NCBI RefSeq assembly: GCF_024399335.1
Contig: NZ_CP075339.1
Span: 2,728,001-2,792,000 of the forward strand
Length of the DNA stretch: 64,000 nucleotides
From: Leucobacter aridicollis
GTDB lineage: Bacteria; Actinomycetota; Actinomycetes; Actinomycetales; Microbacteriaceae
Direction: 5' to 3'
Shown here in pieces: positions 1 through 64,000 of the stretch. Within the stretch, counting starts at the first letter, position 1, and each line of letters opens with the position of its first letter. The position numbers and the translations under genes are program-made. The notes beneath the pieces are model-generated. The model searched no databases. It had not been told where the DNA came from and saw nothing but the letters and a program-made list of their open reading frames with translations.

Positions 1-944
1 AGAGCCGAAGCCGCGAGGGTGAACCCGGCGTTGATGCCGGAAGCCGCTAGGTGCGGCATGCCAAGCTGCTGCAGGCGTTGGTACGCGTGCTCCTTGTGCG
101 GCTCGTCCCACTTGTGGCCGGCGCGCACTCGCTTCACGAGCGTCGTACCGACATCACCGAAGTAGATGACCATCGGGCCGATCGTCGCGAGAACGGGAAC
201 ACCGGTGAGGAGGGCCGCAAAGCTCGTCACAGCGACTGCGCCGCCGAGCATGTAGCTGCCGACATCACCAGGAAACGCTCCCGGCTTTGTGAGGTTCCAC
301 GGAAGAAAGCCCGCCCAGCCGGCGGCAAGTACGAGCCCAGCGATAACGAGCCAGTGCTGGCCGCTCAGCCATCCAGCGGCAGCAAACGCGAGGCCAGCGA
401 TGAGCCCGTGGAGCCCGCTGATCCCGTTCAGCCCATCCATGAAGTTCGCGACGTTGATGTAGCTCGAGATGAACAGCACGGCGTAGACGAAGAGAGCTGC
501 GAGCGCCCACACGGGGAGGGTCGCCGCGTCGATCCCCTGTACGGCTCCGCGATCCGTCGCTCGGGCGAGCACGAGCAGCGCGAGCGCTGAGCCAGCTGCA
601 ATCGCGAGCAGCACAGCGCTTCGAATCGGCACGCTCAGCCCCCGGATATCCTCGCTCAGGCCGAGCAGCCCCGCGGCGAGCGTCGCAAGCGTGACTGTGA
701 GCAGAAAGCGCCAGTCGGCACCAGCTGGCTCAAGCGAAAACGCGAGCCAGGTGAAGCAGGCTTCAACGGCCACAACCGCGATGAGCACTGCGAGTCCGAG
801 ACCGCGGAGCACAGGCCGCTCGTGCGACGACCGGTGATTCGGCACGTCGACGATTCCAAGCTTCACGAGCAGCGGCCTGACCGCGAACGGCAACAGGACG
901 CTCAACGTGAATGCGGCGCCGAAAGCGAGACCCGAGATGTTCAC
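1..944 (-). CDS. Undecaprenyl-phosphate sugar-1-phosphate transferase (WecA/WbpL-like), 3' end cut by window
   Basis: Polytopic membrane enzyme expected to move a sugar-1-phosphate from a UDP-sugar to undecaprenyl phosphate and so start a surface polysaccharide. Reading from the GTG at 944 gives about 314 residues before the window edge. Family motifs are visible: DVPNHRSSH near residue 34, NFMDGLNGISG (the Asp motif of cytoplasmic loop 3), GDVGSYMLGG, and HKEHAYQRL, the basic loop typical of the WbpL branch. The usual DD pair before RxLS reads SED (GLSEDIRGLS), a small deviation. The GTG overlaps the TGA of the upstream dehydratase (GTGA), so the two are translationally coupled. The substrate sugar cannot be read from sequence. 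Confidence 0.85.
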   Translation of the reverse strand, partial: MNISGLAFGAAFTLSVLLPFAVRPLLVKLGIVDVPNHRSSHERPVLRGLGLAVLIAVVAVEACFTWLAFSLEPAGADWRFLLTVTLATLAAGLLGLSEDIRGLSVPIRSAVLLAIAAGSALALLVLARATDRGAVQGIDAATLPVWALAALFVYAVLFISSYINVANFMDGLNGISGLHGLIAGLAFAAAGWLSGQHWLVIAGLVLAAGWAGFLPWNLTKPGAFPGDVGSYMLGGAVAVTSFAALLTGVPVLATIGPMVIYFGDVGTTLVKRVRAGHKWDEPHKEHAYQRLQQLGMPHLAASGINAGFTLAASA

Positions 945-2737
945 TGGACCCGCCCCTCTGCTTCGTCGGTGAGGTCGAGGCGCGCAACCCAGCCATCGTG
1001 GTCAAGAATGTCGGGGCTAATCACACCGATGTGCGCGTGCGAGATCTTCGGGTGGAATGGCCGCTCGTTGCCCTCGCCGTCGCCGGTGAGCACTTCGTGC
1101 AACTTCTCGCCGTGGCGGAGACCGGTGTAGACGATGTCAATCTCCTTACCCGACTGCGCGATCATGCGCTTCGCGACATCCAGAATGCGCACGGGCTCCC
1201 CCATGTCGAGAATGAGCACTTCCCCCGGGCGGCCGATGCCGCCTGCCTGGATCACGAGCTGGGATGCTTCCGGGATCGTCATGAAGAAGCGTGTCGCCTC
1301 GGGGTGTGTTACCGTCACCGGCCCACCCTTCTCAATGAGATTGCGGAACGTGGGGAGCATAGACCCCCGGCTGCCAATGACATTGCCGAACCGTACCGAG
1401 AGGTAGCGGCCGCCGGTCTGCTCCGCCATCCATCCCGTGAGCTTCTCTGCGACCCGCTTCGAGTGGCCGAGCACACTCGTCGGGTTCGCAGCCTTGTCCG
1501 TAGAAATGTTCACGAACGTGCCGACGTTCACCGAGCGGGCGGCGTTCAGCACATTGAGCGTGCCGACGACGTTCGTCTTCCACGCCTCATCCGGGTACTG
1601 TTCAAGCATCGGGAGGTGCTTGAGCGCAGCAGCGTGGAACACGACCTCGGGCTGGCGCTCCTGGAAGATCTCACGGACTGCCTCGGCGTCACGGATGTCG
1701 GCGAGCACAACATCGTTCGTGTCGAGCAGGCCGTGCCCAGCGATCGAAATCTGCACCTCTTGCAGCGCAGTCTCGTCGCGGTCGAGCATGATGAGCTCTT
1801 TCGGCGCAAAGTTGATGAGCTGCCTGCACAGCTCCGATCCGATCGAGCCGCCTGCGCCAGTCACGAGTACACGCTTGCCCTGCAGGTAGTCCGCGATCGA
1901 CTCGGTGCTGAGTCGAACCGGATGGCGTCCGATAATGTCTTCAATCGATAGCTCACGCACGTTCGAGATAGACGCAGAATTGTCAAGCAGCTGGTTGAGT
2001 GGCGGAAGCACCATCACGTTCACGCCGAGCTTGTCCGCGTCCTCGTCGAGTCTGCGGAGCATGCCCGCATCGGCGTCGCCGATGCACACAAGAATCGCCG
2101 TCGCACCAGTCGCGCGCACCGCCTGCTCAAGATCCTGGATCCCGCCAAGGACCTTCACCCCGCGAACCTCCTGGTTGCTCTTAGCGGGGTCATCGTCGAG
2201 AAAGCCGACGGGCAGATACTCCGACTTCGCATCGGTCAGGAGGCGTTTCGCGGTCTGCACGCCCAGATAGCCAGAGCCATACAGCAGCACCCGCTCAGCC
2301 TTCGCCGGCTTCAGGTTACGCTCTTTCAAGATTCGAATGATGTAGCGCGCGACGCCCATCACCGAGAAGGTGATCGGAGCGGCAATGACGAGCGTGCTGC
2401 GCGGAATACCGTTGCCGTACCCGACAAGGAAAGCGAACACCCAGGTGACCGCAGTGACCGCAGTGACGTTAAACACCACTGCTCGCACTTCATCGAAGCT
2501 GCCGATCTGGTACCGGCTGCGATACACCCAGAAGACCCAGCCGAACACAAGCTGCAACGCGGCCGCAACACCGATGACAGCGAGCGTCCACCCCCAGTGA
2601 ATGCGCGTGAACGCGAAGTCAAAGCGAAGCACGAGCGCGATGATGATGCCAAGCGCCCACGCCATCACGTCGAGCAGGTACAGGCCACCGTAGGTCTCAA
2701 CGAAGTGTGCAAACCGACCGCTCGCAGTCTTCCGCAC
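941..2737 (-). CDS. CapD/WbpM-type membrane NDP-sugar 4,6-dehydratase/epimerase
   Basis: 598-residue polysaccharide biosynthesis protein. Four N-terminal hydrophobic segments (about residues 20-125) precede a first Rossmann-like region (YGSGYLGVQTAKRL) and a C-terminal SDR domain with GAGGSIGSELCRQL (NAD binding) and STDKAANPTSVLGHSK. The family makes 4-keto-6-deoxy sugars from UDP-GlcNAc-type substrates at the membrane. WbpM-like enzymes use Met in place of the SDR catalytic Tyr (MxxxK); here that position is Leu (LGHSK). The start is a GTG with an AGGAGG ribosome site 4 bases upstream. The next gene is the sugar-1-phosphate transferase, so the pair probably makes and loads the first sugar of a surface glycan. 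Confidence 0.88.
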   Translation of the reverse strand: MRKTASGRFAHFVETYGGLYLLDVMAWALGIIIALVLRFDFAFTRIHWGWTLAVIGVAAALQLVFGWVFWVYRSRYQIGSFDEVRAVVFNVTAVTAVTWVFAFLVGYGNGIPRSTLVIAAPITFSVMGVARYIIRILKERNLKPAKAERVLLYGSGYLGVQTAKRLLTDAKSEYLPVGFLDDDPAKSNQEVRGVKVLGGIQDLEQAVRATGATAILVCIGDADAGMLRRLDEDADKLGVNVMVLPPLNQLLDNSASISNVRELSIEDIIGRHPVRLSTESIADYLQGKRVLVTGAGGSIGSELCRQLINFAPKELIMLDRDETALQEVQISIAGHGLLDTNDVVLADIRDAEAVREIFQERQPEVVFHAAALKHLPMLEQYPDEAWKTNVVGTLNVLNAARSVNVGTFVNISTDKAANPTSVLGHSKRVAEKLTGWMAEQTGGRYLSVRFGNVIGSRGSMLPTFRNLIEKGGPVTVTHPEATRFFMTIPEASQLVIQAGGIGRPGEVLILDMGEPVRILDVAKRMIAQSGKEIDIVYTGLRHGEKLHEVLTGDGEGNERPFHPKISHAHIGVISPDILDHDGWVARLDLTDEAEGRVQ

Positions 2738-2867
2738 GCGCCCTCCTCGTCTCCGTGGGCACTCGGCCCCAAACGCTCGGCGTAACCCGAACGTTATGAA
2801 TGAATAGGTTCAAGGATAGCGCGGTGGAGCCTGTGCACGGGACGCACTCCCCGGGAGACGCAAAGAA

Positions 2868-2889
2868 CCCCGGAGGTTTCCCTCCGGGG
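2868..2889 (-). terminator. Intrinsic terminator of the str operon (after tuf)
   Basis: Perfect 9-bp stem CCCCGGAGG/CCTCCGGGG closing on a GAAA tetraloop in the minus-strand RNA, followed by TTCTTTG. It starts 34 bases after the tuf stop codon and ends the rpsL-rpsG-fusA-tuf transcript. Confidence 0.85.
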
Positions 2890-2922
2890 CTCTTCTACAG
2901 TTCAGAGACTGTCGGCTGTGAC

Positions 2923-4116
2923 TTAGGAAATAACCTTGGTCACGGTGCCGGCGCCAACGGTGCGGCCACCCTCACGGATAGCGAAGCCGAGGCCCTCTTC
3001 CATAGCGATCGGCTGGATCAGCTCGACCGTCATGTCGGTGGTGTCGCCGGGCATAACCATCGGCTTGTCCTCGGGCAGCGTGATAACACCGGTCACGTCA
3101 GTCGTACGGAAGTAGAACTGCGGACGGTAGTTCGTCTCGAACGGGTTGTGGCGGCCGCCCTCTTCCTTCTTCAGGATGTAGGCAGTGCCCTCGAAGTTGG
3201 TGTGCGGGGTGATCGAGCCGGGCTCGACGATAACCTGACCGCGCTCAACTTCCTCGCGCTTGGTGCCGCGAAGCAGGAGGCCACAGTTCTCGCCTGCCCA
3301 TGCCTCGTCGAGCTGCTTGTGGAACATCTCGATACCGGTCACGGTGGTCTTCTGCGTGGGACGCAGGCCAACGATCTCGATTTCCGAGTTGATCTTCAGC
3401 GTGCCACGCTCGGCGCGACCCGTAACAACGGTGCCACGACCGGTGATCGTGAAGACGTCCTCAACAGGCATGAGGAACGGCTTGTCACGGTCACGTACGG
3501 GGTCGGGAACGCTGTTGTCGACAGCTTCCATGAGCTCGAGAACGGAGTTAACCCACTTCTCTTCGCCCTGGAGGGCCTGGTAGCCCGAAACGCGGACGAC
3601 GGGGACGTCGTCTCCCGGGTAACCCTGCTTCGAGAGCTCCTCACGGACCTCCATCTCGACGAGCTCGAGGATTTCCTCGTCGTCGACCTGGTCGCACTTG
3701 TTGAGCGCAACGAGGAGGTAAGGAACGCCGACCTGCTTCGCAAGGAGGATGTGCTCCTTGGTCTGAGCCATCATGCCGTCAGTAGCAGCAACCACGAGGA
3801 TCGCGCCGTCCATCTGAGCAGCACCGGTGATCATGTTCTTGATGTAGTCAGCGTGGCCGGGTGCATCAACGTGAGCGTAGTGACGCTTCGGGGTCTCGTA
3901 CTCAACGTGCGAGATGTTGATGGTAATGCCGCGCTGGCGCTCCTCGGGAGCGGAGTCAATCGTCGCGAAGTCACGCTGGACGTTCGTGTCCGACGGGTAC
4001 TTGTCGGCGAGCGTCTTCGAGATTGCTGCGGTAAGGGTGGTCTTACCGTGGTCAACGTGACCGATCGTTCCGATGTTTACGTGCGGCTTGGTCCGCTCGA
4101 ACTTGGCCTTCGCCAC
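2923..4116 (-). CDS. tuf: Translation elongation factor Tu
   Basis: 397-residue GTPase that delivers aminoacyl-tRNA to the ribosome. The protein begins [21 protein letters not shown] and shows the G1 motif GHVDHGKT, G3 DAPGH and G4 NKCD, with the three EF-Tu domains at normal length. The start is the GTG at 4116, preceded by AGGAGG with 6 bases spacing; an in-frame extension upstream to 4182 has no homologous content. It is the last gene of the str operon, 163 bases after fusA, and is followed by a strong terminator. Confidence 0.98.
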
Positions 4117-4236
4117 TATGGTCCTCCTCAGGACAGTCATGTGCCGTTTTCCCTCTTGACGGTTTCGAGAGGGCACGATCACAGGGTGTGTACTTATGTT
4201 ACAAGCTCTGGCCTATCTGCGCGACCTGAGCCGGGT

Positions 4237-4267
4237 GATCAGGGGCGAGACACGCCCGCCCCCGATC
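4237..4267 (-). terminator. Hairpin between fusA and tuf
   Basis: Interrupted stem GATC-x-GGGGCG / CGCCCC-x-GATC with a 9-base loop, starting 13 bases after the fusA stop. There is no T-tract, so it is more likely an RNA processing or attenuation structure that tunes tuf against fusA than a full terminator. Confidence 0.35.
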
Positions 4268-4279
4268 GATGGGGCAATG

Positions 4280-6394
4280 TTACTCGCCCTTAGCCTTCTG
4301 AACGATCTCATCGGCCACGGCCTTCGGCACCTCAGCATAGGAGTCGAAGGTCATCGAGAACACTGCACGACCGCTGGTCTTCGACCGGAGGTCGCCAATG
4401 TACCCGAACATTTCTGAAAGCGGAACCAGCGCCCGGACGACCTTGACGCCCGAAGCGTCTTCCATCGACTGGATCTGGCCACGGCGGGAGTTGAGGTCGC
4501 CGATCACGTCGCCCATGTACTCCTCAGGAGTACGGACCTCAACGGCCATCATGGGCTCGAGCAGCACGGGCTGAGCCATGCGTGCGGCCTCCTTGAAGGC
4601 CATCGAGCCGGCGATCTTGAACGCCATCTCAGACGAGTCAACATCGTGGTATTGGCCGTCGAGCAGCTGCGCCTTGATGCCCACGACGGGGAAGCCAGCG
4701 AGGATGCCGTACTGCATTGCATCCTGGATACCGGCGTCGACCGACGGGATGTACTCGCGAGGAACGCGACCACCGGTCACCTTGTCCTCGAACTCGTAGA
4801 TCTTGTCCGACTCGACCTCGAGCGGTGCGAGCGAGATCTGCACCTTTGCGAACTGACCGGAACCACCGGTCTGCTTCTTGTGGGTGTAGTCGTACTTGGG
4901 AACAGCCTTGCGGATGGTCTCGCGGTACGCGACCTGCGGCTTACCAACGTTCGCCTCAACCTTGAATTCACGCTTCATGCGATCGACAAGGATGTCGAGG
5001 TGGAGCTCGCCCATACCCGCGATAACGGTCTGGCCGGTCTCGGCGTTGAGGCTCACGCGGAACGTGGGGTCCTCTTCAGCGAGCTTCTGGATCGCGGTGC
5101 CGAGCTTCTCCTGGTCGCCCTTGGTCTTCGGCTCGATTGCAACCTCGATGACGGGTTCGGGGAAGGTCATCGACTCGAGCACAACCTGGTTGTTCGGATC
5201 CGAGAGGGTGTCACCGGTGGTGGTGTCCTTCAGACCAATAACAGCGTAGATGTTGCCCGCGGTGAGCTCGTCAACAGGGTTCTCCTTGTTGGCGTGCATC
5301 TGGAAGATCTTGCCGATGCGCTCCTTCTTGCCCTTGGTCGAGTTCACGACCTGCGCGCCCGACTCAACCTGACCCGAGTACACGCGAACGTAGGTGAGGC
5401 GACCGAAGAACGGGTGCACTGCAACCTTGAACGCGAGCGCCGAGAACGGCTGGTCCGACTTCGGGAGGCGCTCGATGACAATCGACTCGTCACGCGGGTC
5501 GTGCGCCTCGATAGCGCCGACGTCGAGCGGGTTCGGGAGGAAGTCAACAACCGCGTCGAGCATCGGCTGGATGCCACGGTTCTTGAAGGCCGAGCCGCAG
5601 TAGACGGGGTAGATCTCGTTGTTGACGACGAGCTTGCGGATGCCAGCCTTGATCTCGTCAACGCTGATCTCCTCGCCGCCGAAGAACTTCTCGAGGAGCG
5701 CGTCGTCGGTCTCGGCGACGGTCTCGACGAGCTTCTCGCGGTACTCCTTCGCCTTCTCGACGAGGTCAGCGGGGATCTCCTGGGTCTCGTAGTTCGCCCC
5801 GAGAGTAACGTCACCCTTCGAGTCGCCCTCCCAGACGAACGCCTTCATCGAGAGCAGGTCGACGACGCCAATGAAGTCAGACTCCGAACCGATCGGGAGC
5901 TGCATGACGAGCGGCTTCGCGCCCAGGCGGTTGATGATGGTATCTACGGTGAAGTAGAAGTCGGCACCCATCTTGTCCATCTTGTTGACGAAGCAGATGC
6001 GCGGAACGCCGTACTTGTCAGCCTGACGCCAGACGGTCTCCGACTGGGGCTCAACGCCCTCCTTGCCGTCGAACACTGCGACAGCACCGTCGAGAACGCG
6101 GAGCGAGCGCTCCACCTCGACGGTGAAGTCAACGTGGCCGGGGGTGTCGATGATGTTGATCTGGTTCTTGTTCCAGAAGCAGGTCACGGCGGCAGACGTG
6201 ATCGTGATGCCGCGCTCCTTCTCCTGCTCCATCCAGTCAGTCGTCGCGCCACCGTCGTGGGTCTCGCCCAGCTTGTGGTTCACACCCGTGTAAAACAGGA
6301 TGCGCTCGGTGGTGGTGGTCTTGCCGGCATCGATGTGGGCCATGATGCCGATGTTACGGACCTTACTCAGGTCGGTGAGCACGTCTTGTGCCAC
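4280..6394 (-). CDS. fusA: Translation elongation factor G
   Basis: 704-residue translocase GTPase, full length for the family. It starts [19 protein letters not shown] and carries AHIDAGKTT (G1), DTPGH (G3) and NKMD (G4), followed by the usual domains II-V (for example GMGELHLDI). The GTG start at 6394 has GGAGGA 8 bases upstream. It sits third in rpsL-rpsG-fusA-tuf, 99 bases after rpsG. Nothing unusual was seen in it. Confidence 0.98.
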
Positions 6395-6431
6395 GGGGGT
6401 CTCCTCCGGGGTGGGGATTTAAGAGTGTGGG

Positions 6432-6449
6432 TTGCGGGCGAACCCGCAA
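6432..6449 (-). other. Hairpin in the rpsG-fusA spacer
   Basis: Perfect 7-bp stem TTGCGGG/CCCGCAA around a CGAA loop. A second, imperfect stem (GGGAGGcGG / CCaCCTCCC) lies directly beside it towards rpsG. Neither is followed by a T-run. They are probably processing or attenuation structures in the polycistronic mRNA. Confidence 0.35.
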
Positions 6450-6493
6450 GCGGGAGGCGGTTCGGATAGCGAGCCACCTCCCACTTCAGATGA

Positions 6494-6964
6494 CTACCAG
6501 CGGTAGTGAGCGAACGCGCGGTTCGACTCTGCCATCTTGTGCGTGTCCTCGCGGCGCTTCACAGCGGCACCCAGGCCGTTGGATGCGTCGAGAATCTCGT
6601 TGGTGAGGCGATCCGTCATCGAGTTCTCGCGACGGGCCTTTGCGTAGCTCGTGAGCCAGCGCAGTGCGAGCGTGTTCGCACGGTGCGGCTTGACCTCAAC
6701 GGGCACCTGGTAGGTCGAGCCACCGACACGGCGCGAACGTACCTCAAGGGTGGGGCGCACGTTGTCGAGCGCCTTCTTGAGTACGACCACGGCATCCTGG
6801 CCGCTCTTCTCAGCAACGACCTCGAGCGCGTTGTACACAATGCGCTCTGCGAGGCCCTTCTTGCCGTCAATAAGAATCTTGTTGACGAGCTGGCTGACGA
6901 TGGGTGCGCCGTAAACCGGATCGGCGACTACGGGACGCTTGGGAGCAGGTCCTTTACGGGGCAT
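6494..6964 (-). CDS. rpsG: 30S ribosomal protein S7
   Basis: 156-residue S7, which nucleates the 30S head by binding the 3' domain of 16S rRNA. The sequence begins [18 protein letters not shown] and ends [12 protein letters not shown], as in other actinobacteria. The ATG shares its first base with the rpsL stop codon (TAATG), so the two are translationally coupled. Confidence 0.98.
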
Positions 6965-7335
6965 TACTTCACCTTCTTTGCACCGTAGCGGCTACGAGCT
7001 TGCTTGCGGTCCTTGACCGCCTGCGTGTCGAGTGCGCCGCGCACGATCTTGTAACGAACACCGGGGAGGTCCTTCACACGACCACCGCGCACGAGCACCA
7101 TCGAGTGCTCCTGCAGGTTGTGGCCCTCACCTGGGATGTAGGCCGTGACCTCGGTACCGTTCGAAAGCTTCACACGAGCGACCTTACGCATCGCCGAGTT
7201 CGGCTTCTTGGGGGTGGTGGTGTACACACGGGTGCACACACCGCGCTGCTGAGGGTTCGCCTTCAGTGCGGGAGCCTTGGTCTTGGTGACCTTCGGCGTC
7301 CGCCCCTTGCGAACCAGCTGCTGAATAGTAGGCAC
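6964..7335 (-). CDS. rpsL: 30S ribosomal protein S12
   Basis: 123-residue S12 of the decoding centre. The chosen start is the GTG at 7335 ([11 protein letters not shown]), preceded by AGGAG; a longer in-frame reading to 7359 adds non-homologous residues. The two lysines whose replacement gives streptomycin resistance are intact (TTPKKPNSA and GGRVKDLPG). It is the first gene of the str operon, and its leader back to the nearest gene is 262 bp. Confidence 0.97.
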
Positions 7336-7553
7336 TGATTCTCCTAGTAGGTCCTGCACGGTGACAGGAATGCTTCAAATGGGCGAGCATTTGCACGAGC
7401 TTGCACTCACGCGGAGCTGCTGGACCTCCGGCCGAAACCGAAGAACCGAGTGCAGCTATGCCGTGGGGGTTTCAGCTCTGGGAGCGAGTGACCCTTGGAG
7501 TCCTCCGCCCGCGTCCGCGCACGCGCGAAGCAGGTGGAGTGCACCAAGGAACA

Positions 7554-7582
7554 ACTTTACGCGTTGTTAGGTCTCGGCGCAA
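7554..7582 (-). promoter_or_regulatory. Candidate str operon promoter
   Basis: TTGCGC, 17 bases, TAAAGT on the minus strand, about 220 bases upstream of rpsL. If it is used, the operon has a leader of roughly 210 nucleotides. The 7336-7553 stretch shows no reading frame and carries a short direct repeat, TTGCAC-GAGC-TTGCAC. Confidence 0.4.
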
Positions 7583-7597
7583 GGGTGCGTACGCGGA

Positions 7598-8230
7598 CTA
7601 CGTCGGCGGCTCGAGCTGCCGCGACAAGTCGTCAAGCATCGCCTGCACCTGCGGCTCGACAAACCTGTTAATCGCTGCCGCGATCCTGGGACGGTGGGCC
7701 ATGAGCGCAAAGCACACATCATTCCCCGCATTGGTTGCCTGCAGGTCGGCGAGGTGAATCTCCCGGCGCAGCTGTTCCTTCTCCTCATGGCTCAGCGGGG
7801 GCCGCGGTAGCGGCGGCTCCGGCTGGACCTCGGCGGCGAGGCCAGCGAGCGTGAAGAGGAAGGGCTGCCCGCTTTCAGTTGGTTCGGGATCAGGGTCGAG
7901 ACCGTCGTATTCTGGGTCAAGGCCAGCTGCGGGATCGTATCCGCCAACGCGCCACATGTCGGCACCGCTCAGCTCGGCGTGAAGCACCGGCAGGTGCTCG
8001 GCCGTGTATTCGTCAACGACGCGGTCAATGATCCGCTGAACTCGAGACACGAGGGCGTGTTTCACCTGGTGTGGCGTTCCGTCTGGGATCCCTGAGGCGA
8101 CAAGCACTGGAGAGCCAGTGCACCGACGGCAGATCCGGCTGCGCGCCCGATACCCGGCGGGTTCCCATCTCGGAACCCACTCGAGCCACGCGTCAACCGC
8201 ACTGTCTACGCGCTCATCAATCGCACCCAC
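7598..8230 (-). CDS. Conserved hypothetical protein with CxxC pair
   Basis: 210 residues, no signal peptide or membrane segment. The N-terminal part has a single CRRC motif (about residues 34-37) that could bind metal. A proline- and acid-rich middle (about 105-150) follows, then a charged helical C-terminus. I do not recognise a function. The GTG start has AGGAG 8 bases upstream. The gene begins 5 bases after the 160-residue membrane protein gene and probably shares its transcript. Confidence 0.6.
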   Translation of the reverse strand: MGAIDERVDSAVDAWLEWVPRWEPAGYRARSRICRRCTGSPVLVASGIPDGTPHQVKHALVSRVQRIIDRVVDEYTAEHLPVLHAELSGADMWRVGGYDPAAGLDPEYDGLDPDPEPTESGQPFLFTLAGLAAEVQPEPPLPRPPLSHEEKEQLRREIHLADLQATNAGNDVCFALMAHRPRIAAAINRFVEPQVQAMLDDLSRQLEPPT

Positions 8231-8235
8231 CGAAG

Positions 8236-8718
8236 CTACTCCTGGCCCTCACGCCGCTCCCACGGCCACTGCGGCGTGGGACGGTCAGTGTAGATCCGTC
8301 GCGCAAGCACGAGCCAGAACAACGTCACGGCGATGACCCAAATCGGGATCAGCACGATCGCAAACGGGCTGAACCATGTCTCGCCAGTGCTCAGCCCGGC
8401 CGCAATGCCGCAGAGGCCCCACACGAGATAGACACCGAACCCAGCCCCCACCATGATTCCGCCAACCGGGGTCTTACGGCCGCGCAGCAGCGAGAGCGCC
8501 TGCTGCCACAACAGCGCTCCAAGGAGCGCCAGCCCGAGCCCAATACTGACGATGCCGAACCAGAGGGGCACGTCCTCAGTCTCGATAGGCTCGCGCCCGA
8601 GCGCCATTCCGAGAAGCCCCCACACGGCGACAACGATCGCCGCAGCAACCACGAGGGTCGCGCCAAGCAGCCCGAGGACATACCCTCGGGTCACTCCCCG
8701 CTTGGCGCCCTCGGTCAT
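8236..8718 (-). CDS. Small integral membrane protein (4 TM)
   Basis: 160 residues starting MTEGAKRGVTRG. Four hydrophobic segments lie at about 12-38, 50-75, 85-108 and 118-142, with a basic cytoplasmic tail (RREGQE). No family is recognised. The ATG shares a base with the stop of the upstream gene (TAATG), which fixes the start at 8718. With its two neighbours it forms a three-gene unit between rpoC and rpsL. Confidence 0.65.
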   Translation of the reverse strand: MTEGAKRGVTRGYVLGLLGATLVVAAAIVVAVWGLLGMALGREPIETEDVPLWFGIVSIGLGLALLGALLWQQALSLLRGRKTPVGGIMVGAGFGVYLVWGLCGIAAGLSTGETWFSPFAIVLIPIWVIAVTLFWLVLARRIYTDRPTPQWPWERREGQE

Positions 8719-9701
8719 TACTGCTTCGCCCGCACCTCGGCAAGGGCAGCCTCGTACTCCTCGAGCAGGGCCGCGTTCTTCGCGGTCATGCGGCGGCCGC
8801 GCGAACCGATCCAGGCTCCAAACCACACTGCGACCTCGCGAGCGAGAATCGCGGCTCCGAGCGTCGGCACCGTGAACGCGAGCTGCCGTGCTGTCTCCAC
8901 AAACCCTTTAGCCCCATCGACAGCCTCGTACGGGCCGCCTGTCAGCGCGAATGTCGCGGTCGTCGCGACCCACACGATAATGCCAACGAACAGGCTGAAG
9001 ATCACGTAGGCCCACCAGCCCGCACGACCAAAGATGAGCACCAGAATCGCGAGCCCGACGAAGAACGCGACAACGCCCGCGATGAATCCCCACGAAGTGA
9101 CCCACGGCAAAAGCCCCTCGGTCAGGAACGTCGAGGGCGGGAAGTCTCGCGCGATCATCGCCGAAACGATGCCCGCGTACAGCACGGCGAAGGCGACGGC
9201 CCCGAGCAGTGCGATCAGCACACCCGCAGCGCGGTTGCCCCTGAGGTCTGGCGGCATCGGCGACTGCATGTAGAGCGCAGCCATCGGATGATCAGCGCTG
9301 ATCCTGATCTCGCCATCACGGGCAGGGTCTGCGAACTGCACTCCTGGCGCGGCGACAGGTACCTCAGGGGCGGCCGCGGCCGACGGCAGATCCTCGACGG
9401 GCGGGATGCGCGACGGCTGCTCCCCCGGCGTCTCAATATCGAGCTGCGTATCCACGCTTGCAGCCTGCTCACGGTGCGCCTGCTCAGCGAAAGCCTCAGC
9501 GCCAGCGGCCACGGCCGTCTGCGCGTCGCCTACTGACGAGTCGACCACTGCGCCCGATGCATCAACGACGATGACCTCTTTTGCCGGGTCCTCGACGGCT
9601 CCCGTCGCGCGGTCGACCGCGTCCTGCACAGCCGTATCGCTGGCCGCCTGTTCTTCGACCGGCGCACCGGGATCGACGGGTGTCTCGCGCTCATCGCTCA
9701 T
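8718..9701 (-). CDS. Membrane protein with long acidic cytoplasmic N-terminus
   Basis: 327 residues. The first roughly 150 are low-complexity, Ala/Glu/Asp/Pro-rich and probably disordered. Four or five membrane segments follow (about 160-290), then a basic, coiled-coil-like tail (AALLEEYEAALAEVRAKQ). The start MSDERETPVDPG is preceded by AGAGG; the upstream in-frame extension runs through non-coding sequence. The gene is coupled to the downstream membrane protein by TAATG. The function is not recognised; it may be an envelope scaffold. Confidence 0.65.
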   Translation of the reverse strand: MSDERETPVDPGAPVEEQAASDTAVQDAVDRATGAVEDPAKEVIVVDASGAVVDSSVGDAQTAVAAGAEAFAEQAHREQAASVDTQLDIETPGEQPSRIPPVEDLPSAAAAPEVPVAAPGVQFADPARDGEIRISADHPMAALYMQSPMPPDLRGNRAAGVLIALLGAVAFAVLYAGIVSAMIARDFPPSTFLTEGLLPWVTSWGFIAGVVAFFVGLAILVLIFGRAGWWAYVIFSLFVGIIVWVATTATFALTGGPYEAVDGAKGFVETARQLAFTVPTLGAAILAREVAVWFGAWIGSRGRRMTAKNAALLEEYEAALAEVRAKQ

Positions 9702-9872
9702 CGCTCTACCTCTCGCGTGCCTTACTTTCTGCCGCCACGATACAAGCTCCGCAGTGAAAATGGGCGATCCCGCGCGGGAATGGGGTGCGAAACAGTGTTT
9801 CTCGCGAATAAGCCGGTGGCGCTGCAACTCATCTCAGGGGCGGTGGCCTCACCCTGCTTCCGGCCCCAGCCC
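9702..9872. other. Non-coding spacer upstream of the 9701 gene
   Basis: 171 bp with no credible reading frame. It contains a perfect 12-bp palindrome TCCCGCGCGGGA at 9768-9779. No clear -35/-10 pair was found. It runs into the tandem repeat array. Confidence 0.4.
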
Positions 9873-10410
9873 GTGCCCGGCAGATCTGCGATTCCAATGT
9901 CGATCCGGCACCGAACAGGAATTGTTACTGCAGATCCCAGTGCATGTGAGGGCAGTCTCCAAAGCCGCTCCAGCCACCACCGCCAACCGCCGGCCCGCAA
10001 ACCCCAGCTGCCAGCCAGTGCCCGGCAGATCTGCAATTCCAATGTCGATCCGGCACCAAACAGGCATTGTTACTGCAGATCCCAGTGCGTGTGAGGGCAG
10101 TCTCCAAAGCCGCTCCAGCCACCACCGCCAACCGCCGGCCCGCAAACCCCAGCTGCCAGCCAGTGCCCGGCAGATCTGCAATTCCAATGTCGATCCGGCA
10201 CCAAACAGGCATTGTTACCGCAGATTCCAGTGCATGTGAGGGCAGTCTCCAAAGCCGCTCCAGCCACCACCGGCAGACAGCCCGCGAGCCGCCAGCCGCC
10301 AGCCCGCGAGCCGCCGGCTTCCGGCCCTCGGCCAGTGCCCGGCAGATCTGCACACCATATGTCGATTCCGCGCCGAAGCTACATCACAATTGCAGATCCC
10401 ATACCGTTTG
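9873..10410. repeat. 145-bp tandem repeat array downstream of rpoC
   Basis: Units start (GTGCCCGGCAGATCTGC) at 9873, 10018, 10163 and 10335. The first two are 145 bp and differ at only a few positions. The third is 172 bp, with an expanded GC-rich tail repeating GCGAGCCGCC. The fourth is a diverged partial copy. Each unit contains GATCTG, exactly 39 bases, then about CTGCAGATCCC, that is, facing GATC-containing arms. Since 145 is not a multiple of three, reading frames shift between units, which argues against coding. The array lies between the rpoC terminator and the next gene. Confidence 0.9.
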
Positions 10411-10496
10411 TTGGACGCCCCGGGCTGCAAGGCCGGCAGCAAGTGAACCTGGTCGACTTGGCCGGGAGTCCCCACGCGGGAGCACCCAACGAACAC

Positions 10497-10534
10497 AAAA
10501 GCGGGCCCCCACCCGAAGGTGGAGGCCCGCTTTT
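10497..10534 (-). terminator. rpoC terminator
   Basis: Long stem GCGGGCCtCCACC / GGTGGgGGCCCGC with a TTCG tetraloop on the minus strand, followed by TTTTG. The opposite strand also ends in TTTT, so it can work in both directions. It starts 41 bases after the rpoC stop. Confidence 0.92.
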
Positions 10535-10574
10535 CGTTCTGACCGGCTCCCCGCGAGGCGGGCAGCCGAACCCG

Positions 10575-14465
<3,891 letters not shown>

Positions 14466-14509
14466 AATGTTCTCCTTGGTGAAAACTTAAAATTTCTGAA
14501 GCGGCGGCG

Positions 14510-14529
14510 GCCCCGCCCGTAGGCGGGGC
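14510..14529 (-). other. Hairpin in the rpoB-rpoC spacer
   Basis: Perfect 8-bp stem GCCCCGCC/GGCGGGGC with a TACG loop (minus strand), without a T-run, 9 bases after the rpoB stop. It is likely an RNA processing or stabilising element rather than a terminator. Confidence 0.4.
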
Positions 14530-14538
14530 GCAGCCTAC

Positions 14539-17500
14539 TTAGATCTCGTCAGCCGAAGCTGCCTCGAAGCGAGTGGACAGGTTAATACCGAGCTCTTCCG
14601 CTGTGCGGTGCGCCTCGTCGTCGTTGTCGCGCAGACTGACGGCGTTGCCGTCGGCTCCGAGCACCTCAACGTTCAGGCAGAGCGACTGCATTTCCTTCAT
14701 GAGCACTCGGAACGACTCGGGCACGCCCGGCTCCGGAATGTTCTCGCCACGGACGATGGCCTCGTAGACCTTCACGCGGCCGAGGATGTCGTCGGACTTG
14801 ACCGTGAGCAGCTCCTGGAGCGCGTACGCGGCACCGTAGGCCTCGAGGGCCCACACTTCCATCTCACCGAAGCGCTGTCCACCGAACTGCGCCTTACCAC
14901 CGAGGGGCTGCTGGGTGATCATCGAGTACGGGCCAGTCGAACGCGCGTGGATCTTGTCGTCGACGAGGTGGTGCAGCTTCAGGATGTACATGTAGCCGAC
15001 CGAGATCGGGTACGGGTACGGCTCGCCCGAGCGACCGTCAAACAGACGGGTCTTTCCGCTCGAGTCGATGAGGCGCTCACCGTCACGGTTCGGAGTCGTC
15101 GAGTCGAGGAGACCCGCGATTTCGAGCTCCGAGGCGCCGTCGAACACGGGGGTCGCAACCTTCGTGTTCGGCTCAGCCTGGAGCGCCGACTCAGCAAGCT
15201 TCGCAGCCCACTCAGGCGAACCGTCGACCTTCCAGCCCTGCTTCGCGATCCAGCCGAGGTGGATCTCGAGGACCTGACCGAAGTTCATTCGGCCCGGGAT
15301 ACCGAGCGGGTTGAGGATCACGTCGACAGGCGTTCCGTCTTCGAGGAACGGCATGTCCTCGACAGGCAGGATCTTCGAGATGACGCCCTTGTTGCCGTGA
15401 CGGCCAGCAAGCTTGTCGCCCTCGGTGATCTTACGCTTCTGCGCAATGTAGACCACTACGCGCTGGTTGACGCCCGACCCGAGGTCATCGTCGTTGTCGT
15501 TCTCAGCGTCGAACACCTTCACGGAGGTGACGGTGCCTGCAACGCCGTGCGGCACCTTCAGCGAGGTGTCGCGAACCTCGCGGCTCTTCTCGTTGAAGAT
15601 TGCACGGAGCAGGCGCTCCTCGGCCGAGAGCTCGGTCTCGCCCTTCGGGGTAACCTTACCGACGAGGATGTCGCCCGGGTTGACCTCTGCGCCGATCCGG
15701 ATGATGCCGCGCTCGTCGAGATCCTTCAGCGCTTCCATGCTCGCGTTGGGGAGATCGCGAGTGATCTCTTCCTTACCGAGCTTGGTGTCGCGCGCGTCGA
15801 CGTCGTACTCCTCGATGTGGATGGACGACAGCGTGTCGTCCTTCACGAGGTTCTGGCTGAGGATGATCGCGTCCTCGAAGTTGTGACCCTCCCACGGCAT
15901 GAACGCTACGAGGAGGTTCTTGCCGAGCGCGAGCTCACCGTTCTCGGTTGCGGGGCCGTCGGCGATAACCTCGCCGGCCTCGATCCGCTCGCCAGCCTTG
16001 ACGATGACGCGGTGGTTGTAGTTCGTGCCCTGGTTCGAGCGGTCGAACTTGCGCATGTAGTACTTCTTCGTGCCGCCCTCATCGAGCATCACTGTGACGA
16101 CGTCAGCCGACACGTCCTGGATCACGCCAGCCTGCTCAGCGACGATAACGTCGCCGGCGTCGATGGCTGCGTAGCCCTCCATACCGGTGCCGACAAGCGG
16201 CGACTCGGAGCGAACGAGCGGAACAGCCTGACGCTGCATGTTCGCACCCATGAGCGCGCGGTTCGCATCGTCGTGCTCGAGGAACGGAATCAGCGAAGTC
16301 GCAACCGACACCATCTGGCGGGCCGAGACGTCCATGTACTGAACCTGGTCTGCGTCGACGAGCTGCACCTCGGAGCCACGGGGGCGAGCGAGGACCTGCT
16401 TCTCGGCGAACTTGCCGTCCTTGTCGACGGGAGCACCGGCCTGCGCGATGAGGAACTCGTCCTCTTCGTGGGCGGTGAGGTAGTCGACCTGGTCGGTGAC
16501 GGTGCCGTCGACGATGCGACGGTACGGGGTCTCGATGAAGCCAAAGGCGTTGATGCGTGCGAACGTTGCGAGCGCACCAATCAGACCAATGTTCGGGCCT
16601 TCAGGGGTCTCAATCGGGCACATGCGGCCGTAGTGCGACGGGTGAACGTCTCGCACCTCGACGCCTGCGCGGTCACGGGAGAGACCACCGGGGCCGAGCG
16701 CCGACAGACGACGCTTGTTGGTGAGGCCCGCGAGCGGGTTGTTCTGGTCCATGAACTGCGACAGCTGCGAGGTTCCGAAGAACTCCTTGATCGCTGCGAG
16801 CACGGGACGCGTGTTGATCAGCGTGTTCGGCGTGATCGCTTCGATGTCCTGCGTGGTCATGCGCTCGCGGACGACGCGCTCCATGCGGCTGAGGCCCGTG
16901 CGGACCTGGTTCTGGATCAGCTCGCCAACGGCGCGGATACGACGGTTGCCGAAGTGGTCAATGTCGTCGGTGTCCAGGCGGTTGTCGAATGCCTTGCCGT
17001 CGCGGGTGCCGGGGAGTGTCTCGGTTCCTGCGTGCAGGCCGACGAGGTACTTGATCGTCGCAACGATGTCTTCGAGCGAGAGCACCGAGTCGGTGATCGG
17101 AGCCTCGAGGCCGAGCTTGCGGTTGATCTTGTAGCGGCCGACCTTCGCGAGGTCGTAGCGCTTCGGGTTGAAGTAGCTGTTGTCGAGGAGCGCGCGCGCA
17201 GCCTCGATCGCAACCTGCTCGCCCGGGCGCTGCTTGCGGTAGATGTCCTTGAGGGCTTCCTCTTGAAGGCTGACGCCTTCCTTCTCGACGATGCCGTCCT
17301 TCTCGAGGGTGAGGGCGATCGACTCGTATCCTGCGAACTCCTCGAGGATCTCGCCGGTTGTCATGCCGAGCGCCTTCAGGAACACGGTGACAGACTGCTT
17401 GCGCTTGCGGTCGATACGGACGCCGACCTGGTCACGCTTGTCGATCTCGAACTCGAGCCATGCACCGCGGCTCGGGATGACGCGTGCCGAGAACACGTCC

Positions 17501-18054
17501 TTATCGGAGGTCTTCTCCTGCTGACGTTCGAAGTAGACGCCGGGCGAACGGACGAGCTGCGACACGATGACGCGCTCGGTGCCGTTGATGATGAAGGTGC
17601 CCTTGTCTGTCATGAGCGGGAAGTCGCCCATGTAGACAGTCTGGCTCTTCAGCACCTGGGTCTCAGTGTTGTAGAACGCCGCCTCAACGTAGAGGGGAGC
17701 CGAGTAGGTCTTGCCACGCTCCTTGCACTCGTCGATCGAGAACTTCTGCTCGTCGAGGATCGGGTTCTCGAACGAGAGCTGCATGGTGCCAGCGTTGTCC
17801 TCGATCGGGGACATCTCCTCGAAGATCTCCTCGAGGCCGCTCTTCAGCGCGATGTCATCGCGCCCCTGAGCCTGTGCCTCTTCGACGCGTGCAGACCACG
17901 CGTCGTTGCCGACGAGCCAGTCGAAGCTCTCGAGCTGTAGTGCCAGCAGGTTCGGCACCGACAGCGTGTCGGAAATCTTGGCGAATGAGAGTCGCGAGTG
18001 GTTGCGACCGTTCTTCGGATTATTGGTGGACGATGCGTTGCGCGCAGCAGCCAA
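14539..18054 (-). CDS. rpoB: DNA-directed RNA polymerase subunit beta, natural Asn at the rifampicin His526 position
   Basis: 1171-residue beta subunit. The start is a TTG with GGAGG 7 bases upstream. The rifampicin pocket reads [16 protein letters not shown] then [15 protein letters not shown]. Most bacteria have THKRR, so residue 446 (codon AAC, 16719-16717) is Asn at the E. coli 526 position, and the neighbouring Ser522 equivalent is Ala. Asp516 and Ser531 equivalents are unchanged. Active-site and switch regions look normal. It is transcribed with rpoC from a promoter at 18205-18233. Confidence 0.98.
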
Positions 18055-18204
18055 GGAAGTACCTCCGTGGGCCCCGTCGGGCCGATTGACTTGGTCTTGC
18101 GAAGAAATGCTCTGCGGTCACACGGGGTTCATATGCGCTTTCGCGCCAACTCCCGGGGCCTTCCGCTATATGAAGGCAGACTCGTGTCCATAGTGCAGCT
18201 TTCT

Positions 18205-18233
18205 ACTGTAACACCATCGTTACCTGCTGACAA
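18205..18233 (-). promoter_or_regulatory. rpoBC promoter
   Basis: TTGTCA, 17 bases, TACAGT on the minus strand, a good housekeeping-sigma match. It gives a leader of about 145 nucleotides before the TTG start of rpoB. Confidence 0.75.
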
Positions 18234-18341
18234 GGACTTCTTTGCTCCCGGTTGCGAGGGTCTCCCGCAAGCGTGCAAGACTGTACAACGTGTGTGGGGG
18301 CACGGACCAAACATTCCGGCACCCCAGGAGCAGTGAAGCGA

Positions 18342-19475
18342 GTGACTTCTCACGCATCAGCGCACAACCCCCGCCCGGTAGGCACGCCCGTCCCACCCCT
18401 GTTGCCCGGGCCACTCTCAGTCGGCACGATCCTCTCGCGAGGATTCACCGCGGTTACCCAGAACCCGAAACCCCTCGTGGTGTGGGCGATGCTCCTGCCC
18501 CTTGCGGTTCACCTTGTGTTTGCAGTGCCGACAGCAGTGTTCGATGCTGCTGGCATAGGGGACCCAGGTGGCCCCCGCGCAGACGCAAGCACTATCGGCA
18601 TCGCCCTGCTGACATTCTTCACGTCGATCATCTATCTCGTGATCTCGATGCTTGGCGGAGCGGTCTTGCAGGGCTACGTAGCGAACGGCGTACGGTTTGA
18701 GGCACTCGGGCACCGCGCAACCGCAGGCGAGTTGTGGGCGGCGACTCGTGCGCAGCTTGGCAGGCTCATGGGGTACGGCGGCCTTCTCTTGGCGTTCGGG
18801 ATCGCCTTGGCCATCGTCATGGGTATCGTCGTGTTCGTTGTTGCATTCGTGGTCGCTACGGTCGCCGCCGCGACTTCGGCCGTAGGCCCTGCCCTACTGC
18901 TGTTCGCGCTCCTGGGCCTCGGAATCGCGGTCCCGCTCTCGTGGCTGTCGGTGCGCATCACCCTCGCCCCCGCCATCATCGTCTGCGAGCATGTCACCGC
19001 GTGGGCTGCACTTCGGCGTTCGTGGGAGCTCACTCGCGGGCGAGGCTGGCGCCTGCTGGGCCTGTATGTCCTCCTTGGGCTCGCGTACATCGCCTTCGTC
19101 GGCGTGCTCACGCTCATCGTCGTGGTACTTATCGCCGCGCTTTTGCCGAACGCTGTCTTAGAGACAGGGATCACCGGCCCGCGCGTACTCGCCACCTACC
19201 TCGGGAGCCTCCCCGTGTTCATCGGCAGCGCCGGGCTTCTGCCGGTGTCGGCCGTTGTGGCCGCGAACGCCTACCTTGACGCTCGCACGCGAAGCGATGC
19301 GCTGGCGTTCTCGCTGTACAACTATCACTCAGCGCGGGCGGCCGGGTACGCGCCAACACAGCTTGCAGATCCGTTTGTCGCCGCGCCGCCAGCTCCGCCA
19401 ACACCGACGGCCGGCCCCTACTCTCCACCGGCTGGCCCGGTTCCGACTGATCCGCCGGGGCCCTACCCCGGCTGA
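18342..19475 (+). CDS. Polytopic membrane protein, glycerophosphodiester phosphodiesterase membrane-domain type
   Basis: 377 residues from the GTG at 18342 (AGGAG 11 bases upstream; an alternative GTG at 18333 is too close to it). Six or seven hydrophobic segments fill residues 45-330. The cytoplasmic tail is rich in Pro, Ala and Gly (PPAPPTPTAGPYSPPAGPVP). The layout matches proteins labelled as GdpD membrane-domain family, which lack the phosphodiesterase itself. No enzymatic motif is present and the role is unknown. It is divergent from rpoB. Confidence 0.65.
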   Translation: MTSHASAHNPRPVGTPVPPLLPGPLSVGTILSRGFTAVTQNPKPLVVWAMLLPLAVHLVFAVPTAVFDAAGIGDPGGPRADASTIGIALLTFFTSIIYLVISMLGGAVLQGYVANGVRFEALGHRATAGELWAATRAQLGRLMGYGGLLLAFGIALAIVMGIVVFVVAFVVATVAAATSAVGPALLLFALLGLGIAVPLSWLSVRITLAPAIIVCEHVTAWAALRRSWELTRGRGWRLLGLYVLLGLAYIAFVGVLTLIVVVLIAALLPNAVLETGITGPRVLATYLGSLPVFIGSAGLLPVSAVVAANAYLDARTRSDALAFSLYNYHSARAAGYAPTQLADPFVAAPPAPPTPTAGPYSPPAGPVPTDPPGPYPG

Positions 19476-19546
19476 TCCTCGCGGGGTTCAGCTTCCCCGA
19501 AGCTCCCTACCAGCCACACGGCAGGCACGGCCGTTACTGTGAAGGA

Positions 19547-20191
19547 ATGCATTCCAAGCCCGTGCTCCCAGTTCTCTGGGCGTCTCTCGCGATCCTCGCG
19601 GTGGCCGGGCTCGGTGCGTACTTCCATTTCGTCCAGAGCGGACCACTCCCCCTCGACAATTCGTGGCGCGAGGCAGCACGGCTTTCGCCGGGGTCGGTCT
19701 CCTTCACTGTCGCAGCGTTCATGGCAGAGATCGGCTCGGGTGTCGGCGTCGCTGCGTGCGGTGCCGTCGCTTGCGCGCTACTGCTCACCCGCCGGTTTCT
19801 GCGCGAGGCCGCCGCGCTCGCGACCGCTCTGCTCCTCGGCGTCGCACTCTCAGAGACCCTGAAGTACCTGGTTGCGCGACCGCGTCCAATGGAGGCACTG
19901 TATCCGTGGGATGGGTCTTCCTTCCCGTCTGGGCATTCGATGGGGGCGGCCGCGCTCGCGGTATCGCTTGCCTACGCGGTCTCTTCCGTGTACGAGAGCG
20001 GGGCGACATTTGTCACAAAGTCGTCGGTGGCCTGGATCTGGATCGCTGCGGTCGCCTGGACACTTGCGATGATGTGGAGCCGGACCGCACTCGGCGTGCA
20101 CTATCTGAGCGACACTGTCGCTGGCGCACTTGTCGGCGTTTCCGCGGCTGTCATCGCTCGCAGGGTATGGCACAGACCACCGGCGAGGTAA
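19547..20191 (+). CDS. PAP2-family membrane phosphatase
   Basis: 214 residues with about six membrane segments and the full acid-phosphatase signature: KYLVARPRP (KX6RP), FPSGHS and SRTALGVHYLSD (SRX5HX3D). It probably dephosphorylates an extracytoplasmic lipid phosphate such as undecaprenyl pyrophosphate or phosphatidate; sequence does not decide which. A TACTGT box lies exactly 6 bases before the ATG, which suggests a leaderless transcript. Confidence 0.88.
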   Translation: MHSKPVLPVLWASLAILAVAGLGAYFHFVQSGPLPLDNSWREAARLSPGSVSFTVAAFMAEIGSGVGVAACGAVACALLLTRRFLREAAALATALLLGVALSETLKYLVARPRPMEALYPWDGSSFPSGHSMGAAALAVSLAYAVSSVYESGATFVTKSSVAWIWIAAVAWTLAMMWSRTALGVHYLSDTVAGALVGVSAAVIARRVWHRPPAR

Positions 20192-20248
20192 TCCACAGGT
20201 GCGCGAAGCCCGCCCCACGTCTATGGTGAAGAACGTAAGATTAGCGGC

Positions 20249-20521
20249 ATGAGCGAGAACGAGCAGACCGAGACCCCCAGCATCCGCATCTTCGGCGCTG
20301 ATTGGTGCGGCGACTGCCGACGCGCGAAGCGTGTGTTCGGCGAAGCACAGGTCGCCTACGAGTGGATTGACCTTGTCGAGGCCCCGGCGGCGGCGGACGT
20401 TGCTGCCGACATCAGCGGTCGCAAGAATATCCCTGTCATCACGTATCCAGATGGCACCCATCAGGTCGAGCCGAGCGATGCAGATATGCGCTCGAAGCTC
20501 GCCGAGCTTGGGCTGGTGTGA
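20249..20521 (+). CDS. Glutaredoxin-like thiol-redox protein
   Basis: 90 residues of thioredoxin fold with active site WCGDC (about residues 19-23) and the cis-Pro segment NIPVITYPDG. It resembles actinobacterial mycoredoxin-like proteins but has CGDC in place of their CxYC. It likely reduces mixed disulfides in the cytosol, with mycothiol as the probable partner. TAAGAT lies 7 bases before the ATG. Its TGA overlaps the GTG of the next gene. Confidence 0.8.
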   Translation: MSENEQTETPSIRIFGADWCGDCRRAKRVFGEAQVAYEWIDLVEAPAAADVAADISGRKNIPVITYPDGTHQVEPSDADMRSKLAELGLV

Positions 20522-21381
20522 TCCTCTCCGAGCCCGTCACACTCGCCTCTGGGCGCACGGCATCAATTGAGGCCGATAAGTGGGTCGACGGCGCCATCGA
20601 GCTCGTGATCGACGGGACCCCACAGTCACACGTGAACCTGCGTGACCCGTCCGATCTCTTCTTTGAGTACATGCGGCGCATCGGCCACGTCATCGATCTG
20701 TTTCGGCCCCCAGGCGAACCCATTTCGGCGCTCCACCTAGGTGGCGGGGCGTTCTCACTTCCCCGCTACGTCGAGGCGACGAGGCCTGGGAGCCGCCAGC
20801 AGGTCGTTGAGCTTGAAAGCGCGCTCGTTGATCTCGTACGCAAGGCCGCCCCGCTTCCAAAGCGAGCAAGTATCCGGGTGCGCCACGGCGACGCGCGCGC
20901 CGTACTCGGCAAACTCCCCGCGGGAATGCATGGCGCAATGGACCTCGTTGTTGTTGACATCTTCTCGGGCTCCCAAACTCCAGCCCACGTCTCGAGTGTG
21001 GAGTTCTATGAGCTCGTGCGCCCGCTCCTCGCTCCGAACGGTCTGGTGGTTGTCAACGCGGCTGACGGAACCGGACTTCCATTCGTGCGCGGCCAGCTTG
21101 CGACGCTCAAAGCGCTGTTCTCTGAGGTCGTCGCCGTCGCCGAACCCCAGGTGCTGAAGGGCCGCCGGTTTGGCAATGTCGTCATCATCGCCTCAAACGC
21201 GGCTCCAGGCTCCCCCGTTGGCGAGCTCGACTGGCTCCCGCGGCTCCTCGCAGGCGGACCTCACCCGGCGCGGCTGCTGGAGGGCCGAGAGCTCACAGAG
21301 CTTGTAGGTTCGACCCGAGCCGTCACTGATGCGACGGCCGTCGACTCTCCCGCGCCTTCGCCAGGCATCTTCGGCGCCTAG
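20518..21381 (+). CDS. Spermidine-synthase-like methyltransferase-fold protein
   Basis: 287 residues of class I methyltransferase fold. The motifs are ALHLGGGAFSLPRY (nucleotide loop), VVELESALVDLVRK, HGDARAVL and LVVVDIFSG. The family includes polyamine aminopropyltransferases, but the usual GGGDG loop reads GGGAF and a complete substrate tunnel is not evident, so the reaction is uncertain. The GTG overlaps the upstream stop (GTGA); the SprT-like gene follows 2 bases after the stop. Confidence 0.75.
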   Translation: MILSEPVTLASGRTASIEADKWVDGAIELVIDGTPQSHVNLRDPSDLFFEYMRRIGHVIDLFRPPGEPISALHLGGGAFSLPRYVEATRPGSRQQVVELESALVDLVRKAAPLPKRASIRVRHGDARAVLGKLPAGMHGAMDLVVVDIFSGSQTPAHVSSVEFYELVRPLLAPNGLVVVNAADGTGLPFVRGQLATLKALFSEVVAVAEPQVLKGRRFGNVVIIASNAAPGSPVGELDWLPRLLAGGPHPARLLEGRELTELVGSTRAVTDATAVDSPAPSPGIFGA

Positions 21382-21383
21382 CA

Positions 21384-21851
21384 ATGAGTGAACTCGACCG
21401 CGTCAGGCACTGGGCCAACGCGCTGATCAGGCATCACCTAGACCCGCTATTCGGGTCCGGCGAATGGACGTTCGCATTCGACAATGCGAAGCGGCGTGCG
21501 GGGCTCTGTAACTACACGGATCGCCGCATCAGCGTCTCGAAATATCTTGCCGAGAAGTTTGACGACGACGAGGTCCACCAAATCCTGCTCCACGAGGTCG
21601 CACATGCGATCGCGGGGCCTGCAGCCGCTCACGGACCGAAGTGGGCGCGCATCGCCCGCGACCTCGGATACGTTGGCGGGCGCACACATCAGGGCGAGAT
21701 CGCCCACGAGCGCGCGCCTTGGGTGGGACGCTGCCCAGGCGGGCACGAGCACTACCGGTTCCGCAAGCCCGTGCGCGAAGCGTCGTGCGCGAAGTGCTCA
21801 AGGGGGTTCTCACGGGCGCATCTCATCGTGTGGGCGCGCAGGGCCGCGTAG
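21384..21851 (+). CDS. SprT-like zinc metalloprotease-domain protein
   Basis: 155 residues. The HEVAHAIAG motif (HExxH) lies near residue 70, with a downstream zinc-ribbon pair (CPGGH...CAKC). The family resembles the eukaryotic DNA-protein crosslink protease SPRTN; bacterial members are mostly uncharacterised. Cytosolic, no signal peptide. It starts 2 bases after the aminopropyltransferase-like gene, so the three genes 20249-21851 form an operon. Confidence 0.85.
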   Translation: MSELDRVRHWANALIRHHLDPLFGSGEWTFAFDNAKRRAGLCNYTDRRISVSKYLAEKFDDDEVHQILLHEVAHAIAGPAAAHGPKWARIARDLGYVGGRTHQGEIAHERAPWVGRCPGGHEHYRFRKPVREASCAKCSRGFSRAHLIVWARRAA

Positions 21852-21880
21852 GTATCTGCGAGCCGCCGACCAGCAGCCCG

Positions 21881-21920
21881 CAGCACCTCAGCACCTCAGC
21901 ACCTCAGCACCTCAGCACCT
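21881..21920. repeat. 8-bp tandem repeat (CAGCACCT x5)
   Basis: Five perfect copies of CAGCACCT followed by a degenerate CAGCAGCC, in the 68-bp gap between convergent genes. The last copy ends on the first base of the stop codon triplet of the minus-strand gene. Tandem octamers of this kind can change copy number by slippage. Confidence 0.9.
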
Positions 21921-22495
21921 CAGCAGCCGACAGTGCTCAAAACTTGGCGCAGCAGCTCGCCGCGCCCGCCTGGAAGCTCTGTAAGGGTGTCAGCAGCAAG
22001 CGCGTCCTCCGGGGTCATCCAGGTCACCTCAAGCGCGTCTTGGCGGGGGTCGCAGCTGCCCGTCACTGGCACAACGTATACGAGCGAGACGGCATGTTGA
22101 CGCTCGTCGACGTACTGCGAGATGCCAGGCATCGGGAAGTACTCGGCGACCTGTGCGGGCATCAGTGTCGTCGGCATCTGTGGAAACGCCATCGGCCCGA
22201 GATCGTTCTCGAGGTGGCGAAAGAGCGCCTCACGCAACGGCTCCCCGAACCGCACTCGACCGGAGACGAATGCCCGCGTCAGGTGTCCCTCCGGTGTGCT
22301 GCGGAGCAGCAACCCGACCTCGATGACTTTGCCGAGGCCGTCGAGCCTCACTGGCACAGCCTCGACGTACAGCACAGGAATCCGGCCGCGCACGAAGAGC
22401 AGTTCTTCCTCGTTGAGCCAGCCCGGATTCCCCGCGGGCGCGGGGCGATCCTCCGGGCCGTCGGGGTCTGGAAGGTCTGCGGTTCCTATCGCCAT
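21920..22495 (-). CDS. DUF4916 / Nudix-like protein
   Basis: 191 residues starting MAIGTADLPDPDG. Cytosolic alpha/beta protein with GWLNEEELLFVRGRIPVLYVEAVPV and a degenerate Nudix region without the REXXEE signature, which matches actinobacterial DUF4916. The function is unknown. CAGAAT sits 6 bases before the ATG, consistent with a leaderless start inside the 46-base gap after capA. Confidence 0.65.
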   Translation of the reverse strand: MAIGTADLPDPDGPEDRPAPAGNPGWLNEEELLFVRGRIPVLYVEAVPVRLDGLGKVIEVGLLLRSTPEGHLTRAFVSGRVRFGEPLREALFRHLENDLGPMAFPQMPTTLMPAQVAEYFPMPGISQYVDERQHAVSLVYVVPVTGSCDPRQDALEVTWMTPEDALAADTLTELPGGRGELLRQVLSTVGC

Positions 22496-22541
22496 GCTCT
22501 TATTCTGCCAGTGAAAGATCCGTTTCAGGCGCGTCCGCCGG

Positions 22542-23798
22542 TTATCGCTCCACGACCCGCACGTCCGGGCCAAGAATGTTCGTTGTTGCTGCAAGCTGAG
22601 CGGCTGCGGTGACTCCGAAGCGTGTGTGTTTCAGGAGATCGTCTGAGTCGGCGAGCGGAGTGAGTGAAAGATTGTGGCGTGCAGCGAGTTCACCGGCAGC
22701 CTCCTGCTCCGCGCTCCAGTCGTAGTGCATGTAGGTGGGAATCGCTGTCGGATTCTCAATCGTCACGCTTCCATCATCGCCTCGCACGACGTCGAACCCG
22801 GCGATGACCCCAGTGCGCTGATCGAGCTCGAGCTGCGTACTCAGCATGTTGCCGATCGAGTACCAAACGAGAGTCTTTCCGCCCCCCGCCTTGTCGAGCC
22901 ATGTCACTGGCTGCAGCACGTGAGGCCCAGTGCCCACGACCACATCAGCGCCAAGCCCTGCGAGTTTCGCTGCAAAGCTCCGCTGCGCATCGTTGACCTC
23001 ATGCGAGTCTTCGGTGCCCCAGTGGGCGGAAACGATGACGACGTCGGCCTGCTCGCGAGCCTGCGCCATCAGCCTGTCGACGAGCGCGTCGTCGTCCATG
23101 AAGTTCATGGAGACCTTGTCGACAGGCGCGTTTGAGAACTCTGCAAACGAAACGAGGGCAATGCTCGTCCCATCCATGTCGAGAATGTCGACGGTTCCTT
23201 GCTCTTCGGCGTTACGATTTGCGCCGCTCACAATTGCGGGCGAAAGCGCATCCCACGCTGCGCGCGTCGCAGCTATTCCCTCGATCCCTTTGTCCGCGTT
23301 ATGGTTTGTCGCGAGGTTAATCAGGTCGCACCCTCCCGCTTCGCGCAAGTCGCGCGCAAACTCTGTCGGGGCGTTAAAAGTCGGGTAGCCGCTGATGCCG
23401 AAGTCGACGCCGGCACTTGGCACCTCCTGATTACAGAAGGTGACATCTGCAGCGTCGAGCTGCGTCCTGATCCCGTCGAAGAACTGTGCGTAGTTGTAGC
23501 TTCCGTCGGGCTGCTTGGCATTCTCATTCACGGAGTCGTGCGGCAGCATGTCGCCCATGGCAATCACGTGGATTGGGGCCGGAGCGGCGGGCTCCTCAGC
23601 CACGTCGGCCGTCGGCGACGGGCTGGGCGCGGGCTTCGGCGCGGGGTCAGGATCGCTCGATCCTCCCAACAGCAGCACCGCAGCGACCGCCGCCCCGCCG
23701 AGCAGCAGCGCTGCAGCGATGATGACGGCGATGAGCGCGGTGCGCTTCGGGCGAGCGGAATCGCTACGGCGGGGGTCAAGTTGCGTGTTGTCAGCCAC
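22542..23798 (-). CDS. CapA-family membrane-anchored metallophosphatase-like protein
   Basis: 418 residues: cytoplasmic N-terminus, one membrane segment (about 20-45), a Pro-rich linker, then the CapA domain with MGDMLPHDSV, FCNQEVPSAG, ATNHNADKG, SAHWGTED and GTGPHVLQP. CapA is part of poly-gamma-glutamate and capsule machinery, but no PgsB or PgsC partner is in this window, so the substrate is unknown. The GTG start has TAAGCT exactly 6 bases upstream. It is divergent from the VanY-like gene with only 34 bases between start codons. Confidence 0.85.
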   Translation of the reverse strand: MADNTQLDPRRSDSARPKRTALIAVIIAAALLLGGAAVAAVLLLGGSSDPDPAPKPAPSPSPTADVAEEPAAPAPIHVIAMGDMLPHDSVNENAKQPDGSYNYAQFFDGIRTQLDAADVTFCNQEVPSAGVDFGISGYPTFNAPTEFARDLREAGGCDLINLATNHNADKGIEGIAATRAAWDALSPAIVSGANRNAEEQGTVDILDMDGTSIALVSFAEFSNAPVDKVSMNFMDDDALVDRLMAQAREQADVVIVSAHWGTEDSHEVNDAQRSFAAKLAGLGADVVVGTGPHVLQPVTWLDKAGGGKTLVWYSIGNMLSTQLELDQRTGVIAGFDVVRGDDGSVTIENPTAIPTYMHYDWSAEQEAAGELAARHNLSLTPLADSDDLLKHTRFGVTAAAQLAATTNILGPDVRVVER

Positions 23799-23804
23799 AG
23801 GTTC

Positions 23805-23826
23805 AGCTTAAAGGCTTCGTTAGGCT
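23805..23826. promoter_or_regulatory. Back-to-back leaderless -10 boxes for capA and vanY-like genes
   Basis: TAAGCT at 23810-23805 (minus) and TAGGCT at 23821-23826 (plus), each 6 bases from its start codon. The -35 region of each promoter must therefore overlap the other promoter or gene start. Confidence 0.55.
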
Positions 23827-23832
23827 GAGCCT

Positions 23833-24672
23833 ATGAAGCTCGTCTCGCTCGGCAACGTCCCGGTCACGGCCGCCTCCACAGGCGCTGTGCGCCGCTCAGG
23901 CGTGCGTCGCAATGCTGCCTCGGCCGGCGCGGCCGCGCTCGTCTGCCTGACCCTCTTCACAGGGTGTGCCTCAGGCGGGCCAGCAGCGCCGGATACCCAA
24001 GGGTCCACGCCCTCGCCAAAGCCTGAGACCTCGCAGACACCAGGTCCTTCACCGGTGGAACCAGGGTTCGACAAGAGTGCGCAGTCGATCGATGACCCGG
24101 GATCGCTCTGGGTCGTAACAAACAAGACACGGCCGTTGCAGCCGGTTGACTGGGCACCGAGCGATCTCGTTGCAACATCTGGCGTCGAGAACGAGTTCGC
24201 CCAGCCACTGCGGGAACCAGCTGCCCGAGCAGTTGAGGCACTCATCGGCGCTGCCTCCGATGCGGGCCACACCGTGTGGATCATCAGCGCCTACCGCGAC
24301 TACGGCACCCAGGTCGCCCTCTACGACGGCTACGTCGACCGCGACGGCGCCGAGGCTGCAGACCGGTACTCGGCACGGCCGGGGCACTCGGAACACCAGA
24401 CTGGGCTCGTCGTCGATCTCGATGACCATGGCGACTGCTACCTCGACGGCTGCTTCGGGGATACGCCCGCGGGCTCCTGGCTTGCCCAGCACGCGGCGGA
24501 CTACGGGTTCGTCATCAGGTATCCAGACGGCAAGGAGCAGGTCACTGGGTTTATGCCGGAGCCCTGGCATTTCAGGTTTGTCGGCACTGAGCTCGCGCTC
24601 GAGATGCGCGAGCAGGGGGTTGCGACGCTCGAGGAGTTCTTCGGACTGCCTGCGGCGCCGGATTATTCGTAG
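23833..24672 (+). CDS. D-alanyl-D-alanine carboxypeptidase, VanY type (M15B), lipoprotein
   Basis: 279 residues. The long n-region and hydrophobic segment end at the lipobox LFTGC (Cys about 41), so it is a lipoprotein. A Ser/Thr/Pro linker follows. The M15B zinc peptidase domain has SAYRDYGTQ, SEHQTGLVVDL (HxxxxxxD) and EPWHFR. It trims the terminal D-Ala of peptidoglycan stem peptides outside the cell. This resembles the VanY enzymes used in general wall turnover; no van resistance genes are nearby. Confidence 0.9.
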   Translation: MKLVSLGNVPVTAASTGAVRRSGVRRNAASAGAAALVCLTLFTGCASGGPAAPDTQGSTPSPKPETSQTPGPSPVEPGFDKSAQSIDDPGSLWVVTNKTRPLQPVDWAPSDLVATSGVENEFAQPLREPAARAVEALIGAASDAGHTVWIISAYRDYGTQVALYDGYVDRDGAEAADRYSARPGHSEHQTGLVVDLDDHGDCYLDGCFGDTPAGSWLAQHAADYGFVIRYPDGKEQVTGFMPEPWHFRFVGTELALEMREQGVATLEEFFGLPAAPDYS

Positions 24673-24751
24673 CTCGCGCAGCGCGGTGTCCAGGAGCGCT
24701 CACGGGCACGCGCACCCGGCCGCGGCATACCAGTGCCGCTACACTCGTGCG

Positions 24752-25432
24752 GTGACTACCCCCGCGAAACCGGCGCGCACAGGCCCCATTTTCTTTATCG
24801 GGCGCGCCATCTTGAAGCCCGTGCTGTGGGTGCTCTACCGCCCGCGTATCACCGGCCGCGAGCACGTCCCCCACACGGGCCCGCTCCTCCTGGTGAGCAA
24901 TCACGAGTCGATGCTCGACACGATCCTGATCCCGTCGTTCACTCCGCGCCGGGTGCAGTTTCTCGCGAAGGCATCGCTCTTCGGCAGTCGGCTCGGCCGC
25001 TGGTTCTTCACTGGCATTGGCGCGGTTGCTGTGCACCGCGGCTCAAGCTCGACCGCGCAGGCCGCACTCGACGCGGGCCGGGAGGTGCTCGACGCGGGGA
25101 GCGCCTTCGTCGTGTTCCCAGAGGGCAGCCGGTCGAAGGACGGCAGGCTCTACCGCGGGCGCAGCGGTGCGGCTTGGCTCGCCAACGAGACCGGGGCGGT
25201 TGTCGTGCCCGTTGGGCTCCGCGGCACGAATCGGAAGTTACGCGACCCACGCACTGGGCGGCGAACGCGGGTGTCGATCGAGTTCGGTGCCCCGCTCGAT
25301 CTCCGCGACCTCGGCGGCCTCTCCGCTGGCCGCGCGAGGCGAGAAGCGACTGAGCGGATTATGGGGGCGATTCACGAGCTCACCGGTCAGGATCGCGCCG
25401 AAAAGTTCGCCGAAGGCAGCACCTCCGCGTAG
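24752..25432 (+). CDS. 1-acyl-sn-glycerol-3-phosphate acyltransferase (PlsC family)
   Basis: 226 residues starting VTTPAKPARTG. The acyltransferase motifs are NHESMLD (HX4D catalytic pair) and FPEGSRS. It makes phosphatidic acid, or a related lyso-lipid acylation, at the membrane. An in-frame stretch reaching back to 24146 is an out-of-frame overlap with the VanY gene and is not part of this protein. The start is set by homology and by TACACT 6 bases before the GTG. Confidence 0.88.
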   Translation: MTTPAKPARTGPIFFIGRAILKPVLWVLYRPRITGREHVPHTGPLLLVSNHESMLDTILIPSFTPRRVQFLAKASLFGSRLGRWFFTGIGAVAVHRGSSSTAQAALDAGREVLDAGSAFVVFPEGSRSKDGRLYRGRSGAAWLANETGAVVVPVGLRGTNRKLRDPRTGRRTRVSIEFGAPLDLRDLGGLSAGRARREATERIMGAIHELTGQDRAEKFAEGSTSA

Positions 25433-25441
25433 CATTGCGGC

Positions 25442-27145
25442 ATGGACGCTGATGTCATTGTCGTAGGTGCTGGACTCTCCGGGCTTGTCGCCGCGCGGGA
25501 GGCGTACGCTGCCGGGCTGCGCACGATCATCGTTGATCAGGAAGGCCCGCAGAACGTCGGCGGCCAGGCATGGTGGTCGTTTGGTGGGCTCTTCCTCGTC
25601 GACTCCCCTGAGCAGCGCCGGCTCGGAGTCAAGGACTCGTTCGAGCTCGCCTGGCAGGACTGGCAGGGCAGCGCCAAGTGGGACAGGATCCCCGACGCTG
25701 CCGACAGTCCGAGCGGGACCGAAGGCCCACCGGCTGAGGATCACTGGGCGGCGCGGTGGGGTCGCGCCTACGTCGAATGGGCGGCGGGCGAGAAGCGCGC
25801 GTGGCTGCGCGAGGTCGGGATTGATCTCACCCCAATGGTCGGCTGGGCCGAGCGTGGCGATCTCACTGCGACGGGTCACGGAAACTCGGTGCCACGTTTT
25901 CACGTGTCATGGGGAACAGGGACCGGGGTCGTGCGGCCGTTCGTAGAGTCGGCTTCGGAGGCTGTCGCGGCGGGCCGTACCCAGTTCAAGCACAGGCACC
26001 GGGTCGACGAACTCATCGTCGAGAGCGGCGCGGTCGTCGGCGTGCGGGGTGCGGTGCTCGCGCCAGACAACAGTGACCGCGGTGCCGCGTCGAACCGCGA
26101 CGAGGTCGATACGTTCGAGTTGCGGGCGCCGAACGTCATCGTCGCGAGCGGCGGCATCGGCGGCAACCACGATCTCGTTCGCGAGCACTGGCCCGAACGC
26201 CTCGGCACTCCCCCGCGGGAAATGGTGACAGGCGTCCCTGCATATGTCGATGGGCGTATGCTCGCGATCACGGGCGATGCGGGAGCGAGACTCGTCAACC
26301 AGGATCGCATGTGGCATTACACCGAAGGCATCAAGAACTGGTATCCCGTCTGGCCGAAGCATGCGATTCGAATCCTGCCCGGTCCGTCGCCGCTCTGGCT
26401 CGACGCACTCGGCCGCCGCCTACCAGCTCCGGGCCTGCCTGGCCATGACACTCTTGGCACGCTGAAGCTGCTGCGCACGCTCCCTGGTCTTTCCGAGCAC
26501 GACCACTCCTGGTTCATCGTGACGAGCCGCATTGCCGCGAAGGAGTTCGCCCTCTCTGGCTCGGAGCAAAACCCTGACCTCACAAACCGCGACAAGAAAC
26601 TGCTCATGAAGACCCGCCTCGGGAAGGGGGCACCGGGGCCTGTGCAGGCCTTCATTGACAGAGGCGTGGACTTTGTCACGGCCGAGTCCGTTGCCGAGCT
26701 CGTCGCGAAGATGAACGACCTCACGGACGAGCCGCTGCTCGATGCGGCGGCTGTCGAGCGGGTTATTCGCGCCCGCGACGCCGAGTTCGAGAACCCTTTC
26801 TCGAAAGACGCGCAGGCGATGAGCGTGCATAACTCGCGCCGCTACCTCGGCGACAGGCTGACCCGTACGACAAAGCCGCACAAGCTTCTCGACGAGTCAG
26901 CTGGCCCGCTCGTCGGCATCAAGCTGCACGTGCTCACCCGTAAGTCGCTCGGTGGAGTGCAAACTGACCTGTCGTCGCGGGCGCTCGATGCGAACGGTTC
27001 CCCGATTCCGGGGCTCTACGCCGTTGGCGAGGCGGCCGGCTTTGGTGGCGGCGGTGTACACGGCTACAACGCGCTCGAAGGGACATTCCTCGGCGGCTGC
27101 CTGTTCTCTGGGCGCGCTGCCGGGCGCGCAATCGCAGGTCGATAG
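25442..27145 (+). CDS. FAD-binding dehydrogenase (ketosteroid dehydrogenase/fumarate reductase superfamily)
   Basis: 567 residues. The N-terminal FAD motif is VIVVGAGLSGLVAAREA, followed by GGQAWWSFGGLF and, near the end, GLYAVGEAAGFGGGG-VHGYNALEGTFLGG, which binds the flavin again. The layout is that of KstD-like FAD-binding dehydrogenases; the substrate is unknown and no steroid genes are nearby. A TAGCAT box, overlapping the stop of the acyltransferase gene, lies 6 bases before the ATG. It is followed after 3 bases by a second flavoenzyme. Confidence 0.85.
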   Translation: MDADVIVVGAGLSGLVAAREAYAAGLRTIIVDQEGPQNVGGQAWWSFGGLFLVDSPEQRRLGVKDSFELAWQDWQGSAKWDRIPDAADSPSGTEGPPAEDHWAARWGRAYVEWAAGEKRAWLREVGIDLTPMVGWAERGDLTATGHGNSVPRFHVSWGTGTGVVRPFVESASEAVAAGRTQFKHRHRVDELIVESGAVVGVRGAVLAPDNSDRGAASNRDEVDTFELRAPNVIVASGGIGGNHDLVREHWPERLGTPPREMVTGVPAYVDGRMLAITGDAGARLVNQDRMWHYTEGIKNWYPVWPKHAIRILPGPSPLWLDALGRRLPAPGLPGHDTLGTLKLLRTLPGLSEHDHSWFIVTSRIAAKEFALSGSEQNPDLTNRDKKLLMKTRLGKGAPGPVQAFIDRGVDFVTAESVAELVAKMNDLTDEPLLDAAAVERVIRARDAEFENPFSKDAQAMSVHNSRRYLGDRLTRTTKPHKLLDESAGPLVGIKLHVLTRKSLGGVQTDLSSRALDANGSPIPGLYAVGEAAGFGGGGVHGYNALEGTFLGGCLFSGRAAGRAIAGR

Positions 27146-27148
27146 CCC

Positions 27149-28552
27149 GTGGAGCGCTACGACACGATCGTTGTCGGGGCTGGCGTCGCGGGCCTGACCG
27201 CGGCTCGGCTGCTCGCGCACGCTGGTCAACGGGTCGCCGTGCTCGAAGCACGCGACAGGATTGGCGGCAGGCTACACTCCGAGCGCGTCGGTGGGAATGT
27301 CACCGACGTTGGCGGCTCCTGGATCCACGGGATCACCGACAGCTCAGTTCGGGCCGTCGCGCTGGGGCTCGGCCTTGACATGGTCGAGTTCACGGTCGGC
27401 AGCTACCAAGCAGGCGGGCGACCCATCGCCTACTACGCCCCATCGGGAGAACCGCTGAGTGCCGCTGCCCGGGACGCGTTTGTCACTGACGTCGCCGAGG
27501 TCGATCGACGCCTGTCGACGGTCATCGCCTCGTTACCCGCGGGCCACACGTACGCGGAGGCAGCGGCCACCGCGGTCGACGCTGTCTCGCGTGCCGGTGG
27601 CTGGGACGGCGAGCGGGCGACCCGCGTCGTTGAGCATCTTCGACACCGCGCGGAGGAGCAATACGGCGTCGACGCATCTCGACTAGATGCGCACGGGCTC
27701 GACGACGACGAGGTTGAGGGTGACGAGGTCGTTTTCCCTGGCGGCTACGACGCCCTCGCGAGCGGGATCGCGCACGGGACCGACATCAGGCTCGGACACG
27801 CTGTGCGCCAGGTCAGATGGGCTGCCCCGGCATCCTCCGGTTCAACTGTCGCGCCCGTTACTGTCTCAACCGACGGCGCAGATTTCCATGCCGACCGGGT
27901 GGTCGTGACGGCCCCGGTCGGGGTACTCAGGTCAGGCGCGATCTCGTTCGACCCGCCGCTGCCAGAGGACGTCAGCGAGCCGCTGTCTCGCCTCACGATG
28001 AACGCGTTCGAGAAGGTCTTCTTGCACTTCGACGAGCAGTTCTGGGAACCCAACGTGTACGCGATCAGAAGGCAGGGTGAGCGCGCAGCGTGGTGGCACT
28101 CCTGGTACGACCTCACGCGGCTGAGTGGCGAGCCCACACTGTTGACCTTTGCCGCAGGTGACTGTGCACTCGCAACACGCGGCTGGAGCGACGAACGCAT
28201 CGTCGACTCGGTGATGAGCGCACTCCGAGACATCTACGGCGCAAGCATCCCCGAACCCACACGCGTGCGTGTCACTAGGTGGCAGGACGACGAGTTCTCG
28301 CGCGGCTCCTACGCGTACATGACTGTTGGTTCGTCGCCTGCCGACCACGACCGGATCGCGGCCCCGCTTGGCGGTCCGTCCAAGCCACAGGGAGTCGCGC
28401 GCGAGTGGTCGTCAGCGACGCTCCACTTCGCGGGCGAGGCCACGTGGCAGGAGGATCCGGCTACGGTCACCGCCGCCCTCGAATCCGGTCGTCGCGTTGC
28501 GGCGCGAATCCTTGGCGCCCAGCAGCCATTGTCGGTGCTGTGGAGCGGCTAA
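27149..28552 (+). CDS. Flavin monoamine/polyamine oxidase-like protein
   Basis: 467 residues. TIVVGAGVAGLTAARLLA then LEARDRIGGRLHSERVGG is the FAD-binding signature of amine oxidases; VTDVGGSWIHG and the C-terminal FAGEATWQEDP-TVTAALESGRR complete the flavin fold. It would oxidise an amine to an aldehyde with release of peroxide; the substrate is not known. The GTG start is 3 bases after the preceding dehydrogenase, so the two flavoenzymes are co-transcribed. Confidence 0.85.
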   Translation: MERYDTIVVGAGVAGLTAARLLAHAGQRVAVLEARDRIGGRLHSERVGGNVTDVGGSWIHGITDSSVRAVALGLGLDMVEFTVGSYQAGGRPIAYYAPSGEPLSAAARDAFVTDVAEVDRRLSTVIASLPAGHTYAEAAATAVDAVSRAGGWDGERATRVVEHLRHRAEEQYGVDASRLDAHGLDDDEVEGDEVVFPGGYDALASGIAHGTDIRLGHAVRQVRWAAPASSGSTVAPVTVSTDGADFHADRVVVTAPVGVLRSGAISFDPPLPEDVSEPLSRLTMNAFEKVFLHFDEQFWEPNVYAIRRQGERAAWWHSWYDLTRLSGEPTLLTFAAGDCALATRGWSDERIVDSVMSALRDIYGASIPEPTRVRVTRWQDDEFSRGSYAYMTVGSSPADHDRIAAPLGGPSKPQGVAREWSSATLHFAGEATWQEDPATVTAALESGRRVAARILGAQQPLSVLWSG

Positions 28553-28571
28553 TCACCTGTCACGCCTGTGG

Positions 28572-29441
28572 TTAGCGCCCGCTCGAGCCCTCGCTCATGC
28601 AGACCTCGGCGAGCTGTGAGCTGGATTCCGCCCACTGCTGCTGAGCATCAGCGCGCTCCTTCAACTGTTCCGCAGTCAGCTGACCGTCCATCTCGGCGAA
28701 CGTCAACATGTCAGAAACGACCTGCGAGAACTCGGCGTCGTCAGACACCGCGAGCAGCTCACCGTAGTAGGTCGCGGGGTCATCAAAGACCGAGACCTCG
28801 GGCGCGAGGAGCGCGGTGCAGACTGCCTCATTCTCGGAGCCGATCCACGGCATGTCGGTGAAGCGCGGATCCCATTCCTCAATCATGCCGTCGCCTGGGC
28901 CGGCCTCGCCGTTGTGAAATTCGCTGTCTCCGTGGTCATAGGTGCCGGAGTCGTACGATGAGTTGTACGCCGAACCGAACGCACCAAACACGCCCATGAA
29001 GACGAAGAACAGAATCGTGCCGAGGATGCTCAGCCCAATGCGCACGTAGCCAATGATCGTCGCCGCGAGCGCGAGCCCGCGCCCGCCCTCTCCGGTGCGC
29101 TTGATCTTGCTCAGCGCGATGTGGCCGAGGATGACGCCGACGATTCCCGAGAAGAATACGGCGATGAACCCGACGATCGCGAAGACGTTCGTTGGCGGCG
29201 CGGCGGGCGCATACTGCTGCCCGACAGGGTATCCCTGCTGGCCGTATCCTGGCTGCGCGTAGCTCGGCTGTTGGTAGCTCGGCTGTGCGCCGCCCGGCTG
29301 TTCAGACGTCGGCTGACCGGTCGGCTGTTCCCACGCTTGTGCGGGCCGCTGCGGAAACGACTGGACGGCAGGCGCGCTGGGGTCGGTCGTACCGTCCTCG
29401 GGCTTCTGGTTCGGGTCGTTGTCAGGAGGCAGCTGTGTCAT
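28572..29441 (-). CDS. DUF4190-type membrane protein
   Basis: 289 residues. A cytoplasmic Pro/Gln/Tyr/Gly-rich repeat region (YQQPSYAQPGYGQQGYP) precedes two membrane segments (about 85-150) of DUF4190 type (GVILGHIALSKIKRTGE, GRGLALAATIIGY). A soluble acidic domain with two Cys follows. The function is unknown. TAGACT lies exactly 6 bases before the ATG. It is convergent with the amine oxidase gene, with 19 bases between stops. Confidence 0.75.
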   Translation of the reverse strand: MTQLPPDNDPNQKPEDGTTDPSAPAVQSFPQRPAQAWEQPTGQPTSEQPGGAQPSYQQPSYAQPGYGQQGYPVGQQYAPAAPPTNVFAIVGFIAVFFSGIVGVILGHIALSKIKRTGEGGRGLALAATIIGYVRIGLSILGTILFFVFMGVFGAFGSAYNSSYDSGTYDHGDSEFHNGEAGPGDGMIEEWDPRFTDMPWIGSENEAVCTALLAPEVSVFDDPATYYGELLAVSDDAEFSQVVSDMLTFAEMDGQLTAEQLKERADAQQQWAESSSQLAEVCMSEGSSGR

Positions 29442-29520
29442 ATCGCAAGTCTACGCGGGCGCTGCTATCGAAACCCAGTGAAGCATGGGCGCCTCGCCTC
29501 TGTCCGGGGCATGCAGGTCG

Positions 29521-30183
29521 TCAGTACAGCAGAAACTGAGCCGTCTCCTCGCTCTCAGCCCCACCAGCACCGGCGCTCAGGTGATACGAGGCGCCACCCG
29601 CAACGACAGGATCACGAGTGATCTCGCAAGTCTCAGTGCTCGACCTCGTGCGGTCCCACGAGACAGGCTCACTCTCCAAGGTCTCCCCGGCCTTCAGCAC
29701 CACGGGAAGCGACTCAGCATTCGTCTGGCAGTCAGTCGAACGCCACACGTCGTCGCTGCCGCTCGACACGGTGAAGCTCATGCCCGCTGTGCCGAGGTCG
29801 GCGATGCAGGAGTCCTTGCCAGTGTTCTTCACAGTGAGCGACAACTGAGGAAACTCGCCCTCGCCGTACGAGCCCAGATCTGTCACCGGCGTCACCTCGA
29901 GCGCCGCCTTCGCGCACGCGACTGGCTCACCGGCCTTCGCGGTGTCAGCCTTCGGGGTCTCAGCGACATCAGACGGAATCTTGACATCCTGTGCATCGTC
30001 TGGTGCCGCAGCCCCGGGTCGCACCACGATCAACACGATCGCGACAATGACTGCGACAAGGCCGAGCAAGACGATGAGTCTGCGCTTGACGTAGACGCTT
30101 CGATCCTCCGGTCCCACCGGGTCACGCAGGGCCGACCGCGCTCCGTGCTGCTCCGACGGATCTTGAACTGGTCGCCTGGCCAT
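29521..30183 (-). CDS. Membrane-anchored extracytoplasmic protein (unknown)
   Basis: 220 residues: a basic cytoplasmic N-terminus, one membrane segment (about 33-54), a linker, and a beta-rich external domain with four Cys (ACAKAALE, SCIADLG, DCQT, CEIT) that could form two disulfides, as in DUF4232-like domains. TACGCT is 6 bases before the ATG. I cannot name a function. Confidence 0.65.
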   Translation of the reverse strand: MARRPVQDPSEQHGARSALRDPVGPEDRSVYVKRRLIVLLGLVAVIVAIVLIVVRPGAAAPDDAQDVKIPSDVAETPKADTAKAGEPVACAKAALEVTPVTDLGSYGEGEFPQLSLTVKNTGKDSCIADLGTAGMSFTVSSGSDDVWRSTDCQTNAESLPVVLKAGETLESEPVSWDRTRSSTETCEITRDPVVAGGASYHLSAGAGGAESEETAQFLLY

Positions 30184-30209
30184 GGCCTCAGCGTACCCCC
30201 GACCCCTGA

Positions 30210-30734
30210 CTACAGGCGCTTCAACATGCGGGTGTTGCCAAGCGTGTTCGGCTTCACTCGGGCAAGATCAAGAAACTCGGCAATGCCCTCGTCATGCGAC
30301 CGGAGCAGCTCGGCATAGACCTCGGCGGCGACGAGCTCGGTATCCTCACCGACTTCCTCGAACCCATTGCGCCCAAAGAACTCAGTCTCAAACGTCAAAC
30401 AGAACAGCTGCTGCAGCCCGAGCCCACGCGCGCGCTCTTCGAGCGCGAGGAGCACGGCCCGGCCAACGCCCTTACCGAGATACTCCTCGGAAACGCCGAG
30501 AGTGCGAACCTCCCCGAGATGCTCCCACATCACGTGAAGCGCACCGTACCCGATGACGTTGCCGTCGGCGTCCTCCGCGACCATGAAACCTGGCACTGCA
30601 CCGTAGAGCTCAACAAGGTCCTTGCCGAGCAAGATTCGCCTCGCGACAAGCGGTTCCATAAGGTTCACGATCCCCACGACGTCGTGGGTCGTCGCGGGCC
30701 GAACACGGATGGCGCTAATGTCGCTGACACTCAT
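30210..30734 (-). CDS. GNAT amino-acid N-acetyltransferase (short ArgA type)
   Basis: 174 residues with a single GNAT domain: VRPATTHDVVGIVNLMEP at the N-terminus and the acetyl-CoA loop GVSEEYLGKGVGRAVL. It matches the short actinobacterial ArgA, in which N-acetylglutamate synthase lacks the kinase-like domain; it probably feeds arginine synthesis, but no arg gene is nearby. The ATG at 30734 is chosen because TAGACT sits exactly 6 bases upstream; a TTG at 30740 is an unlikely alternative. Confidence 0.8.
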   Translation of the reverse strand: MSVSDISAIRVRPATTHDVVGIVNLMEPLVARRILLGKDLVELYGAVPGFMVAEDADGNVIGYGALHVMWEHLGEVRTLGVSEEYLGKGVGRAVLLALEERARGLGLQQLFCLTFETEFFGRNGFEEVGEDTELVAAEVYAELLRSHDEGIAEFLDLARVKPNTLGNTRMLKRL

Positions 30735-30820
30735 GCACAAAGTCTAGTCCGCACACAGACTCCCACCGTCGTGTCCGTTTTCCGCGTGCCCATCTCGGCC
30801 GCTCCCGGCAGAATGAATCC

Positions 30821-32461
30821 GTGTCCACTCAACTCGCAGCTCTGCCCCTTAGCTTCGACGCCTGCTATCGCGCCGCGTCAGGCCGCGATCGGCGCTGGGA
30901 CGGCAGGTTCTACCTTGGAGTGACGAGCACAGGTATCTACTGCCGTCCGTCGTGCCCCGCACGCAAACCCAAGCCAGAGAACTGCAGATTCTTTCCGAGT
31001 GCCGCTGCCTGCGTTGCTGCCGGGTTTCGCGCGTGCAAGCGATGCCGCCCTGACGCTCTCCCAGGCAGTCGAGACTGGGATCACCGAAGTGACCTCGTCG
31101 CACGTGCGGTGCGCGGTATCCGAGACGGCGCCGTCGACGCTGGCGGCGTCTCAGGCCTCGCGCAGTCGCTGGCGGTGAGCGAGCGCCACCTCCGCCGTAT
31201 GCTGCTTGACGAGATCGGAGCAACCCCCCTCCAGCTCGCGCGGACTCGGCGTGCACACGCCGCACGGATCCTCATCGAACAGACAGACCTGTCACTCACC
31301 GACGTCGCGTTCGCGGCCGGGTTCGGAAGCGTGCGGCAGTTCGGCGATACGATGCGCGAGGAGTTCGGCATGCCGCCCTCGGCGATCACCCGCCGCACCG
31401 GGCAGAGTGCCCCCGGGCAGGGCATCGCGAAACCAGACGGCGCTGCTTCCCCTGGGCAGCACTCACCTCCGGGTCCCGAGTCGAAGGAGTGTCCAAGGGT
31501 GACGCTCAGGCTCCAGACGCGAGCACCATTCGATGGACGCGCGACTCGGTCGTTCCTCGCCGCGCACGCGATCCCAGGCAGGGATTTCATTGGGACTGAC
31601 ACAGGCACAGGGGCGCCCGCGCAGACCTCGCACGCGATCGACGTGCCTGGCGGCACGGCCCACGCGACAATCTCGTGGTCCGACGTTCCCGAGGTCGCCA
31701 ACCAACGACCAGGCATGCTCGGCATCCCAGTCGTGCTCGCCCTCCCGAGCCTCGCAGACACTATGCCTGCGATCCAGATCGTCAGGCGCATGCTCGACCT
31801 CGACGCAGACCCGGCGCAGCTCGCGGAGGCGTTCTCCGCCGACCCCGTCCTCGGTCCACTCGTCGCAGCCCGCCCGGGGCTCCGCCTGCCAGGCGCACGC
31901 GACCCACACGAGTTCGCGCTCGCGACTGTGCTCGGGCAGCAGGTTTCGCTTGCAGCTGCCCGCACACTGCAGGGCCGCCTGGTCGCCGAGTACGCCGAGC
32001 CGAACAGACGCGCCGAACGGGGCTTTTCGGGCCGTGTCGACGTATCTCGGATCGCCGGTGAATCCCCCGAGGCGCTGCAATCGACGCTCCGAATCACACA
32101 TGCCCGCGCTGCGACGCTGCAGGGCCTCGCTCTCGCGCTCGAGGAAGGCCTCGACATCACCCCCGGCGCAGACCGCGAGCGGGCACGAGCCGAACTCATC
32201 GCGCTGCGGGGCATCGGACCGTGGACCGTCGAGCTGATCGCGATGCGCGCCCTCGGTGACCCTGACGCGTACCCGTCGGGCGACCTGATCTTACGCCGGG
32301 CACTCGGCGTCGCCGGGGCGAAGGAGGCCGAGCGTGCCGCTGACGCGTGGCGCCCGTTCCGCGGATACGCCACCCAGTTTCTGTGGGCGGATTTCCTCGC
32401 CAGCGCAACACCAGGCGCAACTGCACCCGCACCCCCACACTCTCAGAAGGAAGAGCAATGA
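30821..32461 (+). CDS. Ada-AlkA fusion: methyl-phosphotriester sensor, AraC HTH and 3-methyladenine DNA glycosylase
   Basis: 546 residues. The N-terminal Ada metal domain has Cys41, Cys45, Cys72 and Cys75, the same spacing as E. coli Ada Cys38/42/69/72; Cys41 is the expected methyl acceptor. An AraC helix-turn-helix follows (about 105-195). The C-terminal half is AlkA: an N-terminal beta domain, then the HhH glycosylase LRGIGPWTVELIAMRA with the catalytic Asp in SGDLILRR. It should sense alkylation damage and excise alkylated bases. CAGAAT is 6 bases before the GTG. It overlaps ogt by ATGA. Confidence 0.92.
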   Translation: MSTQLAALPLSFDACYRAASGRDRRWDGRFYLGVTSTGIYCRPSCPARKPKPENCRFFPSAAACVAAGFRACKRCRPDALPGSRDWDHRSDLVARAVRGIRDGAVDAGGVSGLAQSLAVSERHLRRMLLDEIGATPLQLARTRRAHAARILIEQTDLSLTDVAFAAGFGSVRQFGDTMREEFGMPPSAITRRTGQSAPGQGIAKPDGAASPGQHSPPGPESKECPRVTLRLQTRAPFDGRATRSFLAAHAIPGRDFIGTDTGTGAPAQTSHAIDVPGGTAHATISWSDVPEVANQRPGMLGIPVVLALPSLADTMPAIQIVRRMLDLDADPAQLAEAFSADPVLGPLVAARPGLRLPGARDPHEFALATVLGQQVSLAAARTLQGRLVAEYAEPNRRAERGFSGRVDVSRIAGESPEALQSTLRITHARAATLQGLALALEEGLDITPGADRERARAELIALRGIGPWTVELIAMRALGDPDAYPSGDLILRRALGVAGAKEAERAADAWRPFRGYATQFLWADFLASATPGATAPAPPHSQKEEQ

Positions 32462-33021
32462 GCACTCCCCTGTCATACACAATCGTCGACATTGTCGGCA
32501 GTCCGTTTCTTGCGGTGTGGCGCCCAGAAGATGACGCGGTGTGCGCTGCCGGGTTCCTGGCGGTCCCCGATCAGACGCGAGACGAGCCCCACCCAGACGT
32601 CGCCGCTGACCCGCTCTGGGACCGACTCATCGCAAGCGATCCAGGCCTCGCTGCGCGGGGGCTTGCCCAACTGCCCGAGACAGCTGGCGCCGTGCCAGAC
32701 GCGCTTCGGGCATACGCCGACGGCGACCTCACGGCGCTCGATGCGATCACCGTCTCACAGCGTGAGACCCCCTTCCGCGGGGAGGTGTGGCGGGCACTGC
32801 GAAAGGTACAAGCAGGCGATGCGGTGACCTACACGAAGCTCGCCGCGCTTGCGGGCAGACCCGCTGCAATCAGGGCCGCGGCGTCTGGCTGCGCCACGAA
32901 TCTTGTCGCGGTCATCGTTCCGTGTCATCGCATCGTGCGCGCCGATGGCGGTGTCGGCAAGTACCTGTTCGGCTCGGCGATAAAGCAGCGGCTTCTCGAC
33001 CATGAGGGCGCCATCGCCTAG
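32458..33021 (+). CDS. ogt: Methylated-DNA-protein-cysteine methyltransferase
   Basis: 187 residues. The suicide enzyme removes methyl groups from O6-methylguanine. Active-site PCHRIV holds Cys156, and GKYLFGSAIKQRLLDHE is the usual C-terminal helix. The ATG overlaps the stop of the Ada-AlkA gene, so sensor, glycosylase and methyltransferase form one adaptive-response operon, as in mycobacteria (alkA-ogt). Confidence 0.95.
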   Translation: MSTPLSYTIVDIVGSPFLAVWRPEDDAVCAAGFLAVPDQTRDEPHPDVAADPLWDRLIASDPGLAARGLAQLPETAGAVPDALRAYADGDLTALDAITVSQRETPFRGEVWRALRKVQAGDAVTYTKLAALAGRPAAIRAAASGCATNLVAVIVPCHRIVRADGGVGKYLFGSAIKQRLLDHEGAIA

Positions 33022-33065
33022 CTGGCCCGGTGCGCAAGGGCGCTCGACACTCGAATGCATCGTAT

Positions 33066-33121
33066 GGGATCTGCAGCAGAAAGCCCTGTCCCGAGTAAGA
33101 GCGGCATACCCTCTACAGATC
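33066..33121. repeat. Isolated copy of the GATC-arm element found in the 9.9-10.4 kb array
   Basis: GGGATCTGCAG at 33066-33076, exactly 39 bases, then CAGATC at 33116-33121, extended to CAGATCCCAGGCATACG. The arms and the 39-base spacing match the four units at 9883-10400, in the opposite orientation. The preceding GTATGGGATCTGCA is also identical to the fourth unit (reverse complement of 10391-10404). The interior is mostly diverged. Confidence 0.65.
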
Positions 33122-33163
33122 CCAGGCATACGGCGGATACGTCGGATACGACCCCAGCAATGC

Positions 33164-33198
33164 AAGAGGGGGCCCGGCTGAATGCCGGACCCCCTCTT
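33164..33198 (-). terminator. clpC terminator (bidirectional with ogt)
   Basis: AAGAGGGGG-x-CCGGC / GCCGG-x-CCCCCTCTT, a stem of about 14 bp with one mismatch pair and a 5-base loop. It lies 19 bases after the clpC stop and also downstream of ogt on the other strand. Confidence 0.85.
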
Positions 33199-33217
33199 GG
33201 GTGTGGACGAACTCGGG

Positions 33218-35743
33218 CTACTCGGCCTGACCGGGCGTGAGCCCCGTCGAGGCTGCGGCAGCCGCTGCCGAAGCCGAAGCCTCGCCGTGCGACTTCTGCT
33301 GGTCACGCTTCGTGTCGAAGGTGAACTTGCCCTCCTTGACGTCAACCATCACTGTGTCACCAGCGAGCAGCTCGGCCCCGAGGATCTTCTCTGAGAGCTG
33401 ATCCTCGATCTCCCGCTGCATCGCGCGGCGCAGCGGGCGAGCGCCGAGCGTCGGGTCGTATCCGATCTCTGCGAGTCGCTCGCGCGCAGGCGTGGTGATC
33501 TCGATGTACATGTCGCGGTCGAGCAGCCGGTCCTTCAGCTGCTTCACAAACAGGTCGACGATCTGCAGCAGCTCGGGCTTCGAGAGCTGCGGGAACACGA
33601 TCGTGTCGTCGACACGGTTCAGGAACTCGGGCTTGAAGTGCTTCTTAAGCTCCTCGTTCACCTTGCCCTTCATCGTCTCGTACCCGACCTGAGAGTCGCC
33701 CTCGAGCTGGAAGCCGACCGGGCCGCCAGCAATCGCTGTCGATCCGAGGTTCGTCGTCATGATGATGACTGTGTTCTTGAAGTCGACAACGCGGCCCTGG
33801 CCGTCGGTGAGACGCCCCTCTTCAAGCACCTGCAGCAGCGAGTTGAAGATGTCGGGGTGTGCCTTCTCGATCTCGTCGAAGAGCACGACCGAGAACGGCT
33901 TGCGGCGCACCTTCTCGGTGAGCTGGCCGCCCTCTTCGAACCCGACGAACCCGGGAGGGGCACCGAACAGGCGTGAGACCGTGTGCTTCTCGCCGTACTC
34001 GGACATGTCGAGCGAGATGAGCGCGTCCTCGTCGTCGAACAGGAACTCGGCGAGTGCCTTGGCGAGCTCGGTCTTACCGACGCCCGTGGGGCCTGCGAAG
34101 ATGAACGAGCCCGAGGGGCGCTTCGGATCCTTGAGCCCTGCACGCTGGCGGCGGATCGTCTTCGCGAGTGCCGAGATCGCCTCGTTCTGGCCGATGACCC
34201 GCTGGTGCAGGGCATCTTCCATGAAGCGCAGACGCGAGGTCTCTTCCTCGGTGAGCTTGAAGACGGGAATGCCTGTCGCCTGTGCGAGCACCTCGGCGAT
34301 GAGTCCCTCATCAACCTCGGCGTTCGTCGCGACATCGCCTGCGCGCCACTGCTTCTCAAGGCGGAGGCGTTCAGCGATGAGCTTCTTCTCTTCGTCGCGC
34401 TTGTTCGCCGCCTTCTCGAAGTCCTGCGCCTCAATTGCCTGCTCCTTGTCGGCGCGGACAACGGCGATCTTCTCGTCGAATTCGCGAAGCTCGGGCGGGC
34501 TCGACAGGATCGAGAGGCGCAGGCGAGCGCCAGCTTCGTCGATCAGGTCGATTGCCTTGTCGGGCAGGAAGCGATCCTGCACGTACCTGTCCGCGAGATT
34601 CACGGCGGCGACGATCGCACCGTCAGTGATCGAGACCTTGTGGTGCGCCTCGTAGCGGTCGCGCAGGCCCTTCAGAATGTTGATCGTGTGCGGCAGCGAC
34701 GGCTCGTTCACCATGATCGACTGGAAACGCCGCTCAAGCGCTGCGTCCTTCTCGAAGTGCTTGCGGAACTCGTCAAGCGTTGTCGCACCGATCGTCTGCA
34801 GCTCGCCGCGCGAGAGCATCGGCTTCAGAATGTTCGCCGCGTCAATCGCGCCCTCGGCAGCACCGGCGCCGACGAGCGTGTGGATCTCGTCGATGAAGAT
34901 GATGATGTCGCCGCGGTTGCGGATCTCCTTGGTGACCTTCTTCAGGCGCTCCTCGAAGTCGCCACGGTAGCGGCTACCGGCGATCATCGACGACAGGTCG
35001 AGCACGTAGACCTGCTTGTCCTTCAGCGTCTCAGGGACCTCGCCCTTAACAATTGCCTGCGCAAGGCCCTCGACGACGGCGGTCTTACCGACGCCCGGTT
35101 CACCGATGAGCACGGGGTTGTTCTTGGAGCGGCGCGAGAGGATCTGCATGACCCGCTCGACCTCTTTCTCGCGCCCGATAACGGGGTCGAGCTTGCCCTC
35201 GCGGGCGGCCTGCGTGAGGTTGCGGCCGAACTGGTCGAGCACCTGCGAGCCCTTGGGGGCGTCGCCCGCCTCGGGAGCGCCGACAGTCGCGTTCTCCTTG
35301 CCGGCCTGGTAGCCGGAGAGAAGCTGGATGACTGCCTGGCGCACGCGGTTCAGGTCGGCGCCGAGCTTCACGAGCACCTGGGCTGCGACACCCTCGCCCT
35401 CGCGAATGAGGCCGAGCAGAATGTGCTCTGTGCCGATGTAGTTGTGGCCAAGCTGCAGCGACTCGCGCAGGCTCAGCTCAAGCATCTTCTTCGCACGCGG
35501 TGTGAACGGAATATGACCCGACGGCGGCTGCTGACCCGTTCCAATAATCTCGGTGACCTGCGCGCGCACAGCGTCAAGTGAGATGTCGAGCTGCTCGAGA
35601 GCTTTCGCCGCGACACCCTCGCCCTCGTGAATGAGGCCGAGCAGGATGTGCTCAGTACCAATGTAGTTGTGGTTGAGCAGCTTCGCCTCTTCCTGGGCGA
35701 GCACGATCACGCGGCGAGCGCGGTCAGTGAATCTCTCAAACAT
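33218..35743 (-). CDS. clpC: ATP-dependent Clp protease ATPase subunit ClpC
   Basis: 841-residue AAA+ unfoldase that feeds substrates to ClpP. Two Clp-N repeats (residues 1-145, each with [13 protein letters not shown]) are followed by AAA domain 1 (GEPGVGKT, 214-221), the middle coiled coil and AAA domain 2 (GPTGVGKTE). The C-terminal tail is Ala-rich. The ATG has AAGGAGGG upstream. It is normal length for the actinobacterial essential ClpC1. Confidence 0.97.
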
Positions 35744-35823
35744 CTATACCCTCCTTGACGGTCCACGGGGTATGGAACCGCCGATGGTTAAAGGCTACGC
35801 GCACCGGGGGCTTTGTGGGGCCG

Positions 35824-35841
35824 TGTTCGCCAGAGGCGTTA
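35824..35841 (-). promoter_or_regulatory. ClgR-box-like palindrome upstream of clpC
   Basis: TTCGCCAGAGGCGTT contains the perfect palindrome CGCC-AGA-GGCG, about 85 bases before clpC. It resembles the CGC-N5-GCG core of the actinobacterial Clp regulator ClgR but misses some flanking consensus positions. Confidence 0.4.
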
Positions 35842-35889
35842 CGGCGCCCGATTGCGCGTTCCCGGAGCACACCTTCGCTGGCGGCAGGC

Positions 35890-35919
35890 TTGACGCCGCG
35901 CCGCGGATTCACGTATGTT
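35890..35919 (+). promoter_or_regulatory. Promoter of the DUF2975-HTH pair
   Basis: TTGACG, 18 bases, TATGTT. The predicted start site falls within the adjoining TTATCGATAA-type palindromes, so a bound repressor would block it. Confidence 0.6.
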
Positions 35920-35950
35920 ATCGATTAGCGATAACAACGATTATCGATAA
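35917..35950. promoter_or_regulatory. Double ATCGATAA operator
   Basis: GTTATCG-ATTAG-CGATAAC (35917-35935, perfect 7-bp arms) followed by the perfect 10-bp palindrome TTATCGATAA (35941-35950). Both overlap the -10 box or start site and lie 50-83 bases before the DUF2975 gene. The small HTH protein encoded downstream is the likely ligand. Confidence 0.65.
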
Positions 35951-35999
35951 GGATCGCCGGGCCTCATCGCGAGGCTCGGCCCGACAGCGGAGGCCGCTT

Positions 36000-36620
36000 G
36001 TGCAACAGACACACCACACCCCAGAGGTATCGCGGGGCGACAGAGTCGCGATTTGGGCATTCGTCGTCGCGGGCGCGGCAATAGTTGTGTTCACCGCCGT
36101 CCAGGCTGTCGCGCGAGTCATGGCGGTACTCAGCCAGGGCCCGCACGAGGTGTTCGTGGCACTCCCCCCGGAGGCAACCGTCTCAGTAGAGGTGGGAACC
36201 GGCAAGATGCTCGCACTCACCGAAGCGAGCGGCACGATCCGGGTTGACACGCTCCCCACCCCTGCACTCATCCCGGGCGTCGCCGGCCCAATCCTCGCCG
36301 CGGTGACAACGATCGTTGTGACGGCGTGCCTCCTCGCGCTCGCAGCCTCGATCCTTCGCGGGAGCATCTTCTCGCGGCGCAACACGGCGCTCGTCGTCAC
36401 CGCAGGCATCACCGGCCTGATCGGTTACTCACTCGCGAATCTCGCCAGCACGATGCTTGCAAACGAAGCCGTCAGGTCCGCCGCCGGCGAGAACCTCGCG
36501 ACGACAGTGTTCGCAGCCGACCCTCTCGTCTATCTCCTCACTGCCTTCACAGTCGCCGTCGTTGCGACAGCCTTCGCTGTCGGCGCTCGCCTCCAGCGCG
36601 AAACAGAGGGGCTCGTATGA
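36000..36620 (+). CDS. DUF2975-type membrane protein
   Basis: 206 residues from the GTG at 36000, with GGAGG 6 bases upstream. Four membrane segments lie at about 14-42, 98-118, 128-154 and 170-195. A 55-residue external loop between TM1 and TM2 (VFVALPPEATVSVEVGTG) is typical of DUF2975. In other bacteria these proteins are encoded next to a small HTH regulator, as here, and are thought to modulate it at the membrane; the signal is unknown. The stop overlaps the regulator start (ATGA). Confidence 0.8.
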   Translation: MQQTHHTPEVSRGDRVAIWAFVVAGAAIVVFTAVQAVARVMAVLSQGPHEVFVALPPEATVSVEVGTGKMLALTEASGTIRVDTLPTPALIPGVAGPILAAVTTIVVTACLLALAASILRGSIFSRRNTALVVTAGITGLIGYSLANLASTMLANEAVRSAAGENLATTVFAADPLVYLLTAFTVAVVATAFAVGARLQRETEGLV

Positions 36621-36847
36621 CCCCGGCCGAGCCCGAAGACGGGCACTCAATCCACTGCAGACTCGACGAGCTCCTTACGGAGCGCGGCATGACGCTCACC
36701 GAGCTCGCTGATCGCGTCGGCGTGAGCATCGTGAACCTCTCGGTACTCAAGAACGATCGAGCAAAGGCGATTCGATTCACGACGCTCACCGCGATCTGTC
36801 GCGCCCTCGAGTGCGAGGTAGGAGACCTGCTCGTCGTCACTGAGTAA
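36617..36847 (+). CDS. Small Xre/YozG-type HTH regulator
   Basis: 76 residues, almost all one helix-turn-helix (LDELLTERGMTLTELADRVG then VSIVNLSVLKNDRAKAIRF and CRALECEVGDLLVV). It is typically paired with a DUF2975 protein, whose stop it overlaps. It likely binds the ATCGATAA palindromes at 35917-35950 and regulates its own operon. Confidence 0.88.
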   Translation: MTPAEPEDGHSIHCRLDELLTERGMTLTELADRVGVSIVNLSVLKNDRAKAIRFTTLTAICRALECEVGDLLVVTE

Positions 36848-36884
36848 GAACCAGGCTCATCACATACCTCCCGGCACCCGGCAA

Positions 36885-36902
36885 GGTTACCGTGCGATAA
36901 CC
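36885..36902. promoter_or_regulatory. TetR operator upstream of the 36954 regulator
   Basis: GGTTACCGTGCGATAACC: arms GGTTAcCG/CGaTAACC with one mismatched pair and a TG centre. It lies 51 bases before the tetR start. The site upstream of the carboxylase operon (43555-43572) follows the same GGTTAnCGnnCnnTAAC pattern. Confidence 0.6.
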
Positions 36903-36953
36903 GACGAGTCGCGGCATCCTGCGGAAGTCGTGACCCTGGGATACGATGAGGCC

Positions 36954-37544
36954 ATGGCAAGTTCACCGAGGGAGGCCGCCAAGGCAGAGCGTCGCGAGCG
37001 CTACCTCGAGGCGGCGGCGGCCCTCATCGCCGAACGGGGTTTCAGCGGCGTCTCGATCGATCTGCTCGGCTCAGCTGTCGGAGTCAGCGGCCCAGCGCTC
37101 TACAGGCATTTCTCGAGCAAGGAAGACATTCTCACGCAGCTGCTCGTCGGCGCGAGTGAGCGGCTCCTCGCAGGCTACGAGGCGATCATCGCGGAGAAGC
37201 TCGGTGACGAGGAAACCCTGCGCAGACTCGTTCGCTTCCACCTCGATTTTGCGACGAACGAGCGAGACGTGATCCTCGCGCAGGAGCGCGAACTCGTGAA
37301 CCTCCCGGAAGAGCCCCGCCGCCGAGTGCGCAGCCTCCAGCGCCGTTACGTGAACGGATGGGTGCAGATCACCGAACGTCTCATGCCGGACGCGAGCAGG
37401 GCGGATCTCACGGTCAGGCTGCACGCCGTCTTCGGCCTGCTCAATTCGACCCCGTACAGCGGCTCGCTCGCATCACCGTCCAGGGTGCGAGACATCTTGG
37501 CCGACCTCGCGCTCAGCGCGCTCTTCACTGCCGATTCTCCCTAG
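36954..37544 (+). CDS. TetR-family regulator, probable repressor of the acyl-CoA carboxylase operon
   Basis: 196 residues. The N-terminal TetR helix-turn-helix reads YLEAAAALIAERGFSGVSID then VGVSGPALYRHFSSKEDIL, followed by an all-helical ligand domain (TetR_C, LVRFHLDFATNERDVILAQE). TACGAT is 6 bases before the ATG. Members of this type often sense acyl-CoAs. It faces the operon 43501-37592 tail to tail, and its operator resembles the one before that operon. The ligand is inferred, not shown. Confidence 0.85.
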   Translation: MASSPREAAKAERRERYLEAAAALIAERGFSGVSIDLLGSAVGVSGPALYRHFSSKEDILTQLLVGASERLLAGYEAIIAEKLGDEETLRRLVRFHLDFATNERDVILAQERELVNLPEEPRRRVRSLQRRYVNGWVQITERLMPDASRADLTVRLHAVFGLLNSTPYSGSLASPSRVRDILADLALSALFTADSP

Positions 37545-37591
37545 CCTTCCTGGGTCTGCGTCGGGGTGGAGCCGGACCAGTACCTGAGTTC

Positions 37592-38392
37592 CTATCGTTC
37601 GAATTGGAAGTGCCCTGGGTCTTTCGGGTGAAACTCGGTAATGCCGTAGCCCGCATCTGCGGGGATTCGCACGACAGGATTGCCCGCTCCGTCAAACCCC
37701 ACGGTCGGCATGACCGCAACGCGGGGCAAACCGGGTGCCGCGTCAACGGCTTCGGCGACAGAGCGAAATGAGCCGAGCCGCCTGAGGTTCATGCGCGTCG
37801 GCAATAACAGCATCTCGCTCGTCAACGAGGGCACCTCTGCTGGTTCGACCCAGCGCAGCGCGACAGCCTCAACCCCATCAGCGGTCGGCTCCTGCCCCTC
37901 GGGGGCACGGGCAATGAAGAAATCGGTGTCGAACCGGCGCTTGCCGCCGAGCGGGGTAATCCACCGCCCAAACGGTACGACCTCGTCAAGGGCGAGCCGA
38001 GCCGCGGTTGCCCCGAGCACGCCGCCGAGCCCCGCGGCACCCGCCGCAATGGGGGTGGGGACCTGCGGCGCTGTCAGCAGTCGGCCGTTTGGGTCGCGGG
38101 CAAGCAACACGCCAACTTCTTCCCAGGTCTCACGGATCGCCGTCGCCCGCAACGCGGCCGACTCGTCGTCGTGGGCGTGTCCGTGGGCGACCGCAGTAGC
38201 GCCGTCAGCCGCTTCGAGCACGCCCCCGGGAAACACCAGCGCCGATGGAAACGCACCCCTCGTGCTCCCCCGCCTGAGCATGAGCACTCTCAGCGGGTCA
38301 TCACGCACGAGAAGGAGCGACGCCGACCGTCGCGGCACAACCGGCGAGGGCGACTGTTCAGCCGCTCCTTGCCCGCCCGCTTCGAACACCAT
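37592..38392 (-). CDS. Nudix hydrolase (NUDT19/CoA-diphosphatase-like)
   Basis: 266 residues. The Nudix box is split by an insert: FPGGVLEAAD, about 17 residues, then AIRETWEEVGVLL with the REXXEE metal site. Eukaryotic NUDT19, which cleaves CoA esters, also has an inserted Nudix box. It is the last gene of the carboxylase-MaoC-CitE operon, 9 bases after citE, so hydrolysis of CoA or acyl-CoA is a reasonable guess. Other nucleotide-diphosphate substrates remain possible. Confidence 0.8.
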   Translation of the reverse strand: MVFEAGGQGAAEQSPSPVVPRRSASLLLVRDDPLRVLMLRRGSTRGAFPSALVFPGGVLEAADGATAVAHGHAHDDESAALRATAIRETWEEVGVLLARDPNGRLLTAPQVPTPIAAGAAGLGGVLGATAARLALDEVVPFGRWITPLGGKRRFDTDFFIARAPEGQEPTADGVEAVALRWVEPAEVPSLTSEMLLLPTRMNLRRLGSFRSVAEAVDAAPGLPRVAVMPTVGFDGAGNPVVRIPADAGYGITEFHPKDPGHFQFER

Positions 38393-38401
38393 GCGTCAGC
38401 C

Positions 38402-39241
38402 TCAGCCCTCCGGGACTCCCCCGGCGTCGGGGCGACGAGCAGATGCCGCGACTTCTGCAATGCGGCGCGCCTGGCGCATGAGCGGTTCGTCGATCATTTG
38501 GCCATTGTATGCAAAGACACCGCTCGCCGCGGAGGCCGCGGCGTCGAGCACCCCTGTCGCCCACGCGATCGCCGTCGCGTCTGGCGAGTAGGCCTCGCGC
38601 AGAATCGGAACCTGGCGCGGGTGGAGGCACATCGCGCCGCGAAACCCGGAGGCAGCCGCCTCAGAGGCTTCCGAGCGAAGCCCCTCATCATTCGCAAGAT
38701 CTGTATGCACTGTGTCGTAGGCGGGCTTACCCGCGGCCGACGCCGCGATTAACACGCGCGAACGGGAGTACTGTGCGAGCTGCCCGAGCTGACCGTCTGG
38801 CGTGCGGCTCTTGAAGCCCCCGATCCCGGCAACGAGGTCTTCAGCACCCCAGGTGAGCGCCGCCACCCGCGGGTCTACGGCGAGCGCGTCGACGTCGCGA
38901 ATGCCGATTGGGGTCTCACAGAGGGCGATCACCTCGTACCCCTCGAGCCCGTCAAGGTCGCTCGACTGCTCGGCTTTGGGGAGCATGACCGCACGGTACG
39001 CCGTCTGCGCAAGGGCGGCGAGGTCGGCTGCAAAGAATTCGGAGGTCCGTGGGTTCACGCGCACGATGACCCGTTCAGGATCGAGTGGCGTCGCCACAAG
39101 CGCAGCTCGCGCGGTCTCCTTGTCACCAGGGGCGACTGCGTCTTCAAGGTCGATGATGACGCTGTCGGCTCGTTCGAACGCCTTCGCGTATCGGTCTGGG
39201 CGATCCCCTGGGCAGAACAGCAGTGCAGGGCCTGTAATCAC
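38402..39241 (-). CDS. HpcH/HpaI-family CoA ester lyase (CitE-like)
   Basis: 279-residue TIM-barrel lyase. Motifs: [26 protein letters not shown] (metal-binding Glu/Asp), [23 protein letters not shown] and CLHPRQVP. The M. tuberculosis homologue Rv2498c, in an equivalent cluster, acts in leucine and itaconate catabolism on 3-hydroxy-3-methylglutaryl- or citramalyl-type CoA esters. The GTG overlaps the MaoC stop. Confidence 0.87.
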
Positions 39242-39777
39242 GCGTCCCCCTCAGTACGATGTGCCGAGGACTCGGCGGAGCCAGTCGCGTCGACGCTTGC
39301 AGTTCCCTCCGGGCGGCAGCGCATGAGAGTGGATCGTTTGGCGACTGCCACGACGTTGCCTCGCTGGTCGCGCGCAGTGTGCTCGAACTCGACGACTCCC
39401 TGGCCCGGTCGCGATTTCGAGAGGCGCTTGCCAAGGATGCGGGTCTCGGCGGTCATCGTGTCGCCAGCGCGCATCGGCGACGGGAAACGGATGTCAGTCA
39501 TGCCGAGGTTCGCGACGATGGTGCCCTGTGTGAGCTGCGCGACCGACAGGCCAACCATTGTTGACAGGGTAAACATGCTGTTGACGAGCCGCTCACCGAA
39601 CTCTGTCGACGCAGACCATTCGGCGTCGAGGTGCAGCGACTGCGGGTTCATCGTGAGTGTGGTGAAGAGCACGTTGTCGGCCTCGGTGACTGTGCGGGCT
39701 GGCGCGTGCACGTAGACGTCGCCCTCCTCGAACTCTTCGAAGTATCGACCACGTTGTTCAAAAATGCGTCCCGTCAT
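39238..39777 (-). CDS. MaoC-family enoyl-CoA hydratase
   Basis: 179 residues, a single hot-dog fold: [20 protein letters not shown] at the start, [16 protein letters not shown] with the dehydratase-type His/Asn context, and [13 protein letters not shown]. It probably hydrates 3-methylglutaconyl-CoA or a related enoyl-CoA between the carboxylase and lyase steps. It overlaps both neighbours (ATGA upstream, GTGA downstream). Confidence 0.85.
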
Positions 39778-41894
39778 CGTGCTACGCCCTCCTTGGCTGC
39801 CTCGCTCGGCGTGTCTTCCGCCGATCCTAGTTCACTCGTCTCCGCCCCGGCGGCGTCTGCGTCAGGAGTGACCTCGGCGAGCACCTCATTCGCGCCAACC
39901 TGCTGCCCCGCGGCGACGCGGAGCACGAGCGTGCCTGCGACTGGAGCGCGAAGGACGTGCTCCATCTTCATCGCTTCAACGCTGAGCACCGGTTGGCCAG
40001 CAGCCACCGCTGCGCCGTCCTCGGCGTGCACCGCGACGACTGCGCCAGGCATCGGCGACAGGAGTTCGGGGGCTGCAGCGTCAGAGCGGGTCACGCGCTC
40101 GAGCACGACGTCCTCGAATCTCCAGGCGGCACCGCCGCTCGCAAGTCGCAGCGCCCCATCAATCGCCCCTGGTTTTGCGCTCACGGCGCGGGGGTCGAAG
40201 ACGAAGTGGATGTGCTCGGTCCGCCCATCGATCCTGACCTGTGCGGTTCCGCTCGGACGCTGGGTGCTGTCTGCCCGCTCGGCTACGCGGACTCCCGCAG
40301 CGCGCCACTCGCCCCCCTCGACGCGCACGCGCGCAACGCCTGGCTCACCCGCGACGTGCACGGTGCGCACAGTCTCAGTCTGACCTGCGACTCGCAGGCG
40401 GAAGCGCGCCGCCGCGTGTTCGCCGACGCGCCAGCCGAGCCCAGCGGCTCTGGGTGTCGAGGCTGCGGCTTCACGCGAGTAGAGCACGAGGGCAGCCGCG
40501 GCGAACACAGTATCGTCTGGGTCACGGAACGCGAGCTCGGGTGTGACCCGCTCGATGAGCGCGGTGTCGAGCAAGCCAGCGCGGACGTCGGCATTGTCGA
40601 GCAGCAGCCGCAGGAACTCGACGTTTGTGTCGACGCCGAGGGTCACGGTGTCTGTGAGTGCGCCGCGCAACAGCCGGATCGCGCCGTCCCTGTCAGGTGC
40701 CCAGGTGATGACTTTCGCGAGCATCGGATCGTAGTCAGACGTGATCTTTGATCCCTCGGTCAGGGCCGCATCGACTCGAATGCCCTCGCCCTGCGGCAGC
40801 GAGACTGCCTCGAGCACGCCGCCCGTCGGCAGGAAGCCTGAGCGCGGGTCCTCAGCGTAAATGCGCGCCTCGATTGAGTGTCCGTCGAGGCGCACGTCTG
40901 CCTGTTCGATGCCGAGCGGCTCGCCAGCGGCGACGCGCAGCTGCGCTGCGACGAGATCGACGCCAGTGACCTCCTCAGTGACTGGGTGCTCGACCTGCAG
41001 TCGCGTGTTCATCTCCATGAATGCGAAGTCGTTCGGGTCGTCTGCCGACACGATGAACTCGACGGTGCCAGCGCCGCGGTAGTCGATGCTACGGGCAGTC
41101 TCGACAGCCGCCTCCGCGAGCTTGGCGCGCAACTCGTCGCTGAGGTTCGGCGCTGGCGCCTCCTCGATGACTTTCTGGTGGCGGCGCTGCAGCGAGCACT
41201 CGCGCTCGCCGAGGTGGATCACAGTACCGTGGCTGTCTGCGACGACCTGCACCTCGATGTGGCGAGGGCGCGTGATGAGTCGCTCAAGAAAGAGCGTGTC
41301 GTCGCCGAAGGATGCCTTCGCTTCCCGCCGCGCAGTCGCGAGCGCATCGGCGAGGTCCTCGGGCTTCGCGACTGCGTGCATGCCTTTGCCGCCGCCACCA
41401 GCGGCAGGCTTCACGAGCACTGGGAAAGCGAGCTCGGCAGAGCGCGAGAGGAGCTCATCGTTTGAAAGCCCGGGCTCCGAAACGCCGGGTACGACAGGGA
41501 CGCCACGCTTCGAGACCCGTTCGCGGGCGCGAATCTTGTCGCCCATCACTTCGAGGGCTTCGACCGAGGGTCCAACGAACACGATCCCTGCTTCGGCGCA
41601 CGCGAGTGCGAGTGCAGGCTGCTCCGAGAGGAAGCCGTAGCCCGGGTGGATCGCCTCGGCCCCCGTGGCCTTCGCGGCGGCGACGATCTGCGTGACGCTG
41701 AGGTAGCCGCCAGCACTCCCCGCCTCTGAGCCGTCAAGCGCGACTGCCTCGTCCGCGAGCCGCACGTGCGGCGCTTCCGCGTCGACCTCGCTGTATACGG
41801 CGACCGAGCGGACGCCGAGCTCGCGCAGGGTTTTGATAATCCGGCAGGCGATCTCGCCGCGGTTTGCAATAAGTACTGAAGAGAACATCGCCAT
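39774..41894 (-). CDS. Biotin-dependent acyl-CoA carboxylase alpha subunit (methylcrotonyl-CoA carboxylase type)
   Basis: 706 residues: biotin carboxylase domain ([22 protein letters not shown]-grasp [20 protein letters not shown]), a linker, and a C-terminal biotin carrier domain with SVEAMKMEH, biotinylated Lys about 643. It carboxylates biotin with bicarbonate and ATP. The start at 41894 is set by TGATG overlap with the beta subunit; a longer frame to 42008 reads through that gene. Its neighbours point to leucine degradation, but the acyl-CoA substrate is inferred from context. Confidence 0.92.
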
Positions 41895-43501
41895 CACATC
41901 CGAAAGATTCCGTAGCCCTGATCCGCGAGCGGCGCCCGCGAAACTGTATCGAGCGCGAGGCCAAGCACCGCGCGAGTGTCGAGTGGATCGATGATCCCGT
42001 CGTCCCACAGCCTGGCGCTCGCGTAGCGTGCGTCGCTTTGCTCGGCGAAGCGTTCAAGGGTTGGGCGCGAAAACTCGGCTTCCTCTTCTGCGCTCCACGT
42101 GCCGCCCTTTGCCTCAATCTGATCCCGCTTCACTGTCGCGAGCACGGATGCAGCCTGCGGGCCGCCCATCACGCCGATACGCGACGTCGGCCACATCCAG
42201 AGAAAGCGCGGGGAGTAGGCGCGGCCGCTCATTGCATAGTTGCCCGCCCCGAAGGATCCGCCGACGATGACAGTGAGCTTCGGCACGCGGGCGCAGGCAA
42301 CGGCTGTCACCATCTTCGCGCCGTGCTTCGCGATGCCGCCGCGCTCATATTCACGGCCGACCATGAAGCCCGAGAGATTCTGGAGGAACACGAGCGGGAT
42401 CTTGCGGGTGTCGCACAGTTGCACGAAGTGCGCGCCCTTCTGGGCCGACTCGGCGAACAGCACGCCATTGTTCGCGATGATGCCGACTGGGTGCCCCTCG
42501 ATGCGGGCGAAACCAGTGACGAGCGTCGAGCCGAAGTCGCGCTTGAACTCATGGAAGCGGCTACCGTCGACGATTCGCGCGATGATCTCACGCGCATCGT
42601 AGGGCGACTGCGGCTCGGGCGGCACGACGCCGTAGAGCTGGCTCGGGTCGACCGCCGGCTCCTCCGGCTCGGTGACATCCCAGGCGCGCGGCGGGGGGGC
42701 CGGTAGCTGCGCAATGATGTCGCGCACGATCTCGAGCGCGTGCTCGTCGTTCTCCGCGGGGTGATCTGCGACCCCTGAGTCGCGGGTGTGCGTGACGCCA
42801 CCGCCGAGTTCCTCTGCGCTCACGACCTCACCCGTCGCGGCTTTCACGAGCGGCGGGCCACCAAGGAAGATGGTGCCCTGCTCACGCACGATGACGACCT
42901 CGTCGCTCATCGCGGGAACGTAGGCGCCGCCGGCGGTGCTCGACCCCATCACGGCGGCGATCTGCGCAATGCCGCGCGCCGACATGCGGGCCTGGTTGTA
43001 GAAGATGCGGCCGAAGTGCTCGCGGTCTGGAAAGACGTCGTCCTGCAGCGGCAGGAAGGCGCCGCCCGAGTCGACGAGGCTCACGCACGGCAGCTCGTTC
43101 TCGGCCGCGATCTCCTGCGCACGAAGGTGTTTCTTCACCGTGAGCGGCATGTAGGTGCCGCCCTTCACTGTCGGATCATTCGCGATGATCATGACCTTGC
43201 GGCCGTGGATTTCGCCGACAGCGGTGATGAGCCCTGCGGCCGGGATGTCGTCGTCGTAGACACCGTCGGCAGCCAGGGCTCCGACTTCGAGCAGCGGGCT
43301 CCCCCTATCGACGAGGCGCTCGACTCGATCTCGCGGGAGCAACTTGCCACGCCCGACGTGGCGTTCGCGCGACGCCTCGCTGCCGCCGAGCGCGATCTCA
43401 GCGAGGCGCTCGCGCAGCGCATTCACTGCCGCCCTGTGTGCGTCCTCGTTCGCGCGGTACTCGGCACTTGCAGGTCTCGCCTGGCTCGCGAGAGTCTCCA
43501 T
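41894..43501 (-). CDS. Acyl-CoA carboxylase beta subunit / carboxyltransferase (methylcrotonyl-CoA carboxylase type)
   Basis: 535 residues from [12 protein letters not shown], preceded by GGAAGGGG. The crotonase-like CT halves are visible: [16 protein letters not shown] with [12 protein letters not shown], and [20 protein letters not shown] with [16 protein letters not shown]. These residues and the length fit methylcrotonyl-CoA carboxylase beta better than propionyl-CoA carboxylase. It is the first gene of a five-gene operon with a TetR-type operator in its promoter. Confidence 0.92.
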
Positions 43502-43554
43502 CGACGTCCCCTTCCGGTTCACGGTCGGGTGCGTCCGTGCACCCGTTCGCAATT

Positions 43555-43583
43555 AGGTTAGCGGTCACTAACTGAATTGTCTA
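43555..43583 (-). promoter_or_regulatory. Carboxylase operon promoter with embedded TetR operator
   Basis: TAGACA, 17 bases, TAACCT on the minus strand. The 16-bp palindrome GTTAG(T/C)G-AC-CGCTAAC (43557-43572, one mismatch) spans the spacer and -10 box, so bound repressor would block polymerase. Its layout matches the site before the TetR gene at 36954. Confidence 0.6.
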
Positions 43584-43633
43584 GCGGCACGCTTCTCAGG
43601 ACGGGCGCCTGCGCCACCGACTACCGTTGAGGT

Positions 43634-44218
43634 ATGACTGCCACCGATACGCCCGTGCTCGCCCTCGTCCGCCACGGCGAGACTGAGTGGAACCGGGCCA
43701 GGCGCATTCAGGGCCGCACAGAGGTGCCGCTGAACGACACTGGCAGGGCGCAGGCTCGCGCCGCGGCCGCGGCCCTCGCGGCACACACCTGGACGTCAGT
43801 GCACGCCTCTCCCCTCGGCCGCGCAATCGAGACCGCAGACATCATTGGGGCCGCCCTTGGCCTCGGCTCCCCCGCGATCAACGCTGGGCTGTGGGAGCGC
43901 GATTTCGGCGAAGCCGAGGGACTCTCAGTTCCTGACATTGAGGCACGCTGGCCAGGCCTCAGCGGCATCCCAGGCGCGGAGCCGCTCAGGGACGTCGCCG
44001 AGCGCTCCGCGACAGCGATCGCCAGCCTCTACGACACCTCGCCCGGCGGCATTGTTGTTGCGCACGGGGCAATGCTGCGCGCCGGCATCCAGCGGCTCAC
44101 TGGCGTCGACGTGCCGCGGATCCTGAACGGCGAAATCTGGCTGCTCCGGCGCGAGGCGACAGGCTACGCAGCGACGCCACTGGAAGCGGCCGCAGCGAAG
44201 CCGCTACTGCAGGGCTGA
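43634..44218 (+). CDS. Histidine phosphatase (phosphoglycerate-mutase-like)
   Basis: 194 residues with the histidine phosphatase signature LALVRHGETEWN (phospho-His), PLNDTGRAQA, Arg/Glu residues in ASPLGRAIETA and the second His in VVAHGAMLR. The substrate is unknown; relatives include alpha-ribazole and general phosphatases. TACCGT lies 6 bases before the ATG. Its 3' end overlaps the convergent cardiolipin synthase gene by 15 bases. Confidence 0.87.
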   Translation: MTATDTPVLALVRHGETEWNRARRIQGRTEVPLNDTGRAQARAAAAALAAHTWTSVHASPLGRAIETADIIGAALGLGSPAINAGLWERDFGEAEGLSVPDIEARWPGLSGIPGAEPLRDVAERSATAIASLYDTSPGGIVVAHGAMLRAGIQRLTGVDVPRILNGEIWLLRREATGYAATPLEAAAAKPLLQG

Positions 44219-45682
44219 GGTCAGTCGGGCGAGGCCGTCGAGCAACTGCGACCGAACGGGTTGCTTCGCCCATTCGGCGGGAAGCAGCTCCCGCGAGTTC
44301 GCCCGATAGTAGTCGGTGACCTCGTCGAGGTCACGCACGAAACTCGCCCCGCGTACGACCATCGAGATCTCCATGTTCAGACCGAACGAACGCGGGTCCA
44401 TGTTCGAGGATCCCACCACCGCAACGTCGTCGTCGATCGTGAAGTGCTTCGAGTGCAGAATGAAGGGCGGGCGGTACATCCAGATACGCACCCCGGCGTT
44501 CAAAAGCTCCTCGTAGTACGAGCGCTGCGCGTGATACACAAGCGCCTGGTCGCCGATCTCTGAGACGAAAAGCTCGACCTCAACCCCTCTGGCGGTCGCG
44601 GCCCGAAGCGCGTTCATGATCGAGCCGTCAGGCACGAAATAGGGGCTCGTGATGCTGATCCGGCGGCGCGCGGTGTAGAGCAGCGACACGAAGACCTGCA
44701 GGTTGTTCTCTGCCGCGTAGCCGGGGCCGCTCGGTACGATCTGGCAGTCGAGGTCGCCCGGAAACTCAGTCTCGAACGAATCAATATCGAGCTGCTCGAG
44801 GTACGTGTCAGTCTCGAGGTACCAATCGGCCTGGAATACTGCCTCGAGGCCGAGCACGATCGGCCCCTCGACCCGAACCATGATGTCTCGCCAGTGCAGG
44901 CCCCGTCGAATATTGCCGCGCTTGTTGTAGCTCGAGTCGACAAGGTTCTGTGAGCCCGTGAACCCGACCTTGCCATCAACGACAACGAGCTTGCGGTGGT
45001 TGCGAAGGTCTGGGCGCTGGTACTCGCCACGCCACGGGCGCACAGGGAGCATGTATGTCCACTCCGCCCCCATGTCTTCGAGACTCTGCGCGGTTCGTCG
45101 GCGGCCCGGGTTACGTACAGCCGAGATATGGTCGAGCATCACGCGAACCTTCACGCCGCGCCCGACTGCGTTTCGCATCGCCTCAAAGACAACGTCAGTC
45201 GTCTCGTCATGCACGAGAATGTAGAACTGCACGTGCACGTACTCTGTTGCCCTGTCGATTGCGGCAGCGATCTGATGGAACGACAGTTCGTAGTCAATCG
45301 TCATGGTCGCGAGGTTGCCGCGCAGCATCGGCTGCGCACCGAGGGTCTGGCCGAGCCTGACGGCACTCTCGAGCCCGGGCGACATCGCGTCGATATCGGA
45401 GATCAGGCCCTGGTTCTCGCGCTCCGCGAGGCTTGAAACGAGCTCGTTGATTGCGTCTTGCTTCGCTTCGCGATGCTTGGGGAGCCGGTTCGAGCCGATG
45501 ATGAGAAAGACGATCAGGCCAGGCACAGGAAGCAGGAAGATCGCGAGCAACCAGGCCATGCCTGAGGTTGGACGCCTGTTGCGCGGCACGACAAACAGCG
45601 CGGTGATGCGGATCGCGTTGTCGATAATCAGGGCGACGACGGCGCCAATGTAGGCCCAGTTCCAGCCGGAAAAGAACTCCAT
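44204..45682 (-). CDS. cls: Cardiolipin synthase (phospholipase D superfamily)
   Basis: 492 residues: two N-terminal membrane segments (PLDc_N, about 8-60), then two HKD motifs, HRKLVVVDGKVGFTGSQN and HSKHFTIDDDVAVVGSSN. It condenses two phosphatidylglycerols, or PG with another lipid, to make cardiolipin at the membrane. The start is MEFFSGWNWAYIG, with GGAAAGGG upstream. Confidence 0.93.
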   Translation of the reverse strand: MEFFSGWNWAYIGAVVALIIDNAIRITALFVVPRNRRPTSGMAWLLAIFLLPVPGLIVFLIIGSNRLPKHREAKQDAINELVSSLAERENQGLISDIDAMSPGLESAVRLGQTLGAQPMLRGNLATMTIDYELSFHQIAAAIDRATEYVHVQFYILVHDETTDVVFEAMRNAVGRGVKVRVMLDHISAVRNPGRRRTAQSLEDMGAEWTYMLPVRPWRGEYQRPDLRNHRKLVVVDGKVGFTGSQNLVDSSYNKRGNIRRGLHWRDIMVRVEGPIVLGLEAVFQADWYLETDTYLEQLDIDSFETEFPGDLDCQIVPSGPGYAAENNLQVFVSLLYTARRRISITSPYFVPDGSIMNALRAATARGVEVELFVSEIGDQALVYHAQRSYYEELLNAGVRIWMYRPPFILHSKHFTIDDDVAVVGSSNMDPRSFGLNMEISMVVRGASFVRDLDEVTDYYRANSRELLPAEWAKQPVRSQLLDGLARLTSALQ

Positions 45683-45757
45683 ATCGGCCCTTTCCCTGAG
45701 AATGCAATGATTGCGCGAAGCCTCGCGCTTGCATTAACTGTAGCGAAAAAGCGGGAG

Positions 45758-45934
45758 CTACTCCTCGCGGGCCGGGAGACCAGCCTTCTGGCGTTCCTCG
45801 TTCTCGATCTCGCGGTAGATGCGTCGCTCGGTGCGATCGGCCCGGAGAATGAGCCTCATAACCATCCAGAAGAAGAGCCCGATGAGCACGGTCGGCGTGA
45901 GCGACCAGACTGCATTCATCCACCAGTTATCCAT
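45758..45934 (-). CDS. Small single-pass membrane protein
   Basis: 58 residues starting MDNWWMNAVWSL. One membrane helix (about 8-28, TPTVLIGLFFWMVMRLIL) is followed by a charged cytoplasmic tail (RADRTERRIYREIENEERQK). It lies just upstream of cls and could be co-transcribed. A TAAAGT box sits 8 bases before the ATG. The function is unknown. Confidence 0.6.
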   Translation of the reverse strand: MDNWWMNAVWSLTPTVLIGLFFWMVMRLILRADRTERRIYREIENEERQKAGLPAREE

Positions 45935-46044
45935 AATTGCCAACTTTACCCCCAGCGCCCCTGGGATTACCTGGGCGCGACACGATTGTTCCCTGCCAAT
46001 CCGACACCGCGGCCGCGCACAGGAAAGCGCAGGCCGGGCATACG

Positions 46045-46070
46045 AAGGGCCCCGCGCGGGCGGGGCCCTT
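46045..46070 (-). terminator. lysS terminator
   Basis: Perfect 11-bp stem AAGGGCCCCGC/GCGGGGCCCTT with a 4-base loop, 21 bases after the lysS stop. The T-run is short (TT). Confidence 0.75.
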
Positions 46071-46091
46071 CGGTGCCGTGCTCCGCGGCCG

Positions 46092-47639
46092 CTACTTGAC
46101 GAGCGGGAAGAGGATCGTCTCGCGGATTCCCAGGCCTGTGAGCGCCATCAGCAGACGATCCATGCCCATGCCCATGCCGCCGGTCGGAGGCATAGCGTGC
46201 TCGAGCGCGCGGAGGAACTCCTCGTCAACCTTCATCGCCTCGACATCGCCACGCGCACCCTCGGCGGCCTGCTGCACGAAGCGCTCGCGCTGCACCACTG
46301 GGTCGATGAGCTCGGAGTACCCTGTCGCGAGCTCGAAGCCTCGAATGTAGAGGTCCCACTTCTCGACGACGCCCGGGATCGAACGGTGGTGGCGGGTGAG
46401 CGGGCTCGTCTCGACCGGGAAGTCCATGACGAACGTCGGGGCCGTGAGGGAGTCAATCACGAAGTGCTCCCACAGCTCTTCGACAAGCTTGCCGTGGTTC
46501 GCGAGTGGCACCTCGACGCCTTCGGCGTCCGCGAGGGCCTGCAGCTCAGCGACAGTCGTCTCGGGCGTGATCTGCTTGCCTGCGGCCTCCGAGAGGGAGT
46601 CGTACATCGAGATGCGATTCCACTCGCCCCCGAGATCGAAGAGCGTACCGTCGGCCCACTTCACGACGTGAGTGCCCTCACGCTCGGAGCCGACGTTTGC
46701 AGCGAGCGCCGCATTCTGCACGAGCTCTTGCGTGAGGTCGGCGATACCGTTGTAGTCGGTGTATGCCTGGTACGACTCAAGCATGGCGAACTCGGGGCTG
46801 TGGGTCGAATCGGCGCCCTCATTGCGGAAGTTGCGGTTGATCTCGAAGACACGCTCAAGCCCGCCAACCGCTGCGCGCTTCAAGAACAGCTCAGGCGCGA
46901 TGCGCAAGTAGAGTTCCATGTCGAACGCGTTTGAGTGCGTCACGAATGGACGTGCCGAAGCTCCACCGTGCATCGTCTGGAGCATCGGCGTCTCGACCTC
47001 AATGAAGCCGCGCTTCGCGAACGTGTCGCGGAGGCTCGCCATTGTGCGCGCGCGGGTGATCACGTTGACACGTGCCTGCTCGCGGGCGATGAGGTCGAGG
47101 TAGCGCTGGCGCACCCGCGTTTCCTCGTTGAGCTCGGCGTGCAGGTTCGGAAGTGGCGCGATGGCCTTCGCGGCGACCTGCCACTCGGTGACCATCACCG
47201 AGAGTTCGCCGCGGCGGCTCGAGACGACCTCCCCCTTCACGAAGAGGTGGTCACCGAGGTCGGTGAGCTCCTTGTATTCGGCGAGCGATTCCTCACCAAC
47301 CTCGGCGAGCGACAGCATGGCCTGGATGCGAGTGCCGTCGCCTGCCTGGATCGAAGCAAAGCAGAGCTTGCCAGTGTTGCGCTGGAAGACGATACGACCA
47401 GCGATCCCGACGATCTCGCCCGACGCCGAGTCGGGGTTCTCTTCCAGGTGCCCCCACGTAGCCCGAACGGCCGGGATCGTGGTGGTCACAGGCACGGCAA
47501 CCGGGTACGCGCCGCCTGCGAGGTCACCCGCGGCGTTCAGCCGCTCCCGCTTCTCGAGACGGATGCGCTTCTGCTCGAAGATTTCCTCTTCGCTCTGAAC
47601 TTCTTCAGTGGCGGGGTTCGGCGCAGTCTGCTCGCTCAT
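46092..47639 (-). CDS. lysS: Lysyl-tRNA synthetase, class II
   Basis: 515 residues. An N-terminal OB-fold anticodon domain is followed by the class II core with motif 2 ([18 protein letters not shown]) and motif 3 ([17 protein letters not shown]). It charges tRNA-Lys. The ATG has GGAGGA 10 bases upstream. It is monocistronic, divergent from the multicopper oxidase. Confidence 0.97.
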
Positions 47640-47773
47640 TTGGCGGGTTCCTCCGTAGTGTAGACGTAGACATCCATCCTACGCGAGGCGCAGAGTGTTC
47701 CCACATTTCGGGCGAACGGATGGGCGATACTTGATGGGTGGCGTGAACGTCAATCACTGGCTCAAGGAGGCTC

Positions 47774-49390
47774 ATGCCTGACTCATCGCGATTCACGCGC
47801 AGGGGTGTGCTTGCTGCGGCAGCGGCGGGCGCGGTGACCGCGTCGATCGTCGCGCTCGGAGGCTGGCGGGTGACGAGGCGCCCGGTTCTCTCGCCCGAGA
47901 CGGGGTCAGGATCGGGAGCACAAGCCGGAGACGCTCTCGACCGCAGAGACCTCGCCATTCCCCGGCTTGACACCGGCACGGTTGGCGCTGACGGCGTGCG
48001 CGCCTTCGAGCTTGTCGCGGGCGCCGGCACGAGTTCGTTCGTTGCGGGCACACAGACGCCAACGTGGGGATACAACGGTGCATTCGGCGGCCCGACGCTC
48101 CGCGCGGCACAGGGCGAACGGGTGCGCGTCGTCGTGCGAAACGAGCTCGCCGAGGTGACGACGACCCACTGGCACGGCATGAAGGTTCCCGCAGCGGCCG
48201 ACGGCGGCCCACACCAGCCGATAGTCCCCGGCGACAGTTGGACAGCGGAGTGGACAGTCGAACAGCCCGCCGCGACGCTCTGGTACCACCCGCACAACCA
48301 CGGGACAACCGAGGCACACGTGTATCGCGGACTCGCCGGGCTTTTCCTCATCGAGGATGAGAAGCCTCCGGCCGACCTTCCGCTGCCGCGCGACTACGGC
48401 GTCGACGACGTCCCAGTCGTCGTGACAGATCGAAGCTTCACGGCCGACGGCGCGTTCGACGAGCGCAGGCGAGACGCCTCGGGAATGCTCGGCGACACGC
48501 TCCTCGTCAACGGCACCGTGTCGCCGCGCTTCAGCGCTACGAGGGAACTCACGCGACTGCGCATTCTCAATGGCTCCACCGCGCGAAGCTATCGCTTCCA
48601 GCTCGATACAGGCCCGCTAGTGCTCGTCGCGACCGACTCCGGGCTGCTGCCGAAACCGGTATCGGTCGCCGGACTCACGTTGACCCCCGGAGAACGCGCC
48701 GAGGTTATCGTTGCGCTCGAACCTGGCCAGACCGCAATGCTGCGCTCCGTGCCGCACACGCTTGGCCTGCTGAGCACCACTGAACGCGCGAGCGGTACCC
48801 GCGACACGTTCGACGTGCTCGAACTCAGCCGAGCCAACGCGGACGACAGCGCGCCACCGGGGACGGCGTCGACAGCCCCCGCGACGCTCACGGAAATGAA
48901 CGCCTGGGTTGCGGCGGGCGGGGCATTCGCCGCGCCACTCACAGATCCGCCCGAGCCCGACGTGCGGCGCACTGTCACTTTGCAAGACAACAAGATCAAC
49001 CATCGCCGGATGAATATGGCACGGATCGACGAGGTCGTCACAGTCGGCAGTCGCGAACGCTGGCTGATCACGAACGAGCATTTCCTCCCCCACAATCTGC
49101 ACATCCATAACGCGCGCTTCAGGGTGTACTCGATCGATGGCCGAAAGCCCACGGCTGAGCTGCGCGGCTGGAAGGACACCGTGTACGCGCCGCCGAGCCG
49201 CACAGTCATCATTGATGTTGAGTTCGGCACGTCGACAGACCCGCACATGCCCTACATGTTCCACTGCCATCTGCTCCAGTACGAAGATCAGGGCATGATG
49301 GCCCAGTTCGTCGTCGTGCGCCCGGGCGAAACCGCCGGGCCGCTCGACACACAAGCAATCGGCGATGGAGGTTCACATGCCGGCCACTGA
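47774..49390 (+). CDS. TAT-exported multicopper oxidase
   Basis: 538 residues. The Tat signal is SRFTRRGVLAAAAAGA, so the folded enzyme is exported. Copper motifs: HWHGMK, WYHPHNHGTTE, HFLPHNLHIHN and HCHLLQYEDQGMMAQF (type 1 Met ligand likely). The four sets fit a CueO/CotA-like laccase that oxidises Cu(I) or phenols. GGAGG is 5 bases before the ATG (CAAGGAGGCTC). It overlaps a small membrane protein gene by 14 bases, and the two form an operon. Confidence 0.93.
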   Translation: MPDSSRFTRRGVLAAAAAGAVTASIVALGGWRVTRRPVLSPETGSGSGAQAGDALDRRDLAIPRLDTGTVGADGVRAFELVAGAGTSSFVAGTQTPTWGYNGAFGGPTLRAAQGERVRVVVRNELAEVTTTHWHGMKVPAAADGGPHQPIVPGDSWTAEWTVEQPAATLWYHPHNHGTTEAHVYRGLAGLFLIEDEKPPADLPLPRDYGVDDVPVVVTDRSFTADGAFDERRRDASGMLGDTLLVNGTVSPRFSATRELTRLRILNGSTARSYRFQLDTGPLVLVATDSGLLPKPVSVAGLTLTPGERAEVIVALEPGQTAMLRSVPHTLGLLSTTERASGTRDTFDVLELSRANADDSAPPGTASTAPATLTEMNAWVAAGGAFAAPLTDPPEPDVRRTVTLQDNKINHRRMNMARIDEVVTVGSRERWLITNEHFLPHNLHIHNARFRVYSIDGRKPTAELRGWKDTVYAPPSRTVIIDVEFGTSTDPHMPYMFHCHLLQYEDQGMMAQFVVVRPGETAGPLDTQAIGDGGSHAGH

Positions 49391-49787
49391 TCGAATCCCG
49401 GCGGGCCGCGCGGTTGCGGCGGTCGCCCGCTGGACTCTGATCCTGCACGCGGCGTTGCTCGCCGCGCAGCCGTTTCTCGCGGGGGCGATGCTTGATGCGA
49501 TGAGCCCGAGCCCGCAGACGATGCACCGGATTGTCGCGATGACGGTCGTCGCCATCGCCATCGTGCAGGTGTTCGTCACGCTTGCAGCGTGGAAGGGCCG
49601 GGCAGGGTGGCCGCGCGACGCGTTCCACTTGTCACTCATGCTACTCGGGCTCGAGCTCGTGCAGTTCACGCTTGGGCATCTGAGCCTCGGAATGGCGCTG
49701 CACATTCCGCTCGGGATTGCCTCGCTTGCCGCGGGCGTCTACATTGCCGTGCGGTTCGCGAGGCGACCTGTGACTAACCGGGTCTAG
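49377..49787 (+). CDS. Small 4-TM membrane protein coupled to the multicopper oxidase
   Basis: 136 residues from the ATG at 49377, with GGAGG 5 bases upstream inside the oxidase gene. Four hydrophobic segments: about 16-38, 50-72, 84-105 and 108-128. His residues recur in the membrane (TLILHAALL, TMHRIV, DAFHLSL, LGHLSLGMALHIPLG), a pattern that could bind heme or copper. Overlapping genes suggest a redox partner or copper-handling role; this is inference. Its TAG lies inside the CTAG shared with the next, convergent gene. Confidence 0.7.
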   Translation: MPATDRIPAGRAVAAVARWTLILHAALLAAQPFLAGAMLDAMSPSPQTMHRIVAMTVVAIAIVQVFVTLAAWKGRAGWPRDAFHLSLMLLGLELVQFTLGHLSLGMALHIPLGIASLAAGVYIAVRFARRPVTNRV

Positions 49788-50665
49788 CTCGCCTCGATCT
49801 GGATCTCGTCTTCGTCATCACGACGCCGCTTCGCTGCGAACAGCATGAAACCGATGAGCAGTAGCGCGAGTGCGATGCAGATCAGGGCGAGCATGCCAGT
49901 GCCGCCTGTCACACTGATCTCGGGGGTCGACGTTTCGCCCGTGAGGTTCACACCAACATCAAAGCTCAGCTCGGTCGACGGAGCACCAGACGCGTTCGAC
50001 GTCTCAACGCCCGCGTCCATCGCGAACCCGAATGTGACTGGCACCGTTGCGCCCTTCGCAACCGCGACCTCGGCAACTGAAACGCGGTCACCGGCCTTCA
50101 ACGCCTCGAACGTTTCCTCGCCAGTCACGCCAGCGACATCCCAGAACAGCGTGACGTCCTTCGCAAGCTCAGGGTTCAACGCTCCCTCAGGGATGAGCTC
50201 GGTCACGTCAAGCGTCACGGCGGCAACGCCCTCACCGGGGCCTGCGTTCACGACGTTCAGGGTGCGGGTCACACGGTCACCGGGTGACGCCTTCCGGTCG
50301 CCGATGAATGTGGTCTCCGCCCGCGCGTACTCGGCTCCGGTCCAATCCAGGTGAACGGCCGGGCCGTCCCATTCCGCCTGAATCGTCGCCGCGGGAAGCG
50401 TTGTCGCGCCCTGTACAGTCGTCCCGCTACCCAACCGCTCAGGCGCTTGCGGCGTCCCGCCAGCGGCGACAGTGTTCGTACGGCCACCAAACATCGGCAG
50501 CGAGTCGGCCATCGCGAGCGCGACACCGGCTCCGAGGAGCAGCAACACAGTGAGAATACCGGCGATGAACTTGCCTCGCGCGCTCATCCCATGGCCGGCG
50601 TCGACGGTGAGCACCGTACTGGCAGCGCGCGTCGCGTGGTCGTCTGTGGAGATACGCAAGGTCAT
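49784..50665 (-). CDS. Surface protein with N- and C-terminal membrane segments, SipW-type locus
   Basis: 293 residues. A cytoplasmic N-terminus leads to a membrane segment (about 31-53), then a beta-rich external domain (about 55-255) with KASPGDRVTRTLNVVNAGPGEG, similar in style to camelysin or DUF11-like domains. The C-terminus is VTGGTG, a 20-residue membrane segment and AKRRRDDEDE, laid out like a cell-wall sorting signal but without LPxTG. The ATG overlaps the signal peptidase stop (ATGA). It may anchor or initiate the fibre made by the upstream genes. Confidence 0.7.
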   Translation of the reverse strand: MTLRISTDDHATRAASTVLTVDAGHGMSARGKFIAGILTVLLLLGAGVALAMADSLPMFGGRTNTVAAGGTPQAPERLGSGTTVQGATTLPAATIQAEWDGPAVHLDWTGAEYARAETTFIGDRKASPGDRVTRTLNVVNAGPGEGVAAVTLDVTELIPEGALNPELAKDVTLFWDVAGVTGEETFEALKAGDRVSVAEVAVAKGATVPVTFGFAMDAGVETSNASGAPSTELSFDVGVNLTGETSTPEISVTGGTGMLALICIALALLLIGFMLFAAKRRRDDEDEIQIEAS

Positions 50666-51555
50666 CCCTCGTTTCGGTGGTTCGGCGTAACGTGTGAGTG
50701 CTTCGCGTCTGCAGCTGACGCTTCGGGCTCGGTTGACTTCAGGAGGGCTTCTGCCTCTGTGACTGCGTCTCGCCCGCCCATTGCGAACGCAAGTTCGCGT
50801 TCCCTGAGCTCGATCTCCCGCTCACGCAGCGCGAGTTCTCGCTCTCGAAGCTCTTGCTCTCGCGGCTCCGCAGGCGGGGCGAGATATCCCGCGACAGGCG
50901 CGGCTCCTGAGGCGCCAGGCGCTCCGGGCCCAGTTCCCTGAGGCCGCGGCACCGAGACGACAGTCGTGCGGGGCTTGCGGAAGCTACTCAGCGCTCCCCA
51001 GCCGATCAGCACTGCCGCAGCTATGGCTGCAACGATCATCGGGTTTTGCGATACCCACTGGCGGGCCCAGCCGAGCCCGGGAACGCCGTACATGAATACG
51101 CCGCGGACCTGCGCTGGCGAAACTGGCTCGTCGACAGCGGAGTTTGCGTCGCCCTGCGTGATGAGACGGCAGGAGGTCCCATCCTCAAAAGTGCCAATCG
51201 TCTTACCGATCACGCGGTGTGTGATGAGTGTCGGGTCATTCGGTTCTGGAAAGTAGGTGACAATCTGCCCAACCGACACGTCGTTGCAGACCTTCGCCTC
51301 GTCAGTTCCCTTGACGACAACAACGTCGCCCGGGGAGAACGTCGGCTCCATAGAGCCAGAGAGCACGGTCAGCGAGTCTCCGCCGAGCACCCGCGGCACA
51401 ACAAGCAGTGCCGCGAGAGCCGCGATGACAAGAATGGCGAAGGCGGACCCGATCGCGCGGGCAGCAATCTGCCAGGGCGAGTCATACCAGCCGCGGGTCT
51501 CCCTGCGGACTACCGAGCGCGTAGGCTTCCTGCGTGCGTTCGTAGCGGTACTCAT
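50662..51555 (-). CDS. SipW-type (ER/archaeal-like) signal peptidase I with helical tail
   Basis: 297 residues. TM1 is at about 32-57, then the S26B catalytic set: Ser68 in LSGSMEPTFSPGD, His113 in LITHRVIGK (His in place of the usual bacterial Lys) and Asp in QGDANSAVDE. TM2 is at about 172-190. A Pro/Gly/Ala linker and a charged repeat helix (ELREREL-ALREREIELREREL, about 235-257) follow, unusual for this family. It should cleave the alternate signal peptides of the three neighbouring exported proteins. ATG with GGAGG upstream. Confidence 0.9.
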   Translation of the reverse strand: MSTATNARRKPTRSVVRRETRGWYDSPWQIAARAIGSAFAILVIAALAALLVVPRVLGGDSLTVLSGSMEPTFSPGDVVVVKGTDEAKVCNDVSVGQIVTYFPEPNDPTLITHRVIGKTIGTFEDGTSCRLITQGDANSAVDEPVSPAQVRGVFMYGVPGLGWARQWVSQNPMIVAAIAAAVLIGWGALSSFRKPRTTVVSVPRPQGTGPGAPGASGAAPVAGYLAPPAEPREQELRERELALREREIELRERELAFAMGGRDAVTEAEALLKSTEPEASAADAKHSHVTPNHRNEG

Positions 51556-51611
51556 CGGATCCTCCTCTCAAGGACTGTGGGTGTTGTGCGGGGTTGAAGT
51601 GTGAGGGGGGA

Positions 51612-51674
51612 ACCCCGCAGGCCCTGCCGGTGGCCTGGCCTGCGGGGGTCCCGGTGCTCGCGCGATGCGCGAGC
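51612..51674 (-). promoter_or_regulatory. Two hairpins between the SipW substrate and signal peptidase genes
   Basis: In transcription order: a perfect 8-bp stem GCTCGCGC-ATC-GCGCGAGC (51674-51656), 9 bases after the 51683 stop, then a longer stem ACCCCcGCAGGCC/GGCCTGCGGGGT (51649-51612) followed by TTCCCCCC. They probably stop or slow some polymerases, so that the substrate gene is expressed above the peptidase. Confidence 0.6.
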
Positions 51675-51682
51675 TGGGGCAC

Positions 51683-52501
51683 TTAGTTGAACTGTGCGCC
51701 GGTGTCGCGGACCTGGTTCAGCGAAACTGTCAGCTCGCCGAGGGTGTCAACAGCGGTCACGTCGATGCGATCCTCAACTGTCACATCGGTGTCCTGGTAA
51801 CGGAAGTCGCCGTTCTGATCCTCGTAGAACGAAGCGTAGATGACAACGGTGAGGTCCTCCGAAGTTGTCGGCATACCGAACACTGCCGACTGCGCTGCTG
51901 CGCCGCCTACTGCGGTTGCTGCACCCAGGATGCCGTTCGTAGCATCCTCGGCGCCTGCGTCCTGGCCGGTTGCAGGAGCCGAGAGGTACAGGAGGGGTGC
52001 GTCAGCGGTCTTCGGCAGCGCGGTCTCAGTGACGAGCAGCTTGCCGTCGTAGTAGACCTCGTAGCTGTAGTTGATGCCCGAGACGTTCTCCTGCAGCTTG
52101 TCAAGACCGTCGATCCCTACGCGAGCGACGAGGTTGTCGCCGTCAAGCGTGGCCGTAGCGCTGAAGGATGCAGCGAGCTTGTCGCCCGGAGCAATCCGCC
52201 AGGTCGCAACGTCGGTGATCTCGTGGCCCGGCTGCTGGGTGCCGTCGGTGCCGGTTACCGGGTCAGTTGCGTCCTTACGGTCGTTCGACACATCCCAGAA
52301 CGAGGTGTCGGCCGACTGAACGAGGTTCAGATCACCGGCGGTGATGTCGCCGCCCGAGAACGTGTCGGATGCTGACCAGAGGGCGAAGGTCGAGCCGCCG
52401 ATGAGGAGCGCAGCGGTACCTGCAGCTACCCACATGAAGCCCTTGCGGCGCTTGTTCTGCTCGGTGACAACGATGACCTGGTCGTGGTTCGTGTTCGACA
52501 T
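51683..52501 (-). CDS. SipW-dependent-type exported protein (putative main fibre subunit)
   Basis: 272 residues. The alternate signal peptide is clear: KRRKGFMWVAAGTAALLIGG then FALWSASDTFSGGDITAGDL. The mature part is acidic and beta-rich, with a TasA/camelysin-like opening (GDITAGDLNLVQSADTSFWD) and no Cys, Trp-rich core or anchor. It ends QVRDTGAQFN. The start has AGGAGA. Its position before the double hairpin, and a poly-C tract 79 bases upstream, suggest separate regulation. A fibre-subunit role is inferred from the SipW pairing. Confidence 0.85.
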   Translation of the reverse strand: MSNTNHDQVIVVTEQNKRRKGFMWVAAGTAALLIGGSTFALWSASDTFSGGDITAGDLNLVQSADTSFWDVSNDRKDATDPVTGTDGTQQPGHEITDVATWRIAPGDKLAASFSATATLDGDNLVARVGIDGLDKLQENVSGINYSYEVYYDGKLLVTETALPKTADAPLLYLSAPATGQDAGAEDATNGILGAATAVGGAAAQSAVFGMPTTSEDLTVVIYASFYEDQNGDFRYQDTDVTVEDRIDVTAVDTLGELTVSLNQVRDTGAQFN

Positions 52502-52579
52502 GATGGTGTTTCTCCTAGTTGGTTGAGCGCAGGGGGATGCAGACCTCGGTCGGCGCTCAGCGCCAAGGCCACGTTTTAT

Positions 52580-52589
52580 GGGGGGGGGG
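52580..52589. repeat. Homopolymer tract of ten C (minus strand)
   Basis: Ten G on the plus strand, ten C in transcription order. It starts 1 base after the stop of the 301-residue gene and 79 bases before the ATG of the next SipW-type gene. It is the longest homopolymer I noticed in the window and a candidate slippage site. Confidence 0.9.
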
Positions 52590-52590
52590 A

Positions 52591-53496
52591 TTAGTCGCGA
52601 GGTGAAAAAGCGGGGTTCACGTTCGTGACGATCGGGTCAAGCGAGATGACGAGGTCTGGCTCGCCTGACGGGTCTGGGTAAATATCGGCGTCCCACTCGG
52701 CGGAGGCTTTCGCCTTCGTCGTGTCTTCTGCCGTCGCCTCGACGTTCGCAAGGTTGCGGTACACGCCGAGAAGTTCGAGTGCCGGCGGGAAGCCGACCTG
52801 GGAGTGCCAGCGGGCGATGGCGCCGTTCGCGCTGCCATCCTCCGCGACGCTGGTGACCCGTACGTCGTTGATGTACGTGCCGTCAGCGATCGAGTTCCAG
52901 CTGATCGCCGCACACCACTCCTGGCTCGTCTCGGTGCCGTCGAGTGCGGTGCCGGGAGCCTGAAGTTCGACATCAGCATTGCCAAAGAGATAGATGTTCT
53001 TTGGTTCCTCACCCTCTGGCGTCTCGGGAGTCGCGGGAACTGCAGAGCAGTCACCGCCGTCACCAGCGCGGAACACCTTGAGTGTCGACTTTTCGAGCAC
53101 CGTGACAGGCTTCGCCACGCCAGAGGCCACGCTGTGAGGCTCCTCGCCATCCTTCACCTGTTCAGTGACGGCGACGTCGTAGTTCAGCCCTGCAATACCG
53201 AGCGCGTTCCCACTCGCGGTGAACCGCCAGATAACCGGGTCCGCGTCGATGGTGGTCTGATCGAGCACCTCGATGATCTTCTTGCCTGGCAGAGTGACAG
53301 TCACCGGAGCGCCACCGGCCGAGTAGCCAGGCTCAGTCACTGTCTCAGAGGCAGCGCCAAACCGGACTGCGCCGAGCGATACGTCGGGGACAGTTGCACC
53401 GACCCGAGCGCTCCAGAGAGCTGCGGCCGCGAGGCCGCCAGCGAGGAGCACGACAACCGCGCCGGCGGTGACTACGTTACGGGTACTGCGCTTCAT
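52591..53496 (-). CDS. Exported protein with SipW-like signal peptide
   Basis: 301 residues. The n-region KRSTRN and hydrophobic segment lead to ALWSARVGATVPDVSLGAVRF, which matches the ALWS hallmark of alternate signal peptides. The mature part is beta-rich with two Cys (GGDCSAV, EWCAAISWNS) that may form a disulfide. No C-terminal anchor. It starts 3 bases after the preceding gene; ribosome site GGGGAGGG lies within that gene. It may be an accessory or cap subunit. Confidence 0.75.
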   Translation of the reverse strand: MKRSTRNVVTAGAVVVLLAGGLAAAALWSARVGATVPDVSLGAVRFGAASETVTEPGYSAGGAPVTVTLPGKKIIEVLDQTTIDADPVIWRFTASGNALGIAGLNYDVAVTEQVKDGEEPHSVASGVAKPVTVLEKSTLKVFRAGDGGDCSAVPATPETPEGEEPKNIYLFGNADVELQAPGTALDGTETSQEWCAAISWNSIADGTYINDVRVTSVAEDGSANGAIARWHSQVGFPPALELLGVYRNLANVEATAEDTTKAKASAEWDADIYPDPSGEPDLVISLDPIVTNVNPAFSPRD

Positions 53497-53499
53497 GGA

Positions 53500-54177
53500 T
53501 CAGCCCTCCCCGTTCTTGTAGCCATCGCCTGAGCGGATTTGCTCGAGCGTCACATTGATGCCGTCAACCGACCACTTGTCGAGGTCGTCGAGTGGCGCCT
53601 TGTCTGTCCAGCGGTAGTCACCGAGCACCTCGATCGTCACTACGACGGTCCAGTTCGCGGTCACTCCGTCGTTGCTGCCGGTGAGGCCAGCAACGCGTAC
53701 CGGCTCGCCGAGCTCTGCTTCCTCGGAGGCGGGCTCTGACTGCGCATTCTCGACAACGTAGGTTGCCGCGAGTGTGCCGTCCGCGATGCTCTGCTCCGCG
53801 CCCGACCCCATCTCAACGTTCATGCGAGCGTTGAGGTTGTCACCCTGAAGCACAGTGGTGAGCGGGACTCGGATCTCGACGATGTCGCCAGGCATCGAGT
53901 GGAAGCCGGCGGTGCCGCCTGCCAGTGTGCCCGCGGCGGGGGCAGCCACCTCAGGGGTGATCTGCGCCCACGTACCCTCGCCGTAGCTCAGGTTCAGGTC
54001 ACCGGCCGCGACCTTTCCGCCTGCGAAGTTGTCCTGCGCATTCCAGAGGGCGTATGCGGCTCCACCTGTCGCGAGCAAGCCAACCGCTGCGATCGTCGCA
54101 CCCGCAATGAGCTGTGTTCTATAGCTCATTCCTTGGACCCGTTTTCGGGCCGCGCCGAAGGCGCTTCTGGGTTTCAC
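53500..54177 (-). CDS. SipW-dependent-type exported protein
   Basis: 225 residues from the GTG at 54177, which overlaps the stop of the beta-helix gene (GTGA). An ATG at 54129 (MSYRTQLIAGATIA) is an alternative that gives a shorter n-region. The signal is GGAAYALWNAQDNFAGG, then KVAAGDLNLSYGEGTWAQIT. The mature domain is camelysin-like and ends in the pattern WSVDGINVTLEQIRSGDGYKN. No anchor. It is 3 bases from the next SipW-type gene. Confidence 0.82.
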   Translation of the reverse strand: MKPRSAFGAARKRVQGMSYRTQLIAGATIAAVGLLATGGAAYALWNAQDNFAGGKVAAGDLNLSYGEGTWAQITPEVAAPAAGTLAGGTAGFHSMPGDIVEIRVPLTTVLQGDNLNARMNVEMGSGAEQSIADGTLAATYVVENAQSEPASEEAELGEPVRVAGLTGSNDGVTANWTVVVTIEVLGDYRWTDKAPLDDLDKWSVDGINVTLEQIRSGDGYKNGEG

Positions 54178-57014
54178 CTGGAACCACCGACAGTCGTATC
54201 CTCAGGGATCAGGCTGCCGCAGGCGGAGAGCAGGGTGCTCTTGCCAACCGCGAGCGACGGAACCGTACCGATGACACCGTTCTCACCCAGCCGGGTGTCA
54301 GTGTCTGTGACAGTGATATCCGTCAGCTCTGTTGCCCAGTCGTCAGCTGAGATGTTCGACACCTCGTAGACGAAGCAGACAGCCTGGCCGTCAGTGAGTC
54401 GTGCCCCTGCAAGAGCCTCTGTCCCGGTTGCCATGATCTGCGCCGGCGACGACGCGTCCGTGACGTCAGTGAAGGCACGCTTGGTGATCTTCACCGAGGG
54501 ATCCGTCGAGAACAGCTTCACAAGAAGGTCGTTCACGACAAGCCCATCGAAGTTGGTGTCGTCAGACGACACCGTGTGGCTGAAGCGCACCGGCGTATTC
54601 GCGGGGACGTCGCCAGCTGCAGCGGTCACCTTGATCTTGCCCGAGCTTGTCGCGCCAGCTGCGATGACCGCGTTGACGTTCGAGAGTTCGACGCTGTTTT
54701 CTGTCGCAGCCTGGTCAGGCGTCGCAACGAAGTTCAGATCAGATGCGGGCTTCGGGGCGCCAGACGAGACCGTGAACTCGTACTGTTTGCCAGACGGCTC
54801 ACCCGTTACCAGCGTGAACGAGCCAGGCTTCGCCTGCACGGGGTTGATGAACGTGATGTCAGGGTCGGTGCTCGTCGCAGCGTCACGGTTCGTGAGCCCA
54901 CCCGAGCTCGTCACCTTCTCAGCCGCGATACCAGCGGTCACCTTCGCCGAGTCATCAACCCGTGCTATCACGGTGAACTCGCGGTTCGCGCTTCCCGAAA
55001 CTGGCTTCACCGACACTGAACGAGGGTTCAGGCGGCCCGCATCGATGGTCTCGGAGACCGCAGCAGCGGTCACGTCGACGACACCAGCGGTCACACTCGC
55101 GGGGTTCAGCGGCAGCGACGACTTGACTGTGTAGTGCAGGTCGCGTGCCATTGTCGAATCGTTCTGCGTCGCCGACTGATCGATTGAGATCTCCGGGCGG
55201 CAGTTACCACTGAAGCCGACCATTCGCGAGTACTGCGATGACTGACCAGTGGTCGCGCCAACGGTCTGAACTCGAACATAGCCCTGGCCAGCACCAGTGT
55301 TCGCATCAACAATTGTCGCCTCGTCGAACTCGCCGACGACCGTCGACGGGAACTTCTGCGGGCCGACAGGAAGGTCAAGCAGCAGCTTGGCGCTTGCGCC
55401 TGTGAGGCCCTCGACGCGGCCGAGGTATACCTCTGCGGTACGGTCCGCGGTCCAGTACAGGTCGAGATCGACCGTGCTCTCAGGGAGCGGGAGGTCGCTC
55501 GGCGCCGATACGTCAAGCGTCGCAACACATGCGGGCACGTCTTCAGCGAGCGGCGATTCGACCTGGATCGAACCTGCAGGTGCATCATTGGTGAGCACCG
55601 CGGCGGTACCTGTCGGGTACCACGTCATTACGCGGCCGTTCGCATTCGTGTTGTTGTCAACGAGCGCAGTCACTCCGTCGCGGCCTTCCTCAGCCGTTCC
55701 CGGCCGGTTCTGGCTCGCGCTCCGAGCACCAAAGGTGTTCTTCTCCACGTTCACATTGCCCGTGTTTTGCAGGTAGACCGAGTTGCCGGTGTATCCGTTG
55801 AAGTAGTTGTTTGCGATGCGCATGTCACCGGCGTTGCCAGTGGTCGTGTTGCCGTTCCAGGCAATCGCGTGGCTCTGCCCACTCGTCGCACGCACGAATT
55901 GGTTCCCAGTGATCTGGTTCTTTCCACCAATCTGCCCATAGGGCAGCGTGATGAACGCGTTGTACACTCCGGTGCCGTAGCCCTGAACGTTAATAAACTC
56001 GTTGTCAGTGATGTTGATGTTCGAGGCCTTAACGCTGTAGCCGGCGGCTGCGTTGGTCGTGAACGGGAATGCGACCTGGTTCGTGAGGTTCGACACGAAC
56101 GAGTTCTTAAACGTAAACCCATCAAGCACGACGTTCTGATTGCGGGGCAGGAACTGCATGAGGCTCGTGCGGCAACCAGAGCCATCGCTAGCTGTGCACC
56201 GTCCGCCAACCGTATAGGTGACGCGCACGTTGTCGATCGTCACATTCTCGATCGGGGTGTTGTTTTGCGCATTGAAGTAGAACAGACCCGTCGCGGTGCC
56301 AGCGTCGTAGAACCCCTGCACACGGTAGTTCTTCAGGGTGATGTTCTTGGAGCCCTCGCGGAACACGATGAAGCGCTCGGGGCCGTAGTGGGCCTGAGTC
56401 ACCGAAGAGCCGCCGTCAATGGTGACACCATCGGCCTTCGGCCCCATCACAAATGACGACTCAGCAGAAAGCATCTGCGTGACGTTCTTAAACACGATGT
56501 CCTTGCCGTTCACGTGGAACAGTGCACCGCCAACGTCACGTGACGCCTCAACTGTGACCTCATTCTTGAGGTCGATCGTCACCGGGCTGGTCACAAGGAA
56601 GTGGACCCCGGAGTCTTGGTTAGACACAAGCCCGGTCTGCATGTACTGATAGCTCGTACCAACAGGGTCGATGTTGCCAGTGAAGCCGGGAGCCGGAGTG
56701 ATGAGCACCGCGCCAGGCGCGAGGTTCAACGCGTTCGATTCCTCAAGCGCAGCCCGCAGGGTACACGTACCTGCCGCGGTCGCGCAGACTCCGTCGCCGG
56801 GGTTCGCGTCCTTTGCATTGGCGCTCACATCGGCCGAGTTCAGCTCGAATGTGTGGGTGACAGCCTGAGCGGACGACGCCGGCAGGAACGGGCTCGCGAT
56901 CAGCGCTACCGCGAGAGCGGCGGCAGCAAACGCACCTCCGCGCCGCCTGTGTAGACGTCCGGCCGCGTGGCGTGATGCTGCGGCCGCTCCGCCTGTGCTC
57001 GCTCGATGTCGCAT
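54174..57014 (-). CDS. Large secreted right-handed beta-helix surface protein
   Basis: 946 residues. A Sec signal peptide ends SSAQA at about residue 51. The mature start has DGVCATAAGTCTLRAALEES, the CSLREA-like cap of parallel beta-helix proteins. A beta-helix of repeated short strands follows (VTIDGGS, NITLKNYRVQGF, NVTIDNVRVTY, NINITDNEFINV), about 70-450, then three or four Ig-like/DUF11-type domains. It ends TVGGSR, with no LPxTG or membrane anchor. The start is an ATG after GGAAGGGG. As first gene of the operon it may be the tip adhesin or a surface-layer partner of the fibre. Confidence 0.8.
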   Translation of the reverse strand: MRHRASTGGAAAASRHAAGRLHRRRGGAFAAAALAVALIASPFLPASSAQAVTHTFELNSADVSANAKDANPGDGVCATAAGTCTLRAALEESNALNLAPGAVLITPAPGFTGNIDPVGTSYQYMQTGLVSNQDSGVHFLVTSPVTIDLKNEVTVEASRDVGGALFHVNGKDIVFKNVTQMLSAESSFVMGPKADGVTIDGGSSVTQAHYGPERFIVFREGSKNITLKNYRVQGFYDAGTATGLFYFNAQNNTPIENVTIDNVRVTYTVGGRCTASDGSGCRTSLMQFLPRNQNVVLDGFTFKNSFVSNLTNQVAFPFTTNAAAGYSVKASNINITDNEFINVQGYGTGVYNAFITLPYGQIGGKNQITGNQFVRATSGQSHAIAWNGNTTTGNAGDMRIANNYFNGYTGNSVYLQNTGNVNVEKNTFGARSASQNRPGTAEEGRDGVTALVDNNTNANGRVMTWYPTGTAAVLTNDAPAGSIQVESPLAEDVPACVATLDVSAPSDLPLPESTVDLDLYWTADRTAEVYLGRVEGLTGASAKLLLDLPVGPQKFPSTVVGEFDEATIVDANTGAGQGYVRVQTVGATTGQSSQYSRMVGFSGNCRPEISIDQSATQNDSTMARDLHYTVKSSLPLNPASVTAGVVDVTAAAVSETIDAGRLNPRSVSVKPVSGSANREFTVIARVDDSAKVTAGIAAEKVTSSGGLTNRDAATSTDPDITFINPVQAKPGSFTLVTGEPSGKQYEFTVSSGAPKPASDLNFVATPDQAATENSVELSNVNAVIAAGATSSGKIKVTAAAGDVPANTPVRFSHTVSSDDTNFDGLVVNDLLVKLFSTDPSVKITKRAFTDVTDASSPAQIMATGTEALAGARLTDGQAVCFVYEVSNISADDWATELTDITVTDTDTRLGENGVIGTVPSLAVGKSTLLSACGSLIPEDTTVGGSR

Positions 57015-57291
57015 GTCGAGGTGTCCCCTTCCAATCGCTGTTCTTCCCTTACAAGAACAGCCTGACCGAAGGAATGTGGGGTGAGTATTGCGAATGACAA
57101 CGCTGACGAGCCGCTGAGTAGCAATCCATACGCAACTGAGTATCTGCAACGACCTACCCAGCAGGGTCCCTAAGTAGGAGATTGCATTTATGCCCCACAG
57201 CCAAGGCACTGGTAGTACGTAGTCGAAGCCAACTACCTACAGCACGTCCCCGGCCCCCTCAGGCCGCGCGGGCCCGCTCAGTTGAACACTC
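57015..57291 (-). promoter_or_regulatory. Long leader/promoter region of the SipW-type operon
   Basis: 277 bp without a gene. Near the start codon is a perfect 8-bp hairpin CTGTTCTT/AAGAACAG with a 7-base loop (57038-57060). Further up are an inverted repeat GTAGT-N8-ACTAC with outer GTAG/CTAC (57212-57240) and the palindrome CCTAAGTAGG (57170-57179). I found no convincing -35/-10 pair. The region looks regulated rather than constitutive. Confidence 0.45.
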
Positions 57292-57993
57292 TTACGAGAG
57301 CAGTCCAGGGTCGCTCGAGTGCCGGGTCAGCTCCTCTTCGAGCGCCGCGCGCATGGTCCCACCGATGACCCGATCGGCGCCGGCGACACCGATGCCCTCA
57401 AGCGCTGCAATCGCCTCCCCCGCCGACGCCCGCGCTGCCTCACTCGCCATGATGACTGCGCGCGCGTACTCGGCCCGATCCGCTTCGGCAACGAGCACCG
57501 GCTCCGCACCCATCTCGACGACGAGCGCCTGCCCGATCGGCTGCACAACTGCTGGGGCAGTCACGGCGACAGTCGCCCCCGAGAGCCGTGTGAGGTCGAG
57601 GCTTGTGCCGGTGAACACGATGCCAGGGTGCAGCGCGATGGGAATGACCCCTGGGGCGTCACTGAACACCGCTGTGCCGTATTCAGGCGCCGTATGAATG
57701 ACAAGCTGGCCTGGCTGCCAAGCGCCAAGCTTTGCGAGCCCGGAGACCAGGCCAGGAAGTTCGCTGCCCGGCACAGCGAGCAACACCATCTCAGCCCGCC
57801 TGACGACTTCCTGCACGTCGAGGATGGGAACGCCTGGCAACATCGCCTCGGCGCGTTCCCGGCTCTCTTCGCTCAGCGCACTGATACCGACAATTGCGTG
57901 ACCAGCGCCAGCGAGCGCGCGTCCCAGTACTGGGCCAACCTTGCCGGCGCCGACAATACCGATTCCGAGTCGGCTAGATTGCAGGCCGCTCAT
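57292..57993 (-). CDS. DUF2520 Rossmann-like protein
   Basis: 233 residues. The N-terminal NAD(P) motif is IGIVGAGKVGPVLGRAL, then the reductase-like fold and a DUF2520 helical domain (HPGIVFTG). It is somewhat shorter than typical family members. In many actinobacteria it lies beside folK and pantothenate genes, as here next to the folate cluster; the substrate is unknown. It overlaps the PH-domain gene by 20 bases. Confidence 0.85.
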   Translation of the reverse strand: MSGLQSSRLGIGIVGAGKVGPVLGRALAGAGHAIVGISALSEESRERAEAMLPGVPILDVQEVVRRAEMVLLAVPGSELPGLVSGLAKLGAWQPGQLVIHTAPEYGTAVFSDAPGVIPIALHPGIVFTGTSLDLTRLSGATVAVTAPAVVQPIGQALVVEMGAEPVLVAEADRAEYARAVIMASEAARASAGEAIAALEGIGVAGADRVIGGTMRAALEEELTRHSSDPGLLS

Positions 57994-59710
57994 CGGTCTC
58001 GTTTCGCTTCATCGTTGTCGGGTGGCCGTCAGACTCCGCGCGCTGCACCGCCAGCACCGCGGCCGACAGGCGATCGAAGACGATGCGAGCATCGTCGAGT
58101 GCGAGCCCACGCACGGAGACACGCACCGGCCCGAGCACGGTGTGAGCCTGCAGCGAGGCGAGCTTGAAGACGTAGTGCCAGAGCGGCCGGCTCAGCTGCA
58201 CGGACTGCGCCCGAACGATCGGCATGATCGCAAACGAGCGGGTCAAAGCGCCCCGCCTGATGCGAAGCGTCGCGTCGGTGAGGGCTGCCGGATCCGCTGG
58301 AACGTCGATACGAACTCCCGCGCGACGCTTGCCAAACCACAGCAGCCAACCTGCGCGCTTGCCAGCGCCAACGTAGTCCTCACCTGTCCCGATAAGTCCC
58401 TCAGTGATGCCAGTCGCCGCCCCCGGCACGAGCGTCTCAATCACCCTGACGACGTCATCGTGTCTGCCAACTGGCAGCACGACGTTCTGGGTGACGCTCT
58501 GGCCGGCCTCAGAGACTGAGTGACCGGCGAGCGTCACACGAACCCGCCACCATCCGAACGGGCGCCAGAACAGCGGTTGCCGAGCCTCGATCGCGTGGAT
58601 CCTGCCGAACGGGATCGAATCGGTGACAGTCGAGGTGAGGCCCGAGCCGACCCGAATAGACTCCCGCCCCCTCGAAAGGGTGAAGTTGAAGCCCTTGTTG
58701 AACTGGGCAAACATCATGCCGAGAGTCACAAGAATGAGCGGGATGACTGTGAGTAGCGAGATCCCACCGGCAGCCAGGAAGCCGCTGTTGCCGGTCACTG
58801 CGCCAATCGCCGAGCTGATCAGCCCCCAGAACACGGCGACGAGCAGGAGGATCACCGTGATGACAGCTTCCCACCCCAAGAGGATCGAACCGAGGAGCCG
58901 GCCGAGCGGCACCCGCACGAGGGCCTGGGCCGCGGCGGCCTCAGGGTCGACGTCGAAATCTGCGAAGTCCTGCACGCGTCCTGTGAGCGCGTCTGACGGT
59001 TCCGCGTAACGTGTGCCGTCGTACGAGACCGCAGCCGCGGGAGCAATCACACCGGGATCTGCTTCTGGGGCGGCGCCGGAACGCCGGGCGGAGGCAAGCT
59101 GCAGGATACGCTCTCTGACAGCTTTCGCATCGCGGTGGCCGAGATACGCGAGCTCAACCTTGCCGCCCTGGCCGCCAGTCAGCACCTCGATCTTTGTGAG
59201 ACCAAGAAGCCGCGCTAGGAGCGGCCGCTGCAGGTTGACACTCTGCACGCGGTCAAGCGGCGCACGACGGTGCTGCCGAAAGAGCACGCCAGAGCGCGAC
59301 TCCACTGCCTCACCCGAGACCCGATAGGTGTGAAAACGCCACGCCACCCAGGAGGCTCCAACGATGACGAGCAGGAGCAACACCACACCACCGAGGACAA
59401 GCAGCAGAGTCTGACCGTTCGACAGCATCCCCAGAATCGCAGTGAACTCGTCGTCCTCGACTGGCTCATGGGTCGAAGCCGCGACGAACATTCGCACGAA
59501 CAGATCGCGGAAGTTCGCGATGAAGACACCGATGAGCACGAGCAGCACGAGCCCGCCGCGCAAGAGCGGCGAGATCGGGTGCAGCCGCCGCCAGCCGTCG
59601 GAGTCTGCAGTGCCTGGCATCGCGTCGGCGCCGGCTGGTTCGACGGACGCGGCGGGCTGCTCCCCGTGGCGCGCCGACGGATCCTGATCGGGGAAACCTG
59701 GGGACGTCAC
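57974..59710 (-). CDS. Bacterial PH-domain membrane protein, YdbT-like
   Basis: 578 residues. A low-complexity N-terminus is followed by alternating membrane pairs and bacterial PH domains (bPH_2), at about 95-180, 320-400 and 430-520, with motifs such as YRVSGEAVESRSGVLFRQHRRAPLDRVQSV and LLWFGKRRAGVRID. YdbS/YdbT pairs in Bacillus act in envelope stress resistance. The GTG overlaps the stop of the small PH gene. Confidence 0.85.
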   Translation of the reverse strand: MTSPGFPDQDPSARHGEQPAASVEPAGADAMPGTADSDGWRRLHPISPLLRGGLVLLVLIGVFIANFRDLFVRMFVAASTHEPVEDDEFTAILGMLSNGQTLLLVLGGVVLLLLVIVGASWVAWRFHTYRVSGEAVESRSGVLFRQHRRAPLDRVQSVNLQRPLLARLLGLTKIEVLTGGQGGKVELAYLGHRDAKAVRERILQLASARRSGAAPEADPGVIAPAAAVSYDGTRYAEPSDALTGRVQDFADFDVDPEAAAAQALVRVPLGRLLGSILLGWEAVITVILLLVAVFWGLISSAIGAVTGNSGFLAAGGISLLTVIPLILVTLGMMFAQFNKGFNFTLSRGRESIRVGSGLTSTVTDSIPFGRIHAIEARQPLFWRPFGWWRVRVTLAGHSVSEAGQSVTQNVVLPVGRHDDVVRVIETLVPGAATGITEGLIGTGEDYVGAGKRAGWLLWFGKRRAGVRIDVPADPAALTDATLRIRRGALTRSFAIMPIVRAQSVQLSRPLWHYVFKLASLQAHTVLGPVRVSVRGLALDDARIVFDRLSAAVLAVQRAESDGHPTTMKRNETDERPAI

Positions 59711-60204
59711 AGCCCCGACCGCCGGGACTCGGCGAGCTCAACCAGGCGGTCACGCAGCTGTTCTGCGTCGCTTGCGGTCAGGCCCGGCAGCTGCACACCC
59801 GTTGCCGCGGACGCCGTTACGAACTTCAGGGTCGAAAGACCGAGAGCGCGAAGCAGCGGTCCACGCGTAATGTCGACGAGCTGAAGCCTGCCGTACGGGA
59901 CAGCCACAACCCGCTCAAACATGATGCCACGCCTGAACAGCAGATCGTCTTCGCGCAGAATGTAGCCGATCGCTTTCACTCGACGAAACGCGAAGAGCGA
60001 ATTCACGAGGAAGAACACGACGAGGCCCCAGAGGCCGAGCGTCAGCCAGAGCGGAACGTCGCCGTGGTTCGTGAGCGACACGATGATGACTCCGACGAGC
60101 GGAAAGAACGACATCACCACATTGATGATGAGATCAGAGACAGCGTACTTTGGCGAAACTCTGTGCCACGTGGGCTCGAGCGCGGGAAAAGTCTGGTGGG
60201 TCAC
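59707..60204 (-). CDS. Bacterial PH-domain membrane protein, YdbS-like
   Basis: 165 residues: two membrane segments (about 25-70), then one bPH_2 domain (LREDDLLFRRGIMFERVVAV then PYGRLQLVDITRGPLLR). It is the usual small partner of YdbT. The GTG overlaps the DUF3180 stop, and a TACACT box sits exactly 6 bases upstream, so an internal leaderless promoter is possible. Confidence 0.88.
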   Translation of the reverse strand: MTHQTFPALEPTWHRVSPKYAVSDLIINVVMSFFPLVGVIIVSLTNHGDVPLWLTLGLWGLVVFFLVNSLFAFRRVKAIGYILREDDLLFRRGIMFERVVAVPYGRLQLVDITRGPLLRALGLSTLKFVTASAATGVQLPGLTASDAEQLRDRLVELAESRRSGL

Positions 60205-60701
60205 GTCTCAAGTGTAGCCAGGCCCGCGTCGCCTTCGCCCTCGGGGTCGTCGCTTGGCGGCACGCGGCACAGTCGCTCGGTGACGAGCGCGCACACAAGA
60301 AGCACGACGCCGGCAAGTGCAGTGACAAGCATCGGAAGCCAGGTTGGGGTGGGTGCAGGCACGCTCCGGCCGAGCAGGGACAACAGTAGTCCGCCGCCAA
60401 AGCCCGCAAAGACCGCCCCGACAAGCTGGCCTGCGCGCGCCGTCGCGAGCAGCCGCACGGCCTGGAACGGGTTCACTGCGCCAGTGCCCTTCGCAACGTG
60501 CTTGCGCAGCCTCAACCCGAGCACGACGAGCACTACGGCGAGTGCGATGAGTGTGATCGCCATTGAATAGGGCAGCAGAATCGAGGGGCGACCCCGCGAA
60601 GAGAGCCATGCCTGGATGAGGAGCGCCAACGCGGCCCCGACGGCCCCCGTCCCGAGAAGATGCAGCGGGTTTAGCCCACGAAGCTTCTGCTGTCCGCTCA
60701 C
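60201..60701 (-). CDS. DUF3180 membrane protein
   Basis: 166 residues with four membrane segments (about 15-35, 45-62, 85-110, 122-140). Recognised as actinobacterial DUF3180 by its RAGQLVGAVFAGFGGG region and its place directly after folK. The function is unknown. It overlaps both neighbours by GTGA junctions. Confidence 0.85.
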   Translation of the reverse strand: MSGQQKLRGLNPLHLLGTGAVGAALALLIQAWLSSRGRPSILLPYSMAITLIALAVVLVVLGLRLRKHVAKGTGAVNPFQAVRLLATARAGQLVGAVFAGFGGGLLLSLLGRSVPAPTPTWLPMLVTALAGVVLLVCALVTERLCRVPPSDDPEGEGDAGLATLET

Positions 60702-61255
60702 TCTGGCCTGCCCTCACATGGCGTGGCGAGTGGCTCGAGCGGGTCCGCCGCAGAGTGAGCGAGCGGCACTGTCGTGTCGCCGATTCTGTCGAGCAACTCG
60801 CTGACGCGTCCGTGCCCCATGAGCACCGCGTCCGGGTCAAGCGCGAGCCACGGCGAGAGCACAAAGTCGCGTTCGTGCGCCCGCGGGTGGGGCACAGTCA
60901 GCCTGTCGTCAGCGATTACTCTACCGCCGAAGAGAATGAGGTCAATGTCGAGCGTCCGGTCGCCCCATCTGGCGTCTCGGACCCTGCCGTGCGCAGTCTC
61001 TACCCGCTGCAGAGCATCGAGCAGCTCGTGTGGGGCGAGGGTCGTCTGAAGTGACGCGACGCCGTTGATGTACTTCGGAGCGGTCGGGTCCGGCCCATCA
61101 AGCGTGAGTGCCACTGTTTCGTGCAGCGGGGAGGCAACAAACTCGGCGATGCCGTCGAGCCCGGCGAGCTCTCGCTGCGCCGCACGAATTGTCTCGCCGC
61201 GGTCGCCGAGGTTCGCACCGAACGCAAGGAGCACTGGAACGACCTGGGCAATCAT
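60698..61255 (-). CDS. folK: 6-hydroxymethyl-7,8-dihydropterin pyrophosphokinase
   Basis: 185 residues. HPPK transfers pyrophosphate from ATP to the pterin, the step before dihydropteroate synthase. Motifs: LAFGANLGDR, FVASPLHETV, RWGDRTLDIDLILFGG and PHPRAHERDFVLSPW. The ATG overlaps the folP-folB stop (ATGA). Confidence 0.96.
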   Translation of the reverse strand: MIAQVVPVLLAFGANLGDRGETIRAAQRELAGLDGIAEFVASPLHETVALTLDGPDPTAPKYINGVASLQTTLAPHELLDALQRVETAHGRVRDARWGDRTLDIDLILFGGRVIADDRLTVPHPRAHERDFVLSPWLALDPDAVLMGHGRVSELLDRIGDTTVPLAHSAADPLEPLATPCEGRPE

Positions 61256-62463
61256 TTGGCCCCCCGAACTCGATCAACGGTGACAGCGACGTCGGCGAAC
61301 GGCGCCTGGATCGGTGCGTCGGGCTTGTGGACGGTGACGCGCGCTCTATTCACCCCAGGGTATTCAAGCGCGAGCTGGGCGACGCGCTCAGCAACGGTCT
61401 CGATGAGGTCGACCGGGTCAGCGGCGACCGCTGCGACGACAGCATCTGCGAACTCTCCGTAGTGCACGGTGCTCGCCAGATCGTCGCCCGCCGCCGCTGC
61501 GCTGAGATCCACGTGCAGCGTCGCGTCGATGAAGAACCGCTGCCCGGCGTCACGTTCGAAGTCAAACACGCCGTGGTGGGCATACACTTCGAGGCCAGTG
61601 AGCGTGATGCTGTCGCCGATTGCTGGCCCTGACCACGCACGTTCGACGGCGATCGCCGCCGCCGTGCTGGCGACGTCGTGTACTCGCACCCCCCACGCGC
61701 CGGCTCGCGCCAAGAGGGCGCTCACGACAGCTGTCGCGCCGTCGCGCCCAGCGGGACCCGCAGGCGCACTGGGTAGCTCGCTGAGCACCTCACCAAGCAT
61801 CCGCTTCCGGGAGGCACCAACGAGCACCGGGTACCCCAGATCTTGGAGTTCGCCGAGCCTGCGCAACAGCTCCCAGCATTGCTCTCCAGTCTTGTCGAAC
61901 CCGAGCCCTGGGTCGAGCACGATGAGTTCGGCCGCCACTCCAGCAGCGATCGCTTCAGATGCCCGCTGTGCAAGCTCGTCGCGCACCTCGCGAACAACGT
62001 CGCCATACACAGACCGCTCGTTCGCGGGATCGGGGATGCCTCGCCAGTGCCCGAGGATAAGCCTCGTGCCCGACGATGCAGCCGCGCGCGCAGCCACCTT
62101 GAGCATGTCTGCGTCGTTCAAGCCGCCCGAGACATCGTTGATGTAGCTTGCGCCTGCGGCGACGGCTGCTTCGGCTGTCTCTGCGTGAATCGTATCGATC
62201 GACACGACGATCCCTGCTGCGGTCAGCTCGCGAATCACCGGGAGAACTCGGGCGAGCTCTTCGGCGCGCGGCACAGGGGTCGCCCCTGGCCGCGTAGATT
62301 CGCCGCCGACGTCGATCACGTCAGCGCCATTCGCGACGAGCTCACGGGCGCGGGCGACCGCGCGTTCAGGATCGAGGTACTCTCCCCCGTCACTGAACGA
62401 ATCAGGGGTGGTGTTGAGAACGCCAAGGATGAGCGGGGCGGGGCGCACTCGGGTCTCTGTCAC
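61252..62463 (-). CDS. Dihydropteroate synthase - dihydroneopterin aldolase fusion
   Basis: 403 residues joining two folate enzymes in one chain. FolP occupies about 1-275: PLILGVLNTTPDSFSDGGEY, DVGGESTRPGA, INDVSGG and GASRKRML. FolB follows at about 280-400: ITLTGLEVYAHHGVFDFERD, HYGEFADAVVA, LIETVAERVA and VTVHKPDAPI. In most bacteria these are separate genes in this same position. The GTG overlaps the folE stop (GTGA). A frameshift artefact is unlikely, as the single frame is intact across the junction. Confidence 0.93.
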   Translation of the reverse strand: MTETRVRPAPLILGVLNTTPDSFSDGGEYLDPERAVARARELVANGADVIDVGGESTRPGATPVPRAEELARVLPVIRELTAAGIVVSIDTIHAETAEAAVAAGASYINDVSGGLNDADMLKVAARAAASSGTRLILGHWRGIPDPANERSVYGDVVREVRDELAQRASEAIAAGVAAELIVLDPGLGFDKTGEQCWELLRRLGELQDLGYPVLVGASRKRMLGEVLSELPSAPAGPAGRDGATAVVSALLARAGAWGVRVHDVASTAAAIAVERAWSGPAIGDSITLTGLEVYAHHGVFDFERDAGQRFFIDATLHVDLSAAAAGDDLASTVHYGEFADAVVAAVAADPVDLIETVAERVAQLALEYPGVNRARVTVHKPDAPIQAPFADVAVTVDRVRGAK

Positions 62464-63050
62464 AACGGGTTCCTTGGTCCGCCAGGCGCAATAAGCGCGA
62501 TGATTTCTGACCGCGCGGCGGCCTCTGCCAGGTTGCCGCGCGAGGCGATTGTGACGGCCTCGGCCTCAGTCTCACGCACTCCTCGGTCTGCCACGCAGCC
62601 GTGGCTCGCCTCGAGCACGACGAGCACTCCCATCGGATCGAGGCCATCGACAATCGCCTGAACGATCTGCTCGCCCAGGCGCTCTTGCACCTGCGGCCGC
62701 GCGGCGAGGGCGTCGACGACTCGAGGCAACGCACTGAGCCCGACAACACGGTCGCGCGGCTGGTAGGCGATGTGCGCCCTCCCCCGAAACGGGAGCAGGT
62801 GATGTTCGCAGATCGAGCGCAGGGCGATATCGCGCATGAGCACGAGCTCGCCGGTCTCACCGTCAACGGGTACCGCGTCGCGCAAAAACTGCTGTGGGTC
62901 AACCCCGACTCCGGCAAAGAACTCCGCGTACGAGTCAGCCACGCGTCCGGGTGTTGCCCGCAACTCGTCACTTTCAGGGTCGGCACCGATTGCGCTGAGC
63001 AGCTCGCGAACTGCCCTCGCGACCCGGTCCCGATCCACTCCTGCGCTCAC
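62460..63050 (-). CDS. folE: GTP cyclohydrolase I
   Basis: 196 residues. It makes 7,8-dihydroneopterin triphosphate, the first folate step. Zinc ligands Cys81 and His84 (CEHHLLPF) and Cys152 (HGCVADRGVRE) are present. The start is the GTG at 63050, 5 bases after the ftsH stop; upstream in-frame sequence overlaps ftsH and is not homologous. It is the first of the fol genes. Confidence 0.95.
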   Translation of the reverse strand: MSAGVDRDRVARAVRELLSAIGADPESDELRATPGRVADSYAEFFAGVGVDPQQFLRDAVPVDGETGELVLMRDIALRSICEHHLLPFRGRAHIAYQPRDRVVGLSALPRVVDALAARPQVQERLGEQIVQAIVDGLDPMGVLVVLEASHGCVADRGVRETEAEAVTIASRGNLAEAAARSEIIALIAPGGPRNPL

Positions 63051-63055
63051 GTCGC

Positions 63056-64000
63056 CTACTCGCCGGGTGTGTCTGGCTGCGTGGCGTCGGCTGGGGCTGG
63101 TGAGTCGCCCTCGCTCTGGGCAACCTTCTCGGCTGTCGGTCCGTCGGTTCGCACCGCGGCAGGCACCTCGATCGGAGGCCGATCGGAGACGGGACGGTCT
63201 CCGTGGGAAAGCCACGTCGCACGCGGCCCAAGCTTCTGCACATCGCGGAAGATCTCAGCGAGCTGCAGGTGGTCGAGTGTCTCCTTCTCGAGCAGCTCCC
63301 GCGCGAGCTTGTCGAGCACGTCGCGGTTTGCCACAAGCACCTCGTAAGCCTCGTTATGCGCCTGTTCAAGGAGCGCGCGCACCTCGGCATCAATCTGCAC
63401 AGCGAGACCCTCCGAGTAATCGCGGGACTGGCCGAAGTCACCCATGAACGCGCCAGGCTGCGCCTGTCCGAGCTTCACGGGCCCGACCGCGGTCGTCATG
63501 CCGTACTCAGTCACCATCTTGCGCGCAGTTGACGTCGCTTTCTCGATGTCGTTGCCTGCGCCCGTGGTCGGGTCGTGGAAGACGAGTTCTTCAGCAACGC
63601 GGCCTCCAAGGGCGTACGCGAGCTGATCTTGCAGCTCGTTTCGAGTCACCGAGTACTTGTCCTCGAGCGGGATAACCATCGTGTAGCCGAGGGCTCTGCC
63701 GCGTGGCAGGATCGTCACCTTGGTCACGGGATCCGTGTGGTTCAGCGACGCCGCGACGAGGGCGTGGCCACCCTCGTGATAGGCGGTGATGAGCTTTTCC
63801 TGGTCTTTCATGACACGCGTGCGGCGCTGCGGCCCAGCAATAACGCGATCGATCGCCTCGTCAAGCGCGCGATTGTCGATGAGCTGAGCGTTCGAGCGCG
63901 CGGTAAGCAGAGCCGCCTCGTTCAGCACGTTCGCGAGGTCAGCGCCAGAGAACCCCGGGGTCTTTCGCGCAACGACCTCAAGGTCGACGTTCTTCGAAAG
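63056..64000 (-). CDS. ftsH: ATP-dependent zinc metalloprotease FtsH, C-terminal part (5' end outside window)
   Basis: 314 residues visible, entering at [22 protein letters not shown], so the membrane and AAA core lie beyond the edge. The protease site is [11 protein letters not shown] (HExxH), with the downstream region [17 protein letters not shown] and [20 protein letters not shown]. The C-terminal tail is long and low-complexity ([12 protein letters not shown]). It leads straight into folE. Confidence 0.96.

Follow-up and report, generated by a model that had tools for sequence, protein, structure and literature searches.

A candidate surface-adhesin display cassette with SipW-type exported proteins in Leucobacter aridicollis

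Organization of the locus

The window, i.e. the whole analyzed stretch of 64,000 nucleotides from the single-contig, 3.6-Mb genome of Leucobacter aridicollis, carries a compact gene cluster that an earlier sequence-only reading had described as six same-strand genes at 49784..57014. All six open reading frames (ORFs) indeed lie on the minus strand at this place. The features of the locus are as follows, in window positions:

54174..57014, minus strand: lead gene (BH), 946 aa by ORF call, with a Sec signal and a beta-helix-like region
Domains of the lead protein: a CSLREA-like cap below the cut-off and a C-terminal DUF7507-like domain (aa ~837-935)
53500..54177, minus strand: S1, SipW-type exported protein with an ALWN signal
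52591..53496, minus strand: S2, SipW-type exported protein with an ALWS signal
51683..52501, minus strand: S3, SipW-type exported protein with an ALWS signal
50662..51555, minus strand: signal peptidase I, SipW-type (Ser68/His113), by TIGR02228 and a motif check
49784..50665, minus strand: sixth protein gene, with two terminal membrane segments and a degenerate ISVTG motif at aa 250
57082..57142, minus strand: promoter region; its three TACTCA boxes begin at -128, -106, and -73 relative to the lead ATG
49766..57301, no strand: inserted cassette, approximate extent from flank alignment to the empty site in G019

Because homologues of the lead protein align from the ATG at 57014, the lead gene is best started there. 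The pairwise dN/dS ratios against one near relative (L056) are 0.06-0.14 across the six genes, and thus these genes are not chance ORFs. Scans of the region with Rfam at the gathering threshold and for sigma-70 promoters and terminators yielded nothing usable. The other gene-level claims of the sequence-only reading agree with our analysis: the lead protein, put at roughly 950 residues, has an ordinary Sec-type signal, the ALWN signal of S1 and the ALWS signals of S2 and S3 are present, the Ser68/His113 set of SipW is found in the peptidase, and hydropathy places the membrane segments at both ends of the sixth protein at residues 30-59 and 249-281.

Conservation, distribution, and insertion of the cassette

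We examined 18 lead-encoding loci outside the window and outside metagenomic homologues, with L056, L057, and L118 among them. The proposed gene-neighborhood check turned out positive, as all six genes co-occur in the same order in 14 of these loci (L054, L055, L056, L057, L059, L060, L061, L062, L064, L078, L079, L080, L086, and L118), whose hosts are Leucobacter and Microbacterium. Within this set, S3 is split over two frames in L057, and the lead gene is in pieces in L064 and L080. The remaining four loci are L058 and L081, both interrupted by a contig end, L063, which is rearranged so that the peptidase and the sixth gene stand upstream of the lead, and L088 from Propionibacteriaceae, where two lead-like genes occur and the other five are absent within 11.8 kb. 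Protein distance matrices of the six proteins correlate with each other (r 0.63-0.94, 13 loci); in 14 of 15 Mantel tests none of 999 permutations reached as high a value, and for S3 versus the sixth protein 8 of 999 did. By these comparisons, the six genes constitute one conserved unit.

The cassette is patchily distributed. At E <= 0.001 the lead profile matched 13 of 54 genomes of the genus, with strong matches in 12, and one Leucobacter genome (G001) has two cassette copies. The spread across the family was gauged with the S2 profile rather than the lead profile, and among 150 family genomes from 85 genera it recovered the window's own match only. In the order sample, S3-type matches at E <= 1e-25 were found in 19 of 297 genomes; two further family members have S3 relatives, namely G266 with a full cassette (L118) and G464 (L119).

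In two congeners, G019 and G033, there is no lead match and the genes that flank the cassette in the window are contiguous, which indicates that the cassette was inserted. The left flank aligns to the empty site of G019 up to ~49765 and the right flank from ~57302. The neighbors at the empty site are a multicopper oxidase, a 140-aa protein, and genes that we take to be lysS, a DUF2520-type gene, and PH-domain genes. Other DNA occupies this site in G035, and in G016 and G003 lysS adjoins the DUF2520-type gene, the oxidase being absent. Within the few kb of flank fetched for the loci other than L118, the window's neighbors are common only to L056. A second site is common, in all or part, to L054, L058, L059, L061, L062, and L078; the flanks of L080 and L086 have some genes in common, and the other overlap consists of regulator genes. 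Since no direct or inverted repeat of at least 9 bases was seen at the cassette ends, no insertion mechanism is proposed.

Exported proteins and signal peptidase

The three exported proteins are distinct and encoded in one copy each. The TIGR04089 family, with a cut-off of 60 bits, includes S3 (63.8 bits), just misses S1 (56.0 bits), and scores S2 only weakly (20.5 bits). None of the three has a C-terminal membrane segment or sorting motif. The match of S1 to PF12389 (15.6 bits) is confined to residues 8-51, and weak PF12389 matches were obtained for 21 of 77 S3 relatives (best E 5e-4). The sole match to the TasA equivalog is that of the L123 substrate, with 16.2 bits against a cut-off of 450, over residues 11-63. 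The search of solved structures with the S3 profile gave no TasA chain among the best 60 of 190 matches; these best 60 are GFP-type chains (best E 0.009) and were taken as chance. Likewise, sequence searches gave no solved structure for the lead protein, S3, or the lead profile. Past the signal region, sequence comparison found no relation of S1-S3 to TasA or camelysin. The cassette can be classified as a variant of SipW-type loci that by any sequence test made does not belong to the TasA family.

The signal peptidase exceeds the TIGR02228 cut-off (78.5 versus 51.85 bits) and falls below that of the Bacillus SipW equivalog NF046067 (52.7 versus 190 bits); its Ser/His motifs are present in all 30 relatives examined. 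From aa 236, behind the last membrane segment, the protein continues in a tail of charged LREREL repeats. Such RERE repeats are a feature of all 15 other peptidases that adjoin a full window-type lead and of none of the 15 remaining peptidases, including that of L119. The host genome has six TIGR02228 matches, four of them above the cut-off, and contains further SipW-type peptidase loci; the weakest match, which adjoins an rnhB-like ORF, looks like the housekeeping LepB.

Lead proteins and related modules

The sequence-only reading called the lead a beta-helix protein, and we consider this fold plausible rather than proved. Five homologues (P0013, P0015, P0017, P0018, and P0048) are named right-handed parallel beta-helix repeat-containing protein, and a precomputed PF13229 match is recorded for P0039; on the other hand, the Pfam Beta_helix family, with a cut-off of 25.9 bits, scores 9.7 bits in the window lead and 23.0 bits in the Microbacterium homologue of L086, both below the cut-off. 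The Pfam scan found no VWA domain in the window lead.

Profiles of the six proteins, applied to loci from the order search, revealed related modules with other leads. S3-, peptidase-, and sixth-protein-type matches occur together in 13 of the 14 loci obtained (L119-L132), L132 being without a sixth-protein match, and also in the congener locus L066. Across these related loci, S1-type matches are common and S2-type matches weak. The eight TIGR04089-type loci L065 and L067-L073 have no clear sixth-protein relative (best 19 bits). The leads of the related modules are secreted and differ from the window lead. Eleven of them were scanned with Pfam, including the L125 lead, uninformative because of a wrong reading frame in the scan, and eight have a C-terminal DUF7507 domain above the cut-off (L066, L119, L122, L123, L124, L127, L128, and L129); the L121 and L131 leads matched no Pfam family. 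VWA domains score above the cut-off in the L066, L128, and L129 leads and below it in the L122, L123, and L124 leads, and prealbumin-like domains are above the cut-off in L066, L123, L124, and L129 and below it in L122 and L128. No lead gene was found in L120 and L126. The gene preceding the L132 substrate looks unrelated.

The window lead and the other leads appear to be connected by their C-terminal domains. A profile of eight related lead tails scored 24.9 bits at residues 837-935 of the window lead, the best of 200 shuffles of this protein reaching 5.8 bits; the same profile scored 54.2 bits in the L119 lead and 16.7-25.7 bits in five relatives, and hhalign of the window lead tail against the related tails gave a probability of 94.5. 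By this profile test, the C-terminal domain of the window lead is related to the DUF7507 tails of the other leads; for the leads of the window, L118, and L086, Pfam itself gave no DUF7507 match. Because DUF11/DUF7507-type domains are common among actinobacterial surface proteins and Pfam is silent, the common tail is only moderate evidence of a common role. The L119 lead combines a part similar to the window lead (217 bits) with a DUF7507 tail and, judged by its domains, is intermediate between the window-type and the DUF7507-tailed leads. Taken by sequence, the beta-helix type is one among several kinds of lead, and an exchangeable lead appears to be a new feature of the module.

Sixth protein and sortases

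In the relatives of the sixth protein, the C-terminus consists of (i) a motif, (ii) a membrane segment, and (iii) basic residues. Among 29 sixth-type proteins, including that of the window, the strict L[PA]xTG motif is found in 16, the window protein not among them, and a looser sorting motif in 28. LAITG and LAVTG occur in these relatives, and the L131 motif is LEFTG; in the L063 protein the motif sits behind the membrane segment and there is none ahead of it. The LAVTG model NF058582 matched 12 of 18 aligned members at E <= 0.01. The window protein has the degenerate motif ISVTG and scores 22.2 bits with this model, against a cut-off of 27. In seven relatives (L055, L062, L063, L079, L080, L086, and L118), the last 110 residues contain two CxxC motifs, and this CxxC-CxxC tail stands behind the membrane segment. 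The motif and model matches assign the sixth protein to a family with an L[PA]xTG-type sorting signal, a new element of such cassettes, and make it a candidate anchor to the wall or membrane.

The host genome encodes six PF04203 sortases, none at window coordinates, so that the reported lack of a sortase in the window is right for this family. Four of the six were typed: one belongs to class E (205.7 bits against a cut-off of 160), the other three to class C. With four of the six as queries, no sortase turned up in the flanks examined around the relatives' cassettes. LAXTG is the class E sortase signal (PMC5148588). Anchoring may thus borrow the class E sortase encoded elsewhere in the genome, although the window motif is degenerate. 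Given the sorting-signal family of the sixth protein and the class E sortase encoded outside the window, the description of the locus as self-contained is doubtful. What holds of the sequence-only reading as a whole is a SipW-type locus with a beta-helix-like lead, and what is doubtful as stated is the self-contained character and the stress laid on the missing sortase.

Promoter boxes and regulators

The hexamer TACTCA is repeated upstream of the lead genes: the 300-bp upstream regions of 16 loci, which are not independent since several come from close relatives or the same insertion site, contain 23 copies in the orientation of the lead, distributed over 12 loci and missing in L055, L063, L079, and L086. 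In the same regions, other permutations of the hexamer have at most 6 copies, and the reverse orientation has 3. The boxes before the window lead are spaced by 22 and 33 bp. The window contains the tandem pattern TACTCAN{14,18}TACTCA once, compared with 0 in 100 shuffles, and the genome contains it in three places, compared with 0 for the backward control. Two of the genomic sites precede the window cassette and a giant surface protein that leads a second SipW-type locus at ~2.88-2.89 Mb; the third lies inside an ORF that looks unrelated. A tandem TACTCA is also found in the SipW-type locus L065 of G024, in the opposite orientation. From their positions, the TACTCA boxes appear to be a new promoter feature common to the cassette and the second SipW-type locus.

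Large regulators are encoded next to the cassette, or next to a related module, in L057, L060, L062, L063, L066, L072, L073, L080, and L086. Two of them were scanned with Pfam (L066 and L080), and GerE is above the cut-off in both, AAA_16 being above it in L066 and below it in L080; the others were assigned by similarity, or by reading in the case of L072 and L073. By reading, what immediately precedes the lead in L057 and L118 is a LuxR-type helix-turn-helix end. The window cassette has no adjacent STAND-LuxR gene; a weak relative lies ~14 kb off, and the closest relative in the host genome is at 2279103 beside a sortase. We infer that STAND-LuxR regulators bind the TACTCA boxes.

Proposed function and alternatives

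The genetic evidence, read from sequence, covers the conserved unit, its insertion, the related tail, the sorting-signal family, and the common promoter box; we infer that the cassette proteins are processed, assemble, become anchored, and bind a ligand. The best reading appears to be a cassette for adhesin display or pilus formation whose heads can be exchanged, in which fibers would be a presumed product, and we give a probability of roughly one half to a horizontally moved surface-adhesin display cassette. The predicted pathway has the following steps: (i) after Sec export, S1-S3 would be cut by the cassette peptidase; (ii) they would assemble into a short stalk or fiber, strand complementation as in TasA being one possibility; (iii) the lead protein would be held at the outer end via its DUF7507-like tail, and its beta-helix would bind a surface glycan or other ligand; (iv) the sixth protein would tie the assembly to the membrane or wall, and in many relatives the housekeeping class E sortase probably makes this link. 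The operon would be switched by a STAND-LuxR regulator at the TACTCA boxes. In its boldest form, which we hold only tentatively, this scheme would define an undescribed actinobacterial pilus class characterized by S1-S3 matured in the SipW manner, no pilus sortase, an exchangeable VWA or beta-helix tip on a DUF7507-like tail, class E sortase anchoring via the sixth protein, STAND-LuxR/TACTCA switching, and a mobile cassette.

A rather unlikely alternative is a surface complex tethered to the wall or membrane without a fiber, where S1-S3 would be short-range scaffold or chaperone subunits displaying the beta-helix protein, itself perhaps a polysaccharide lyase or a protein that binds glycans. 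Lyases and glycan-binding proteins often have a beta-helix, and the single-copy, distinct S1, S2, and S3, of which S2 has only a weak TIGR04089 relationship, suit such a defined complex; however, the VWA, prealbumin-like, and DUF7507 domains of the related leads resemble pilus tips. It is improbable that the locus builds a TasA-like biofilm matrix, with S1-S3 as free matrix fibers in the manner of TasA/CalY and the beta-helix protein as a matrix adhesin: the SipW-type signals and the SipW-type peptidase with its charged tail are consistent with this, but the sixth protein is of the anchor type and the exported proteins have no detected relation to TasA past the signal. Finally, loosely linked parts carried as a genomic passenger without one common function would fit the patchy spread (strong lead matches in 12 of 54 genus genomes, S2 in 1 of 150 sampled family genomes) and the broken lead or S3 genes in three loci (L057, L064, and L080), but are very improbable given the gene order conserved in 14 of the 18 loci, the correlated divergence, and the low dN/dS.

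As an adhesin-display cassette, the locus would join SipW-type maturation and sortase anchoring, which are usually treated apart, in a movable unit with a swappable head. Actinobacterial surface structures built with SipW-type exported proteins would become testable by single-gene deletions, and the TACTCA promoter box would be a handle for finding the remaining regulon.

Comparison with known systems

Literature searches, with most subscription papers outside their scope, found no description of the cassette. As in the SipW/TasA/TapA system of B. subtilis and the SipW/TasA/CalY/CapP system of B. cereus, the peptidase adjoins substrates with its own signal type. In contrast to these Bacillus systems, the cassette has a large lead with a Sec signal, three distinct substrates, and a sixth protein of a sorting-signal family, and its substrates have no sequence relation to TasA that was found past the signal. 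The assembly of the B. cereus system is described as sortase-independent (PMC9674648, PMC13082335). The TIGR04089 family, "alternate-type signal peptide domain-containing protein", includes S3 by score and has S1 just below its cut-off; this model covers one kind of substrate, and not the module, the exchangeable lead, the anchor, or the promoter box.

Sortase-assembled SpaA-type pili have tip adhesins with VWA and prealbumin-like domains. The related modules resemble them in leads with VWA, SpaA-type, and DUF7507 domains and in a sixth-protein family with sorting signals. The differences are that no sortase was found in the relatives' fetched flanks with four of the host's own sortases as queries, and that S1-S3, unlike sortase-assembled pilins, have SipW-type signals and lack a C-terminal membrane segment or sorting motif. 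The likeness to class E sortase substrates (LAXTG) consists in the LAITG and LAVTG motifs of the sixth-protein relatives and in the class E sortase of the genome, whereas the ISVTG motif of the window protein and the CxxC-CxxC tail behind the membrane segment of seven relatives set this family apart from such substrates.

Other SipW-type loci and lead-like genes

The genome that holds the window has a second locus with a SipW-type peptidase, at ~2.88-2.89 Mb (L153:1-12359, L017). Its lead gene encodes a giant surface protein of up to 3226 aa with a sorting-like end at the C-terminus, and upstream of the locus are four TACTCA boxes that resemble those before the cassette. A further SipW-type locus, L065 of genome G024, contains three peptidase genes, two substrates that are near-identical to each other and a 1125-aa ORF; the tandem TACTCA element is present there in opposite orientation. 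Two large lead-like genes were observed in a Propionibacteriaceae MAG (L088:1004-9906), and the remaining cassette genes were not found around them within the 11.8 kb of L088 covered.

Large regulators adjoin the SipW-type loci in L057, L060, L062, L063, L066, L072, L073, L080 and L086, with the LuxR helix-turn-helix assigned from a domain scan that covered two of them. Their best relative in the window's own genome adjoins a sortase gene (L012/L023).

Insertion place and sixth-gene tail

Two neighbors of the cassette lie next to lysS:

window 47774-49787: multicopper oxidase and 140-aa membrane protein

Both are missing from the corresponding site in the genomes G016 and G003 (L148, L149). 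In G035 (L146), the insertion place is occupied by ~5.6 kb of other DNA, standing between a DUF2520-type gene and a fragment of the 140-aa gene.

A further protein gene lies upstream of the L060 cassette:

L060:11831-13471: leucine-rich-repeat protein, C-terminal LANTG-like end

The sixth gene, encoding the candidate anchor protein, specifies a CxxC...CxxC tail after the last membrane segment in seven loci (L055, L062, L063, L079, L080, L086 and L118); the tail is absent from the window's sixth protein. Such a tail is unusual for a sortase substrate.
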